A stretch of 63,114 bases of DNA, from NCBI GenBank assembly GCA_947581835.1, contig CANPVV010000005.1, positions 1 through 63,114 of the forward strand. The letters are read 5' to 3'. Source of the DNA: an uncultured Bacilli bacterium. GTDB lineage: Bacteria > Bacillota_I > Bacilli_A > RF39 > UBA660. Shown piece after piece: positions 1 through 63,114 of this stretch. Made by a program: the position numbers and the translations under genes. How positions within the stretch are numbered: position 1 is the stretch's first letter; each line of letters begins with the position of its first letter. The notes beneath the pieces were generated by a model, which was given only the letters and a program-made list of their open reading frames with translations, ran no database searches and had not been told where the DNA came from.

Positions 1-63
1 TAATTCCTCCAAATTCCATGAGTTTTTTAAACAAAAAAGCTTTTAATTCTCGTTTTTCGACAT

Positions 64-252
64 GTGTCTTTGGTCGGAGTTATCATGGGTGAATTTTTAA
101 TTAGTACAAAAGGAATTGGTTACTTAATTATTTATGGTACTCAAGTATTTAATCTAAATATCGTAATGAGTGGAATTGTTATATTAATAATAATTTCATT
201 TATTCTCTATAAATTAGTTATCTTTATTGAAAAGAAATTACTAAATAATTAA
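64..252 (+). pseudogene. C-terminal remnant of SsuC/TauC-type ABC transporter permease
   Basis: SLVGVIMGEFLISTKGIGYLIIYGTQVF...EKKLLNN resembles the last ~60 aa of NitT/TauT permeases; upstream frame has stops (19-21, 34-36) and no permease core. Confidence 0.6.
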
Positions 253-280
253 CCACGTCTAAAAAAGGCGTGGTTTTATT
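251..280 (+). terminator. Rho-independent terminator
   Basis: AACCACG-N11-CGTGGTT followed by TTATT, overlapping the stop of the permease remnant. Confidence 0.65.
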
Positions 281-299
281 ATTTAATTCTTATTATCTA

Positions 300-459
300 A
301 ATTATTATACTCTTCATCTGTTACAGGTTCTAACCATTTATTTAAAGTTTCTTCTCCTGGTATTTCTACCGCAATATGACTAAACCAAGAGTCAGGTTGT
401 GCTCCATGCCAATGTTTCACATTTGGTTGTATTACAACAATATCTCCAGGAGATAATTT
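300..459 (-). pseudogene. Duplicated fragment of cupin gene (C-terminal part)
   Basis: 300-459 aligns without gaps to 818-977 at a constant 518 bp offset (about 11 mismatches by hand). Confidence 0.85.
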
Positions 460-507
460 TATAGATCGTCAATAAATATTATTCTAATGATTCAATACTT
501 TTTTCAA

Positions 508-786
508 TTAATATTTCATCAAAATAATCTTTACCAAATTTTGGACCATGTTTAATAATTCTGTAGCAGTTATTCGAATTTTTCGAATAACTGAATTTTC
601 ATTTAATTCATTACTGGAAAATACTTCTTTTAAATGATAATTAATTGTATTCACTTTAACATTAAATAATTCTGCCATTGTTTTTTGAGTTAACCAAAAG
701 TCTTCACTATCATATAAAACTTCTATCGTTTTATTAGTGTTTTCACTTTGATATAAAACTAAATCTTTAAGTGTATTCAGTTTCAT
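508..786 (-). pseudogene. N-terminal fragment of RhuM-like (virulence RhuM family) protein
   Basis: LYQSENTNKTIEVLYDSEDFWLTQKTMAELFNVKVNTINYHLKEVFSSNELNENSVIRKIRITA matches the RhuM N-terminal pattern; 92 aa, so truncated. Confidence 0.55.
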
Positions 787-815
787 TATAAGAGCCCCCT
801 TTCTTGCCTTTAAAT

Positions 816-1265
816 TTAATTATTATACTCTTCATCTGTTACAGGTTCTAACCACTCGTTTGAAGTTTCCTCACCTGGTATTTCTACAGCAATATGACTA
901 AACCAAGAATCAGGTTGAGCTCCATGCCAATGTTTAACATTTGGTTGTATTACGACAATATCTCCAGGAGATAATTTCTGTACTTCTTTTCCTTCTTCTT
1001 GATAATAACCATATCCAGCAATACATATTAAAACTTGTCCTCCGCCTGTTTTAGACTTATGAATATGCCAATTATTTCGACAACCTGGTTCAAAAGTTAC
1101 ATTTGCAAAACTAATTCCATTTTCCGTTTTTGCTAATAGTTTCAAATAACTATTACCTGTAAAATACTCTGCATATGCATCATTTGGTTGTCCTAATCCA
1201 AATACATTTAATTTATCAAATTCTTCCTTATTCATGTTTTTCTTCACTCCCATATACTTCCTCAA
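816..1265 (-). CDS. Cupin-domain protein
   Basis: GCRNNWHIHKSKTGGGQVLICIAGYGYYQEEG...PGDIVVIQPNVKHWHGAQPDSWFSHIAVE cupin motifs; overlaps downstream of a CMD-family ORF. Confidence 0.85.
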   Translation of the reverse strand: MRKYMGVKKNMNKEEFDKLNVFGLGQPNDAYAEYFTGNSYLKLLAKTENGISFANVTFEPGCRNNWHIHKSKTGGGQVLICIAGYGYYQEEGKEVQKLSPGDIVVIQPNVKHWHGAQPDSWFSHIAVEIPGEETSNEWLEPVTDEEYNN

Positions 1266-1560
1266 TTAAAGGAAATGTACTCCAAGCTTTAGGCCATCCA
1301 GCATAAAATGCCAATTGAGTTACTACCTCAACAACTTCCTCTTTTGTAAGGCCATGTTCTTTTCCAATTGCTAAATGGGCTTTTAATTGAGGATACAACC
1401 CTTGTGCAAATAAGGCTGATATTGTTATCAAACTCCTATCTCTAGGAGACAATTTATCTTCTCGACTCCATACCTCCCCAAATAATATATCATCATTTAA
1501 TTCAGCAAATTTAGGTGCAATCTTACCTAATTGATCTCTACCTGCTGTTTGTTTTTTCAT
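1228..1560 (-). CDS. Carboxymuconolactone decarboxylase family protein
   Basis: LSPRDRSLITISALFAQGLYPQLKAHLAIGKEHGLTKEEVVEVVTQLAFYAGWPKA is typical of CMD family. Confidence 0.9.
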   Translation of the reverse strand: MKKQTAGRDQLGKIAPKFAELNDDILFGEVWSREDKLSPRDRSLITISALFAQGLYPQLKAHLAIGKEHGLTKEEVVEVVTQLAFYAGWPKAWSTFPLIEEVYGSEEKHE

Positions 1561-1796
1561 TATTCATCACCATCCAAACTTTTAAATTTTTCTACTTTCA
1601 TGCTTAAATGATATTTATTTCTTAAATCTGCTATTTGCCTCATCATTTCTGATTTATGATGAATATCTAGTGCCTCTTCATTTTTCCATCTATCAATAAG
1701 CAAAACTGTTTCACTATCATCTAAAGGTAAAAAGTATTCGTATTTTAAATTACCAACTTCTGCTCTTACTCTATCTACAATTCCACTTGAAATCAT
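1560..1796 (-). CDS. Antibiotic biosynthesis monooxygenase (ABM)-like quinol monooxygenase
   Basis: VGNLKYEYFLPLDDSETVLLIDRWKNEEALDIHHKSEMM matches ABM-family pattern; start codon uncertain. Confidence 0.75.
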   Translation of the reverse strand: MISSGIVDRVRAEVGNLKYEYFLPLDDSETVLLIDRWKNEEALDIHHKSEMMRQIADLRNKYHLSMKVEKFKSLDGDE

Positions 1797-1875
1797 TTCC
1801 TGAGCAAATTTTTTAGCATCACCATTTTCGCCTTTATATTATAATAAATATTAATCGTTATACTCATACCTTCAC

Positions 1876-2346
1876 CTATATATCTAACCAATCTTTTATA
1901 TCATTATCTGATACATTACTTGCAAATCTTCTAGCACTCACAAAACTAAGATTACTATAAGTATTTTTTAGAGTATTAAAACTGTTTATTACACTTGATC
2001 CACCAGATGTTGCAAATACATATATTTTTTTATTTTCCAAATTATTTTCTTCAATAAATGTATTAATAATAGTTGGTGCTAAATCCCACCATACTGGAAA
2101 TCCAATTAAAACAGTATCATAATCATTTAAATTAGAAACCTTACTTCTAACCACTGGTCTTGATGATGGATTATTCATTTCAATTGATGACCTACTATTT
2201 GCATTATTCCAATCTAAATCTTCACTTGTATATTTATTTACAGGTTCAATTTGAAACAAATCACCACCTATATACTCAGCAATTTTACTTGCTACTCCTC
2301 TTGTTACTCCACTAGCTGAAAAATAACTAACTAAAATTTTACTCAT
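1876..2346 (-). CDS. Flavodoxin
   Basis: ILVSYFSASGVTRGVASKIAEYIGGDLFQI...GFPVWWDLAPTIINTFIE flavodoxin signature. Confidence 0.9.
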   Translation of the reverse strand: MSKILVSYFSASGVTRGVASKIAEYIGGDLFQIEPVNKYTSEDLDWNNANSRSSIEMNNPSSRPVVRSKVSNLNDYDTVLIGFPVWWDLAPTIINTFIEENNLENKKIYVFATSGGSSVINSFNTLKNTYSNLSFVSARRFASNVSDNDIKDWLDI

Positions 2347-2379
2347 AAAATCATTCCTTCCTTTTCTATTAAAATTTTT

Positions 2380-3462
2380 TTAGTACCAATCATGTTTTTC
2401 ATTTCTATCCAAAGCATTTATTTCTTTCATTTCATCTTCAGTTAATTCAAAACCATAAATGTCAGTATTTTCTTTTATATGTTCCGGATTAGAAGAGCCT
2501 GGTATAACCACAACCCCTTTTTGCAAATTCCAACGCAAGATAACTTGAGCTGCTGATACATTATGATTATTTGCTATCTTAACTATTGTTTCATTATTCA
2601 ATAATTCACTAGTATGACCTCTTCCTCCAAACGGATACCAACCCTGTACTACAATCCCTAAATTTTGGATATATGGAATAACGTCATTTTCTTGATAATA
2701 TGGGTGTATTTCATTTTGTACAAGAGCCGGCATAATATTTATTTGAGGTAAAAACTCTTCTAATTCCTTAACATACCAATTAGATAAACCTAAAGAACGA
2801 ATTTTTCCACTTTCTACATATTTTTCCATTTCTTTATAAGCACTAATATCATTTTCCCCTGGGTGGTGTAAGAGCATCATATCAATATAATCTATATCTA
2901 ATTTTTTAAGAGCAAGTTCTATTGCTTCTTTTGGTCTATCAAATTGACTAGGATAAATTTTTGTAATAACAAATATTTCATTTCTTGGTATTCCTGAATC
3001 TCTAATAGCTTTTCCTATTTCTTCTTCATTTCCATACATATAAGCTGTATCAATAAGTCTTACACCTGAATCTAAAGCACTCGATACAGCCTTATAACAA
3101 GTATCACCTGTTAAACTATAAGTCCCAATTCCATTTAAAGGCATTTTATACCCACTATTTAAAGTAACCTGTTTAGAATCTATATCAAAATCTATTCCTT
3201 GATAACTATTATCTATATTACTACTTTCCTTATTCATATTCTTACTTTCCTTTACACTATCAAAAACTTTAATTCCTAATATTTTTATAATAACTCCCGT
3301 ATCATAACCACTTTTTGAACTAGTATTTATTTTATGAACATTACTTATCTGATATGTTAATGCTCGATATTCTACTGTACCCCCATCTTTTAAATGAAAA
3401 GGAATAGGTACCAATAAAATTAAAAACAATACTATTAAAATAATTATTAATTTCTTTTTCAT
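2380..3462 (-). CDS. Membrane-anchored aldo/keto reductase with extra N-terminal domain
   Basis: N-terminal TM (KLIIILIVLFLILLVPIPF) plus ~80-aa module (LKDGGTVEYRALTYQISNVHKI...IIKILGIKVFD), then AKR core (RLIDTAYMYGNEEEIGKAI...DYIDMMLLHHPG). Confidence 0.9.
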   Translation of the reverse strand: MKKKLIIILIVLFLILLVPIPFHLKDGGTVEYRALTYQISNVHKINTSSKSGYDTGVIIKILGIKVFDSVKESKNMNKESSNIDNSYQGIDFDIDSKQVTLNSGYKMPLNGIGTYSLTGDTCYKAVSSALDSGVRLIDTAYMYGNEEEIGKAIRDSGIPRNEIFVITKIYPSQFDRPKEAIELALKKLDIDYIDMMLLHHPGENDISAYKEMEKYVESGKIRSLGLSNWYVKELEEFLPQINIMPALVQNEIHPYYQENDVIPYIQNLGIVVQGWYPFGGRGHTSELLNNETIVKIANNHNVSAAQVILRWNLQKGVVVIPGSSNPEHIKENTDIYGFELTEDEMKEINALDRNEKHDWY

Positions 3463-3472
3463 TTTATCATTC

Positions 3473-4132
3473 CTAATAATCTAAACTATTAACCCAAGCT
3501 TTTACTTCAGCCTCACTTATAGACAATCTTTTCCCATCTTGGAAATTAACATTTTTATAATGACTTTTAAAATAACTTACACTTGCAGATATTCCCGAAC
3601 TTCCTGACGTACAAAATGGAATAACTGTTTTCCCATCTAAATTATGACTATCTAAAAATGTCAAAATAATTCTTGGCGCATCTCCCCACCAAATTGGATA
3701 ACCTAAAAATATAACTTCATAATTATCAGTATTAATATTATTTTTTATTTCTGGTCTAGCACTAGCATCATTTTGTTCTTTTGTACTTCTACTATTACTA
3801 TTATTATAGTTTAAATCCTCTGAGGTATATTCATCTTTTGGTACAATTTCAATTAAATCTCCACCTACCCAATCTTTAATATACCCCGCAACTTTTTTAG
3901 TATTTCCTGTTGCCGAGAAATAAATAATAGCAACTTTTTTATCACTAGTCGTCTCATTATCATTATCATTTGTATTTTCTTCTTGTGTTTCATTACTATT
4001 TTGATTTTCATTTGTATTTGAATTATTATTATTGGATTCAAGTTTATTATTAGAACTTATAACCCAAAAACCAATTCCAGCTCCTACAATTACTACTATT
4101 GCAACAACTAAAACTATTATTTTTTTATTCAT
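3473..4132 (-). CDS. Membrane-anchored flavodoxin
   Basis: N-terminal TM, Asn/Glu-rich linker, then IIYFSATGNTKKVAGYI...GYPIWWGDAPRIILTFLD; paralogous to 1876-2346. Confidence 0.88.
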   Translation of the reverse strand: MNKKIIVLVVAIVVIVGAGIGFWVISSNNKLESNNNNSNTNENQNSNETQEENTNDNDNETTSDKKVAIIYFSATGNTKKVAGYIKDWVGGDLIEIVPKDEYTSEDLNYNNSNSRSTKEQNDASARPEIKNNINTDNYEVIFLGYPIWWGDAPRIILTFLDSHNLDGKTVIPFCTSGSSGISASVSYFKSHYKNVNFQDGKRLSISEAEVKAWVNSLDY

Positions 4133-4222
4133 ATATTTTTTCCTTCTCTCTTTAAAACTACCTATTACCTCTCAATTATCTATAATCTTTTATATCCAAA
4201 CTTGCCAAAAATAAGACTATTT

Positions 4223-4840
4223 TCATTTCACACCTCCTAATATTTTTTCTAATCCCATTTTTATCATTTCTTTATCGCTATAAAACTTATATTTAAAATC
4301 TGCTTTATTTATCGCTTCTTTCATTTTATCAGTTATAGAGGTATAAGGATAAATTCCCACCAAAAAAGGTAATATAGTAAATGTAATTTCTTCTGCTTCC
4401 GCTTTTTTAATATTAAAAAATTTACATAAACATTGTTCTAATAAAGAAACAGTTTCTTTAAATACTAACTTAAAATGAGTAATGCTTTCAACTCTACTAT
4501 TTTCTTCCATCTGAAACATATTAATCGAAATAAGTTTAAGTAAAATTTTTCTTTTTATAAGAGAATCAGTAATTTTATTTATTAAATCTTCTTTTGCTAG
4601 TTTTTCATTTTGTAAAAGAATATTACCTAAATCTTCATTCCATTTTAAATATTCCCTTTCAAGAAGCGCCAAAAATATTTCTTCTTTTGTCTGAAAATAA
4701 TTATAAATAGAAGTTCTCCCAACACTTATAAGACTTGCAATAAGCTTAATATTTATATCTTTAAAATCAAACCTTTCATACAACTTTTCACAAGCACTTA
4801 CTATTTCTTCTTTTCTCTCATCAACCAGTCGTTTTTCCAT
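4223..4840 (-). CDS. TetR/AcrR family regulator
   Basis: N-terminal HTH ...INIKLIASLISVGRTSIYNYFQTKEEIFLALLEREY. Confidence 0.9.
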   Translation of the reverse strand: MEKRLVDERKEEIVSACEKLYERFDFKDINIKLIASLISVGRTSIYNYFQTKEEIFLALLEREYLKWNEDLGNILLQNEKLAKEDLINKITDSLIKRKILLKLISINMFQMEENSRVESITHFKLVFKETVSLLEQCLCKFFNIKKAEAEEITFTILPFLVGIYPYTSITDKMKEAINKADFKYKFYSDKEMIKMGLEKILGGVK

Positions 4841-4857
4841 TTTATTTTCCTTCTAAC

Positions 4858-4870
4858 TGACCCATTGTCA
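4858..4870. promoter_or_regulatory. Putative TetR operator copy 1 (TGAC-CCATT-GTCA)
   Basis: 13-bp interrupted palindrome upstream of the TetR start; second copy at 4891-4903. Confidence 0.55.
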
Positions 4871-4881
4871 ATATAATAATA

Positions 4882-4904
4882 CACTCATAATGACACTCTG
4901 TCAA
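4882..4904 (-). promoter_or_regulatory. TetR-gene promoter with operator copy 2 (TGAC-ACTCT-GTCA, 4891-4903)
   Basis: Minus strand: TTGACA-N17-TATTAT, with the operator overlapping the -35; -10 lies just left of the operator (boundary approximate). Confidence 0.6.
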
Positions 4905-4961
4905 TATAAAATCAAACAAAAACAACTAAGATAATTTTATATCCTAGTTATTTTCTATACT

Positions 4962-7900
4962 TTACTCCATTTTCTTTTGTTTCACAATTATTTTATCCAA
5001 ACTTGCTAATACTGCAGGTAACAAAATTAATATTAACAAAACTGAACATAACGTTCCCTGTGAAATCGTTATACAAATCTTTGATGCTATCGCTGATGCA
5101 AAATAACCTACAATCAAAGTAACAATTATAAGGATTGATGCTGAAGTAATAATCGTATGAATTGACTCATTATAAGCCTCAATTACTGCATCTTTAACCT
5201 CCATAGTTCTTCTTAATTCTAAATAATAAGAAGTATACAATATCGCATAATCAATTGTAGCCCCCATTAATATACTTTGAACAATAAGGATTGCAATAAA
5301 GTAAACATTATCTCCCATAAGTGAAAGTATACCCATCGTTAAATAAACTGCACATTGAATAACCAAAACTAAAATAACTGGAATAATTAAAGATTTAAAT
5401 GTAAACGCTACAACCACAAATATTACAATCATTGTTATAATAGTTATATAAGTAAGTTCTTGATTAAATGTTTTACTCATATCATAAGCCATTGGTGAAT
5501 CTCCAATAACATAAAATTTATCCATTCCTTCACTTAACTTATCCCGCAAATTTTCTATAAATTTAAAAGTATTTTTTCCTTCTTTTTCATACTTTGTATT
5601 TAAAACTATTCGTGAATAATTCTTACCTCTAATTAAATTTTTTGCATCACTTATTTTAGTTTTTGCCTCTCTTATTTCTTCTCGCATCTCATCATCAATA
5701 AATTCATTAAATCTCTCATCATTAAGTATATCTTTATTTAAATACTGGACAAATTCTTCAATTGTTAAAACATAATTATAATCATACTTATACTGACTTC
5801 CATAATAAATATATAAAATATCTATTGTATTTTTATCAATATCTTCAGTAAGTTTCTCTACTAATTTATAAATTCCCTCATGAGTATATTTAGCTCCATT
5901 ATCTACCCCTTTTATAATCTCTCTTAAAGCCTGCAATTTACTTATTTTATCTTTACTAAACTCTTTACCATATTCTTTATCACTAACTACCTCATTTAAT
6001 AAATAATTAATAAACTCTTTCAAAGAAACTTTATAATTTTTATCTAAATATTTATAATCATACAATCCATACAACAATTTTAAATCATCTTCATTAACAC
6101 TTGATAATGTTGCCAAATCTTTACTACTATATTTAACCTCACCAATAACCCCTTCCATAACCTGTTTAACCAAATCTAAATCACTTAATGTTTCTTCGTC
6201 TAATTTTCCTTCTAAAACTTCATCATCTTTATGCTCTAAAATAAATGTAACAAAATTAATAGGACTTATAACCGTATCTCCTCTATTATCAATATATAAA
6301 GTATAAATATCTTTAACCATTTTTTCATCTATTCCCAAATATCTTCCAAGTTCATCATAACTAAACTTATCATTATCAAGAGTAGAATCCATTATATCTT
6401 TTAAAAATCCTAAATTACTCCATGTTGCTCCATCTATTTTATCTTTAATAAGCGAATTTTCTTTATTAGCAATAATAAGATTAACAAGTTCACTCAAGCT
6501 AGCTGTCCAATTATTTGTATTACCACCATAATAATTAATTAAAGCATACATATTACAAGCATCACTTTTACTAAGTCCTAAAGTTTCTGCCATTTGAGTA
6601 GCACTAAATTTAGGTGGGTTATCCGCTAGCCCAGAATCAATAGCTAATTGTAGTATTTTTAGTTTATTAATTGTTGCCTCATCTAATCCTCCACTTTCGG
6701 CAAAACTTAAAACAGTTTCAATAAAAGTTTTAGGACTAAATTTTACTCCATCTTTACCAGGTAAATCATAAACCATATCAACCAAACCAGGAGCAAGCTT
6801 ATCAAAAACACCTTTCAACTCATCTTTATTCATTTCTTTATTATCAATACCATCTTTATTTTCTACAAAAGGTTTTAACATTTCAAGTAAACTTATATCA
6901 CTTTCTTTAATATATTCATTTTCAACTAATTTTTCACTACCCAAAATAAATTCATCTAAACTAAATGTCGAACCATCATCTATATCTTTATACTTCAAAA
7001 GTAAAAGCTGTTTTATCATATCTTCTGGAACATTCAAATACCTAGAAAGTTCTAATGCTCCCATATCTTTAGTAATTGTTCCTCTATCACTAAAAGTTTT
7101 TAATAACTGAATACTATCCTTCATTTCTCTATCAAACATATCTTCATATTCTTCATTATTCATTACATTTTTTACTACAAAATTAGCAAACTGATTAATT
7201 GACAATTTTAAATCTATATCACTTAAACTAATATAATATTTATACAAATCTTTAACTGCCATCTCATCTATTGCAAATAAGCTAGCCATTTCTTTATAAT
7301 CCAGTTTTTTTATTATATCTTCTTTATTAATAAACTTTTTTAACTTATCTATTCTCTCCCTTTGTTCTTCATCAATTTTTTCGCCATACTTCTTACTAGT
7401 TAAAACATCTTTATCCATAAATTCCACAAAGTCATTTATGCTCAATTTAGCATTTTTATTTATTGCCAAATAATAAATCATTAAATCTTCAACATTACTT
7501 TTATCTATCTCTAAAATACTTGCTAAATCACTTATTGTTCTTTTCTTATTTACATTATTTTTAGTACTAAAATTCTTTAATCTTTCTATATTATTTTTCA
7601 TATCTTTATCAATTTTATCTTTTAAATCTTCATTATTATACGCTTTATCTTCAATAAAATTAATAAACTCACTTAAAGATATTTTAACATTAATATCTTT
7701 ATTATAATAATTATAATATAATATCTGCAATAAATAATCTGCTATATCCATATCCGAACCTAAATCTTTTACTTTATCCATTAATTTATCATAAGTTAAA
7801 TCTTCATCAATTGTATTTCCATAAGCTAGTACTTCATCAACCAATCTATCATCATCAATTTGGTCCAAATATTTTTTTATTATATCTTCATCTTTATTTT

Positions 7901-9047
7901 GATAAATAATTGCCATCTGATTATTTTCTTGAAAAACCTGAGAAATTTTATCTTCTTCCGAATTAGTATAAAAAAATCCTAAATTTCCTTTTAAAACATA
8001 ACTTCCCACACAAGCTACCAAAAATAATGGTAATGCTATATAACGCATTTTATAACTTGCTTTACCTATTTTATCCATCTTAAATACTGGTGTTTTCTTC
8101 TTAGTCTTAACAATTAATTTATCACACATTAAAATTAAAGTCGGTAAAACTAAAAATATACAAACTAAACTAAATAATACCCCTTTAGCTAAAACTAACC
8201 CTAAGTCTTTTCCAATTGTAAAACTCATAAATACTAAAGCTAAAAGTCCCGCGATTGTTGTAACTGAACTACTAGATATTGCCTGAAAAGCATGATGCAA
8301 AGCCTCTTTCATTGCCTCTACTTTATCCTTATATTTCTCTTTTTCTTGCTCATATCTGGAAATAAGCATAATTGAATAATCCATTGATAAAGCAAGTTGT
8401 AATATTGCACTTATTGATTTAGTTATATTTGAAACATTAGAAAATATAATATTTGTTCCATTATTAAGTAAAACAGCCATCAATATTGCCGTCAAAAACA
8501 AAAAAGGTTCCACATAAGATTCACACATTATAATCAAAATAATTAAAGCACAAAATATTGCCAATAAAACTATCCATATAGGTAGTACTTCTCCATTTGT
8601 CTGAGCAATATCGCCACTTGTATAATAAGTATAATCTTTAAAATGATCTTCAATCTCTGAAAAAACTTCACTAGCCTTCAAAGAATCTTTTTTATCATCA
8701 ACTGTTAAAGTAAACAAAGTATAATTATCTTTATTATAATCTTCACTCTCATCATAAAGTACTTCACTTACCCCATCAATATTTTCTAAATAAAGAATAA
8801 TCTCATCTATTTCCTCTTTTTTTAAATCTTGAAACATTAAATTTAAAGAACTAGTTTGATAATCACTAAACTCTTCGTTCATGATATCCATACCTTGTCT
8901 CGTTAAAGAGGTATCAGGTAAATATTGAGCCATATCATAATTAATTTTAACTTTATTCGCTAAAAAAACCGAAAATATTGTTAAAACTATCATTATAAAT
9001 AATATATAATATCGCTTATCAATAATAAAATCTGTTATTTTTCGCAA
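4962..9047 (-). CDS. MMPL/RND-family membrane transporter with large repeat insertion
   Basis: Two TM bundles typical of MMPL (e.g. SISAILQLALSMDYSIMLISRYEQE and QSILMGATIDYAILYTSYYLELRR); ~800-aa insertion in the second extracytoplasmic loop; TTG start. Confidence 0.88.
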   Translation of the reverse strand: MRKITDFIIDKRYYILFIMIVLTIFSVFLANKVKINYDMAQYLPDTSLTRQGMDIMNEEFSDYQTSSLNLMFQDLKKEEIDEIILYLENIDGVSEVLYDESEDYNKDNYTLFTLTVDDKKDSLKASEVFSEIEDHFKDYTYYTSGDIAQTNGEVLPIWIVLLAIFCALIILIIMCESYVEPFLFLTAILMAVLLNNGTNIIFSNVSNITKSISAILQLALSMDYSIMLISRYEQEKEKYKDKVEAMKEALHHAFQAISSSSVTTIAGLLALVFMSFTIGKDLGLVLAKGVLFSLVCIFLVLPTLILMCDKLIVKTKKKTPVFKMDKIGKASYKMRYIALPLFLVACVGSYVLKGNLGFFYTNSEEDKISQVFQENNQMAIIYQNKDEDIIKKYLDQIDDDRLVDEVLAYGNTIDEDLTYDKLMDKVKDLGSDMDIADYLLQILYYNYYNKDINVKISLSEFINFIEDKAYNNEDLKDKIDKDMKNNIERLKNFSTKNNVNKKRTISDLASILEIDKSNVEDLMIYYLAINKNAKLSINDFVEFMDKDVLTSKKYGEKIDEEQRERIDKLKKFINKEDIIKKLDYKEMASLFAIDEMAVKDLYKYYISLSDIDLKLSINQFANFVVKNVMNNEEYEDMFDREMKDSIQLLKTFSDRGTITKDMGALELSRYLNVPEDMIKQLLLLKYKDIDDGSTFSLDEFILGSEKLVENEYIKESDISLLEMLKPFVENKDGIDNKEMNKDELKGVFDKLAPGLVDMVYDLPGKDGVKFSPKTFIETVLSFAESGGLDEATINKLKILQLAIDSGLADNPPKFSATQMAETLGLSKSDACNMYALINYYGGNTNNWTASLSELVNLIIANKENSLIKDKIDGATWSNLGFLKDIMDSTLDNDKFSYDELGRYLGIDEKMVKDIYTLYIDNRGDTVISPINFVTFILEHKDDEVLEGKLDEETLSDLDLVKQVMEGVIGEVKYSSKDLATLSSVNEDDLKLLYGLYDYKYLDKNYKVSLKEFINYLLNEVVSDKEYGKEFSKDKISKLQALREIIKGVDNGAKYTHEGIYKLVEKLTEDIDKNTIDILYIYYGSQYKYDYNYVLTIEEFVQYLNKDILNDERFNEFIDDEMREEIREAKTKISDAKNLIRGKNYSRIVLNTKYEKEGKNTFKFIENLRDKLSEGMDKFYVIGDSPMAYDMSKTFNQELTYITIITMIVIFVVVAFTFKSLIIPVILVLVIQCAVYLTMGILSLMGDNVYFIAILIVQSILMGATIDYAILYTSYYLELRRTMEVKDAVIEAYNESIHTIITSASILIIVTLIVGYFASAIASKICITISQGTLCSVLLILILLPAVLASLDKIIVKQKKME
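5640..7720 (-). repeat. About nine degenerate ~80-aa tandem repeats inside MMPL protein
   Basis: Recurring pattern xxLSxxEFxxFxxxxVxxxxxYxxxIDxExxxxLxxLKxF...xxELxxxLxIxxxxVKxLYxYY; boundaries approximate. Confidence 0.75.
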
Positions 9048-9136
9048 GATAAATATTCCCTCTTTCTAAAAAGCGTAATACATTATATGACTAACAACTA
9101 AAAAAATAAAGTATAATTTTAAACTAAGTGTCTAAA

Positions 9137-9165
9137 TTAAGACAAAAACATAAATTTTGTCTTAA
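9137..9165. promoter_or_regulatory. Inverted repeat, putative TetR operator between divergent MMPL and TetR genes
   Basis: TTAAGACAAAA-N7-TTTTGTCTTAA, perfect 11-bp arms; an additional half site TGTCTAA is immediately to the left. Confidence 0.65.
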
Positions 9166-9229
9166 AATCTTCTAAATATCATGCTATAATAATACTATAA
9201 TAATTCCCAAAAAAGAAAGGAAAATAACT

Positions 9230-9781
9230 ATGAAAGTAAAATGTCTAAATTCTTCTTCCCTAAAAACAAGAGATTCAATAAAAAAAGCTTTTGCCCTCCT
9301 AATTAATGAAAAAAAGGACCTAACTAAAATTACTGTTAAAGCTCTTGTAGCAAAAGCTGGTATCACGAGAAGTACCTTTTACACTCACTACACAAGTCTC
9401 GAAGAAGTGGCTAAAGAATATGAAACAGAAGCCATTGATCTTCTTTGTAACGAAAATCTTCTCTTAGAAACCAAAGAAGACATTATAAACTATTTTAATA
9501 ATATTATAAAATGTCTAAAAGAAAATGAATCAACTTATAAACTGCTAATTTCTACTAATGATTCTTTATTTTTCTTAGAAAAACTAAAAAGAATAGCCAG
9601 TGAAAAAATATACAATGCTTTAAAAAATTTCAACTCTAACCCCTACTTAGAATTAGACGTTTCTTTCTTCATGTCAGGAATTTGCACTGAAATAATAAAA
9701 TACTTTCGAGAATATAATCACTACACCCTAGATGAACTTCTTTTAAATATTCAAAAATGGTTTAAAGAAATCTTTCCTTAA
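9230..9781 (+). CDS. TetR/AcrR family regulator
   Basis: ITVKALVAKAGITRSTFYTHYTSLEEVAKEYE HTH; divergent from MMPL transporter. Confidence 0.9.
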   Translation: MKVKCLNSSSLKTRDSIKKAFALLINEKKDLTKITVKALVAKAGITRSTFYTHYTSLEEVAKEYETEAIDLLCNENLLLETKEDIINYFNNIIKCLKENESTYKLLISTNDSLFFLEKLKRIASEKIYNALKNFNSNPYLELDVSFFMSGICTEIIKYFREYNHYTLDELLLNIQKWFKEIFP

Positions 9782-9784
9782 AAT

Positions 9785-11368
9785 TTAACTACAATATTTA
9801 TTAATTATTGCCTCCGCCACTTTTATTCCATCTATAGCACTCGTCATAATTCCTCCTGCATACCCAGCTCCTTCTCCACTTGGATAAACACCTTCAATAT
9901 TTGCCTCTAACATTTCATTTCGAACAATCCTAATTGGTGATGAACTTCTTGCCTCAACTCCAGCCATAACCATGTCATCTTTATCAAACCCTTTAAGTTT
10001 TAAACCAAAATTTGGAATAGCCTCCAATATTGCTTCGTTTATCTCTTCTGGAAAAATTTCTCTTAAATTACCAAACTCATATTCTCCTTTAATCATTGGC
10101 AAAATATCTCCTAATAAAGAAGATTTTTTATTTGCTTGATAATCTTTCCATAACTGAATAGGAATTTTTCCTCTACCTAACTGAAAAGCTTTCTCTTCCA
10201 ACTTTCTTTGAAATTCTAAACCCCCAAATAAATCATCAACAAAATCTTTATTATTAACTGTTACAATAACTGCACTATTAGAAACTCCACTATCTCTTTT
10301 ATAATTACTCATTCCATTTGCAACTAATCTTTCTTGTTCACTTGAGGCATTAACTACATATCCACCCGGACACATGCAAAATGTATAAACCCCTCTATTT
10401 TTCTTAGTTGTATATGTAAGCTTATAACTAGCATTTGGAAGTTTATCATAAAACTTTCCATATTGAGCCATATTAATATCCTCTTGTCTATGCATAACTC
10501 TTAAACCAACTGCAAAAGCTTTCGCTTCCATCTCTAAATTATTATTTCTAAGCATCAAAAAAGTATCTCTTGCACTATGTCCAATTGCTAAAACTAAACA
10601 CTCACAATCCCATTTTTTTTGCTCATTAACTATAATTCCTTCTAATCTATTATTTTTAATTATCAAATCTGTTAATTTTGTTTGATACCTAAACTCTCCC
10701 CCTTTACTTATAATATATTCCCGCATATTTTTAACCACGTCTCTTAAAATATCTGTTCCAATATGAGGATTATGTTCATACAATATTTCTTTTGGTGCTC
10801 CAAATTTTACAAAAGTCTCCAAAACAAACTCACCCAAATGTCTTTTATCTTTTATCAAAGTATTAAGTTTACCATCAGAAAAAGTCCCTGCTCCTCCTTC
10901 TCCAAATTGCACATTACACTCTGTATCTAAAACTCCAGTATTCCAAAATTTTTCGACAATTTCTGTTCGTTCCTCTACTTTTCTTCCTCTTTCAATAATT
11001 AAAGGTTTATATCCCATCTCAGCTAAAATATAAGCACAAAATAAACCAGCTGGCCCACTACCTACAATTACTATTCTTGATTGAAGCTTTTTCTCGCCTT
11101 TTTCTGGCCATTTATATCTCTCTATAGGACTTTCTAAAATATCTTTATTTCTATTATTTTGCAAAATCGCATCTTCATTACTAACTAAAGCATCTACTTC
11201 ATACACATAATAAATATTATTTTTATCTCTTGCATCAATGGCTTTCTTATTTATCTTTAAATCTAAAATATCTTCCCTCTTTATTTTTAATATTTTACTT
11301 ACTTTACTAATTAATAATTCTTCTTTATCTTCTAAAATATTAATTTTTACCTGTCTTACTCTAATCAT
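9785..11368 (-). CDS. NAD(P)/FAD-dependent dehydrogenase (COG2509-like)
   Basis: RIVIVGSGPAGLFCAYILAEMGYKPLIIERG dinucleotide fold; GVEARSSSPIRIVRN...GIYPSGEGAGYAGGI-like C-terminus. Confidence 0.88.
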   Translation of the reverse strand: MIRVRQVKINILEDKEELLISKVSKILKIKREDILDLKINKKAIDARDKNNIYYVYEVDALVSNEDAILQNNRNKDILESPIERYKWPEKGEKKLQSRIVIVGSGPAGLFCAYILAEMGYKPLIIERGRKVEERTEIVEKFWNTGVLDTECNVQFGEGGAGTFSDGKLNTLIKDKRHLGEFVLETFVKFGAPKEILYEHNPHIGTDILRDVVKNMREYIISKGGEFRYQTKLTDLIIKNNRLEGIIVNEQKKWDCECLVLAIGHSARDTFLMLRNNNLEMEAKAFAVGLRVMHRQEDINMAQYGKFYDKLPNASYKLTYTTKKNRGVYTFCMCPGGYVVNASSEQERLVANGMSNYKRDSGVSNSAVIVTVNNKDFVDDLFGGLEFQRKLEEKAFQLGRGKIPIQLWKDYQANKKSSLLGDILPMIKGEYEFGNLREIFPEEINEAILEAIPNFGLKLKGFDKDDMVMAGVEARSSSPIRIVRNEMLEANIEGVYPSGEGAGYAGGIMTSAIDGIKVAEAIINKYCS

Positions 11369-12557
11369 TAATATGTTCTCCCACTATCATACCACTAATC
11401 CATGCAAACCCTAAATTATAACCTCCACAATCGCCATCTACGTCTAATACCTCTCCACACAAATACAAGCCTTTAACTTTCAAACTCTCTAAAGTTTTTG
11501 GATTAACCTCTGTAAGTCTAACTCCACCTGAACACACTTGCGCATTACTAAAATCTTTAGTATTCTTAACTCTAAATTTAAAACTCCAAAGCATATCAAC
11601 TAACCCTTTTTTATCAATGTCTTGATATTTAGCATCTTCTTTAATTTTTAGCAATTTTAAAATAACTTTAATTAATTTATAATTTAAAAAGCCTTCCAAC
11701 ATTTCTTCTATTCCATAATTTTTAAATTCCAAAGCTCTATTATCTAACCATTTTTCAAACTCACTCTTACTACCTTTAAACCATGAAACTAAATTAATTT
11801 CTACCACCAATTCTTTTTCTAAAGCTAAAGATCTTGCTACTATTCCACTTAAATTAAAAACACAAATTCCACTTATTCCATAATCTGTAAACTGTACCTC
11901 TCCTGCCTCTTCTTTTATAACCTCTGCACCTTGAATTAATTTTAACTTAGCCTCACTTCTAACTCCTGCCCAATCCTTATAATAATTATCTTTCCCCACT
12001 AACTGCACTAAAGAAGGACTTACCTGAATTAATGTATGACCTAAATCTTCCACTAAACTATAAGAACCACCTTCTCTTATTCCAGCTTTACTTCCCACAG
12101 CCATAACAACCTTATCGCAAATATAAGTATTACTATCAGTAACTATCTGAAATATCGTACTCTTACTAATTTTCTTAACAGTCTCTCCCAAAACTACATT
12201 AATTCCCAATTTCTGAATTTTAACCTCTAAGACCCTTAAAATACTACTAGCTTGCATAGAATAAGGATAATAATATCCATTAATCTCTTTATAAACTATT
12301 CCCAATTTATCAAAAAAATCCAAAACCTCCTTATTTTTAGCCTCATATATTTCTTTAAAAATATCCATATCATTAGAATGATATTTATTTATATCTTGAT
12401 TTTTATTCCAAAAATTACAATGTCCATTACCTGTAACGAGTAATTTCTTTCCTAACTTATTATTTTTTTCAATAATCGTAACATTAGCTCCAGCCTCTCT
12501 CATCTTTATTGCTGCAACTAAACCTGAAGCTCCTCCCCCAATAACTATAACGTCCAT
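11361..12557 (-). CDS. HI0933-family NAD(P)/FAD-dependent oxidoreductase
   Basis: MDVIVIGGGASGLVAAIKMREAGANVTIIEKNNKLGKKLLVTGNGHCNF and CGGYNLGFAWISGMIVGEHI. Confidence 0.9.
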   Translation of the reverse strand: MDVIVIGGGASGLVAAIKMREAGANVTIIEKNNKLGKKLLVTGNGHCNFWNKNQDINKYHSNDMDIFKEIYEAKNKEVLDFFDKLGIVYKEINGYYYPYSMQASSILRVLEVKIQKLGINVVLGETVKKISKSTIFQIVTDSNTYICDKVVMAVGSKAGIREGGSYSLVEDLGHTLIQVSPSLVQLVGKDNYYKDWAGVRSEAKLKLIQGAEVIKEEAGEVQFTDYGISGICVFNLSGIVARSLALEKELVVEINLVSWFKGSKSEFEKWLDNRALEFKNYGIEEMLEGFLNYKLIKVILKLLKIKEDAKYQDIDKKGLVDMLWSFKFRVKNTKDFSNAQVCSGGVRLTEVNPKTLESLKVKGLYLCGEVLDVDGDCGGYNLGFAWISGMIVGEHIND

Positions 12558-12700
12558 CTAAAACACCGTCCTTTCTTCTAATCCTAAATCTTCAACTAAC
12601 CTCATTGTAACATACGAACAAATATATGTCAAGAATAACTTTAAAACCAAAATAAAAGATTGTTAAAACCCAAAAATAAAAAGATAACTAAAAGCTATCT

Positions 12701-13450
12701 TTATGGTCTAAGTCCTGTTCCTCCCTGCAAAGTAATAGTCTCTCCCGTAATATATGATGCCCCTTCACTTGCTAAAAATAAACAAGTAGCTCCAATATCT
12801 TTTTTCGCATCTCCAAATCTTCCCATTGGAATACTACCAATTGTTTTATTATAAATATCCGGATTTTCTTCCTTCCATTTAGCTAACTCTTGAGACATAA
12901 CCAAAGGACAAACAACATTTACATTAATATTATCTGGTCCCCATTCAGTTGCAGCTACTCTACTTAAACCTCTAATTCCTTCTTTACTTGCCGCATAACT
13001 AGATTGAGCAATTCTCCCAAATAATCCAGCCCCACTAGCAAAATTAATAACTGACCCCTGTGTTTCTTTTAAATAAGGAAAGCACTCTCTCATATAATAA
13101 AATGTTGCATATAATCCACTCTCTATAGCTAAATAAAAATCTTCATCGGTATGTTCTACTAGCATTTTCCCAGACTTAGAAGCTTGAGCATTATTTATTA
13201 AAACGTCAATTCTCCCAAATTTTTTAATTGTCTCACTAACAACCATTTTAACATTACTAACTTTAGTTCCATCAGCCACAATACTTAAAACTTCCCCATT
13301 ATATAAACTCTCTAATTTTTCTTTAGCTTTATCTAAACTTTCTTGGTGCCTTCCTGTAATAACAACTCTATAACCTGCCTCTAAAAAAGCTTCTGCTACT
13401 CCAAAACCTATTCCTTTACCTCCACCTGTAATAATTACTACTTTTTGCAT
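12701..13450 (-). CDS. Short-chain dehydrogenase/reductase (SDR)
   Basis: VVIITGGGKGIGFGVAEAFLEAGYRVVITGR, SSYAASKEGI, N-terminal TGxxxGIG motif. Confidence 0.92.
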   Translation of the reverse strand: MQKVVIITGGGKGIGFGVAEAFLEAGYRVVITGRHQESLDKAKEKLESLYNGEVLSIVADGTKVSNVKMVVSETIKKFGRIDVLINNAQASKSGKMLVEHTDEDFYLAIESGLYATFYYMRECFPYLKETQGSVINFASGAGLFGRIAQSSYAASKEGIRGLSRVAATEWGPDNINVNVVCPLVMSQELAKWKEENPDIYNKTIGSIPMGRFGDAKKDIGATCLFLASEGASYITGETITLQGGTGLRP

Positions 13451-13527
13451 TTATCATTCTCCTAACTATCTCTATTATAATAAAACTTAACTAAATATTC
13501 AATTAAAATTATTATTTAATTTTAAAT

Positions 13528-13560
13528 AAAAAGAAAGACGAGAGGTTAAAGACTCGTCTT
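13528..13560 (-). terminator. Terminator of surface-protein gene 1
   Basis: Minus strand: AAGACGAG-N10-CTCGTCTT followed by T-rich tail; same hairpin after all three paralogues. Confidence 0.85.
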
Positions 13561-13585
13561 AAAAAGTTATTAGGTTTTTTTTAAA

Positions 13586-14992
13586 TTATTTTAGAACTTT
13601 TTTAGTTGCAGTTCCAACAACGCCTAAACTAGAGATAGCCATTGTAACTAAGCTTCCAATTGCATCAAAAGTTTTAGGATTTTCACTTGGTTGATTATCA
13701 CCAGTATTAGGTTTTTGCTCATCACTTGGTTGTTGATTATCACCAGTTGATGGATCTTCAGTAGTAGCTCCATTTTTAACAACTACAGTATCATTATCTT
13801 TATTAATAGTATAACTTGAAGTAGTTGCAATTAATTCCTTAATCGTTTCTTCATCATCATCTGGAGTTCCAGCTTGACCAGTAGTTGTACCTCCTAAAGC
13901 AACTAAACCATAGTTAAATATACCAGCATAAATAGATCCTTTAAGATCATCTTTGTCAGTATTAATATAAACAGCAGGTTGATCATTTCTACCAGCACTA
14001 CCACTAGTAAATTCTCCACCTTTAATAACTACACCTTTACCACCTAAAACTAAAGCATAACCATTACCACTAGTAACATTTTTACCCTCATGAGTAAATT
14101 TACCACCTTCAATAGTCATATTAGTTTCAGCATTAACTAAAACTGTATTTACAGTGTTATCTTTACTAACAAATTCACCATCTTTAATAGTAATATTTGC
14201 ATATCCATCAACTTTTACAGCTGCCTTACTTGTAGAAATATATTTACCTCCATTAATTGAAACAGTAGATACATTTCTCTTTGAAGTATTAGAAGCAACT
14301 AAAACAGATTGATCAGTTGTTTCAAATTCAGCATCTAAAGCAACATTAGAATTTAATGGATCAACACTAACTCCAACTTTAGCTTTTACTGAAGCACCAC
14401 TATTAATAGTAACTGTTGCAACACCACTTCCTGTAACACTTGTAGTACTTACAAAAGTCGCACTTGAAACATCATACTCTACTTCATAACTAGAAGTAAA
14501 TTGGCCTCCTCTTTCAACTTCTACCATAGATCCAGAACTAATTGAAGTTCCTGTTACTTTACTATCATCAGCACCAACAATACTTAAAGCACCTTTGTTT
14601 AGTACTTTAAATCCAGTAGATGGTAATGTTAATTCATAACCATTTAATTCAATAGTAGTTGGAACATCAATTCCAGTACCACTTGGATTAACATCTGTAG
14701 TTATAGCAGTTGTTAAAGAATTATCTTCTAATAACTTGATTTTGATACTATAAATATCAACGCCATCAGTTAAAAGTTGATTAATTTCAGTTTGAACAGC
14801 ATCAATGTCTTCAAAATATGCACTTTCATTACGTTTTTCTTCATTATCAATTACAGCATGAACAGTACATTCTTGATTTTTTCCAGAACCACAGTTTGTT
14901 GGATTATCAGTTGCAGCATCAACATTTCCCATTGTTACAAACGCAACAACAGAAATAATAACTAAACCCAATAATTTTTTTAGATTTTTCAC
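13586..14992 (-). CDS. Secreted surface protein 1, beta-helix-like repeats, C-terminal NPKTFD sorting-like signal
   Basis: GTG start, signal peptide MKNLKKLLGLVIISVVAFVTMGNVDA, repeats such as ITIKDGEF/MTIEGGKF, C-term GDNQPSENPKTFDAIGSLVTMAISSLGVVGTATKKVLK. Confidence 0.88.
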   Translation of the reverse strand: MKNLKKLLGLVIISVVAFVTMGNVDAATDNPTNCGSGKNQECTVHAVIDNEEKRNESAYFEDIDAVQTEINQLLTDGVDIYSIKIKLLEDNSLTTAITTDVNPSGTGIDVPTTIELNGYELTLPSTGFKVLNKGALSIVGADDSKVTGTSISSGSMVEVERGGQFTSSYEVEYDVSSATFVSTTSVTGSGVATVTINSGASVKAKVGVSVDPLNSNVALDAEFETTDQSVLVASNTSKRNVSTVSINGGKYISTSKAAVKVDGYANITIKDGEFVSKDNTVNTVLVNAETNMTIEGGKFTHEGKNVTSGNGYALVLGGKGVVIKGGEFTSGSAGRNDQPAVYINTDKDDLKGSIYAGIFNYGLVALGGTTTGQAGTPDDDEETIKELIATTSSYTINKDNDTVVVKNGATTEDPSTGDNQQPSDEQKPNTGDNQPSENPKTFDAIGSLVTMAISSLGVVGTATKKVLK

Positions 14993-15017
14993 AATCTATT
15001 TCTCCTTTCCGACATAT

Positions 15018-15049
15018 AGTATAACACATACCCCCCCCCCGTCTGTCAA
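15018..15049 (-). promoter_or_regulatory. Promoter of surface gene 1 with 10-nt poly-G tract in spacer
   Basis: Minus strand: TTGACA GAC(G)10TATGTGT TATACT; spacer 20 bp; TGTTATACT extended -10. Confidence 0.85.
15031..15040 (+). repeat. Poly-C homopolymer (10)
   Basis: Direct count from sequence. Confidence 0.95.
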
Positions 15050-15175
15050 TAGGTTTTTTTACTAATTTTACAAAATTCAAATTTTATAAAAAATAATAAT
15101 ATTATTACTGTTAAACTAAGCCTAATAAAAAAACTACTAAAATAAACTACTATTAAAATATACACTTTTTAACAC

Positions 15176-15208
15176 AAAAAGAAAGACGAGAGGTTAAAGA
15201 CTCGTCTT
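15176..15208 (-). terminator. Terminator of surface-protein gene 2
   Basis: Same AAGACGAG/CTCGTCTT hairpin. Confidence 0.85.
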
Positions 15209-15233
15209 AAAAAGTTATTAGGTTTTTTTAAAA

Positions 15234-16850
15234 TTATTTTAGAACTTTTTTAATTGTAGTTCCAACAACACCTAAACTAGAGATTGCCATTGTAACTAAA
15301 CTTCCAATTGCATCAAAAGTTTTAGGGTTTTCACTTGGTTGATTATCACCAGTACCAGGTTTATTATCATCACCAACACTAGGATCTTGAGTAGCAGATA
15401 CAATAGATAATGTAATAGTTACGTCACTATTAGGCATTACAAACTTACCATCAGTTAAAGCAACTTCTTTATTGTTAGCATCTAAAATTGTATATTTAAC
15501 TACATATCCTTCATTAGCAACTACTTTAACAATATCTTCAATACTAATAGGTTGTCCAGCAACAACATTTTTTGGAGTAGATAATGATTCAACTTTACCA
15601 TTTAAAATAGTTTGATCTTCATTAACACCATTTAAAGTTACAGTATGTTCTTTACCAACATAAGTTACTCCATCAACAGTAATACTATCTAAATCTTTAG
15701 CTAAAGCTTTACCACTTGCTAAAGCAGAAGTTTTACCTTCAAATGTTCCTCCATAAACAATGCCATTAAGATTAGAAACTATACTAGAAGTTCTGAAAAG
15801 TGCTTCTTGATCTTCTGGACTAACAAAAGTACCATCATTTACTTTTACAGAAGTATATTGAGAATTTTGTCCATCAAAATATAAAGCATTTCTCTTTTCG
15901 CTAGTAAATTTACCTCCATCAATTTCTAATTTAATTTTTCCAGCATAACTAGCATTTCCAACTACTGCAACAGCAGCTCCAGTCCAACCAGCATTACTTT
16001 GTACACTACCATCTAAACCAGTATCAGCTTGTCCATCACCATTAGCAGTAAATTCTCCACCTTTAATAGTAACAGTACCACCTTTAACTACTAAAGCCTC
16101 AGTACCAGTAACTTTAGCATCAGTAATTGTCCAGTTTCCAAGACCAGATGCATATAAAGCAGTATTATGCTCAGAAGTATAAGAACCTCCATTAACATTA
16201 ATAACAGTTGGTCTTGATGCATTTTTAATTACACCTTGAACTTGAATTACATAACTTGTAGTATTCCAAGTACCATTTAAATCAATAGTTACATTATTAG
16301 CAGTATTACCTTTTATACTAGAACTATCACTATCTTCAGGATAAACAATTAAACCAGCGTATCCTTCAACTTTAGCTTTAGAACCAATACTAACAGTAGT
16401 TTTATTAGTTGTAGTATTATCGCCATAAACAGCAATTACAGCTTGAGTTGGTTTACTTAAACTTGTTGTTTCAGAAATAATACTAACATTATCTGCTGTT
16501 AAACTTCCTCCTTCTTTTACAATTAATGTATTAACACTATCTTCATCTACGTCCTTAATAGTTCCACCATTACCATTAATTTTTAGGGAACCAGTAATAG
16601 TTATATGTTCTTTTAATGTTAATACAACACCTTCTTTAAGATTTAAAGTAACATTTCCTGTTACAGCAACATCACCATCAATTTCTTGACTTTCAGTTAA
16701 AGTACATACAGCAGTTGTATCTTTAGCACTTTTTAAACAACTAGCTACATCTTTGCCTACAACTGTAGTTGTTGCAGAAACATTACCAGCAAATCCAAAA
16801 GCAATTCCAGATATTGTCATTAAACCCAATATTCTCTTTAGATTTTTCAC
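15234..16850 (-). CDS. Secreted surface protein 2, beta-helix-like repeats, C-terminal NPKTFD sorting-like signal
   Basis: Signal MKNLKRILGLMTISGIAFGFAGNVSA; GGSYTSEHNTALYASG, GGEFTANG, GGKFTSEKRNALYFDG repeats; shared C-terminus. Confidence 0.88.
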   Translation of the reverse strand: MKNLKRILGLMTISGIAFGFAGNVSATTTVVGKDVASCLKSAKDTTAVCTLTESQEIDGDVAVTGNVTLNLKEGVVLTLKEHITITGSLKINGNGGTIKDVDEDSVNTLIVKEGGSLTADNVSIISETTSLSKPTQAVIAVYGDNTTTNKTTVSIGSKAKVEGYAGLIVYPEDSDSSSIKGNTANNVTIDLNGTWNTTSYVIQVQGVIKNASRPTVINVNGGSYTSEHNTALYASGLGNWTITDAKVTGTEALVVKGGTVTIKGGEFTANGDGQADTGLDGSVQSNAGWTGAAVAVVGNASYAGKIKLEIDGGKFTSEKRNALYFDGQNSQYTSVKVNDGTFVSPEDQEALFRTSSIVSNLNGIVYGGTFEGKTSALASGKALAKDLDSITVDGVTYVGKEHTVTLNGVNEDQTILNGKVESLSTPKNVVAGQPISIEDIVKVVANEGYVVKYTILDANNKEVALTDGKFVMPNSDVTITLSIVSATQDPSVGDDNKPGTGDNQPSENPKTFDAIGSLVTMAISSLGVVGTTIKKVLK

Positions 16851-16875
16851 AATCCATTTCTCCTTTCCGACATAT

Positions 16876-16908
16876 AGTATAACACATACCCCCCCCCCCG
16901 TCTGTCAA
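16876..16908 (-). promoter_or_regulatory. Promoter of surface gene 2 with 11-nt poly-G tract in spacer
   Basis: Minus strand: TTGACA GAC(G)11TATGTGT TATACT; spacer 21 bp. Confidence 0.85.
16889..16899 (+). repeat. Poly-C homopolymer (11)
   Basis: Direct count from sequence. Confidence 0.95.
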
Positions 16909-17089
16909 TAGCTTTTTACTAATTTTACAAAATTCAAAAATTTATAAAACTCAATATCTACTAAACTATATAATTAAGGAAACTTAAATCAATATCCAAA
17001 TAAAAATAAATAAACATTTATAATACATAAAGTTTACATTTTATTTAAAAAATAAAACAATAAAACTTTTAATTAATTATTATTCCAAA

Positions 17090-17122
17090 AAAAAGAAAGA
17101 CGAGAGGTTAAAGACTCGTCTT
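17090..17122 (-). terminator. Terminator of surface-protein gene 3
   Basis: Same AAGACGAG/CTCGTCTT hairpin. Confidence 0.85.
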
Positions 17123-17147
17123 AAAAAGTTATTAGGTTTTTTTTAAA

Positions 17148-18491
17148 TTATTTTAGAACTTTTTTAATTGTAGTTCCAACAACACCTAAACTAGAGATTG
17201 CCATTGTAACTAAATTTCCAATCGCATCAAAAGTTTTAGGATTTTCACTTGGTTGATTATCACCAGTATTAGGTTTATTATCATCACCAACATTAGGATC
17301 ATTTGGTTCAGTTGTTCCTGGATCTTCGGTTCCTGGATCTTCAGTTTTTTCAGTTCCAACAGTTACAACACCATTTTCATTAGTAATTTTTGAATTGCCA
17401 ACTAATACTTTAGTTGCTTCTTCAACATCATATGTTACAGTCCCAACTTTTGTATCTTCAACAATTCCATTAGTAAACGAACCACCTGTAATAATTTCAG
17501 ATTGTTCATCTAGGAATTTAATATCACTAATAGAAATAGCAGCCTTATCTCCAGAACTTGTAAAGTTTCCACCAGAAATTGCAAATTTTCCAATATAGGC
17601 ATCTGCAATAGACATACTATAACTCTTGCTTGAGCTAATTGTTCCATCAGAAATATTTAAAACAATATTTTCACCATGAGCATTACGACTTCCATCAACT
17701 TTAATAGTAGCTACACTACTCTTAGTAGCACTTATTGTACCGCCAGTAATATTTAATGTTCCACTTTTTAATTCAAAAGCAGGAGCACTTGCACTCGTAG
17801 TAGTATATGAACCTCCTAGAACATTAACAACACTTTTACCAGCATCAATTCCTACTAATTGACCAGTTCCGCTTACTTTAGCATTAAGATTTATAGTTTC
17901 CTTTCCAGATACAGCACAATCAACTAATTCAACTCCAAGATTAGTCCATTCTCCACCAATATTAACTTCAACATTATTATTAGTAGAATTAGTAATACCA
18001 ATCACAGCTTGAGTTCTAACATTAGTACCATCAACTTTAACACTATCATCAATAGTTAAAGTTGCATCATTTGAAGTTGCATTAAGAGTTAAAGTACTTG
18101 TTGCAGTAGATGTTGCAAAATTAATATAACCATTTTTAATAGTTAAATTAGTACCATTTGCAGCAGCTATACTACCAATAGTACCACCAGTACCTCCAAG
18201 AGTTAAAATTTTGCCATTCAAATCAAGAACTATATCCTTATCTGTAATTGTCAAAGCATTAGTTAGTGTTACACTCTTTGAAAGAGTAATAGTACCGCTC
18301 TCGTCAATGGCATTAGCAGCAGCTACAAGTGTAGAATAACAACCATATCCTGTATCAAACTTAACGTAAGCTACATCAGAAGCACTACATGAATCAGGAC
18401 TAGATACAGTAGTAGCATGAACATTCATAGTTCCAACAAATCCTAAAGTTGAAACAACCAATAAACCTAACATATTTTTTAGATTTTTCAC
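17148..18491 (-). CDS. Secreted surface protein 3, C-terminal NPKTFD sorting-like signal
   Basis: Signal MKNLKNMLGLLVVSTLGFVGTMNVHA; shared C-terminus GDNQPSENPKTFDAIGNLVTMAISSLGVVGTTIKKVLK. Confidence 0.88.
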   Translation of the reverse strand: MKNLKNMLGLLVVSTLGFVGTMNVHATTVSSPDSCSASDVAYVKFDTGYGCYSTLVAAANAIDESGTITLSKSVTLTNALTITDKDIVLDLNGKILTLGGTGGTIGSIAAANGTNLTIKNGYINFATSTATSTLTLNATSNDATLTIDDSVKVDGTNVRTQAVIGITNSTNNNVEVNIGGEWTNLGVELVDCAVSGKETINLNAKVSGTGQLVGIDAGKSVVNVLGGSYTTTSASAPAFELKSGTLNITGGTISATKSSVATIKVDGSRNAHGENIVLNISDGTISSSKSYSMSIADAYIGKFAISGGNFTSSGDKAAISISDIKFLDEQSEIITGGSFTNGIVEDTKVGTVTYDVEEATKVLVGNSKITNENGVVTVGTEKTEDPGTEDPGTTEPNDPNVGDDNKPNTGDNQPSENPKTFDAIGNLVTMAISSLGVVGTTIKKVLK

Positions 18492-18516
18492 AATCCATTT
18501 CTCCTTTCCGACATAT

Positions 18517-18547
18517 AGTATAACACATACCCCCCCCCGTCTGTCAA
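18517..18547 (-). promoter_or_regulatory. Promoter of surface gene 3 with 9-nt poly-G tract in spacer
   Basis: Minus strand: TTGACA GAC(G)9TATGTGT TATACT; spacer 19 bp. Confidence 0.85.
18530..18538 (+). repeat. Poly-C homopolymer (9)
   Basis: Direct count from sequence. Confidence 0.95.
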
Positions 18548-18617
18548 TAGGTTTTTCACTAATTTTACAAAATTCAAATTTTAACTATCATCCAATATTT
18601 AATTCCAAAAAAAACAC

Positions 18618-18656
18618 ATAAAAAAAAGCCCTATATTAAATCTATAGTGCTTTCTT
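18618..18656 (-). terminator. Terminator after nusG
   Basis: Minus strand AAAGCACTATAGATTTAATATAGGGCTTTTTTTT hairpin plus T-tract. Confidence 0.75.
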
Positions 18657-18709
18657 CATCTATCTAAGACTTAAAAGAAGTTAAACTTTACATATTTTTA
18701 ACATACTTT

Positions 18710-19246
18710 TTAAACAGTTTTACTAACTTGATAAACTTCTACTTCTACTGGTGTTTCTTGACCAAACAAATCAATTAATACATTAAGACGATTATTTTCT
18801 AAATCAATACTATCAACAGTTCCCATCATACCTTTAAATGGTCCATCAACAATACTAACTTTATCTCCAACTGCCATTTCTGACTCAATATTAACTCGAC
18901 TCATTCCCATATTCGCTAGTATCTTATCAATTTCTTGTGGAAGTAAAGGCGTAGGCTTAGCTCCTTTTCCAGAAGAACCAATAAAACCTGTAACTCCCGG
19001 TGTATTTCTAACTATATACCAAGCCTCATCACTCATAACCATTTCAACTAAAACATAACCTGGAAACATTTTCTTAACTTTTTCTTTTTTTACTCCATCT
19101 TTAGTTTCAATTTCTACAGTCTCTGGAATAATTATTCTATGAATATAATCTTGCATTCCCATAGATTCTGCTTTAGCTTCCAATTTTTCTTTAACTTTAG
19201 CTTCATGTCCTGAATAAGTATTAACTACATACCATTCTTTTTCCAT
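18710..19246 (-). CDS. nusG: Transcription termination/antitermination factor NusG
   Basis: WYVVNTYSGHEAKVKEKLE...MFPGYVLVEMVMSDEAWYIVRNTPGVTGFIGS and C-terminal KOW. Confidence 0.98.
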   Translation of the reverse strand: MEKEWYVVNTYSGHEAKVKEKLEAKAESMGMQDYIHRIIIPETVEIETKDGVKKEKVKKMFPGYVLVEMVMSDEAWYIVRNTPGVTGFIGSSGKGAKPTPLLPQEIDKILANMGMSRVNIESEMAVGDKVSIVDGPFKGMMGTVDSIDLENNRLNVLIDLFGQETPVEVEVYQVSKTV

Positions 19247-19250
19247 ACCT

Positions 19251-19532
19251 CTAAATTCCCCCTTTTATTACAGACATAAGTAAATCTAATAAAATAAAGA
19301 ATACTACTAAAATAACAACAAACACAATAGTTGCTACTGTATATTTTAAAACCTCACTTTTAGTAGGCCATTTTACTTTAGATAATTCATTTTTAACTCC
19401 TGTAAAATAACTTTCTTTCTTTACTTTTTGTTTTTTCTCTTTTTTGTTATTTTTCTTAGTTTCATTTTTGTTAACTTTCTTTTTTTCTTTAGTATCCTTT
19501 TTAATCTCTTTTTTAACTTCTTTTTCTGCCAT
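19251..19532 (-). CDS. secE: Preprotein translocase subunit SecE
   Basis: Lys-rich N-terminus then FTGVKNELSKVKWPTKSEVLKYTVATIVFVVILVVFF; adjacent to nusG. Confidence 0.95.
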   Translation of the reverse strand: MAEKEVKKEIKKDTKEKKKVNKNETKKNNKKEKKQKVKKESYFTGVKNELSKVKWPTKSEVLKYTVATIVFVVILVVFFILLDLLMSVIKGGI

Positions 19533-19679
19533 TTTAATTCTCCTTATTTCTTCTAAATAAAAAACACTTTCGTGTCATCTATAATTTACCATAAAACCTT
19601 TAAAAAAGCAAGCCTAATTTCTTTATGTTTAAATTTTTTCATCTAATTTCTAAAAAAAATATCTAAATACTTCAAATTA

Positions 19680-20441
19680 CTATCTTTCAAATAAATATCC
19701 CATAACTACCCCTATTAAAAAAAATATTAATACTTCCCAATTAAAATAACCAATCACTCTTGTAAACAAAATAAATATTGACCCTATCATAAAAGCTAAA
19801 ACTCCACTATAAACCTCATTTCTATATCTTTTAAGTAAATAATTCATGAGAACACAAGTAACAATTATCCCCAAAAATAACCCCATACTATATATTATAA
19901 ACTCTTTATTAAAAGGATTTCCTAATATTTTTAATACTTTATCATAACTTCCTAGCATCATATAAATAACTGTTCCACTTATTCCTGGAATAATCGATGT
20001 CAAAGCATCTATAAACCCTAAAAATACAATATAAAATACATTTTCATTTAAACTATTATTTAAACTAACTTTATTAAAACAAACTCCCAAAGTTACCAAT
20101 AAAAATATTAAAAAAACTACAATATTTTTCTTATTATACCTTAAATCTTTCATAAAAATCATTAAAGTTCCTATAATTAATCCTAAAAACAAATACATAA
20201 CTTCTTGATAATAATTATTTAATAAAAACAAAATTAACTTACTAAAAAATACTATAGCTAAAACTAAACCTATTCCAAACTTTCCTAAAAATTTTAAATT
20301 ATTTTTAATATCACCAAAAAAATTAGTTACAGCATCTATCAATTTTTCATATACACCCAAAGTTAAAGCAAGCATTGCTCCACTTACTCCTGGTATAATT
20401 TTTCCAATACCCACTATAAAACCAATTAAAACTAATTTCAT
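19680..20441 (-). CDS. DUF368 family membrane protein
   Basis: GKIIPGVSGAMLALTLGVYE and DALTSIIPGISGTVIYMMLGSY duplicated PG(V/I)SG motifs. Confidence 0.88.
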   Translation of the reverse strand: MKLVLIGFIVGIGKIIPGVSGAMLALTLGVYEKLIDAVTNFFGDIKNNLKFLGKFGIGLVLAIVFFSKLILFLLNNYYQEVMYLFLGLIIGTLMIFMKDLRYNKKNIVVFLIFLLVTLGVCFNKVSLNNSLNENVFYIVFLGFIDALTSIIPGISGTVIYMMLGSYDKVLKILGNPFNKEFIIYSMGLFLGIIVTCVLMNYLLKRYRNEVYSGVLAFMIGSIFILFTRVIGYFNWEVLIFFLIGVVMGYLFER

Positions 20442-20484
20442 AATTCACCCCTAAATTATATGAAAAATAAAAACAATTTAAAAT

Positions 20485-20505
20485 AAAAAGAAGACTTAAA
20501 TCTTC
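20485..20505 (-). terminator. Terminator after CotD-like gene
   Basis: Minus strand AAGAAGATTTAAGTCTTCTTTTTATTTT. Confidence 0.65.
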
Positions 20506-20865
20506 TTAACAGCATCTATTATTTTCATAGACATTTTGAACTTCATTTTCCTCACAACAAGAATAAGTTGGTGTAAAAGTATGTCTATAAATATGATGAT
20601 TTATAATTCTTGTATTACAAGGTTGAATATGAGGTACTTCATGACAAATATATCTATGACAAACTGTTTCTCTTGGTGCCTCATAAACTGGTGGACAAAC
20701 ACAACCTGGAATTGCCTCTCCCATCATTCCCATATTTTGTTCGCCCATACCATAACCATAACCCATATTATTCATATTTTGTCCCATATCCATCGCAGGC
20801 ATCGCATCACTATAATATGCAGCCTCACTATAAGCTTCACAATCTCTTGTTTTATTTATTTTCAT
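20506..20865 (-). CDS. CotD-like spore coat protein
   Basis: CCPPVYEAPRETVCHRYICHEVPHIQPCNTRIINHHIYRHTFTPTYS resembles the CotD PHIHPxHTTxVNHHxYxHxHxFPHT core; Met/Gly-rich N-terminus. Confidence 0.7.
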   Translation of the reverse strand: MKINKTRDCEAYSEAAYYSDAMPAMDMGQNMNNMGYGYGMGEQNMGMMGEAIPGCVCPPVYEAPRETVCHRYICHEVPHIQPCNTRIINHHIYRHTFTPTYSCCEENEVQNVYENNRCC

Positions 20866-20966
20866 AATAAATCACTTTTCCTTTCTATCATATTTTATTC
20901 TTAAATATATAGAAGGTTTAGGTAATTTATCCTAAAATTATTTAAAAATCTTATTTAAAACCAATT

Positions 20967-22274
20967 CTAAAAAGGCATTTTCATATTACCATTACTAAAA
21001 CTCTTCATCATTTTTTTCATTTCTTCAAACTGATTTAAAAGTCTGTTTACCTCTTCAACACTTCTTCCACTTCCCATCGCAATTCTCTTTTTTCTACTTG
21101 CTTTAAGAATCTCTGGGTGTTTTCTTTCATATGGTGTCATCGAAAGTATTATGGCCTCCACATATAAAATCTGTTTTTCATCAACTTGAACATTATTAAG
21201 TCCCATTTTTCTAGCACCCGGCAGCATTTTTAAAATATTTTCTAAAGGTCCTAATTTTTTAATTTGTTTCAAATTATTTAAAAAGTCCTCCAAATCATAA
21301 CTACCCTTTTTAATTTTTATCATTTCTTCTTTAGCTTCATCTTCACTAATTAAATCTTCAACTTTTGAGGCTATTCCTAAAATATCCCCCATATCTAAAA
21401 TTCTCTCAGCCATTGCTACCGGATAAAACTCTCTTAAGCCATCCATTTTCTCTGATTCTCCAACAAACTTAATAGGAATATTCGTTAAATGCCTTACAGA
21501 TAAAGCTACTCCACCTTTAGTATTACCATCAAGCTTTGTTAAAATAGTACCTGTAATTTTAAGAGCCTTATTAAATCCTTCAATAACGTTTATAGCATCT
21601 TGCCCCATCATGGCATCTATAACCAAAATGGTTTCATCTATCTTAAAATTACTTTCTATATCTTTAAGTTCTTGCATTAATTCTTCATCAATTTGTAACC
21701 GCCCTGCTGTATCTATAATTATATAATCTAAATCATTTTCCTTCGCATATTCTAAAGCATCTTTAATTATTTCTATAGGACTAATCTTTCCCTTAGTAAA
21801 TACTGGTATATCTAAACTTTTTCCAATTTCTACTAATTGTTCAATCGCCGCTGGTCTATATACGTCACAAGCTACAAGTAAAGGCTTTCTTTTATGTTTC
21901 TTTCTAAGAAAACTTGCAAGCTTTCCCGCCGTTGTTGTTTTACCACTTCCCTGTAACCCACAAAGCATCAAAATTGTTAAATCATTGTTAATTGTTAAAG
22001 GAACATAATCTCCCCCTAAAAGTTCCACTAACTCATCTTTTACCAACTTAATAAATAACTCATCAGGTTTAACATTATTAGAAACATCCATTCCTAAAGC
22101 TTTTTCTTTAACATTTTGAATAAACTCTTTTACAACTTGATAATTTACGTCAGCCTCTAATAAAGCAAGTCGAATTTCTCTCATTGCCTCACTTATATTT
22201 TCTTCAGTAATTCTTCCCATACCCCTAATATTTTTAATTGCTCTACTTATTCTATCTCCCATGTATTCAAACAT
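20967..22274 (-). CDS. ffh: Signal recognition particle protein Ffh
   Basis: LCGLQGSGKTTTAGKLASFL, DTAGRLQIDEELMQEL, TKLDGNTKGGVALS, Met-rich M domain. Confidence 0.98.
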   Translation of the reverse strand: MFEYMGDRISRAIKNIRGMGRITEENISEAMREIRLALLEADVNYQVVKEFIQNVKEKALGMDVSNNVKPDELFIKLVKDELVELLGGDYVPLTINNDLTILMLCGLQGSGKTTTAGKLASFLRKKHKRKPLLVACDVYRPAAIEQLVEIGKSLDIPVFTKGKISPIEIIKDALEYAKENDLDYIIIDTAGRLQIDEELMQELKDIESNFKIDETILVIDAMMGQDAINVIEGFNKALKITGTILTKLDGNTKGGVALSVRHLTNIPIKFVGESEKMDGLREFYPVAMAERILDMGDILGIASKVEDLISEDEAKEEMIKIKKGSYDLEDFLNNLKQIKKLGPLENILKMLPGARKMGLNNVQVDEKQILYVEAIILSMTPYERKHPEILKASRKKRIAMGSGRSVEEVNRLLNQFEEMKKMMKSFSNGNMKMPF

Positions 22275-22410
22275 AATGTATCATCTCCAATATCTAAATT
22301 ATAACATAACAAACGCTTTTAAGTAAAGAAACTTTATTTTCTATTAAATATAACTTTATATAAACTAAAAGATAGTCTTAAATCTAAGACTATCAAATAT
22401 AAAAATATAA

Positions 22411-22455
22411 AAACTTGCCTCTAGTTAGAGATAATAGAAAAGCACTAAAGGCAAG
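22411..22455 (-). terminator. Terminator after 22463-23902 gene
   Basis: Minus strand CTTGCCTTTAG...CTAGAGGCAAG TTTTTATATTTTT. Confidence 0.7.
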
Positions 22456-22462
22456 ATAAATA

Positions 22463-23902
22463 CTAACTTAATTGAACTACATAAGGATTAGTACTACTTC
22501 CAGCCTCTCCACTTGTACCAGCTCCATCAATAGTAAACTTTGTACCAGCTTTGAGATTTATTACAGGTCGTACACCAGGAGCAGACCAATCCACGCCAGA
22601 GTAGTAATTGGCAAGATAACCAGTATTGTACACAACAAATACTTGAGCGCCACTTCCATTAAAATGAGATGGAGATATTGTCCAGTAATATGCACCTGAA
22701 CATAACCAAAAATCACCATTAGTTGCACCAGCAAAACCACCAGCATATATTACTTCATCACTTGTAATCAAGCCAACTGGTACAGGTAATGCTTGATTTC
22801 CTTTTTTCTCATCATTTGTAACAGTATACAAATCATTTTGATCTTCACACTTAAATGTTGCTTTTTGTGTTCCATTATAACTTTCTCCTGATTTTGTCCA
22901 TATTCTATCGGCTGGTCCATAAGCAGTTTTATTTGTAGCACCACTTCCATATCCAGTATCATTATAATCACTTCCATGTTTATTTTTTGCAATAGTTCTA
23001 TCTCCACAAAATCCTGTTGTGCCATCTATCTTATCTCTATATTCTTCTGCTATTCCTTTACCTTTACTTATAAAATCACCTGTTCCATTATACCAATTCT
23101 CTACTTGAATTAATACACTACTTTTATTTTCATTTTTATGAGCATTTACATAACTATCTGATTTTGTTCCATACATATAGCCTACATATTTATTATCATA
23201 ATAACTATTAAATACATAACTTTTTCCATTTATTATTGTACCTGTTCCAGTTTTTACAGGCCCTGTATCTCCTGAATAAATAAGCCTAATAGATCCATTT
23301 CCATTTATTCTAATTATTCGCCAATATGTACTTCCTATTTTTACCCAATTCTTATCTACATTTCCTCTAAAATAATAAGTTTCGCCATAATCATCATTTC
23401 CTTTACATAATAAATTATCACTCGACTGACTCATTGCTTTAATGTTAGCATTCCCTTCAACATCTAAAATTGGACAAGCTTTTTCATCTGATGGAGTTAA
23501 ATTTAATTCAACCAAAGTATCTTCTGCTGTAGGTTCTTTTACTTTCTTTAAATAAACAAAACATTTTAAACTACTACTATCTGCTTTTATATATACTTTA
23601 TTTTCTTTATATTCCATAGTTGGTGTAGGATTTATATGACCTTTACTTGTTCCATTTGTACAATAACTTTCATTTGTATCTACTTCATAATTGCCTTTTG
23701 GAATAGTATCTGTATCTTTATATTCCTCATTATCACTATCTTTATAAAGTATTGCAATTCTTTTACTTTCTATTTCCTGCAAATTAACAATACTATCTAA
23801 CTCATATACTTCTTCTCTTTTACTATTTATCAATCTTATTGATAATAAAACTGCACCTAAAAACACCCCTATTACTACTATACTTTTATTACTTTTTTTC
23901 AT
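22463..23902 (-). CDS. Membrane-anchored extracytoplasmic protein of unknown function
   Basis: N-terminal TM, C-terminal ...WSAPGVRPVINLKAGTKFTIDGAGTSGEAGSSTNPYVVQLS; long uninterrupted ORF with consensus promoter. Confidence 0.75.
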   Translation of the reverse strand: MKKSNKSIVVIGVFLGAVLLSIRLINSKREEVYELDSIVNLQEIESKRIAILYKDSDNEEYKDTDTIPKGNYEVDTNESYCTNGTSKGHINPTPTMEYKENKVYIKADSSSLKCFVYLKKVKEPTAEDTLVELNLTPSDEKACPILDVEGNANIKAMSQSSDNLLCKGNDDYGETYYFRGNVDKNWVKIGSTYWRIIRINGNGSIRLIYSGDTGPVKTGTGTIINGKSYVFNSYYDNKYVGYMYGTKSDSYVNAHKNENKSSVLIQVENWYNGTGDFISKGKGIAEEYRDKIDGTTGFCGDRTIAKNKHGSDYNDTGYGSGATNKTAYGPADRIWTKSGESYNGTQKATFKCEDQNDLYTVTNDEKKGNQALPVPVGLITSDEVIYAGGFAGATNGDFWLCSGAYYWTISPSHFNGSGAQVFVVYNTGYLANYYSGVDWSAPGVRPVINLKAGTKFTIDGAGTSGEAGSSTNPYVVQLS

Positions 23903-23941
23903 TTCCTATTCTCCTATCAGAAATTCCTAGTTTATAAATAA

Positions 23942-23970
23942 ATTATAATCTGTGATAGTGTAAATGTCAA
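23942..23970 (-). promoter_or_regulatory. Perfect consensus sigma-A promoter for 22463-23902
   Basis: Minus strand TTGACA-N17-TATAAT. Confidence 0.85.
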
Positions 23971-24022
23971 GAAAAATGTTTAAAATTACCAGACAAAACA
24001 ATTTTTAAACAATAAATATGTA

Positions 24023-24499
24023 ATGATATACATGGTGATAAAAATGAATATTGAAAAATTAAAAGATCTCCGTGAAAACCAAGAATTAACCATGCAAGAT
24101 TTAGCTAACCAATTAAATATTGCCAAAAGTTCTTACAGTTTATGGGAAGAAGGTATAGAACGAATACCACTAGAAAGATTAATATCAATCTGTGATTTTT
24201 TTAATGTAAGCCTAGACTATCTCATGGACAACACTAATACTCCTAAATACCAAAACTCTCAAAAAGGATTAGATAAAAACATTTTAAAAAACAACCTAAA
24301 AATTCTTAGAAAAGATTTAAAATACACTCAAGATGCTTTTGCCAAACTTTTAAATCTTAATCGTACAACTATCATAAACTATGAAAAAGGACTAACTATT
24401 CCCCTTTTAGATCATTTATTATTTATCTCTAAAAACTTTAATATATCTCTCGACTATCTCTTAGGTAAAACTAAAGAACCCAAATATCTAAAAAAGTAG
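24023..24499 (+). CDS. XRE-family regulator with two HTH domains
   Basis: MQDLANQLNIAKSSYSLWEEGIERIPLERLISICDFFNVSLDYLM and a second TQDAFAKLLNLNRTTIINYEKGLTIPLLDHLLFISKNFNISLDYLLG. Confidence 0.92.
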   Translation: MIYMVIKMNIEKLKDLRENQELTMQDLANQLNIAKSSYSLWEEGIERIPLERLISICDFFNVSLDYLMDNTNTPKYQNSQKGLDKNILKNNLKILRKDLKYTQDAFAKLLNLNRTTIINYEKGLTIPLLDHLLFISKNFNISLDYLLGKTKEPKYLKK

Positions 24500-24513
24500 C
24501 AAAACTGCTACTT
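24489..24513 (-). terminator. Terminator of ATPase gene
   Basis: Minus strand AAGTAGC-AGTTTT-GCTACTTTTTAGA; overlaps 3' end of convergent XRE ORF. Confidence 0.65.
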
Positions 24514-24539
24514 AAACTATTTACAATATAACTTACATT

Positions 24540-25745
24540 CTACTTATCTAACAACCAATCTAAAACATTTCTAATTTTTATTCCTTCTTCATTAGCAAGT
24601 GGTATTTTATCAAAAGTTAAAATCAATTTTTCATAATTATCATCTATCTTCTTTAATGATTTTAGCTCTCTATCTAATATTCTATTATCTTTTTCATCTA
24701 TCCCCTTTAAAGTATCAGCCACTTGAATATATAATCTTCCATCTTTATTTATTGCCACAAAATCAACCTCATAATCTTCTACTTTCCCTATAAATACGTC
24801 ATAACCCCTTCTTAATAACTCTAAATAAACCACATTTTCTAATATATGTCCATAATCTCCTATTTTACGTCCTAATATAAAATATCTTAATCCTAAATCT
24901 GAAACATAATATTTTTCTCCAGTCTTCAAATATTGTTTACCCTTTATATCATATCTTGATGCTTTATATAAGAAAAAACATTCTGTAAAGCCCTCTAAAT
25001 ACTTTTCTACTGTTCTAACATTTATATCTCGTCCATCACTTGTCATCGAATTAGCTATATTATTAACAGATACAAGATTACCTATATTATCCATTGCAAA
25101 ATTAGCTACACTTCTAAGCATTCCCTCATCAGTTATTTTCTTTCGCATCATGACATCTTTTATTATTATATCGTTATATATACTACTAAGATATATACTT
25201 ACATCATCCTCTGTTTCTAATGAAGTTGTATATGGTAATGAACCAAATGATATATATTTTTGATATAACTCATCATTACTTAAATTTTTATAAGCATCTT
25301 TATATTCCTTAAAAGATAATGGTAACATTTTAATTTCTATATATCTTCCTGATAATAATGTTGCAAGTTCACTTGATAAAAAATAAGCATTAGAACCTGT
25401 TATATATAAATCAATATTTTTATTAATATAAAGACTATCAACTGCTTTTTGAAATTCAGCAATTTTTTGAACTTCATCTATAAACACATAATTTTTCTTA
25501 TTTGCTTTTATATTTTCATTTACATAATTATACAAAGCCATATAATCTCCAATAAAGTTATACTTTAAATCTTCTAAATTAATACTTATTATCTGTTCCT
25601 GTGTTACTCCATTATTTAATAAATAATCTTTATATATTTCAAGCAATGTTGATTTTCCGCATCTTCTAATTCCTGTAATTACTTTAATTAACTCTTTATC
25701 TTTAAATCTTTTTAATAAATTCAAATATTCATTTCTCTCTATCAT
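24540..25745 (-). CDS. AAA ATPase with DUF4143 domain
   Basis: KVITGIRRCGKSTLLEIYKDYL, YVFIDEVQKIAEFQKAVDSLY, C-terminal LELLRRGYDVFIGKVEDYEVDFVAINKDGRLYIQVA. Confidence 0.92.
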   Translation of the reverse strand: MIERNEYLNLLKRFKDKELIKVITGIRRCGKSTLLEIYKDYLLNNGVTQEQIISINLEDLKYNFIGDYMALYNYVNENIKANKKNYVFIDEVQKIAEFQKAVDSLYINKNIDLYITGSNAYFLSSELATLLSGRYIEIKMLPLSFKEYKDAYKNLSNDELYQKYISFGSLPYTTSLETEDDVSIYLSSIYNDIIIKDVMMRKKITDEGMLRSVANFAMDNIGNLVSVNNIANSMTSDGRDINVRTVEKYLEGFTECFFLYKASRYDIKGKQYLKTGEKYYVSDLGLRYFILGRKIGDYGHILENVVYLELLRRGYDVFIGKVEDYEVDFVAINKDGRLYIQVADTLKGIDEKDNRILDRELKSLKKIDDNYEKLILTFDKIPLANEEGIKIRNVLDWLLDK

Positions 25746-25917
25746 CTAAAATCCTCCTTTATTAATAAACATTATACCTCTTTTTAATAAAAAAGTAAAG
25801 TTTTTGTATTACTAGTACAAAAACTTATGATTTTTAGACAATTTTTGTATTATTATTTAATAATATAAATTACTATATTATCTAAATAAAAAAATAATAC
25901 TTAAATTTAAGTACTAT

Positions 25918-26649
25918 CTATTTAAAAAACAAATCATTTAAAGCTCCACTTATAATATCACTCATACTATCCACCACTTCTGATGCATTAACCGACGTAT
26001 ATAAATGTTTATCTTTATCCAGTACCAAAGGTACCCCTATCGCAATAACAGGAATATTAAAAGTTGAAGCATCTATTTTTTTATTATCTTTAATAGCGCT
26101 CCCAGGTATAATTCCCGTATTATTAATCTCTAAACAATTATTTAAATACTCATCATTATTTGTTGCCAAAGTATCAATCATAATAATTACTGTCGGTTGA
26201 AGTTTTTTAACTACCATCTCTATCAAACTATAAGAACTTATTCCCGTTTTTTCTGTTACTAAAGGATTAAACAAAGCTACTTTTGGTAAATTAAGAAAAT
26301 CTGTAAAATGATTAGTTGCCATCACTTTATTAGTTGTATTAACCCCCAAACTATCACAAACAATACCAGAATTACCTAATCCAATAATTAAGGGTTTAGC
26401 TGGATTCATATCTTTAAAAAATAATCTAAGAATTTTCATCAATTCTTTTTTTATTCCTTTGCCAATTTTATTTATATCCTTATATTCATAACCAATAACA
26501 AAATAATCTCCCTTAATTCTTTTTAGCTTTTTCTCATTATCCGTCGTAACCTTAAAATGATTTACTTTATAATTCTTATATTTAATCTCATCTAATTTCA
26601 TTAAATTATCCTGAATAATATGCGAGGCATCCATAAAAACTTTTTTCAT
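25918..26649 (-). CDS. gpr: Germination protease (GPR) homologue, short form
   Basis: IIGLGNSGIVCDSLGVNTTNKVMATNHF, PTVIIMIDTLATN, NTGIIPGSAIKDNKK...PVIAIGVPLVLD match GPR motifs. Confidence 0.9.
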   Translation of the reverse strand: MKKVFMDASHIIQDNLMKLDEIKYKNYKVNHFKVTTDNEKKLKRIKGDYFVIGYEYKDINKIGKGIKKELMKILRLFFKDMNPAKPLIIGLGNSGIVCDSLGVNTTNKVMATNHFTDFLNLPKVALFNPLVTEKTGISSYSLIEMVVKKLQPTVIIMIDTLATNNDEYLNNCLEINNTGIIPGSAIKDNKKIDASTFNIPVIAIGVPLVLDKDKHLYTSVNASEVVDSMSDIISGALNDLFFK

Positions 26650-26709
26650 AACTTCACCTCTAATATTATTCCAAAATAATTTTCAAATATACTTACTTAT
26701 TCTTTATAA

Positions 26710-28560
26710 TTATCTTTTTAAAGTATCTGTAACAATCATTTCTGTTGGATAAATTCTAAACAATTCCTCTATCCCCATCATTTCATCTCTTTTTAAAATC
26801 TCTTTTAACTTATTAAGCATCAAATATTTATATTCTTCCTTTTTCATATTATCACTACAATACTTATATTCAATCACATTAAATAAATCTTCATACACAT
26901 TTTTCTTTTCTTTACTCAAATTCTTCCACTCTAATATCAATCTTTCGCTTCCTAACAACTCCAATATCTCTCCTACTTTGATATGTTTAAAAGTTGTAAT
27001 TTTCCTTAAAACACCCATCTTTAACCAATAATCATAATGTATTCTAATATCATAAAGTTCTTCTTTTACTATTTCCTCATTTTCTACTTCATCTTTATTA
27101 AGATATTTTCTCATTTCATCTCTTCTATAAGAATTAAAATAACCCAAAAGCTCATCTAAAATATCTCTTCTAACTATATTATCCTTATCACTATCTAAAA
27201 AATACTCATAAAAAACTTCATAATCTTTACTACCTAATTCATTTATCAAGATCTTATGATATTCCAAATTTAAATCATCTATCAAAAATCTTAACTTTTT
27301 CTTTTCTTCTTTACTCAAATCTTTTCCATTTAAAAACTTTTTAACTAACCTTTTATTATCTATAGAAGAACTTTCTATTAAACCATCTATATACTTCTTT
27401 TTAGTACCTTTACAAACTCTTTTAGTATCTAAAAAATAACCATATATTCCTTTAAACTTATTATTCGGTAAAACTCCCGTCTTAACCCAATTATCATAAT
27501 AATTAACCAAATCTTTTAAAGTATATATAGCCGTATTTTTCTCTCCACTCGTTAAAAAATAATTATTAACCAAAGCTTTAACTAATCTTCTTGTCTTCGA
27601 ACTTAAAGCCATCAATAAATAATCTACTATCTCTTTTTTATCCTGTTTTAAAACACCATCTATATCTACAAAATAATCATATATTTCTCTTTTAGGATAT
27701 TTTAAAATCTCTTCTTCCAAACTTAATTTTAACTCTCTATTTTTATTCTTTAAAACTATCTCTTTTAAATTCTTAAGATATACCAAATTATTAATATTAT
27801 TTTTAAGTTCTTTTAAATCATCCAAAGAAAAATTATATATCACTTTCCTAATATCCTCTAATTCCAAATTAAAACCTAAATCTTCCATCGCTTGAAACAA
27901 TACTACATCGATATCCATATTATCTAACAAAAATTTCAATTTAGCTAAATATGAACTCTTATTTTTTACATCTATATCCAACATAATTGGATTATAATCT
28001 AAAACCTGACACAATCTATTAAAATTAGTAATAGTCCAATTTAAATCTTTACTTTTTGGCTTTATAGCTAAATAAGAATCATATTCTCCCTTACATATCC
28101 CTATTATTTCTTCTAAAGTAAAAGATTCTATATGTAACTCTTTAACCAATTTTTTAAAATATAAAGACTTCTCATTTAATCTCGCAATAAGCTGTTTATC
28201 TAATTTAATTAATTTACTATCTAACTCTTTATATAATCCTTTTAATACTTCCCAACCATTACCACAATTTCTACTTAACTTAATCAAAAAATTATTTAAT
28301 AAACGCATATCTTCTCTATTATAATTTCTAAAAAAATATTTTCTAACTTCTTCCTCTAAATAAAAAGTTAAAGCTAACCTAAAATTATTTGATTTTTTTC
28401 CAACTTTTACTCCTCGATCAAAAAGTTTAAACCAAGCCTCTTTTCTTAATCCATAATAATCATAATTAGTTAAATAATCATCAAATAAAGTCAATAAAAA
28501 GTTTTTATCATCTTCTTTTACTATTCCATCTATAATTAAATGTTCTACATACTCCTGCAT
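26710..28560 (-). CDS. Uncharacterised protein, paralogue of 28545-30203
   Basis: 616-aa intact ORF with YDYYGLRKEAWFKLFDRG, ...NYYDNWVKTGVLPNNKFKGIYGYFLDT; 16-bp overlap with upstream ORF. Confidence 0.75.
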   Translation of the reverse strand: MQEYVEHLIIDGIVKEDDKNFLLTLFDDYLTNYDYYGLRKEAWFKLFDRGVKVGKKSNNFRLALTFYLEEEVRKYFFRNYNREDMRLLNNFLIKLSRNCGNGWEVLKGLYKELDSKLIKLDKQLIARLNEKSLYFKKLVKELHIESFTLEEIIGICKGEYDSYLAIKPKSKDLNWTITNFNRLCQVLDYNPIMLDIDVKNKSSYLAKLKFLLDNMDIDVVLFQAMEDLGFNLELEDIRKVIYNFSLDDLKELKNNINNLVYLKNLKEIVLKNKNRELKLSLEEEILKYPKREIYDYFVDIDGVLKQDKKEIVDYLLMALSSKTRRLVKALVNNYFLTSGEKNTAIYTLKDLVNYYDNWVKTGVLPNNKFKGIYGYFLDTKRVCKGTKKKYIDGLIESSSIDNKRLVKKFLNGKDLSKEEKKKLRFLIDDLNLEYHKILINELGSKDYEVFYEYFLDSDKDNIVRRDILDELLGYFNSYRRDEMRKYLNKDEVENEEIVKEELYDIRIHYDYWLKMGVLRKITTFKHIKVGEILELLGSERLILEWKNLSKEKKNVYEDLFNVIEYKYCSDNMKKEEYKYLMLNKLKEILKRDEMMGIEELFRIYPTEMIVTDTLKR

Positions 28561-30203
28561 TCTCTCATCTCCTTTATCTCTTTCTGACTTATCTCTCCAT
28601 ATTTTTCTAACATTTCTAAAAAACTATACGAAGATTTCAACTCTTCCATCTTTTCTTTTAAATACCTCAAGTACTCTTTTCTTTTCAAGCCAATACCTCG
28701 ATATTCTATCTCTATTAATTTATACTCCCCAATTAAAAGTTTAAGCCTCTTTTCTCCAATTTCTTCAAAATAACCTAATAATTCTTCTTTAGTAAAACCT
28801 ATATCCATAAATAAATCCATCAAATAATAATCTTGAGGTAACAAACCAGTTCTCTTCCATATATCATATTGTTCCTTAATCTCCTCATGTATAGCTCTAA
28901 GTTCTTTTAAATCTCCATTATTTACTAATCCATACCAATAATCTTTCATTAATTTTTGCTTTCTTATTGCCAAAGAACTTAATAATTTTCTAATAACTTC
29001 TTTTTGAATATCTAAAGGATTATCTTTATCTAAAGTAAAATCTAAATCTAAAGTTGTATCAAAATCTGGTAATTCTTTAGTCTCTAAATACTTATTTAAA
29101 GCGAGTTTAATATTATCTATATCTCTTCTAGCTATCTTGGCCTCTTTAGTTCTTCTAACTAAAGAATAATCTAAAAAACCCTTAATATTTTCTATTCTCT
29201 CAGGATTTTCTTTTTCTATTTTCTCTAATTCTTTATCTACAAAAGCTCTTTTTAACCCCACATTAATTGTATAATCAAAAAAATAATCATATCTATTCTC
29301 CCAAGTTATTATCTTAATACTATTTTTTGGTTCTCTAAAACCTTTATTACTCTCACTTAATTTATCTGCAATAATATCTAAATAAAGGGTATCACTTTTA
29401 TTCCCACTTATATAATCTTGATAAGAGAAAAATAATCTCTTTAATTCTTCTTCTTCTAAATTAAATAATATTCTCTTAAAACTATCTCTTAAAATAACCC
29501 CATATTTTCTAATATACAACCCATAAATATCTTCTATATAATCATATTTACTTAAAATAAATTTTATTTTCTTAACAACTCTTTTATTATAAATAGGTTT
29601 TGTAAAGAAAACTTTATCTATAAGTAAATTATTTACCTCATTAAATAGCTCTAAAGTCTCTCTTAAACTTTTATCTTTTCCGCGACAAAACAAATATACT
29701 TCATACTTATTATTAATAACATCTAAATACTCTTTATATGAAAAATCACTTATTCCTAAACCTTCTAAAAGCATTTTAAATGAAACTACATTATTTTTAT
29801 AAAACTCATAATCTTCTTCCCCTAAACTAATATTAAACTCCCTTAATTCTTCATTAATATATCTTAAAATATCTATTTTAGTATTAGTCATACTTTTAGC
29901 TTTAATAATTAAATTACCAAAAAAATTCTTATCTTTCTTCGCCAATTTCTTTCTTATAAATACCTCTACTCTTTTCCTCATCTGTTTTTTAAAATTACTC
30001 TTAAAAGGAATTAAATCTATTGTTTCTTTAAATGTTTCTATTATAGCTTTATCTATTACTTCTTCTCTAAGTCCTAAATAATCATATCTATTCATTAAAT
30101 AATCTTTTTCTTTTTGAACAAATAAAATAATATCTTGTAAAACACTTACTGTTTTAACTTTTCCTCTTAATAATCTTTCTAATTCTTCCTTCATAATTAT
30201 CAC
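28545..30203 (-). CDS. Uncharacterised protein, paralogue of 26710-28560
   Basis: 552-aa intact ORF with YDYLGLREEVIDKAI, ...EQYDIWKRTGLLPQDYYLMDLFMDIGFTKEELLGYF. Confidence 0.75.
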   Translation of the reverse strand: MIIMKEELERLLRGKVKTVSVLQDIILFVQKEKDYLMNRYDYLGLREEVIDKAIIETFKETIDLIPFKSNFKKQMRKRVEVFIRKKLAKKDKNFFGNLIIKAKSMTNTKIDILRYINEELREFNISLGEEDYEFYKNNVVSFKMLLEGLGISDFSYKEYLDVINNKYEVYLFCRGKDKSLRETLELFNEVNNLLIDKVFFTKPIYNKRVVKKIKFILSKYDYIEDIYGLYIRKYGVILRDSFKRILFNLEEEELKRLFFSYQDYISGNKSDTLYLDIIADKLSESNKGFREPKNSIKIITWENRYDYFFDYTINVGLKRAFVDKELEKIEKENPERIENIKGFLDYSLVRRTKEAKIARRDIDNIKLALNKYLETKELPDFDTTLDLDFTLDKDNPLDIQKEVIRKLLSSLAIRKQKLMKDYWYGLVNNGDLKELRAIHEEIKEQYDIWKRTGLLPQDYYLMDLFMDIGFTKEELLGYFEEIGEKRLKLLIGEYKLIEIEYRGIGLKRKEYLRYLKEKMEELKSSYSFLEMLEKYGEISQKEIKEMRECRSM

Positions 30204-30373
30204 CCCTAAATAACTTTATTTATTCTACCACAATTAAAAAAAATGTCAACTCATGCTTATATTTTATAAAAATGCTAAAATTATCTTAAATATTAACATT
30301 TATACTTAAAAAACTTGCATTATTAAAAGTTTTTTGATAGAATTGATACTGAAATCAAGGAAGGAGTGTTCCC

Positions 30374-30637
30374 ATGGCCAATATTAAAAGTTCAAAAAAA
30401 GCCATTAAAGTAATCGCTAAAAAAACTGAAAATAACCATGAGCTTAAAGCTCGCGTTAAAAATTTAATTAAAGAAACAGAAAAAGCAATTGCCAGTGGCA
30501 ATATTGAAGAATCTAATACTTTATATAAAGATGTTCAAAAAAACTTAGACCAAGCAACAAGCAAAGGCCTTATCAAAAAAAATACATCTGATAGACAAAA
30601 AAGCAGATTATCAAATAAAATTAAAAATATGAAGTAA
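30374..30637 (+). CDS. rpsT: 30S ribosomal protein S20
   Basis: MANIKSSKKAIKVIAKKTENNHELKARVKNLIKETEKAI...ATSKGLIKKNTSDRQKSRLSNKI. Confidence 0.97.
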   Translation: MANIKSSKKAIKVIAKKTENNHELKARVKNLIKETEKAIASGNIEESNTLYKDVQKNLDQATSKGLIKKNTSDRQKSRLSNKIKNMK

Positions 30638-30680
30638 CATTTATTGTGAACTTCTTTTTTTTTTGCTATACTCTAAATAG

Positions 30681-31655
30681 GTGTTATTTATGAAAAAATT
30701 AATTATTCCCTTTATCTGTATATTTAGTATCCTTTTAGTCTTATTAAATATAAATTCTATCTGTGATAAAATTATCAATATATTATATCACTCCAACTCT
30801 CCTAAATTAGCTATTAATAATATATATTATAAAGATTATCCCTATAAATTTGTTTCTAATACTACTAATCTTACTCCCTATAGTAAACAAGATTTATTAA
30901 ATATCTTTTATACTACTATCAACACTAAAAATGAAAACTTTACTTTTTACTGTCCTAAAGTTTATCAAAACTGTTTAAAAGATATCAATACCTTTAGTAA
31001 TGATGCCAATCTCTTAACTCACCTAAACAACTATGTTCACCCTTTTAATTCTTTTACGAGTATTAATACAACTATCAGTGATTCTGGTGAAATATCCCTA
31101 AAAATAAAATATCTCTATACAGATGAAGAAATAACTAAAATTAATGCTGAAATAACCAAATTACTTCCAACCCTTTTAGAAGAAGCCTCTAAAATAAATG
31201 AAAATGAAACTGATGCTTTTACTATTGAATACAATAAAATAAAAGTAATACATGACTATATTATAAACAATACCAAATATGATTTACAAAACAATAAAGA
31301 AAATAAAAGTTACAATGCTTATGGTGCTTTATTTAACCATTTAGCTACCTGCAATGGTTATACTGATTTAATGGCTATATTTCTAACAAATATGAACTAT
31401 GAAAATTTTAAAATAGCTACCACTGGTACTGAGGATAGTAAAGAAGGTCATGTCTGGAATGCAGTAAAAATAAATGATGAATGGCTACACTTAGATTTAA
31501 CTTGGGATGATCCCGTAAGTAGTGATAATAAAGATTATCTATATCATAAATATTTCTTAATAAATACTGAAGAATTAATGACTGCCGATAGTAATATTAC
31601 CTCTAATGAACACAACTTTGATTATGCTATTTACCAAGAATTAAAAAACTCTTAA
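30681..31655 (+). CDS. Transglutaminase-like domain protein
   Basis: IKVIHDYIINNTKYDL...YGALFNHLATCNGYTDLMAIFL...EGHVWNAVKINDEWLHLDLTWDDP (Cys-His-Asp). Confidence 0.9.
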   Translation: MLFMKKLIIPFICIFSILLVLLNINSICDKIINILYHSNSPKLAINNIYYKDYPYKFVSNTTNLTPYSKQDLLNIFYTTINTKNENFTFYCPKVYQNCLKDINTFSNDANLLTHLNNYVHPFNSFTSINTTISDSGEISLKIKYLYTDEEITKINAEITKLLPTLLEEASKINENETDAFTIEYNKIKVIHDYIINNTKYDLQNNKENKSYNAYGALFNHLATCNGYTDLMAIFLTNMNYENFKIATTGTEDSKEGHVWNAVKINDEWLHLDLTWDDPVSSDNKDYLYHKYFLINTEELMTADSNITSNEHNFDYAIYQELKNS

Positions 31656-31670
31656 AAAAAGAGTTTTTTT
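31643..31670. terminator. Bidirectional terminator between convergent genes
   Basis: TAAAAAACTCTTAAAAAAAGAGTTTTTTT; overlaps the ends of both flanking ORFs. Confidence 0.75.
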
Positions 31671-33561
31671 AAAAGCCATGACCTGAAGAACCTCCCCCAC
31701 CAAATCCTCCTCCAGAAGAAAATCCTCCTCCAAAACCACCTCCACTAGAAGAACTTGAGTGAGTATTCGCATAATTTGCTGCTTGTCTATTATAAGCATT
31801 AGTTACTGCTCTATTTACATTAGAACAAATTATATCTCCTAAATCAAAATATATATAAGAAGGCATATAATCATAACCAACCATTGATGCATCTATTTCT
31901 TTAATCTTAACATTCATACTCTTTTGAAGTTTACTAGCAAGACCAAAAATAGTCGCATAAACTAAATATCTTTCCCATAAAATAATCTCTGGTAATTCTT
32001 TTAATTCAAAAGAACCAAAATCATCTAAAAAGTTCCTAAAAGCCTTCCATTTATCATAATGTTCACTACCTCGAGGAGTTTTCTTATGTAAAAACAAAGT
32101 AAATACTAAAAAAACTACTCCTAAAACTATTAATAAATAAGTTAAAACAAAATCAACACCATAACTAATTCCATAATAAAATACAAAAACACAAAGCATT
32201 AACACTACTACTCCAATTATTTTAGGAACATTAGAATCTTCATAAAACTTCTGTTCTTTCCCCTTCATAACTATATCATTTTGCCAACTTGTATAACTAT
32301 TTATAAATGTTGAACAACTCTTAGTCCCATTCGCATAATTTTTTAAATCCAATGTTGAAAAAATCTTTCCTCCCTGCGAATTAGTATTCCCTTTTCCTAC
32401 TTTATCAAACAAGAAATTAATAAGTAACTGTTCACTATCATTTATATTTTCTGTATTTATTAAAGTAAACAAATAATGTTTCTTTTTTTCTCCCGGTATT
32501 TCTTCAACTTTAATATTTTTCTTATAAACTAAATTCATAATTGAAGCACTCATCGCATTTGGTGTAATCTTTCTATTCATTAAATAATCAATTACCTCAA
32601 CATTATATTCATCAATAAACTCTCGATTATATTTTGAATAATACCCCGATTTAGGACTTTTACCATATTTAAAATAAATTAATATTCCACCCCCAAATAT
32701 TACTATATATAATCCCACCGTTAAAACAATCGTAGTATTTCTCTTCTTTTTTAAGTTTTCTCTTAACTCATTTGCAACTCTTGCTCTTGCCTCTTCAACT
32801 TCCAAAATATCTTCTAAACTATCTTCACTTACTTTATCATAACTAATATTTGAAACTAAATCATCATCAAAAGTTAAACGAATATCTAACACTGAGGATT
32901 TAGTCACTAAAGGAATACTAGCAATAATTCCTCGATTATCTTCATATTTTTTGACCTCACCTGCTAAATCACCATGCGCCCAAACTCGAAAATAATCTGA
33001 ACTATCACTTTTTGGCAATACTACTTCTACCACTACATTATTTATATCATCATAATCATTTGGGGTAATAAAATTCCAATAAAACTCGGCAAAATCTTGA
33101 TGCTTAACTACTCCTTCAATTATCTGATAAGATACTAAAAATGCTACCTTTTTATTATTCGCTGGATAATAAAAACGATAAGTATATCCTTGATATTCTC
33201 TAACTTTCGTATATTTTGCTTTATCTCCATTATAAGCATTACTAACCTCTGTAAAGTAATCAAAATCTGTATCATTAAATGTATCAAGTGTTACATTATC
33301 TACATATTTAGCTTTAACATTTAATAATTTAATATCTGAAGCATTATAAATATAATCATTATCTACTAAATCATTCGCATATCTTAAAGTTTTCTCATAA
33401 CCATTAAATATTCCATTCATTACAATTAATTCTGTAATATTTACATTTCCATTATCTAAAATTTCAGCTTTAATTAATTGATCAGTAATCTTATAATTTG
33501 CAGCATTTACTGTCACTGGAAACATTAATAAAATAAATATTGTATAAATAATCTTTTTCAT
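31669..33561 (-). CDS. DUF2207 membrane protein with Gly-rich C-terminus
   Basis: Signal peptide, extracytoplasmic N domain, internal TMs, SSSSGGGFGGGFSSGGGFGGGGSSGHGF tail; next to LemA. Confidence 0.88.
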   Translation of the reverse strand: MKKIIYTIFILLMFPVTVNAANYKITDQLIKAEILDNGNVNITELIVMNGIFNGYEKTLRYANDLVDNDYIYNASDIKLLNVKAKYVDNVTLDTFNDTDFDYFTEVSNAYNGDKAKYTKVREYQGYTYRFYYPANNKKVAFLVSYQIIEGVVKHQDFAEFYWNFITPNDYDDINNVVVEVVLPKSDSSDYFRVWAHGDLAGEVKKYEDNRGIIASIPLVTKSSVLDIRLTFDDDLVSNISYDKVSEDSLEDILEVEEARARVANELRENLKKKRNTTIVLTVGLYIVIFGGGILIYFKYGKSPKSGYYSKYNREFIDEYNVEVIDYLMNRKITPNAMSASIMNLVYKKNIKVEEIPGEKKKHYLFTLINTENINDSEQLLINFLFDKVGKGNTNSQGGKIFSTLDLKNYANGTKSCSTFINSYTSWQNDIVMKGKEQKFYEDSNVPKIIGVVVLMLCVFVFYYGISYGVDFVLTYLLIVLGVVFLVFTLFLHKKTPRGSEHYDKWKAFRNFLDDFGSFELKELPEIILWERYLVYATIFGLASKLQKSMNVKIKEIDASMVGYDYMPSYIYFDLGDIICSNVNRAVTNAYNRQAANYANTHSSSSSGGGFGGGFSSGGGFGGGGSSGHGF

Positions 33562-33608
33562 AGACCTATACCCTTCTAATATACTAAAATAAGGCTTAAT
33601 ATTAAGCC

Positions 33609-34172
33609 TTAGAATTTAACTTGTACATTTTCTCTTTCAGTCTCATTAGCTTGAAAGAAAGTCTCTTTAGTAAATTTAAACATACCCGCTACAATATTTG
33701 ATGGAACCATTTCAACTTTATTATTATATTGCATTACAATATCATTATAAAATTGTCTTGACATAGCTACTTTATTCTCCGTTTCATTAAGTTCATTTTG
33801 CAAATCTAAAAAATTAGTATTAGCTTTCAAATCAGGATAGTTTTCTGTTAAAGCAAATAATTTATTAATTGCTTTAGTAAGCTCTCCATCTGCTTTCATT
33901 TGATCTTCTGGTAGAGTTGCACTTAAATATGTATTTCTTGCTTTAACTACATTTTCTAAAGTTTCACTTTCATGTTTTGTATAGCCTTTAACTGTTTCCA
34001 CTAAATTAGGTATTAAATCAAATCTTCTTTTTAATTGAACATCAATTTGACTCCAAGCATCTTTAACTCTATTTCTTAAAGATACAAGTGAATTATAAGT
34101 TCCAATAACCCATAATACTAATAAAACAACTATTACTATAACTACAATTAAAATTATTGTTCCTGTACTCAT
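33609..34172 (-). CDS. lemA: LemA family protein
   Basis: YNSLVSLRNRVKDAWSQIDVQLKRRFDLIPNLVETVKGYTKHE. Confidence 0.95.
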   Translation of the reverse strand: MSTGTIILIVVIVIVVLLVLWVIGTYNSLVSLRNRVKDAWSQIDVQLKRRFDLIPNLVETVKGYTKHESETLENVVKARNTYLSATLPEDQMKADGELTKAINKLFALTENYPDLKANTNFLDLQNELNETENKVAMSRQFYNDIVMQYNNKVEMVPSNIVAGMFKFTKETFFQANETERENVQVKF

Positions 34173-34252
34173 TATATCCTCCTTATATAATTATATTATC
34201 ACAAAGACTAATTTATCTCAAGAACTTTTCCTCTTATTAACTAATTTTTTAC

Positions 34253-37200
34253 TTAACTAACCTCTAATACTTCTACCTCTCTAATTCTATTATCCATAAT
34301 TGAATATAAATATAAACTTATCTTCTTATTACTTACACTTCTTATATATTTATAATAAACATTAAGTTGTTTATTATATTCTGTATCATCAATATTTTTA
34401 AGCTTATAATCAATTATTTTAATCTCATCATTATATTCAAGCATTAAATCAATTATTCCATGATACTCTATTTCTTCATCTTCAAATATAAACTCTAATT
34501 CTTTATAAATAACTGCATCATCCATTGAAAAATTATTTTTTAAATTATTAATATATTTATTACTACTACTCTTCTTAAAATCTGTTAATTCTAACATTTC
34601 ATGCATTTTAGTTCCATACTCTAAAACCAAAGCCTCTTCTTTAGTTATAATATTTTTAATACTCTTTGATGCTCTTTTATTTAAAATTAATTTACTATCT
34701 ATTTGAAGATTTCTAAAATCTATACTTGTATCATCTCCACTTATTTCATAATTTTTAAACTTTCCATATTCATAATCTTTACTAATATCTAAACTATTAA
34801 TATCTACATACTTAATATATTTACTTAAATTTAAACTAATAGATGCCATTATATCATAAAAAGACCGATACTTTAAACCTACTGCTTCCCTTATTGCTCC
34901 TTTTTGTTTTTTAGGATTTTTAAATTCTGGTACTACCATTATCATTTTTTCTTGAGCTCTTGTTAAAGCAACATATAAAAGTCTAATCTTTTCTGATATT
35001 TCTTCTTTTAAATAATTTCTCTTTACCAAAGTTTTAGTAAATAAAGTTCCAATACCATCTTTATAAAAAGGTGTAATTATCCCATAATTTTTATCAAACA
35101 TAAATCTATTAGTTAAATCACCTAAATTAAAACTCTCTAAATAACCTGCAAAATAACAAATAGGAAACTGTAACCCTTTAGATTTATGAATATTCATTAT
35201 TTTTACACAATTAAGACTACTCTTTGCCTCTTTATATCTAATCTCAAAATTATTATTTAATATATTTTCTAAATAATCTTTAAAATCTCTAATTGTAAAA
35301 CCTAAATCTTCTGCCACTTTAATTAAATCTCCTAAAGCATCTAATCTAATTATTGCTCCTTCTATATCTCCTACTGTAATTAAATTCTCATAAAAATTAA
35401 AATCCTTTAGTATTCTTTCATAAAGCATAACAGGTGTCATATTATCTATATCTTTAACTATTATTTTACACTTTTCATATATTTCACTCTTAAAATAAGT
35501 ATTTTCATTTATATAATTAAATATTAAAACATCACTTAAATTACCCACAAAACTTCTAGCAATACTAACAAAATAATAACGAGCCTCTGTATCATATTCT
35601 TCATTTTTAATCTTTAAAATTAACCCAATTATATTCTTAATAATAAGTATATCATTAGCCATTACTAAATTATCATCTTTATATACATCCATAGGTATAT
35701 TTAAATATAAAAATATCTTCTTATAAGTATTCATAGTTTTATTTCTATCTAAAATAATACAAAAATCACTATATTTAGCATCTCTTAAACTTTTTGTTTT
35801 AAAATCATAAACCTGATATTTATTCTCGACTTTTTTAATTATATCTCTTGCAATAGTAAAAGCTTCTATTTCTAAATTACTATACTTTTTATCTTCATTA
35901 TTATATTTAAATATTTCTAAATTATTATCATAACCATTATCTCCATATTTAAGATAATCTAAATTACCATAAATCATTTCATGATTATTATTATAATTTA
36001 CACTCCCTATCTCATCTGTCATAATTAAATCAAATATTTCATTAATATTATCTAAAACTTCTTTTCTTGATCTAAAATTCTTAAATAAATCTATCTTTTT
36101 ACCCTTAATATTTTTCGCATAATTATCATATTTTTCTTTAAATATTTTAGGATTAGCATTTCTAAAACGATAAATAGACTGTTTTATATCCCCTACCATA
36201 TAAACATTATTATTTTCAATATTTGATATAAATATCTCTTGTAAATCATTTGTATCTTGATATTCATCAATTAATATCTCATTATAATAATTCTTTAATT
36301 CTTCCTTTATCTCTTTATTTTCACTAACTATCTTAATAGCCATATTAGCAATATCTAAAAATTCAAAAGCCTCATTTTCCCTTTTATATTCCTCTAATCT
36401 TTCATTTACTAAATTAATAACTCTAATTATTGCTCGTACATATCCCAAAGTACTTTTATACTGTTCTTTTAACTCTTCTTTTGAATACTCTGTTAATTCC
36501 ATTATTTCTTTAGCAACATTTTTTAAATTCTCTTTTATCTCTATTGCTTCTTCTGAAATATTCCTAAATTGAACTCTACCTAATTCTTTAACTTTATAAA
36601 TATCTTCATAAGTTTTTGGTTTAATTAATTTAGAATATGTATCATATACCTTTATATATAATTCTTCATCTAATAAATCTTCTAAACTATATAAATTATC
36701 CTCTACTTCTAAACACAAATCTTTAATATAAAGAAAATACTCTTCTAAAATACTATCTATATAATTATCACTATAAAACTTATCTATATAACTATCTAAA
36801 TATTCTTTTTTATCATATTTTAAATCCAAACTTTTTTTAATATTTAAAATAGCATCTTTAATTATCTCATCATCTCTTGTTGTAAAATCCCCGATAAGTT
36901 TTAAAAAATCTTCATCTTTTTCTTCATACAAACTCTGAAATACCTGCTCTATTACTCTTATCTTTTCTAATTCCATAATAGAAGAATCCACAATTCCAAT
37001 ATTTTTACTAATATTAAGTAAATAATGATATTTTTTAACTATTGCTAAAGCATAAGCATCAAAAGTTGTAATATAAGCTGAATCAATAAGTTCTAAAGCT
37101 TCTTTAAAATTATTTTCTTCTAATAAATCTCTAATTCTATTTTTCATTTCTAAAGCTGCTTCATTAGTAAAAGTTAAAACTAATATTTTTCGAATATCTA

Positions 37201-37345
37201 CTCCATCTTGAACTTTTCTTAAAACTCTTTTTGAAAGTACGGCTGTTTTACCTGAACCCGCGCCTGCTGAAACAATAATATTGCTACCTTCCTCATAAAC
37301 TGCTTGTCTCTGTTCCTCTGTTAGATTCAATTTTCTCCCCTCCAA
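34253..37345 (-). CDS. addA: AddA-like helicase-nuclease subunit
   Basis: LTEEQRQAVYEEGSNIIVSAGAGSGKTAVLSKRV, DEYQDTNDLQ, VGDIKQSIYRFRNANP, C-terminal GIIDLMLEYNDEIKIIDYKLK nuclease motif. Confidence 0.93.
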   Translation of the reverse strand: MEGRKLNLTEEQRQAVYEEGSNIIVSAGAGSGKTAVLSKRVLRKVQDGVDIRKILVLTFTNEAALEMKNRIRDLLEENNFKEALELIDSAYITTFDAYALAIVKKYHYLLNISKNIGIVDSSIMELEKIRVIEQVFQSLYEEKDEDFLKLIGDFTTRDDEIIKDAILNIKKSLDLKYDKKEYLDSYIDKFYSDNYIDSILEEYFLYIKDLCLEVEDNLYSLEDLLDEELYIKVYDTYSKLIKPKTYEDIYKVKELGRVQFRNISEEAIEIKENLKNVAKEIMELTEYSKEELKEQYKSTLGYVRAIIRVINLVNERLEEYKRENEAFEFLDIANMAIKIVSENKEIKEELKNYYNEILIDEYQDTNDLQEIFISNIENNNVYMVGDIKQSIYRFRNANPKIFKEKYDNYAKNIKGKKIDLFKNFRSRKEVLDNINEIFDLIMTDEIGSVNYNNNHEMIYGNLDYLKYGDNGYDNNLEIFKYNNEDKKYSNLEIEAFTIARDIIKKVENKYQVYDFKTKSLRDAKYSDFCIILDRNKTMNTYKKIFLYLNIPMDVYKDDNLVMANDILIIKNIIGLILKIKNEEYDTEARYYFVSIARSFVGNLSDVLIFNYINENTYFKSEIYEKCKIIVKDIDNMTPVMLYERILKDFNFYENLITVGDIEGAIIRLDALGDLIKVAEDLGFTIRDFKDYLENILNNNFEIRYKEAKSSLNCVKIMNIHKSKGLQFPICYFAGYLESFNLGDLTNRFMFDKNYGIITPFYKDGIGTLFTKTLVKRNYLKEEISEKIRLLYVALTRAQEKMIMVVPEFKNPKKQKGAIREAVGLKYRSFYDIMASISLNLSKYIKYVDINSLDISKDYEYGKFKNYEISGDDTSIDFRNLQIDSKLILNKRASKSIKNIITKEEALVLEYGTKMHEMLELTDFKKSSSNKYINNLKNNFSMDDAVIYKELEFIFEDEEIEYHGIIDLMLEYNDEIKIIDYKLKNIDDTEYNKQLNVYYKYIRSVSNKKISLYLYSIMDNRIREVEVLEVS

Positions 37346-39641
37346 TCATTACCTCATCTTTTTTACTTACATAACAAATATCTCTAAATTTACAATAAGT
37401 ACATGAAATATTTATTTTATTCATTACTTTAGGATTTATTCTAAAATCACCATCTAAAATATTTCCTACACATTTATCTATTTCCTCTTCAACCTGATAA
37501 GTTAACTCTTCCATTTCTTCATTACTTAAAACTTGAGCTCTTGTAGAAATACTCCCATCTTTTTTATATTTTAAATTCTTTATAAGTGTACTATTTTGAT
37601 ACTCTTCATCTAATAATTCTAATATTTTCTCATCACTATTAGAAAAACCTTGTAATCTTAAATTTTCTTTTATTTGTATCTCTTTACTTTTATCACTTAC
37701 ATCTGGTATCTTATTTAATACTTTTTGAATATAAAAACCACCAATTATTGCCTCTTTAAATCTTTCTGATTTTTTAAGTAAATAAAGATAAATCGGTAAC
37801 TGTAAATTAAGTCCAAACTCTAAATTAGTTAAATCAACTTTAGCTCCTCCAGTTTTATAATCAACTACTGCAAGTACTTCCTTTTCATTCCAAATTGTAT
37901 ACATAACTTTATCGATAAGTCCTTTAAAAGTTACAGCAATATTTCCATAATCTTTATAAACATATAGCTCTTCTTCAAATAAATAATTATTTAGCTTTGT
38001 CTTCTTCTCTTGCTCTTTTATTACTTTAATAATTAACTCTAACTCTTTACTTAACTTTTCTAAATAGAAAAACTCCTTAGCTCCTAAAGCATAATCTTTA
38101 TCTTTAACAAACTGCATTATCTCTGCATCGATATTTATTTCTTTTTTTAAAGCTATCTCTAAAATATGATGAACTATCGTACCTATAATAGTTTTAAAAC
38201 TTTCTTCATAAATATCTATTTTTAAAACTTTACTAAGATAATAATGAAAAGCACACTCATTATACATTTCCATATTTGTATAAGCTAAAACTAAACCCTT
38301 CTCTAAACTTGCTAAAAACTTATCATTATTTATTCCTCTAAATTCATTACTATATTCTCGATATTTAATATTTAAATTACTCTTAAATAAACTCAAATCA
38401 TTCCCAATTTTATTAAATTTATAAAGTTCATCTAACTCTTTCGCATACTTAATACTAGAATTTAACTTTGAATAACTTATCTCTTCATTAGGTTCTATTA
38501 AAACAACTTCCATACCCATTTCTTTAACCAAAAATGATGGAAAACAATTACCATTTCTACTACTTAATTTATAAGTTAGAACTAAATTTTTAATATTTCC
38601 TAACTTTAAAATTAAATCATTTTTATTTATTCTATTTTCTAATATACTTGTATCAATACCTAACTTTTCTTTTATATCATCACTTAAATAATCTTCATCT
38701 TTTTTAATAACCGGATAATTATTAATATTAAATCCTAACCAAAAAACATAATCATCTTCTAAAAAGTCTTCTGAAGAATTCCCAATTCCTACTGCTTTAT
38801 CATAAATTTCCCTTTTTATTTTAGTTCTCTTTAAATCATGAATAATAAACTCTTTTCGTAAAGTCTTATTTTTAACGTCAACAGATTTATTAATTATAGT
38901 TATTAAATCATCTATATTTCCATACTTTTCCTTTAAACTCTCAATTAACTCTTCAAGTAATTCATTATCATATCTCATCAAAAATTCCTGACTTAATTCC
39001 AAACTATAATAAGAATTATCACCATCTATATTATAAGGTATTTTATATATTTCTAAATATCTTTTTAATATATTGGTGTATTCTGAGGTCTTAACTATTC
39101 TAATTTTATTTAAAGGTACACCCTGATAAATTAATTCACATATTTTTTTAATAACAAAATCTACTTCTTCTTCTATATTTTTTGCCTCATATACAATATG
39201 CTTATAATTATTCATCTTTTTACTATTATACTCTAATTTAGTATCTAAGCTATTTAAAACAATCTCCATTTTTTTACTTATATTATTATAACCATAAACA
39301 ATAACTCTTTTATTTTTAATATACTCTTTAAACAAATCATCTTTTATCAATAAGTCATTGTCTTCCAATTCTTTTTTTAAGCTATTCAAAAATTTAATTT
39401 TCTCATTATCTAAATCTTTCAAATAATATAAATTATTTAAATATATTTTAGCTACATTAATATTAACTTTATACTTAGCCATAACATATTCTAAAGCCCT
39501 ATTATCATAACTAAAAAATATTTTATTTTTAATCTCATCAATTGTATAAAACTTTAAATTATATAATAATTTATTTTTACTAAGTTCTCTTAAAATATTT
39601 TTTTTATTACTATTACTTGTTATTACAATTACACTTTCCAT
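37293..39641 (-). CDS. addB: AddB-like nuclease subunit (PD-(D/E)XK, Fe-S cysteines)
   Basis: FKGLIDKVM...VVDYKTGGAKVDLTNLEFGLNLQLPIYLYLL and CTYCKFRDICYV; overlaps addA. Confidence 0.88.
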   Translation of the reverse strand: MESVIVITSNSNKKNILRELSKNKLLYNLKFYTIDEIKNKIFFSYDNRALEYVMAKYKVNINVAKIYLNNLYYLKDLDNEKIKFLNSLKKELEDNDLLIKDDLFKEYIKNKRVIVYGYNNISKKMEIVLNSLDTKLEYNSKKMNNYKHIVYEAKNIEEEVDFVIKKICELIYQGVPLNKIRIVKTSEYTNILKRYLEIYKIPYNIDGDNSYYSLELSQEFLMRYDNELLEELIESLKEKYGNIDDLITIINKSVDVKNKTLRKEFIIHDLKRTKIKREIYDKAVGIGNSSEDFLEDDYVFWLGFNINNYPVIKKDEDYLSDDIKEKLGIDTSILENRINKNDLILKLGNIKNLVLTYKLSSRNGNCFPSFLVKEMGMEVVLIEPNEEISYSKLNSSIKYAKELDELYKFNKIGNDLSLFKSNLNIKYREYSNEFRGINNDKFLASLEKGLVLAYTNMEMYNECAFHYYLSKVLKIDIYEESFKTIIGTIVHHILEIALKKEINIDAEIMQFVKDKDYALGAKEFFYLEKLSKELELIIKVIKEQEKKTKLNNYLFEEELYVYKDYGNIAVTFKGLIDKVMYTIWNEKEVLAVVDYKTGGAKVDLTNLEFGLNLQLPIYLYLLKKSERFKEAIIGGFYIQKVLNKIPDVSDKSKEIQIKENLRLQGFSNSDEKILELLDEEYQNSTLIKNLKYKKDGSISTRAQVLSNEEMEELTYQVEEEIDKCVGNILDGDFRINPKVMNKINISCTYCKFRDICYVSKKDEVMIGGEKIESNRGTETSSL

Positions 39642-39870
39642 CTTTAATCCTTCCCAGCCTTTTTTATATAAAAAAATAGCCTAAAAACTATTCCAATAAT
39701 CTAATTTTATTGTACAATAAAAAACCTATTAATTCAAGTAAGTAATTTTTTCCAACAAAAAAATTATATCAACCAATAAGAATATTACTAAATATCAACA
39801 AAAATAATTAATTTAAACTTTTAATTACTTTTTCTTTATTATATAATAATTAAAAAGAAATGAGGTTTTT

Positions 39871-40365
39871 ATGATAAGAACAGCTATAAGTCCCCGTTTA
39901 GAAGGCACAATAAAAAAAGATGAAAAAATTGAAAAAAGAAATATATCTGATATAGAATATCAAAAGCAAGCTGCTTATATAAAAGCATCAGTGAGCAATT
40001 TTAAATATAATAATTGGACCGTTTATGATTTCTTACAATTATTTTGTAATGTATGTCAAGATTATTCAATAACGTCATTTGACATAAACAAATTAATTAA
40101 TCTTATCAAAAACTGTTTTAAAAATGGTGAATTTTCTAATTTACTTACTTTTACAAAAGATTATAATTTTGAATTTAAACTTTTAGATTGGATATCTAAA
40201 AATTTAACAATAGATAATAATATAGCTTATATTAATAAAATTTATTTTGATTCTGATTTTAATCAAGAAATAGATTACTATAAAAATGAAATGAACTATT
40301 TTGTACAATTATTTAATTCCTTAAATAAAGAACAAAATAATATCAAATTAAAACGATTCATTTAA
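39871..40365 (+). CDS. Hypothetical protein
   Basis: 164-aa ORF on intergenic plus strand preceded by AAAAAGAAATGAGG; no recognised family. Confidence 0.55.
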   Translation: MIRTAISPRLEGTIKKDEKIEKRNISDIEYQKQAAYIKASVSNFKYNNWTVYDFLQLFCNVCQDYSITSFDINKLINLIKNCFKNGEFSNLLTFTKDYNFEFKLLDWISKNLTIDNNIAYINKIYFDSDFNQEIDYYKNEMNYFVQLFNSLNKEQNNIKLKRFI

Positions 40366-40614
40366 TTACTTATTAAATACAACTTTTAAATACTTAGTAA
40401 GTTAGCATCAATTTTAACTTCATTTAATATAGTTTTAAAATACTATTCATTTTTTTAAATCAATTTAAAACTAATCTCTTTATTTTAAAATCTGCCAAAA
40501 AAATTTTTGCGACACTTTCACGAGTATTCTTAAAAAAAGCTATCGTAAATACATATACTTTTGGATATAAAAAAACAAACCCTTTACTTATAAGGATCTG
40601 TTTAATATTCTAAA

Positions 40615-40690
40615 TGGCGCCCAATGTAGGACTCGAACCTACGACCTAACGGTTAACAGCCGTGCGCTCTACCGACTGAGCTAATTGGGC
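40615..40690 (-). tRNA. tRNA-Asn(GTT)
   Basis: Reverse complement GCCCAATTAGCTCAGTCGGTAGAGCGCACGGCTGTTAACCGTTAGGTCGTAGGTTCGAGTCCTACATTGGGCGCCA; cloverleaf with encoded CCA, anticodon GTT. Confidence 0.97.
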
Positions 40691-40770
40691 ATTACTACTA
40701 AATTATAGTATTTATTATTTCTCTTGTCAATAATTTTATACATAATTTAGTAAAAACTTTTTAAAATTTA

Positions 40771-41133
40771 TTATCTTTCAGATGCAGCTGCTTCACATTC
40801 CTCACCAGGATGAGATATACAAGTTGCACAAATACCATATTCAGTTTTATATGGTTCCTCAGTAAATTCTGTAACCAAACTAAATACAGCCCCAACTATA
40901 ATAGGTACAAAGAAAATAACTATACCAGCGACTGCTCTCATCGCTAATGATTTAACAGACTTTTTAATTTCATCATCTTTACTAGCTACTACTGCTTTTC
41001 CTAAATCAATTACTCCAAAAAGGATAATTATAAGCGGAATAACTATTTTAAAAACAAATAATACCCAACCTATAATTTGCCATACTTCCCATAACTCAGA
41101 GCATATTGAAGGTACCATAATTAACATACACAT
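40771..41133 (-). CDS. Small two-TM protein, VirB2/TrbC-like layout
   Basis: Two hydrophobic helices (IIGWVLFVFKIVIPLIIILFGVIDLGKAVV; SLAMRAVAGIVIFFVPIIVGAVFSLV) and Cys-containing tail; last gene of secretion-like operon. Confidence 0.6.
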   Translation of the reverse strand: MCMLIMVPSICSELWEVWQIIGWVLFVFKIVIPLIIILFGVIDLGKAVVASKDDEIKKSVKSLAMRAVAGIVIFFVPIIVGAVFSLVTEFTEEPYKTEYGICATCISHPGEECEAAASER

Positions 41134-41253
41134 TTCCTCGCTTTCCTCTGTATATTTATATTTTAAACTATAACTCCTATATTGTCAAGTTTTTAATGTC
41201 AAATCATGTCTAATAAGAAAAAAAGTAATGATTACTAATTTATTATCATTACT

Positions 41254-42042
41254 CTATACATTCATAAGCATTATAACCGCTAAAAGTAACAAAACCATAA
41301 CTCCTAAACCGGTTGAAATAAGCATACTTGTAGTTTTACCTTCCATCTTCTCCAAACGGTTTTTATACTTAGTCTCTCTCGCCTTTTGTTGTAAGTTAGA
41401 TATAGTCTTTGAAAAAGCTAATAATTGTTCTTGCTTTCTTTCCTGTCTACCTAAACTTAAACGATAAAGAAGACGCATCATACGCATTGAATCACGAACA
41501 GGATATTGTCTAGCAAATTCCATATAAGGTTCAATTGTATCATCACCAGCATTAATCTGATTTATCAACTGTTTTAAACCATCTTTAAATATTTCAGGAG
41601 CATCTTCCAAAGATTTACCAATTGCTACTGGAACCGTATAATGTTGAATCAAAATCTCTAATCCCTTTAAATAATAAGGAAGCATAGTATCAATATCATT
41701 TAAATGTTTTTTATAATATGACTTTAAATTCATATAATCTACTTTAAAATAAGCAAAACCAATAACTATACAAGCTACTGCATAAACATAAGACATATTT
41801 TTAAGCAATAAACAAAAAGCCAAACCCATAACAATTAAAGCGTTTTGAACTCTTTTATTAAACAAAATATCCGGATTTACTCTATCTCCATATTTTGCTT
41901 TAACATAAAAATCCCAATCACTTTCTTTCAATCTTCTTAAATACATTTCATTATCAGCAATTAACTTACTTATACTAATTTTACCTGTTTTAGTAAAAAT
42001 ATAAAATATAATAATTGCTACAAGAGCTATTTCTATCTGCAT
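41254..42042 (-). CDS. TadC/GspF-like membrane platform protein
   Basis: Multi-TM protein with LKGLEILIQHYTVPVAIGKSLEDAPEIFKDGLKQLINQINAGDD; position after a second platform-like ORF and CpaF. Confidence 0.7.
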   Translation of the reverse strand: MQIEIALVAIIIFYIFTKTGKISISKLIADNEMYLRRLKESDWDFYVKAKYGDRVNPDILFNKRVQNALIVMGLAFCLLLKNMSYVYAVACIVIGFAYFKVDYMNLKSYYKKHLNDIDTMLPYYLKGLEILIQHYTVPVAIGKSLEDAPEIFKDGLKQLINQINAGDDTIEPYMEFARQYPVRDSMRMMRLLYRLSLGRQERKQEQLLAFSKTISNLQQKARETKYKNRLEKMEGKTTSMLISTGLGVMVLLLLAVIMLMNV

Positions 42043-42938
42043 TATTCTACCCCCACATCATCATTGTAATATTTCTCACCCGTAAGTAAAAAATAACAAT
42101 TTACAATTATAATCGCATGAAGTATTAAATGCACATACCATAAATCTAAAAGTTCTAAATAACTATCTCTACCTAACAATAACTGCATTACTAAAACAAG
42201 TAAAAATAATACCAAAGCAAATGTTAAGAATTTAGTATGGAATTGTTTTCTATCCATTTGGTCACGATAAACACCTTCAACTAAAGCATCTATATCCATA
42301 CTCATATTTTCTAGTGCTTCTCCTGAATCTTTTGCACCCTCTTTAGTAATTTGTAAAAATAATTGATGCATATTCTTAACCATATAATAAGGATATTTTT
42401 GATTAAAATAAATTATAGACTCATCAATTGTTCCATTTTGATATGACATATCAATCATCATTTTAATATCACTCAAAACTGGATCCTCAACAATTCCTGA
42501 ATCTCTAACACCCTCCAGAGATTTAACAAAACTTTGAGTCGTATTAAATTCCATTATAACATTTGTTGTATATACTTGTATTTGCTCAAATATATATTCA
42601 CTATAAAGCCTTTTACTTCTTAAATAAGCTAAATAAGGAATAAAGGCAATTGCTATTCCACCATAAATTGCCACCATAATTATACTATAAAAATACAAAA
42701 AAGCAATTCCACCAGCTAACCCACCTAAAATAACAATTTGCATAATATAATCTTTAAGCGTATAATCTTGTTTTAACTCTTTCATTTTAGCACTCATCGC
42801 TTGGAAACTATATGGAGCATAACGACTATATACAGCCCCAATTTGCTTCTTTGCAAAATTATAAACCGAATCCGTACCATTACTCTGTCTATAAGCAAAT
42901 ATAAACAATGCTATCGCAATCCAAATTACAAGCTCCAT
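42042..42938 (-). CDS. TadB/GspF-like membrane platform protein
   Basis: TM topology with cytoplasmic VYTTNVIMEFNTTQSFVKSLEGVRDSGIVEDPVLSDIKMMIDMSYQNG. Confidence 0.72.
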   Translation of the reverse strand: MELVIWIAIALFIFAYRQSNGTDSVYNFAKKQIGAVYSRYAPYSFQAMSAKMKELKQDYTLKDYIMQIVILGGLAGGIAFLYFYSIIMVAIYGGIAIAFIPYLAYLRSKRLYSEYIFEQIQVYTTNVIMEFNTTQSFVKSLEGVRDSGIVEDPVLSDIKMMIDMSYQNGTIDESIIYFNQKYPYYMVKNMHQLFLQITKEGAKDSGEALENMSMDIDALVEGVYRDQMDRKQFHTKFLTFALVLFLLVLVMQLLLGRDSYLELLDLWYVHLILHAIIIVNCYFLLTGEKYYNDDVGVE

Positions 42939-42950
42939 AAATACCTCCTA

Positions 42951-44051
42951 CTATAATGCTTCTACTACTTCATCTGTTTTTTTATCATTTAAATGAAATA
43001 AATCATCATCCAATATAACTCCCTGAATTGCTAAATAACTCTTTAGATACTTAGTTGGATTATTTAAAGTAAACTTCCCATCTAAAGTCTTTTGATATAT
43101 TGTATTAACTTGAGGTTTATTATCATCATCAACATAAAACTCACATATTTCCATAATCTCTCTTTGAAATCTTCCAAGCCTTTCACTCATATAACCTTTA
43201 ACATAAATTCCTATTTGCACATATCTGTGAATTGTTGTTACAAATTGTTCAACATCAATATTTGACTCAATCAAACTATACATACGCATTGGAATTAAAG
43301 CAGCTTTATCAGAGTGAATTGTTGAAATAATATGGTGTCCAGAAGAAATAGAGTTACGAACAGCCATAACGGCCTCAGCACTACGAACCTCGGAAAGCAA
43401 TATCCAAATAGGGTTCTGTCTCATACAAGTAACTAAAACATCTGAATAAGAAGCAATATTATTAGTTTTCATCGCTACTATATCTCGATATGGAAAAATA
43501 CGATCTAAGTGTAACTCCAAAGTATCCTCAATTGTAATAATTTTTTCATTTTCTTTTGTTGTACTAGCAAGATACTTAACAAGCTCAGTTTTACCTGAAC
43601 CAGTTTCACCACTAACAATTATATTGGCGTGTCCTTGAACACATTTAAGCAAAAAGTCTAATAAATCAGCACTAACATATTCTTCATTAAGTAATTTTTC
43701 TCTATTTAACCGAATCTTAGCCGGAGTTTTACGTATAACCAAAGCAATTCCATTCGTAGCAATTGAATCATGCACGAAATTAAGACGTAACTCTGTACTT
43801 TCAGCATCCAAAAAAGGATGTGCCATATTGAATGTTTTTCCCATAACGTTTGAACACTGAAAAGCAAGTTTTTCAATTAATGGATTATTGATATCTGGTC
43901 TATCTACTCTATAAACACCTTTAGATAAACTCTTTAACCAAATCTGTCCTCCATTAGTATAGGAAATATCGGTTATATCATCAATATCCAAAAACTCTTT
44001 TATTGGCCCAAAATCTATTTGAGAAAATATTGCATCATTCAAATATGTCAC
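42951..44051 (-). CDS. CpaF/TadA-type secretion ATPase
   Basis: ANIIVSGETGSGKTELVKYLASTTKENEKIITIEDTLELHL, MRQNPIWILLSEVRSAEAVMAVRNSISSGHHIISTIHSDKA. Confidence 0.93.
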   Translation of the reverse strand: MTYLNDAIFSQIDFGPIKEFLDIDDITDISYTNGGQIWLKSLSKGVYRVDRPDINNPLIEKLAFQCSNVMGKTFNMAHPFLDAESTELRLNFVHDSIATNGIALVIRKTPAKIRLNREKLLNEEYVSADLLDFLLKCVQGHANIIVSGETGSGKTELVKYLASTTKENEKIITIEDTLELHLDRIFPYRDIVAMKTNNIASYSDVLVTCMRQNPIWILLSEVRSAEAVMAVRNSISSGHHIISTIHSDKAALIPMRMYSLIESNIDVEQFVTTIHRYVQIGIYVKGYMSERLGRFQREIMEICEFYVDDDNKPQVNTIYQKTLDGKFTLNNPTKYLKSYLAIQGVILDDDLFHLNDKKTDEVVEAL

Positions 44052-44078
44052 CTCCTTTACTTATTCTTATTACTATTC

Positions 44079-44924
44079 TTATTGTTCTAAATTAGGATTT
44101 GTATATACTTCTTCATCAGGAATACTAGCAGTATAATCCATAATTTGATCTTTTATCCATTCACTATTAACTCGAGTTTCACCTTTTTCACTAGAATAAG
44201 CAGCATTCTTAGGAACCGGAATAATCTCAACTACTCTATTTCCTAATAAGATTGCTTTACTTAAAAGCAAATATAAATTTACTCCATCAACTTCATAGTT
44301 AGGAACCGCAAATGTTAACAATGAAGGAACTTTACTAGCCGTTGTATCATAAAATACACTTTTAGCACTTGAATCTCTTACATCCAAAATCGGCAATTTT
44401 GATATAAATAAACCATAAACAAGTTTTCCCGCACTATCTGTCATTTTAGCATATAAATCAATATAATCTCCAGGGAACATTGAATTACCATATGTCTTTA
44501 ATAAATCAACAGGTACAGAAACTGGTTGATAACCTTCAGGCATAGTTCTCAAAATATTATTTGTAACACTAGTACAAGGTTTAACTTGTTCTTGATAAAA
44601 GAAACCACCTTGCGGAATACTAGTCATTTCTGAAACACAAAAAGCTTGAGAAGTGCTTACAACACTATTTACATTGGAAATAATCGACTTATTACTAGTA
44701 ACCATCGATCTTAAAACTTCCATTGTACCAACTGCATCAGCCGTAATTGCCGTCGTAGAAGTAAGAGTTTTCTTCGCATAAGGAATAGACACCTTTTCTA
44801 CTGCGTGCTCAACTCTGTAATTATAACCTACAAACAACACTACTAATCCAAGTAATACACCCAAAATAGTTACAGTATTCTTATTTCCTAAAAATCTCTT
44901 AAATGTATTTACTATATTTCCCAT
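44079..44924 (-). CDS. CpaB/RcpC-like SAF-domain protein
   Basis: N-terminal TM, YAKKTLTSTTAITADAVGTMEV, VPVDLLKTYGNSMFPGDYIDLYAK. Confidence 0.75.
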   Translation of the reverse strand: MGNIVNTFKRFLGNKNTVTILGVLLGLVVLFVGYNYRVEHAVEKVSIPYAKKTLTSTTAITADAVGTMEVLRSMVTSNKSIISNVNSVVSTSQAFCVSEMTSIPQGGFFYQEQVKPCTSVTNNILRTMPEGYQPVSVPVDLLKTYGNSMFPGDYIDLYAKMTDSAGKLVYGLFISKLPILDVRDSSAKSVFYDTTASKVPSLLTFAVPNYEVDGVNLYLLLSKAILLGNRVVEIIPVPKNAAYSSEKGETRVNSEWIKDQIMDYTASIPDEEVYTNPNLEQ

Positions 44925-44940
44925 TTTATCCTACCTCTCT

Positions 44941-46284
44941 TTATTTAGCCCAAAAAGTTGCTCCTGTAGAAGAAACACCTGTTATTCGATGATGACAATC
45001 ATTATCTTGATAATGCCACCACTCTGATGACAAATCTTTTAATTCTGTACCATTCGTCATAATATTATGTAATTTTAAAACGTCAGAATTAGTAGATAAT
45101 TTGCTTTTATCAGGGCGTAAAGCCGCCCAAGGCCCCAATTCATGCATAGCAGATGGAGTACTAGCACCTTCAAAAACAATATCAACCGCACAAGCAGTAT
45201 TATGAGCTGAAGTTCCTAATGCAACGAAATCTCCAGTTGCAAAAGTATCATCATTTACATAAGCATTTACTACCGGATCAGACTCAACTAAATTTTCAAA
45301 AGCACTTTTTAACTTAAGAGTAACACTATGTGGCCTATAAGCGTCATTAATAATCAACTTAACCCCTGCCGCATCAGCATTCTGCTTAGCCGTTAGTAAT
45401 TTTTTAGCAAAAGAATACACTGCAATAGGTTTATAACTACTATTATATAACTGTCCTAAATTCAAAGGCTTATTATGTGATTGATACTTACTAGTAGAAG
45501 CATTAAATATAGAAGTAGTAATTCCTGTAAAGGCAGTTATATCAACTGCTACATAATTACTATCAATCCAACCACAATCATAATTATCGGATTTAACAGC
45601 CCACCATCTGGAATCAGAATCACTCATACCTAAAATTTCAAACTCTTCAGTATCAGTATTATTCGTTTTAGTAGTACCAATCTGATTATTATGCTCTTTG
45701 GAATCATAAACTGCAATAGCAGACATAGGATAAGCCTTTAGCCCTTTAGCATCTAAACTTGTATCAATACCATCTTTACAAGCAGAAGTAACCTCCGGCT
45801 CAGGTTCATCTGGTTCATCACTAGGTTCATCTGGAGTAGGCTCTGGTTCAGCTTCGCCGCTACCACTAGAACCAACTTCAGCCGCATGTACAAGTATTAT
45901 AGCATCATATCTAGTAACTGTATCATATTCATCTCTACCAGGAATATAATTAGCACCACTATTACTTAATACTTCAACACTAACCTTTGGAGGAGCCTCA
46001 TATATACCATAAAAATTAACTTTATAAGTACCATTAGCATTTTGATTATTCATTGAAAAAGCTTCAAGGAAAATCTCCATAAATTTTTCTTTATTCATCT
46101 TAATTTCGTTATAATCACGATAATAAGCATAATCAACTGCTAAAAGCATAGCTTGCTCCGCAGTTTCTTTTATATTTAAATAATCTTGGGTAGAGGTAGT
46201 TGTTAATCCGTTAACAGCCATCATTAAACCAACGATTGAAACACCCATAACAATTAACCAATATCCCCAATAACTATGTGACAT
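44941..46284 (-). CDS. TadE-like N-terminus fused to SH3-like and VanY D-Ala-D-Ala carboxypeptidase domains
   Basis: Single N-terminal TM; SH3-like AYPMSAIAVYDSKEHNNQIGT...RWWAVKSDNYDCGWIDSNYV; LIINDAYRPHS, GTSAHNTACAVDIVF, SSEWWHYQ. Confidence 0.85.
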   Translation of the reverse strand: MSHSYWGYWLIVMGVSIVGLMMAVNGLTTTSTQDYLNIKETAEQAMLLAVDYAYYRDYNEIKMNKEKFMEIFLEAFSMNNQNANGTYKVNFYGIYEAPPKVSVEVLSNSGANYIPGRDEYDTVTRYDAIILVHAAEVGSSGSGEAEPEPTPDEPSDEPDEPEPEVTSACKDGIDTSLDAKGLKAYPMSAIAVYDSKEHNNQIGTTKTNNTDTEEFEILGMSDSDSRWWAVKSDNYDCGWIDSNYVAVDITAFTGITTSIFNASTSKYQSHNKPLNLGQLYNSSYKPIAVYSFAKKLLTAKQNADAAGVKLIINDAYRPHSVTLKLKSAFENLVESDPVVNAYVNDDTFATGDFVALGTSAHNTACAVDIVFEGASTPSAMHELGPWAALRPDKSKLSTNSDVLKLHNIMTNGTELKDLSSEWWHYQDNDCHHRITGVSSTGATFWAK

Positions 46285-46300
46285 TTTCTACCTCTCCTTT

Positions 46301-49300
46301 CTACTTCCAAGCTGGTCCTAACATTTCAAGATCATTTATTGTACCAGACCATAAAGTAAAGTATTCATTAACATTTGGTCTATCAAAATTTCTACCTCTA
46401 TCTCTTACAGCAGGTCCACTAGCACTACTAGATGCTTCAATATATTTGTCCAAGTAATCACTATAGCAAACGGCCTTTTCATAAGTATTACCACTAGCAT
46501 CACTAATATCTACACAACGCATAGTCTTCGAATTAGCATATCCACTATCATCTAAATCTTTCTCAACATTTTCTTTCATTTTTCTAGTTAAAGCTGGATC
46601 AACAGTAATACTTAAAATTGGATCAGATTCATAAATACCATTACCAATTTCCTCAATTTCTTCTCTAGTAGCAGAACCTTTTTCATTGCTCCAGTTATAT
46701 GAAGCAGGTTCTTCCGAATCATCTAAACTTGGGAACATATTATTTAACGAAATAGGCTTCTCATAATAAGTATCTCCATCATCATATATACATCCTATAG
46801 AAATACATTCTGAAATACAATCATCGCCTTCACAAGGAGGACCACATGGTGGAATACAACCACTTGGACAATCAGGACAACTAGGATCTTCCTCATCTTC
46901 ACAAGTAAATGTTTTACCATCAATTACAATATTAACTAAATACTTACAATTATAAGCCAATTTACCAGCCATATCATCAGTAGCAAAATAATCTACATAT
47001 CTACCATAGGTACCAACACGGCCTGCTTCATAATATTCTCCAATACCTTCAAGATTTATATAATAATTAAATACACCTTTTCTATCAGAAGTTCCATCAG
47101 AAGTAAAATGATCACGTGCTACTGGCAATGCTCCGTTACCGTCTTTATCATCTACTTTTGTAAAGCTTACTTCACTTGGATCTGGCTCATCAACAACTAC
47201 AGAACCATCTGGGTGAATTTGATAGAATAATATTTTTGGTACATACTTAGCTGTAATTTTAGTTTCTATCTTTTTATATCTAGCATCTGATACTTCTTGA
47301 GTTCCTTCATTTAATCCTGCCTCACACTTGCTTTCATCGCATGATACAAATTTAATAGGAGTTTTCCGTTCAGCAGAACCAGGATCTTTAGTACACTCAG
47401 TATAACCATCGTCACCTTTATCACTTATTTCAGCTGTAGACTCATTACCAGTACCAGGAGTAACAATAGAATTACAATACCACTCTTCTGGTGAACCCTT
47501 AGTTACAGTTGCTTCCATATTTTCAGTATTGCCTCTAATTAAATCCATATATTCTTCATCATATTCATAAGATACAGTACCATTATAATTATATTCATAA
47601 GTCCATTCAGAACATAAATTAAACTCTTTTGTAATTGTATTTAAACGTTCCTTAGCTGTATTAAGATGAGCCAATAAAGAACTTAACTTATTCTTTAAAT
47701 CATCTTGCATTTTAGTAGGATTACCATCATCAGCAGCATCATCTACACCACAACCATCATCAGAATAATCAGTATCAGTATGATAATCATCACCCTTTAT
47801 ATGTTCATCATCTTCACCGACTGTTAATGAACCATATTCAGTTTCGTGTGACTCAGCAGCAATTTCAACTACACCAGTATCTTCATGTTTTGCAGTAATC
47901 CTATAATAAGTATAAGTAGCCTTAGCATAATATTCATTCCAGTCATCAGTTGCAGGCATTCCTTCACAACCTTCTGTTCCATCACCATCAGCATCTGCTA
48001 AGCAACAACCAGAAGAACTAGATTGAGGATTAGCTGTATAACTAGCAGGATCTACCTTAGATAAAGCCAAATATTTAGCATATTCATTATAAGCATCAAT
48101 TATAGCTTCTTGAGCTTCTATCATATCTTTATTATAAATTTCTCTTTGAATAGTATTAGTATAACATGTTTGTGTACCCTCTACTTTTGCTCTAAATGAG
48201 AAATATCTTCCGGCATTTACTAACTTAGCTGTAGGCATCTTCATTAAATAATCTTCCTTACAAGATACAGTACAGTATTTATTACCGCCACCGCTACTAC
48301 CATTATTAGCCATTACCTGTGTAATATAAGTATTATCTTTACTATCAGCACTAATTTCTGGATGAGTTTCAACCTCAGAACATCCATTATCGCCTTGACA
48401 GTTTTTATCAATTATATCAACAAAACAAGCATAATTCGAATGAGGCCCATATATATAAGCATCTTGATAATCTTTAACTTGATTACCACCACCAGCACCG
48501 CCTCCGACAGTACCAGTAACTTCACTTTCGGCATCTAAAGCATCTGGATCTCCAGCATTAACAGTTGAAGAGAAAATTACATTATTATTTTCATCGCAAC
48601 AAGCAAACTGACTCATTTCTGGATCACAAGTAATTGTTAAAGGTTCACCATCACACTCATCTTTATAATCTTGACAATATTCACTACTTGGATCACCACT
48701 TGCATTACATAAAGCCTGTAAAGAATCACATCTATCACAAGTTCCATCTTCAGCATAATCATCAAGTGTCTGACACATTGGATCACTTAAATCTCCAGCT
48801 GCAGTACACTCATCAATTAATTCTTCACAAGTAACACATTTTTTCGCTGGATCCTTAAATTTTTGACAATTTTCATCAGTATCTGGATCATCAGCATTCT
48901 CACAAAGGGCTTCCCACGTAGTACAACTCTCTGGACAATCATTATCTGGATCCTTTAATTCATCACATGCATCGGTATCGCCATCTTTACAATCTTTCTC
49001 CCATGTTTTACAACTAGGACAATCATTATCATCAAACTTTTTGCAATTTTCATCGTTATCTGGATCATCAGCTTTTTCACAAAGTACTTCCCATGTAGTA
49101 CAATCATCAGGACATAATTCTTCTAAATCATCGCACGCATCACTTTCAGGATCTTCATCACATTCATTTACTAAATCAGTACAACAACCGTTATCTTCAT
49201 CTTTAAAGTTTTTACAATTTTCGTCATTCTCTGGATCATCTGAAATCTTACATAAAGCTTCCCACACGATACAATCAGGACACTCTCCGTCTTTTTGTGC

Positions 49301-50887
49301 ATCCTTTAAGTCATCACATGCTTCAGTATCGCCACCAACACAATCTTCAGCTAATTCTTCACATTCAGCACAATCTCCAGTTAAATTAATTTCACCAGTA
49401 AGTGAACCAGTGTAATCCTCGCCATCCTTATCACTATCTTCGTCGGTCTTAGCATCAGGAGTATATGTCAAAAATCTTTGACGACTATTTTTAGCAGAGT
49501 CATAATCACCAGCGCCACCAACAGTATCATCAGTGCTACGCCATACTACACCAACATCATCAGAAAATTCATTTGTAGAATTAGAATCATCTCCAGCACT
49601 ATAAACATAATTCAAAGTATATTTCATTGGTTGTTTATCACATAATAACTTATCAAGAGTTACACCATCATTCAAAGATTTATAACCTTTAAATTCAATA
49701 GTTATTGTAATAGTCATTTCTTCAGTAATAGTAACTCCATCAGCTTTTAACAAATTTTTATCTTCGCCGAGCCATTCACTATTACAACTTCCACTTGAAG
49801 GCTCACTTTCACTACCTCCAACCTCATCACAAACAACTTTACCACCAACATCAATTTTTACTATTGCTGGTTCTTCTGAGGCACCATACTCTTTAGCACC
49901 TCCATCATAAGTTAAATCCTTAAGAGCAAATTTAAGTTTATCATTATCTGGGTCCAAACCTTTTAAAGTTAATTTATGTTCAACTCTTTGAAAAAGCATT
50001 GTACCATTTGAATCTTCAAATGGAGTGGCTTTAGTTCCAGTAGAAGTTGCAGTTTCAGCTTTAACTTCCATTTTTCCACCATTTTTAGCTTTTTTAGCAT
50101 ACTCTAAAGCAGCTGTTAAAGCAGAAGCATAATAACTCTTAGCTCCTGATACAGTCTGATCAGTATTAGAAGCTTCAACCCATACATAATCATTCCAACA
50201 ATAATCATTTTCAGATTTACATGTTTTATATTGATCACCATAAGCATTAGTTTTTAAACCACCAACTAAACCATTTAACTCTTCATATGTTGAACGTAAA
50301 CTTGCATCATAATGTAACCAATTATTTACGTTATTATAACAAGCACGAAGTAGCTCTTTAGCCAAATCGCCAGATTTACGTTTACTTTGTAAAGATTGTG
50401 GAGTATCCAACATACCAAATGTCGCAGCAATGCCTCTAATTGCTAAACTACGATTTACATAATCAGAACTACTTGTAGTAGCATCTTTTAAAAGATACAT
50501 TAAAGCGTAATCAGCAACATCCCACTTACTGCCTGGAGTAGTTGGCCCCAAAGTTGTAACATCTGTAAATAAAAATCTTTCAGCATACATACTTGATTTT
50601 GAAGTTAACGGAGCATCCAAACAAAAAGCAGGCTTACCATCTATTGTATGTATATAATATAATGGTTTCTGATAACCCATATCACTTATATAAAGCACAA
50701 CGCCAAATTTATCAGAAGTATCTTTATTTACGACAGTCTTACTCTTTTGAGTCGGGCCTTCGCTCATACTCGTTGCAGCAGTATAAGGCCCCCATGTCTT
50801 CTTAGCAGCCCATACATTTTTTTGCCAACCAAAACTTATTGTAAGTAAAATAAGTATCAAGCTTAATAATCTTAAACTTTTTTTCAT
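46301..50887 (-). CDS. 1528-aa secreted Cys/Asp-rich protein with thioester-domain-like N-terminus
   Basis: Signal peptide; YYIHTIDGKPAFCLDAPL...ADYALMYLLKD...RGIAATFG thioester-domain (TQXA/TED)-like; multiple Cys-rich modules. Confidence 0.8.
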   Translation of the reverse strand: MKKSLRLLSLILILLTISFGWQKNVWAAKKTWGPYTAATSMSEGPTQKSKTVVNKDTSDKFGVVLYISDMGYQKPLYYIHTIDGKPAFCLDAPLTSKSSMYAERFLFTDVTTLGPTTPGSKWDVADYALMYLLKDATTSSSDYVNRSLAIRGIAATFGMLDTPQSLQSKRKSGDLAKELLRACYNNVNNWLHYDASLRSTYEELNGLVGGLKTNAYGDQYKTCKSENDYCWNDYVWVEASNTDQTVSGAKSYYASALTAALEYAKKAKNGGKMEVKAETATSTGTKATPFEDSNGTMLFQRVEHKLTLKGLDPDNDKLKFALKDLTYDGGAKEYGASEEPAIVKIDVGGKVVCDEVGGSESEPSSGSCNSEWLGEDKNLLKADGVTITEEMTITITIEFKGYKSLNDGVTLDKLLCDKQPMKYTLNYVYSAGDDSNSTNEFSDDVGVVWRSTDDTVGGAGDYDSAKNSRQRFLTYTPDAKTDEDSDKDGEDYTGSLTGEINLTGDCAECEELAEDCVGGDTEACDDLKDAQKDGECPDCIVWEALCKISDDPENDENCKNFKDEDNGCCTDLVNECDEDPESDACDDLEELCPDDCTTWEVLCEKADDPDNDENCKKFDDNDCPSCKTWEKDCKDGDTDACDELKDPDNDCPESCTTWEALCENADDPDTDENCQKFKDPAKKCVTCEELIDECTAAGDLSDPMCQTLDDYAEDGTCDRCDSLQALCNASGDPSSEYCQDYKDECDGEPLTITCDPEMSQFACCDENNNVIFSSTVNAGDPDALDAESEVTGTVGGGAGGGNQVKDYQDAYIYGPHSNYACFVDIIDKNCQGDNGCSEVETHPEISADSKDNTYITQVMANNGSSGGGNKYCTVSCKEDYLMKMPTAKLVNAGRYFSFRAKVEGTQTCYTNTIQREIYNKDMIEAQEAIIDAYNEYAKYLALSKVDPASYTANPQSSSSGCCLADADGDGTEGCEGMPATDDWNEYYAKATYTYYRITAKHEDTGVVEIAAESHETEYGSLTVGEDDEHIKGDDYHTDTDYSDDGCGVDDAADDGNPTKMQDDLKNKLSSLLAHLNTAKERLNTITKEFNLCSEWTYEYNYNGTVSYEYDEEYMDLIRGNTENMEATVTKGSPEEWYCNSIVTPGTGNESTAEISDKGDDGYTECTKDPGSAERKTPIKFVSCDESKCEAGLNEGTQEVSDARYKKIETKITAKYVPKILFYQIHPDGSVVVDEPDPSEVSFTKVDDKDGNGALPVARDHFTSDGTSDRKGVFNYYINLEGIGEYYEAGRVGTYGRYVDYFATDDMAGKLAYNCKYLVNIVIDGKTFTCEDEEDPSCPDCPSGCIPPCGPPCEGDDCISECISIGCIYDDGDTYYEKPISLNNMFPSLDDSEEPASYNWSNEKGSATREEIEEIGNGIYESDPILSITVDPALTRKMKENVEKDLDDSGYANSKTMRCVDISDASGNTYEKAVCYSDYLDKYIEASSSASGPAVRDRGRNFDRPNVNEYFTLWSGTINDLEMLGPAWK
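48630..49385 (-). repeat. About eight Cys/Asp-rich modules of ~25-33 aa in giant secreted protein
   Basis: Recurrent CxxCxxWExLCxxADDPDNDENCKKFxD units. Confidence 0.8.
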
Positions 50888-50888
50888 A

Positions 50889-51680
50889 TTATACTACTCT
50901 CCTTTTTCTTACTATTATCACTACTGCTGTAGCCACCCCTGCAACAATAATTACAACACTTGTCGCAATTATTGTGTTTTTATTCTTTTCAAAAAATCCC
51001 TTTTCTTTCTCTTTTTCTTCCTCTTTTTCTTGATTTTCTTTATTAGCTCTATAAGCATCCATTCGATTAATCATTTCCTCAGCTGAAAGAGTTTGTTCAT
51101 ATTCTACATACTCATGACACAAATAATACTCAGAAATGCCTTCACATACTCCATAAGTACTAAACTCATTACGCCTAGGAAGAGTTTTTTTAATCGTCCT
51201 TATATTATTTCTAATGCAATCACTATCAACTGCTTTTACATCAATAGTAAATGTATTTATACGAGACAAATCATAATCTTTTACAATAACAGTACCATTT
51301 TCACTATCCTCGTAAGTATATTTCTTAGTTTTCCCACTAAAAGAATCCTTAACTTCTACATAAATATTTTCCGTTAAATTAGTTATATAAATCTTAAAAA
51401 AAGTTACATAAGAAACATAATTTTTTTCGCCTTCCTCAGTAAGACCATCTGGTGGAGTATAAGAATCCTTAGGCTCCTCTTCTTGTGTCACTTCATAACT
51501 CACTTGTACTTTATAGGCTTCATTTCTAATTTGATTAGACACTGATGCCTCACACGCTGCTGATACTTTTGTTACTGACATCATGAATACCATCATGAAA
51601 ACCACTAACATTCTAATTTTTTTCATAGTATACACCAACCTCATAACTAAGATTATAGCACGTTGTAAACATTTTTTCAA
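50889..51680 (-). CDS. Secreted protein with C-terminal TM anchor
   Basis: N-terminal hydrophobic segment, C-terminal NTIIATSVVIIVAGVATAVVIIVRKRRVV; first gene of the putative secretion operon. Confidence 0.75.
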   Translation of the reverse strand: MKKCLQRAIILVMRLVYTMKKIRMLVVFMMVFMMSVTKVSAACEASVSNQIRNEAYKVQVSYEVTQEEEPKDSYTPPDGLTEEGEKNYVSYVTFFKIYITNLTENIYVEVKDSFSGKTKKYTYEDSENGTVIVKDYDLSRINTFTIDVKAVDSDCIRNNIRTIKKTLPRRNEFSTYGVCEGISEYYLCHEYVEYEQTLSAEEMINRMDAYRANKENQEKEEEKEKEKGFFEKNKNTIIATSVVIIVAGVATAVVIIVRKRRVV

Positions 51681-51720
51681 GTATTAATATTGCACTTAAA
51701 AAGAAGGCCCTAAAGCCTCT

Positions 51721-53169
51721 TTAAATAATTGTCATTAATATGAAGATTATCATTAAACAAATAAACATACCAATTAAGAATTTAAATATATACTTTAACC
51801 AGTCACTATATTTAACATTTAAACTAGTAAGACCAATTCCTAAAACTATACTTGTTGGAATAAATAATTGAACAAATCCATAAGTAGATACAAGCATTAC
51901 ATATATTGGATTAACATAATCAACATATTCACTAACTAAGAAATTACCAATAATATAACCAGTATAACCTAAATCTGTATGGAATATATTAAGGATAAAT
52001 GTACTTAAAGTCATAGTCGCTAGATTAAATCCATCTGTTAAAGTTAATAATTTATTAATAATAGTTGCGATATAAGGAGACATATAAACTACAACCATCA
52101 ATATAAATGCTGCTAAAGTACATAATATTGGATAAAGCATTTTTTTAGCTCCTGCAACAAAGTTTTCTAAAAACTCATTAAATGAAACTCTATAACAAAC
52201 CCCAATTAGAATTGTTAATAAGAAAACTATCGAACCAATTGAGAATAAATCCCAATCTCCAAAAGCTCCCATATTAGTACCTAATATATCTCTTATAATA
52301 TAAAATTGATTACCTATCTTTAAATTTGTAAGTGTCTCATGGAAAGTATCAAATATTCCAATTCCAAAATTAGTATTCCATGCAACATAACCTAATATAA
52401 TTAAAATAAATGTAAATAAACCAATAATAATCAATGGTATAGTACTTCTTTTTTTAGTATCTTTAATATCTTCAACTAAAAACATATCTGTACTTTCCAT
52501 ATTTTTTTCTTTTTTATTCATATGTGTTATTGTAAAGAAATTAAATAATACTAAAGCAATTCCTAAAATTCCAAATCTAATCAACACTGCCGCATTAATT
52601 AATTCTCCTTCACTTTGAGTTCCCACAAGCATATATTGATTTAAATATTGAATGCCCTCAGTTCCATATGTAGCCCCAAGCGTACCTATTAAAATAGAAC
52701 CAAAAGTTACTGCCATAATAGTCATTTTATCTAATTTCATTCTATTAAGTATTGCAATTATAAATGGTATAAATACCAAAAGAACGAAACAATTTGTTAA
52801 AATACTTGTAAGCAAAGTAATTATTACTGAAATAATAACCACAAATAATTTTTTATGCTTATCTAAAGCTTTAGCAATTCCTGAGACTATTCTTTCATAT
52901 GCCTCTAGTTTAACTAATACTCCATAAAGTCCCCCAACTATTAATAAAAGCATAATTTTATCTAAAGCAAAATATGCACCGTAATAAAATAACCATGCAA
53001 GATCATTAATACCTACTCTTGACATTAATCCCTCAGTTATATATTCTCCTTCATATGAACCATTAGGAATTAACCAAGATAAAACAATAGCTATTAAAAT
53101 AAAAACCATAATGGCTTTAAATAAACCATATTTCTTTTCTTTTTTCTTCATTAAAATTCCCTCCTTCAC
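51721..53169 (-). CDS. YfcC/C4-dicarboxylate-carrier-like membrane transporter
   Basis: Multi-TM; WLIPNGSYEGEYI, TLLTSILTNCFVLLVFIPFIIAIL, GTLGATYGTEGI. Confidence 0.65.
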   Translation of the reverse strand: MKEGILMKKKEKKYGLFKAIMVFILIAIVLSWLIPNGSYEGEYITEGLMSRVGINDLAWLFYYGAYFALDKIMLLLIVGGLYGVLVKLEAYERIVSGIAKALDKHKKLFVVIISVIITLLTSILTNCFVLLVFIPFIIAILNRMKLDKMTIMAVTFGSILIGTLGATYGTEGIQYLNQYMLVGTQSEGELINAAVLIRFGILGIALVLFNFFTITHMNKKEKNMESTDMFLVEDIKDTKKRSTIPLIIIGLFTFILIILGYVAWNTNFGIGIFDTFHETLTNLKIGNQFYIIRDILGTNMGAFGDWDLFSIGSIVFLLTILIGVCYRVSFNEFLENFVAGAKKMLYPILCTLAAFILMVVVYMSPYIATIINKLLTLTDGFNLATMTLSTFILNIFHTDLGYTGYIIGNFLVSEYVDYVNPIYVMLVSTYGFVQLFIPTSIVLGIGLTSLNVKYSDWLKYIFKFLIGMFICLMIIFILMTII

Positions 53170-53520
53170 TCATTATAACACAAAATTTTCTAAATAAAAG
53201 CCCATTTTTTATTAAAAACATGAAAAAAAGTCTAAAATTTACCAAAATAAGCCCTTAAAACCCTCAATTATCCTCAAATCAAGTGTTTTTATCTAACATA
53301 TTTTCAAAATTTTAAACTCTAAATTTCACCAAATTTTACAATCTTTAAAATAATTCAAAATATCTTAATATCTTTATCAAATATCTTTATCTTTAAACGA
53401 ACCATATACTACAACCATATATTTCAAATAGTTATCTAAATAATTATCTATCAAACAACCAAAACTTAAATCCATTTTATTTATCTTTATTTATTTTATA
53501 TATATCTATATTATCTATCT

Positions 53521-55026
53521 TTACTCTCTTGGCTTCATTGTTGGAAACAATATTACTTCTCTAATTGTATCACTTTCTGTCATAAGCATAACTAATCTAT
53601 CAATACCATATCCTATTCCTCCAGCTGGTGGCATTCCATATTCAAGTGCTTCAATAAAATCTTTATCGATATCATTAGCCTCTTCATTACCTAAATTTTT
53701 TTCTTTTAATTGTTCCTCAAATCTTTCTAATTGATCATCAGGATCATTAAGTTCTGTATAAGCATTTGCAAATTCTTTTCCCCCAATAAACAATTCAAAA
53801 CGGTCAACAAATCTTGCATCATCTTTATTCTTTTTAGTTAAAGGTGATATTTCTATTGGGTGTCCATATAAAAACGTTGGTTGAATAAGAGTCTCTTCCA
53901 CATATTTCTCAAAAAACAAATTAATTATATGTCCCACACTCTTTTGGTGTTCTTCTACATGAATATCATGTTCTTTTGCTAATTCTAAAGCCTCTTCTAC
54001 CTTCATTTCCTTTTTAAAATCAATTCCCGTTTTCTCTTTTATAGCGTCTACCATACTAATTCTCTTCCATGGTCCTTCTAAATTAATTTCATTACCACAC
54101 CAATTAAAGATCATTTTTCCAATAACATTTTTAGCAATAGTCTGATACATTGCCTCAGTAAGTTCCATCATACCTTCTAAATCTGAATAAGCCAGATATG
54201 CCTCCATCAAAGTAAACTCGGGATTATGTTTAGGATCCATCCCTTCATTTCTAAAAGTTCTACCAATCTCATAAACTGCTTCCATACCTCCAACTAATAA
54301 TCTTTTTAAAGGAAGTTCCAAAGCAATTCTAAGATACATATCAATATCCTGAGTATTATGATGCGTCACAAAAGGTCTAGCTGATGCTCCGGTAAGTAAA
54401 CTAGTTAAAATTGGTGTTTCCACTTCCACAAATCCTCTGTTATCCATAAAATTTTGAATGCATCTAATAATTTTTGGTCTAACAAAAGCAATTTCTCTAG
54501 CCTTATCGTTCATAATTAAATCAACATATCTTCTTCTGTATCTTTCCTCAACGTCCGTAAGTCCATGAAATTTCTCTGGAAGTGGTCTTAATGCTTTAAC
54601 CAAATGGGTATATTTTATCGCATGAACACTTATTGCTCCTGTATTAGTTTTACAAACCCAACCTGTAATTCCAATAATATCTCCTAAATCACAAGCTTTA
54701 TAAAGTTCATATTCTTCTTCTCCAACGTCACTAATACTTATATATATTTGAATTACCCCAAATTTATCTTGAATATCCATAAAACCAGCTTTACCACTAC
54801 GTCTTTTAGATACAATTCTTCCTGCAATAACAACTTCATTTTTGGCTTCTTCTAACTCTTCTTTTGAAAATTTATCAAATTTATCTTTAATTTCTTTTGA
54901 ATTACTTGAAACATCAAATCTATGTCCAAAAGGATCTATTCCCATATTTCTTAAATTAGCAGCTTTTTCTCTTCTAACTAGCTCTTGTTCTGTATACTCT
55001 CGCATAAAATCAACTCCATTAATCAT
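53521..55026 (-). CDS. lysS: Lysyl-tRNA synthetase, class II
   Basis: [75 protein letters not shown]. Confidence 0.98.
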
Positions 55027-55082
55027 AATATATCATAAATTTTTAAAAGTAGCAAACAAAATATCACTAAAACTAAATATTT

Positions 55083-56090
55083 TTATTTCTCTATTTCTAA
55101 CTTTTCTAAAACATTTAAATAATCATCTAATATTTTTAAAAATTCTTCTTCACTCTTAGCCTTACAAATAAGTTCTTTATATATTTTTGCTTTAGGCATA
55201 CCTTTTAAATAATATAAAGCATGAGTTCTAATCTGCAATACTGCTGCCTTTACTCCTTTATCTTCTTTTATAAGTTCATAATGTTTCTTAATCATTAAAA
55301 TCTTTTCTTTATCAGTTGGCCTATCTATTATTTTTCCTTCTTCTAAATATGCCAAACACTCTTTAAATATCCATGGATTACCTAAAGCACCTCTTCCAAT
55401 CATTATTGCATCACAACCTGTCTCATCAAGCATTTTTTTGGCCTCTATCGCACTAGTTACATCCCCATTTCCAATAACGGGAATTTTTACAGCATCTTTA
55501 ACACTTTTTATTATTTTCCAATCAGCCTTACCTGTATAACCCTGTGCTCTAGTTCTTGCATGCACTGTTATAGCTTTTGCTCCATTTTCTTCCGCAATCT
55601 TTGCTACTTGAACAGCATTTATACTATCTTTATCCCAACCACTTCTAATTTTAATTGTAACTGGAACATTTACTGCTTTAACAACTTCTCTTACAATCTC
55701 TCCAATCTTTTGAGGATTTTTAAGTAAAGCACTACCCGCTTGAGCCCTCAAAGCTACTTTTGGTACTGGACACCCCATATTAATATCTATTATATCTGGT
55801 CTTTGCTTCTCCATAACAATCTTTGCAGCATCAACAAAAGTTTCAATATCACTCCCAAATATCTGTTGTACTATTGGTCTTTCACAATCTAAAGTCTTTA
55901 ATAAACTCAAAGTTTTATCATTTTCATAAACTAAAGCATTAGAACTAACCATTTCTGCAAAAATAAGCCCTGCTCCCATCTCTTTAACTATCCTTCGAAA
56001 AGCCGAATTAGAAATACCAGCCATAGGAGCTAAAACCAGTCTATTATCAATTTCTATATTACCTATCATCCATTTCATATCCATCACCAA
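55083..56090 (-). CDS. dusB: tRNA-dihydrouridine synthase
   Basis: LAPMAGISNSAFRRIVKEMGAGLIFAEMVSS, DINMGCPVPKV, ITVHARTRAQGYTGKADW. Confidence 0.95.
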   Translation of the reverse strand: MVMDMKWMIGNIEIDNRLVLAPMAGISNSAFRRIVKEMGAGLIFAEMVSSNALVYENDKTLSLLKTLDCERPIVQQIFGSDIETFVDAAKIVMEKQRPDIIDINMGCPVPKVALRAQAGSALLKNPQKIGEIVREVVKAVNVPVTIKIRSGWDKDSINAVQVAKIAEENGAKAITVHARTRAQGYTGKADWKIIKSVKDAVKIPVIGNGDVTSAIEAKKMLDETGCDAIMIGRGALGNPWIFKECLAYLEEGKIIDRPTDKEKILMIKKHYELIKEDKGVKAAVLQIRTHALYYLKGMPKAKIYKELICKAKSEEEFLKILDDYLNVLEKLEIEK

Positions 56091-56175
56091 AATTAAAAAA
56101 GAATATCTAAACTCTTAAAGATATTCTTAATTATACTCTAAACTAAAGATTATTGCAATTATTTCTCTATCTCTA

Positions 56176-56754
56176 TTATTTCTCAATTTCTACTGTATCT
56201 CCAGTATTAAGCATAAAGCAATTAGCATCATCTTTATCAATATGTATTTCAAAGTAACCATTATCTGTTACTTTTACAAAAGCCTCCATAACTCCACCTT
56301 TATCATTTTCAACTTTAAGTTTAACTAAATCTTCATGTTTAAGTCCTAACTCTATTGCTTTACTCTGATTCATATGGACATGTCTTTCAGCTTGAATACA
56401 ACCTGTATCTAAATGTAGTTCGCCCTTAGGTCCAATAATTGTTATAGCCTCACTATCTTCAACATCTCCACTTTGTCTTACTGGGGGATTAAGTCCTAAT
56501 AATATTGCATCACTTCGTGATATTTCTACCTGATTATACTTTCTAAGAGGCCCAATTAATCTTACGTGTTCAATAACTCCTTTTTCAGTCTTAAGCGTAA
56601 CTGTCTGCATTGCAGCATACTCTCCTACCTGATTTAATGGCCTTTTAATAGATATTGGCTCATCAAATAATTTTTCATAATTTTCTTTCGTAAGATGCAC
56701 ATGTCTATTACTAACTGCAATAGTCCCGTATATTTTTTCTTTTCCCTGTTTCAT
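56176..56754 (-). CDS. pduL: Phosphate propanoyltransferase PduL-type
   Basis: AVSNRHVHLTKENYEKLF, GPLRKYNQVEISRSDAILLGLNPPVRQSGD, CIQAERHVHMNQSKA. Confidence 0.93.
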   Translation of the reverse strand: MKQGKEKIYGTIAVSNRHVHLTKENYEKLFDEPISIKRPLNQVGEYAAMQTVTLKTEKGVIEHVRLIGPLRKYNQVEISRSDAILLGLNPPVRQSGDVEDSEAITIIGPKGELHLDTGCIQAERHVHMNQSKAIELGLKHEDLVKLKVENDKGGVMEAFVKVTDNGYFEIHIDKDDANCFMLNTGDTVEIEK

Positions 56755-56827
56755 TTTAAAACCTTCCTTCCTCTATATTTTACCATTAATTAATACAAAA
56801 AAATAGTTAAAAACTAAAAAATGAATC

Positions 56828-58291
56828 TTAAAGACCCATTTCTTTTCTTACCTCATCTAATACTTCTAACTCATTAAAATATATTTTTTCTCCCTTAATA
56901 TCCTGATATTCTTCATGACCTTTTCCCACTAATAATATCAAATCTCCATCTAATGCATTTAAACAAGCATATTTTATTGCATCTTTTCTATCAGGTATCA
57001 TAATATATTTAGCACCTACTCTATCTAAACCTACTTTTATATCTTTATTAATAAGTTCTATATCTTCAAAGCGGGGATTATCTTCAGTAATAATACATAA
57101 ATCACTTGCTCCTCCGATTATTTCTCCTAAATTATACCGTCTTTCTTTAGGGCGATTTCCTCCACCTCCAAAAACACTAACTAATCTCTTAGGTTTATAA
57201 TCTCTTAAAGTTTTAACTAACCCCCTCATTCCATCCTCTGTATGGGCATAATCAATTAATACTTTAAACTTAGGTGCAACTAAAGCTATCTCCATTCTTC
57301 CTCTTACACTAACATTTAGTAAAGCATCTTTTATCTTATCTAAATATACACCTAATTCCCTAGCAACCATTATTGCACATAAAGCATTATAAACATTAAA
57401 CTCTCCTGGCATACTTATTCTAAATATATCATTAACTAAACCTGAAGTCTTAAATTCTGTTCCTAAAAATTCTGAATCATTTAAAAATTTAATCTCATCT
57501 ACTTTTAATTGAGCATCATTTTTTATCGCATATGTTTTAATCGGTACCTCTACATTTTTAAATACCATCTCTAAATACTTAGAATCATTATTACTAATTA
57601 TTTTTTTACTATTTAAAAATAATTTATTTTTACACATAATATATTCTTCTTGACTTTCATGCTCACCAGGTCCAATATGATCTGTAGTTAAATTAGTCAA
57701 AACCCCTATCTCAAAAGTTATACCCGCAAGCCTATTAAGTTTAAAAGCTTGACTAGATGTTTCCATAGCAACATACTTAATTCCTGCATCAACCATTTCT
57801 CTAAAAGCTTTATGTACCTCATAAGACTCTGGTGTTGTATTATCTGTATGAATAACTTTATCTTTATACTTTATTCCAATACTTCCAATTAAACCACATG
57901 GATATCCAGCATTATTTAGAATATCTTTAATCATATGTGTAGTAGTAGTTTTACCAGTTGTTCCTGTAACTCCAATTTTCACTAATTCAGTATCTGGATT
58001 ACCAAAATAATTACTTGCCATATAAGATAAAGCAATTCTTGTATCATCAACTTTAATAACTGTAATATCTGAATCTATCTCTAAAAATTTAGAAATAACT
58101 ATAACTGTAGCTCCTTTTTTTATTGCATCTTTAATATATTCATGTCCATCAGTATTATAACCAACTAAAGCTACATATATATCCTTACTAGTTACTTTCC
58201 TACTATCATATTTAATATCATTTATTTCTTTATCTAAACTTCCTTTAATTAAAGTATAACTAACATTCTTTAAAATTTTTTCTAACTTCAT
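56828..58291 (-). CDS. murE: UDP-MurNAc-tripeptide synthetase MurE (meso-DAP type)
   Basis: VTGTTGKTTTTHMI, TNLTTDHIGPGEHES, IITEDNPRFED. Confidence 0.95.
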   Translation of the reverse strand: MKLEKILKNVSYTLIKGSLDKEINDIKYDSRKVTSKDIYVALVGYNTDGHEYIKDAIKKGATVIVISKFLEIDSDITVIKVDDTRIALSYMASNYFGNPDTELVKIGVTGTTGKTTTTHMIKDILNNAGYPCGLIGSIGIKYKDKVIHTDNTTPESYEVHKAFREMVDAGIKYVAMETSSQAFKLNRLAGITFEIGVLTNLTTDHIGPGEHESQEEYIMCKNKLFLNSKKIISNNDSKYLEMVFKNVEVPIKTYAIKNDAQLKVDEIKFLNDSEFLGTEFKTSGLVNDIFRISMPGEFNVYNALCAIMVARELGVYLDKIKDALLNVSVRGRMEIALVAPKFKVLIDYAHTEDGMRGLVKTLRDYKPKRLVSVFGGGGNRPKERRYNLGEIIGGASDLCIITEDNPRFEDIELINKDIKVGLDRVGAKYIMIPDRKDAIKYACLNALDGDLILLVGKGHEEYQDIKGEKIYFNELEVLDEVRKEMGL

Positions 58292-58296
58292 TTATA

Positions 58297-59160
58297 TCAC
58301 TCACCTATAATATGTGAAACATCGATTTCACTTTCAAATACAAAATGTGATGGTCCCTTCATATATAATTCTCCTGTTTCTATTTCATATAAAATCTCTA
58401 AAGGTCCCCCAATTTGTTCTACCACACATTTATTAGAAGTTAACCCTAATTTATAACCAAAAACTACTGCTGAGGCACAACCTGTTCCACAACCAATTGT
58501 CTCTCCTGTACCTCTTTCCCATTCTCTAATCTTAATATATTCTCTATTTACTATTTGGGCAAAAGTAACATTAGTCTTCTTAGGAAATACCTCTAATTTA
58601 TGTTCAATCGCTGGTCCATATTTTTCTACCAAAAAGCTATCTACATCATCTACAAATATCACGGTATGAGGATTACCCCAAGATAAACTATTCACCTCAA
58701 AAGTTTTATCAAGTACTTCTATTTTTTCTTGCATAAAAGTATCTTTATCTGTCTTAACTGGAATTAAAGCACTATCAAAAATTGGTTTTCCAATATTTGC
58801 TTTAATATTACTAACTACTCCATCCTCTACTGTTAATTCCAACCGTTTTATTCCACCCAAAGTTTCAATAGTAAACTCTGTTTTATCCGTCATTTTATGA
58901 TCATAAACATATTTTCCTACACTTCTAAGCGCATTCCCACACATTTCAGCTTCACTTCCATCAGGATTAAACATACGCATTCGAAAAAAAGCTTTAGTCG
59001 ATGGACAAATAAGTACCATTCCATCACTACCTACTCCAAAATGACGATCTGAAACAAATTTAGCTAATAAATTTAAATTAGGAAGTTTCTGATTAATCGC
59101 ATCAATATACACATAATCATTCCCATAAGCCTGCATTTTTGTAAATCGCATTAATTTCAC
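58297..59160 (-). CDS. dapF: Diaminopimelate epimerase
   Basis: FTKMQAYGNDYVYID, MFNPDGSEAEMCGNALRSVGKYV, GTGETIGCGTGCASAVVFG. Confidence 0.97.
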   Translation of the reverse strand: MKLMRFTKMQAYGNDYVYIDAINQKLPNLNLLAKFVSDRHFGVGSDGMVLICPSTKAFFRMRMFNPDGSEAEMCGNALRSVGKYVYDHKMTDKTEFTIETLGGIKRLELTVEDGVVSNIKANIGKPIFDSALIPVKTDKDTFMQEKIEVLDKTFEVNSLSWGNPHTVIFVDDVDSFLVEKYGPAIEHKLEVFPKKTNVTFAQIVNREYIKIREWERGTGETIGCGTGCASAVVFGYKLGLTSNKCVVEQIGGPLEILYEIETGELYMKGPSHFVFESEIDVSHIIGE

Positions 59161-59163
59161 CTC

Positions 59164-60354
59164 TTATTTTAAAGCTTGTTCTAAATCATCAATAATATCT
59201 TGAGCATCTTCAATTCCCACTGATAAACGAAGTAAAGTATCTGTAATTCCTAATTTTTCTCTTATTTCTTCTTTAATCTCTGTATGTGTTCTACTAACTG
59301 GATGGGTAATTAAAGACTCAACTCCCCCTAAACTTTCTGCAAAAGTAATTAATTTAACTTTAGTAAGTAATTTATTTACTGTTTCCATACTATCAACTCT
59401 AAAAGATATCATACCTCCAAAACCTGTAGTTTGTCTTTTAGTAACTTGATAATCTTTATGATCTGGAAAACCTACATAATAAACTTTTTCAACTTTAGGA
59501 TGATTTCTTAAATATTCTGCCACCTTCATTGCATTTTCACTATGCTTATTCATTCTTAAAGCTAAAGTCTTAATTCCTCGCAGTAAAATCCAAGAATCCA
59601 TAGGTCCTAACCCAGCCCCATTTATATACATTTGAATTTCTAACTTTTCTCCAATACTTGCATCTTTAACTACTACAATACCCGCTAAAACGTCATTATG
59701 TCCTCCTAAATACTTAGTTCCACTATGAAGAACAATATCTGCTCCTAATGTTAAAGGCTTTTGATAATAAGGAGTTAAAAAAGTATTATCAACTACTACT
59801 AATGCTCCTACCTCATGACCAATCTTTGAGATTAATTCAATATCTGCTACTTTCATCATTGGATTAGTTGGTGTTTCAATTAAAATCATTTTTGTATTAG
59901 GTTTAATTGTTTTTTTAAGTAAATCTATATCTGATAAATCAATACTATCGTTTTCTATTCCATAAGGCTCTAAAACTTCATTAACGCATCTATAAGTTCC
60001 ACCATATACGTCATCGGAATAAATAATATGTTCTCCAGGATTTAAAAGTGAAGTTACTAACGAAACTGCTGCCATACCTGAAGTTACTGCAAAAGCTCTT
60101 TCTCCTTCTTCTAATATACACATTGTTCTTTCTAATTCTTCTCTCGTTGGATTAATACATCGTGAATAATTATATGGATCTGTCTTCTCTAAACCATGAT
60201 GCATAAAAGTTGCTGTCTGATAAATTGGATAACTAATTGAACCTGTATAAGGATCAACTCCATTTGCCCCATGAACCACTTTTGATTCAAACTTTAAATT
60301 TTCCTTTCTTGAATTTTCTTTGTAATCTTTAAAATTTTTCATATTTACCTCCAT
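59164..60354 (-). CDS. PLP-dependent Cys/Met metabolism enzyme (cystathionine gamma-synthase/lyase type)
   Basis: YNYSRCINPTREELERTMCILEEG, SDDVYGGTYR, VVDNTFLTPYYQKPLTLGADIVLHSGTKYLGGHND. Confidence 0.93.
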   Translation of the reverse strand: MEVNMKNFKDYKENSRKENLKFESKVVHGANGVDPYTGSISYPIYQTATFMHHGLEKTDPYNYSRCINPTREELERTMCILEEGERAFAVTSGMAAVSLVTSLLNPGEHIIYSDDVYGGTYRCVNEVLEPYGIENDSIDLSDIDLLKKTIKPNTKMILIETPTNPMMKVADIELISKIGHEVGALVVVDNTFLTPYYQKPLTLGADIVLHSGTKYLGGHNDVLAGIVVVKDASIGEKLEIQMYINGAGLGPMDSWILLRGIKTLALRMNKHSENAMKVAEYLRNHPKVEKVYYVGFPDHKDYQVTKRQTTGFGGMISFRVDSMETVNKLLTKVKLITFAESLGGVESLITHPVSRTHTEIKEEIREKLGITDTLLRLSVGIEDAQDIIDDLEQALK

Positions 60355-60371
60355 TTCAAGGATTTCCCTTA

Positions 60372-60401
60372 AACTAAGTATACCGATAATAATTGTTATT
60401 T
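60372..60401 (-). promoter_or_regulatory. Promoter of PLP enzyme gene
   Basis: Minus strand TTGACA-N18-TATACT; spacer carries near-palindrome ATAACAATTATTAT. Coordinates approximate by a few nt. Confidence 0.7.
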
Positions 60402-60741
60402 GTCAAGTAAATGCCTATCAAACTTTACACTTAAATCTAAAAATTTTTGTAATTTCCAGTACTATTCCTTATCTAAATTATATTCTAAAAACCCAAATAA
60501 GTACCCAAATAAAAAAAATACTTCTTATTTCAAATCCTAAAATTCAAAATATTCGTATTTTCTAATCATTATCTTTTATTTATTATTCTTTTTATTTTAT
60601 CCCTTTTATCTATTATCTCTTATATCTCTTGTTTACTATTTATTATATATCATTTAATATATTTATTATTTATCATATATTAATTTTTATTTATTGTATA
60701 CATAATTTAATGTATTTATTAGTCTATATTTATTATATCTC

Positions 60742-61311
60742 TTATCTATTATTTATTTGAAACAATCTATCTATCTTCTCATAAGCCTCATCAAAATTAT
60801 CCATTGCTAACTCTAAAACTTTTATATTATCCAGTTTTTTAACCTCAGTAAGTACCTTTTTATAAGCTTCCTGCTGTTTAACACTACTCTCCAAACTAAA
60901 AGCCTGATAATTATGATGCACTCTCTTTAATCTCTCACTATATATATTAACGTCTTCTAAATATAAAGATATATAATACATTTCATAGTCTAAACCTCCA
61001 AACATTTCTAACAATTCTTGAAAAGTATCATCATAATCATATTCTTTATATCCCAATTTCGCATAAACATAATCTGAGAAAAAAGTTCTATCAAAAATTA
61101 AATTAACCTCACAATCTTCCATTTTCTTCATATATTCTAGTAAAGCTAAATACATTCTTCTACTTTTTTCTTTTCCACTTTTAGTTTTATCTTTATTACC
61201 TGTAAGCCTATATAAATTAGAAGCTTCTAAATTTTCTCTTAAATAATTTGCCAAAGTTGTTTTACCACAACCTTGAGGCCCCTCAATAATAATACATTTC
61301 ATTACAAACAC
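60742..61311 (-). CDS. P-loop (deoxy)nucleoside/nucleotide kinase-like protein
   Basis: CIIIEGPQGCGKTTLANYLRENLEASNLYRLTG; LIFDRTFFSDYVYAKLG; overlaps thyX end. Confidence 0.75.
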   Translation of the reverse strand: MFVMKCIIIEGPQGCGKTTLANYLRENLEASNLYRLTGNKDKTKSGKEKSRRMYLALLEYMKKMEDCEVNLIFDRTFFSDYVYAKLGYKEYDYDDTFQELLEMFGGLDYEMYYISLYLEDVNIYSERLKRVHHNYQAFSLESSVKQQEAYKKVLTEVKKLDNIKVLELAMDNFDEAYEKIDRLFQINNR

Positions 61312-62822
61312 CTAGCTTTCTTATCTTTCTTTTTTAATTCCAAAATTTGCTTGATTCTACCACAAGACTCTTTACCTTCCCCACAAAACATTTCGGTAAC
61401 ACAAGTAGGCCCTAAAACTTTACTAAATATTTCACAACCTAACTCTTTATTTAACTCTTCATGCATTCCATAAGCCATTTCTCTAGTCTCCCATTGTGCT
61501 TTAGTGCATTCTCTAAGTCTTAAAATATGCTCCAAAGTCTTACCATTCATATTAGTTACAACATTAACCATATTACCTGAAAGAGTAAAGTAAATTAAAT
61601 CTTCTTCTCTTATATTATAATCATTTTTAAAATGTAAAAATACCTCATTATTTTTCCTAAATATCTCCTCATATTCCTCTAAACACTTAAACCTTACTTT
61701 AGGTGGTATCTTATATTGTTCTAAATCAACTATCGGTACAAAATCAGGTATTAAAATATCATGTGTTCTGTGTCTTGTTAAATGAGTCAAAACTGCAAAA
61801 GATATTGGTATTTGAAACTGAAAATTAACCTGGGTAAGTTCAAGCTTATCTCCCTGAAAAACAATTTTTCTCATAAGTTCGTAACTAAATTCTTTATTTT
61901 CATCCTTTAAATTTTTATAAACTTTAACTGCCTCATCATAAGAAAACTGATATCTTCGCATTATTGCTCCAATTAAAATAGTATCATCAATATTTTTACT
62001 ACAACTAATTAATTTAGGTTTATCTAAAATCTTATACTCTCTATTGCTTATTTGTTTATTTAAATATTCTAATACTTCATCTTTATCCCTTATCGGTTTA
62101 TCTTCTATTAAATCCATAATATAAGGCACATTTTCTCTGGCAATATCTTTTAACTTTTCCCCAAACTCTTTTATTTCACTAATCCTAGCATACTTAGTTT
62201 TCGTAAATTTAATAATCATATCTTTTAAAACATGAGCATCTATTCCCATCATAATATTTGAGTGATATGCATAAGGTAAAACAAATCTTGCATCTTCTAA
62301 AGGAATACCTAACTTAACTAAATCATCATATTTTTTAAATAAATATCTCATATATTCTTGATATTCTTCTCTAACTTTATCATTATCTTCAATTAAATTA
62401 CCCAACTTATCATGAAAATTAGGTGTATAAAAACCTACTTTTGAAAAATCTACTTCTCTTCTTGATTTAATTGTAAAAGAAGCAAATCTCTCAGCAATAA
62501 TTGTTTGCTCTATAATTGGTGAAACGTCTTTTATTGCAAATACTAAATAATCATGATCAGTAATTGAATCATGTCCCATCTTAATAACTCTTTTAGCAAA
62601 TTTAACATTATCATCAAAACTTGCTTCTTGATTTATTTTTAAAATATCAAAAACACTACCCGGAAATCTTGATAATTTCCCTGCCGTTGCTACTTTTAGT
62701 GTTCTCTCATATTTTTCTAAATTCTTAATTTCCTCAATTACCTCTGGATTATCTATTCCTTTACTCTTTAATAAATCTTCTATTTTTTTATAATCAAGAG
62801 CCCCAAGCAATTCTATTTCCAT
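61302..62822 (-). CDS. thyX: ThyX-family FAD-dependent thymidylate synthase, two-domain long form
   Basis: N half ERFASFTIKSRREVDFSKVGFYTP; C half LTHLTRHRTHDILIPDFVPI and LRLRECTKAQWETREMA-like ending. Confidence 0.85.
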   Translation of the reverse strand: MEIELLGALDYKKIEDLLKSKGIDNPEVIEEIKNLEKYERTLKVATAGKLSRFPGSVFDILKINQEASFDDNVKFAKRVIKMGHDSITDHDYLVFAIKDVSPIIEQTIIAERFASFTIKSRREVDFSKVGFYTPNFHDKLGNLIEDNDKVREEYQEYMRYLFKKYDDLVKLGIPLEDARFVLPYAYHSNIMMGIDAHVLKDMIIKFTKTKYARISEIKEFGEKLKDIARENVPYIMDLIEDKPIRDKDEVLEYLNKQISNREYKILDKPKLISCSKNIDDTILIGAIMRRYQFSYDEAVKVYKNLKDENKEFSYELMRKIVFQGDKLELTQVNFQFQIPISFAVLTHLTRHRTHDILIPDFVPIVDLEQYKIPPKVRFKCLEEYEEIFRKNNEVFLHFKNDYNIREEDLIYFTLSGNMVNVVTNMNGKTLEHILRLRECTKAQWETREMAYGMHEELNKELGCEIFSKVLGPTCVTEMFCGEGKESCGRIKQILELKKKDKKARCL

Positions 62823-62954
62823 ACCTCTAACCTCTACTCTCTACCAATTATTATATCGATAAACACTAACCATTTCAACAAATTTGACAATTATTTACAA
62901 TCATCTATTCTTAAAAATTAACTTTTTTAAAATTTTTTAACTTTTTTTAATATC

Positions 62955-62982
62955 GTCGACATGGTTCGACATTTTTCGACAT
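62955..62982 (+). promoter_or_regulatory. Three 10-bp-phased Spo0A-box-like heptamers
   Basis: GTCGACATGG TTCGACATTT TTCGACATGG; heptamers at 62955, 62965, 62975; TTCGACA is the reverse complement of the 0A box TGTCGAA. Confidence 0.6.
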
Positions 62983-63041
62983 GGACTTGTGTTATAGTAG
63001 AATCATTTCTTTTATTTAAAAGAAATTAGAAAGGAGATTTT

Positions 63042-63114
63042 ATGCCAACAAAAGAAAAAATTTTTATTAGTTTGAGTGATGATTTATTATTTAAAGAAAC
63101 TTTCTCTAATATCT
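63042..63114 (+). CDS. Truncated N-terminus of Rpn/PD-(D/E)XK nuclease family transposase-like protein (runs off window)
   Basis: AAGGAG RBS at 63031-63036; MPTKEKIFISLSDDLLFKETFSNI resembles the N-terminus of this family; only 24 codons visible. Confidence 0.5.
   Translation, partial: MPTKEKIFISLSDDLLFKETFSNI

Follow-up and report, generated by a model that had tools for sequence, protein, structure and literature searches.

Three adjacent genes in the stretch of DNA analysed here (63,114 bp in full, referred to below as the window) code for paralogous surface proteins, and the make-up of their promoters suggests that they very probably form independent transcriptional contingency loci, with slipped-strand phase variation of promoter spacing. 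Each promoter has a run of G's that separates its perfect -35 from its extended -10, and replication slippage would gain or lose G's in this run. Every G gained or lost would shift the spacing of the two boxes by one base and so alter the strength of the promoter. With three loci behaving independently, the cells of one population would carry differing combinations of cell-wall surface proteins, a feature that may be of benefit in the evasion of phage, immunity or competitors.

The three genes and their G-run promoters

All three promoters lie on the minus strand and have a common layout, namely TTGACA-GAC-Gn-TATGTGT-TATACT-ATATGTC-GGAAAGGAG. The promoter of gene 3 (18517..18547) possesses TTGACA, a G9 tract (18530-18538) and the extended -10 TGT-TATACT with a spacer of 19 bp; those of gene 2 (16876..16908) and gene 1 (15018..15049) have the same boxes with a G11 tract (16889-16899) and a spacer of 21 bp, and a G10 tract (15031-15040) and a spacer of 20 bp, respectively. 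A homopolymer of at least 8 bases between a recognisable -35 and -10 is hence present at all three loci. The sequence-only reading had given these positions, tract lengths, spacers and boxes, and all proved exact on re-checking. A search of the window for TTGACAGACGGGGGGG with up to 3 mismatches found 3 occurrences, against 0.05 on average and never more than 1 in the shuffled window. Between TATGTGT and the start codon the flank is near-invariant, with the 55 bp 3′ of the tract differing at 1-3 positions among the three copies (52-54 of 55 identical), while n is unlike in all pairs of copies. These differences in n, with lengths that are uncertain as they derive from short-read MAG assemblies, are seen between paralogs and also between species, the set having one genome per species. 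A contig scan for a second strain of the species gave relatives (rabbit-gut Bacilli MAGs), its own species being absent, and no short-tract version of the promoter was found in its own genome.

The genes themselves have a GTG start and a common opening (MKNLKxxLGL and a signal peptide) and share the C-terminal tail GDNQPSENPKTFDAIG-hydrophobic-KKVLK, in agreement with the earlier description of three adjacent paralogous surface genes. Gene 3 (17148..18491, minus strand) encodes a 447-aa secreted surface protein with a signal peptide, a beta-solenoid body and a sorting-like tail (NPKTFD, a hydrophobic stretch and KK). Gene 2 (15234..16850, minus strand) encodes a 538-aa paralog with the N- and C-terminal ends of gene 3 and a diverged body, and gene 1 (13586..14992, minus strand) a 468-aa paralog, the bodies of both having 32-34% identity to that of gene 3. 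Copies that are in tandem and near-identical around the promoter could also result from recent duplication of a cassette, with n reflecting ordinary drift, the G-run being passive and expression uniform by means of the extended -10, an element that can tolerate poor -35 spacing. This is improbable, since the G-run has persisted in copies with bodies so diverged, suggesting that it is kept, and independent cassettes with other flanks are found in 33 genera.

Downstream of each gene is a terminator-like hairpin followed by a T-run. That of gene 3 (17097..17122, minus strand) reads AAGACGAG-TCTTTAACCT-CTCGTCTT, and near-identical copies follow gene 2 (15183..15208, minus strand) and gene 1 (13535..13560, minus strand). 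All three were read by eye, an automatic terminator scan having listed none of them. As each gene is followed by such a hairpin, genes 1-3 would appear to be transcribed singly, each as a unit of its own. A gene named by eye (18710-19246), which we take to be that of NusG, is directly followed by the surface-gene array (17148-18491) and not by ribosomal protein genes.

A search of Pfam and NCBIfam gave no family above the cut-off for the surface proteins. AlphaFold models the gene 3 product (mean pLDDT 78.8) as a beta-solenoid whose N- and C-terminal portions are disordered. Foldseek found no match to this model in the PDB at E ≤ 0.001; the weak matches belong to right-handed beta-helices, among them the adhesins PfbA and SRRP. 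With no significant structural match, the proteins were not assigned to the known parallel beta-helix adhesins to which these two belong, and going by the model they are best described as putative wall-associated surface beta-solenoids. Features of sortase anchoring are present, these being the signal peptide, the C-terminal motif, the hydrophobic stretch and the positive tail (NPKTFD...KKVLK), and the genome has five sortase-domain genes. The NPKTFD motif differs from the canonical LPXTG, and anchoring of the three products is a prediction.

Other G-runs and a fixed promoter in the same genome

The 1.29-Mb genome contains four runs of at least 8 G's, namely those of the three window promoters and a G9 on another contig (C20:13358-13366), and all four are found at secreted-protein genes. 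The C20 run is coding and follows ~65 codons of a gene that opens with a signal peptide (L015, G000:C20:8000-20000, about 2621-5562 on the minus strand, with the G9 at locus positions 5359-5367). At n = 9 the gene is out of frame, its frame closing 19 codons on and a different frame being open for 911 codons, and its sequence suggests a contingency locus of the coding-region type, here switched OFF. It is located just upstream of a gene that, on reading its sequence by eye, is presumably that of a SipW-type signal peptidase, and of a gene for a 231-aa secreted protein. Loss of mismatch repair as a driver of slippage was ruled out, as MutS is full-length in this genome.

In a fourth paralog (C32:3153-4625) the homologous promoter, TTGACA-17 bp-TGA-TAAGCT, lacks a G-run, and a sortase-domain gene is situated ~0.5 kb downstream of it on C32. 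The same fixed 17-bp layout is kept in homologs of three further species (G030, G025, and G026), and the homolog in G027 has TTGACT-18 bp-TGT-TATTAT, also without a G-run. With the fixed promoters at 17-18 bp, the G-run versions would appear to swap part of the spacer for the run; the spacers observed in the window are 19-21 bp, and n = 7 would yield 17.

G-run promoters among relatives

Runs of at least 8 G's were identified in 26 of the 36 species of the genus, with a maximum of 18 per genome. Of the 144 distinct tracts in the genus, 54 score as promoter spacers with a -35 and a -10, and a further 26 are coding (13 in frame, 13 out of frame). A wider survey with the pattern TTGACN0-6-G8-N2-14-TATWMT covered 386 genomes of the order, which is probably RF39 of GTDB and is represented by one family in the set used. 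The pattern was found in 84 of these genomes and in 33 of 119 genera, with about 700 matches by table count, a number inflated by overlapping choices of -10. Neither the pattern in reverse nor its counterpart with C8 in place of G8 had a single match in the same 386 genomes, promoter G-runs there always having G on the sense strand. In the class outside this family a match was found in only 6 of ~344 genomes, one in each.

The fixed promoter position of the runs in dozens of species and the absence of reversed-pattern matches are difficult to reconcile with the 9, 10 and 11 of the window being homopolymer errors or consensus choices of assembly or sequencing, as is the fact that short reads usually size G9-G11 within about one base. 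Such an artefact is very improbable, even with MAG assemblies and with some relatives having contig ends that are G-rich and evidently junk (L050, L131). By an eye count, some 24 of some 150 tracts lie within 100 bp of a contig end, an apparent excess that repeated cassettes could cause and that is therefore given no weight here.

An N-terminal signal or transmembrane segment is predicted for 57 of 69 genes behind G-promoters (83%) compared to 105 of 332 background ORFs (32%), a surface or secreted tendency that the termini of genes 1-3 share; the call was made with a crude hydropathy rule, and its p value of 4e-15 is inflated by paralogs. A restriction of the promoters to a single gene family was rejected, as many unrelated secreted proteins are driven by them. 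Other genes behind G-promoters code for sigma factors, a VanW-domain protein and an AMP-binding enzyme. Sigma-70-family genes lie directly downstream of G-tract promoters in three species (L064, G016:C15; L129, G032:C40; L132, G034:C26), one in G016 having regions 2, 3 and 4, and each of these is a possible phase-variable regulon switch.

It should also be mentioned that G029 (L037, L114-L125) and G023 (L101-L107) have paralog families in which a G9-G11 tract falls near codon 6-8, in or out of frame, and by their sequences these families would be multi-copy translational switches. Some gut Clostridia have the same promoter architecture before secreted proteins, examples being Anaerocaecibacter muris (NZ_CALPCE010000011.1, L148), with a G14, and a Defluviitaleaceae member (WQVZ01000016.1, L151/L155), with two G11 copies; one of these Clostridia is listed as a strain.

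Near-identical cassettes within one genome vary in n, with ranges of 14-16 in G271, 9-11 in both G245 and G045, and 8-10 in G016. Spacers among the relatives range from 15 to 21, with clusters at 16 and at 19-20. No compensation between n and flank length that would keep the spacing constant was found (permutation p = 0.89), leaving the hypothesis of a fixed total spacer unsupported overall, with G211 and G020 as possible exceptions. Tract length has its mode at 9-10 in promoter tracts and other tracts alike, including coding ones, as expected if slippage and not spacing sets the typical length.

The genome G211 (loci L226-L251) has 52 distinct TTGAC-G8+ promoters, counted by hand, which are near-identical, have n = 10 in most cases and precede paralogs starting MKLxQYKEKK. 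Its interrupted tracts (GGGAGGGGGG and similar) mostly retain a total of 10, i.e., a spacer of 19, and this constancy looks like that of a selected length. In G020 the spacer is also mostly 19. Such features would suit a G-run that serves a class of promoters as a conserved element, be it of sequence or of structure (a spacer of A-like DNA, or the site of a regulator or sigma subunit), with its length near-neutral and no switching taking place, as would the strictness of the strand bias (some 700 matches with G, none with C8) and the location of sigma-70-family genes themselves behind G-promoters in G016, G032, and G034. However, this explanation is unlikely given spacers that extend from 15 to 21 uncompensated, homologous promoters that presumably work without a G-run, and G-runs of the same length distribution that shift the frame within coding regions.

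Phase variation by slipped-strand mispairing in the promoter, as first put forward from the window sequence, was upheld as the preferred interpretation: the paralogs differ in n, G-runs are scarce genome-wide, the C20 G9 breaks a reading frame, homologs have fixed 17- or 18-bp promoters, and the pattern recurs across the order with zero matches in the controls. From this we infer actual slippage in the species itself. Slippage alone fits poorly with the G-only bias of the sense strand, the near-uniform n = 10 in G211 and the intact MutS. The bias is not predicted by slippage, as C-runs would slip too, the run of opc in Neisseria being poly-C (PMC7864442). Together with the near-uniform n of G211, it leaves room for a role of the G-run itself.

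An optimum of n = 7 had also been proposed for the window promoters. This part fits the fixed homologs and the promoter of Treponema pallidum tp0126 (an OmpW homolog), in which a poly-G is situated between -35 and -10 and a spacing of 17 nt is optimal (PMC7864442). Under that rule expression would be strongest near 17-18 bp (n = 7-8), the assembled spacers of 19-21 would be sub-optimal and gene 3, with n = 9, would come closer to ON than the other two. Against this, with relatives clustering at 16 and 19-20 and the interrupted tracts of G211 retaining 19, n = 9 (spacer 19) may itself be ON; 19 may be a working spacing in this lineage and gene 3 simply ON.

Relation to known switches and biological meaning

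To our knowledge, it is chiefly in a small number of pathogens that promoter-homopolymer phase variation has been described. In Mycoplasma hyorhinis, a low-GC relative of the Bacilli, the adjacent paralogous surface genes of the vlp system each have a promoter homopolymer and are switched independently, an arrangement similar to that of genes 1-3; the vlp runs are poly-A and their products lipoproteins, whereas here the runs are poly-G and the products wall proteins of sortase type. Coding-region poly-G slippage controls surface structures in Campylobacter and Helicobacter and the pili of Bifidobacterium. The C20 G9 and many tracts of the relatives resemble these loci, which are switches of translational frame, unlike the promoter-spacing switch proposed for genes 1-3.

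The analogy to Neisseria drawn in the sequence-only reading is appropriate, and a closer one still is that to tp0126 and tprE/G/J of T. pallidum. In N. meningitidis, porA has a poly-G between -35 and -10 whose length sets spacing and the level of transcription (van der Ende 1995, cited in PMC5084427; PMC7864442). The position of the run is shared, but porA is a single gene, unrelated to the paralog array found here. As with tp0126 and tprE/G/J/L of T. pallidum, poly-G tracts are found here in promoters of surface-protein paralogs, the geometry being the same as that of tp0126, and for both tp0126 and porA this geometry has been established by experiment. The tprE/G/J promoters are permissive only at ≤8 G (PMC7864442; PMC5084427), and the tprL promoter has n of 7-11 in vivo with a mode of 9 (PMC7864442), its run lying just upstream of the transcription start and not between the boxes as here. 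T. pallidum also differs in being a spirochaete with outer-membrane proteins, the bacterium studied here being a gut Bacillota whose wall proteins are of sortase type and whose relatives have as many as 52 repeated cassettes in a genome.

No paper describing poly-G promoter switches in RF39-like bacteria was found in the open-licence PMC literature. As far as the searched literature shows, the type of switch is known, while its presence in this lineage, its expansion to dozens of promoters in a genome and its locking to one strand are undescribed. Somewhat doubtful, though a serious possibility, is a broader proposal in which a strand-locked poly-G module has been multiplied into genome-wide phase-variation networks in this uncultured order of gut Bacilli. 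Such networks would comprise as many as 52 promoters in a genome and, in some species, take in sigma-factor genes. The run of G's would then be both a length counter and a required element, and whole regulons would switch stochastically. On the preferred interpretation, promoter-homopolymer phase variation appears as a major, order-wide mode of regulation in uncultured gut commensals, often by way of dozens of near-identical promoters. The sense-strand G rule and the recurring 16- and 19-bp spacers also raise the question of how RNA polymerase reads spacers that contain G-tracts. Individual cells would in turn wear different surface coats, with consequences for phage resistance, host recognition and strain persistence.
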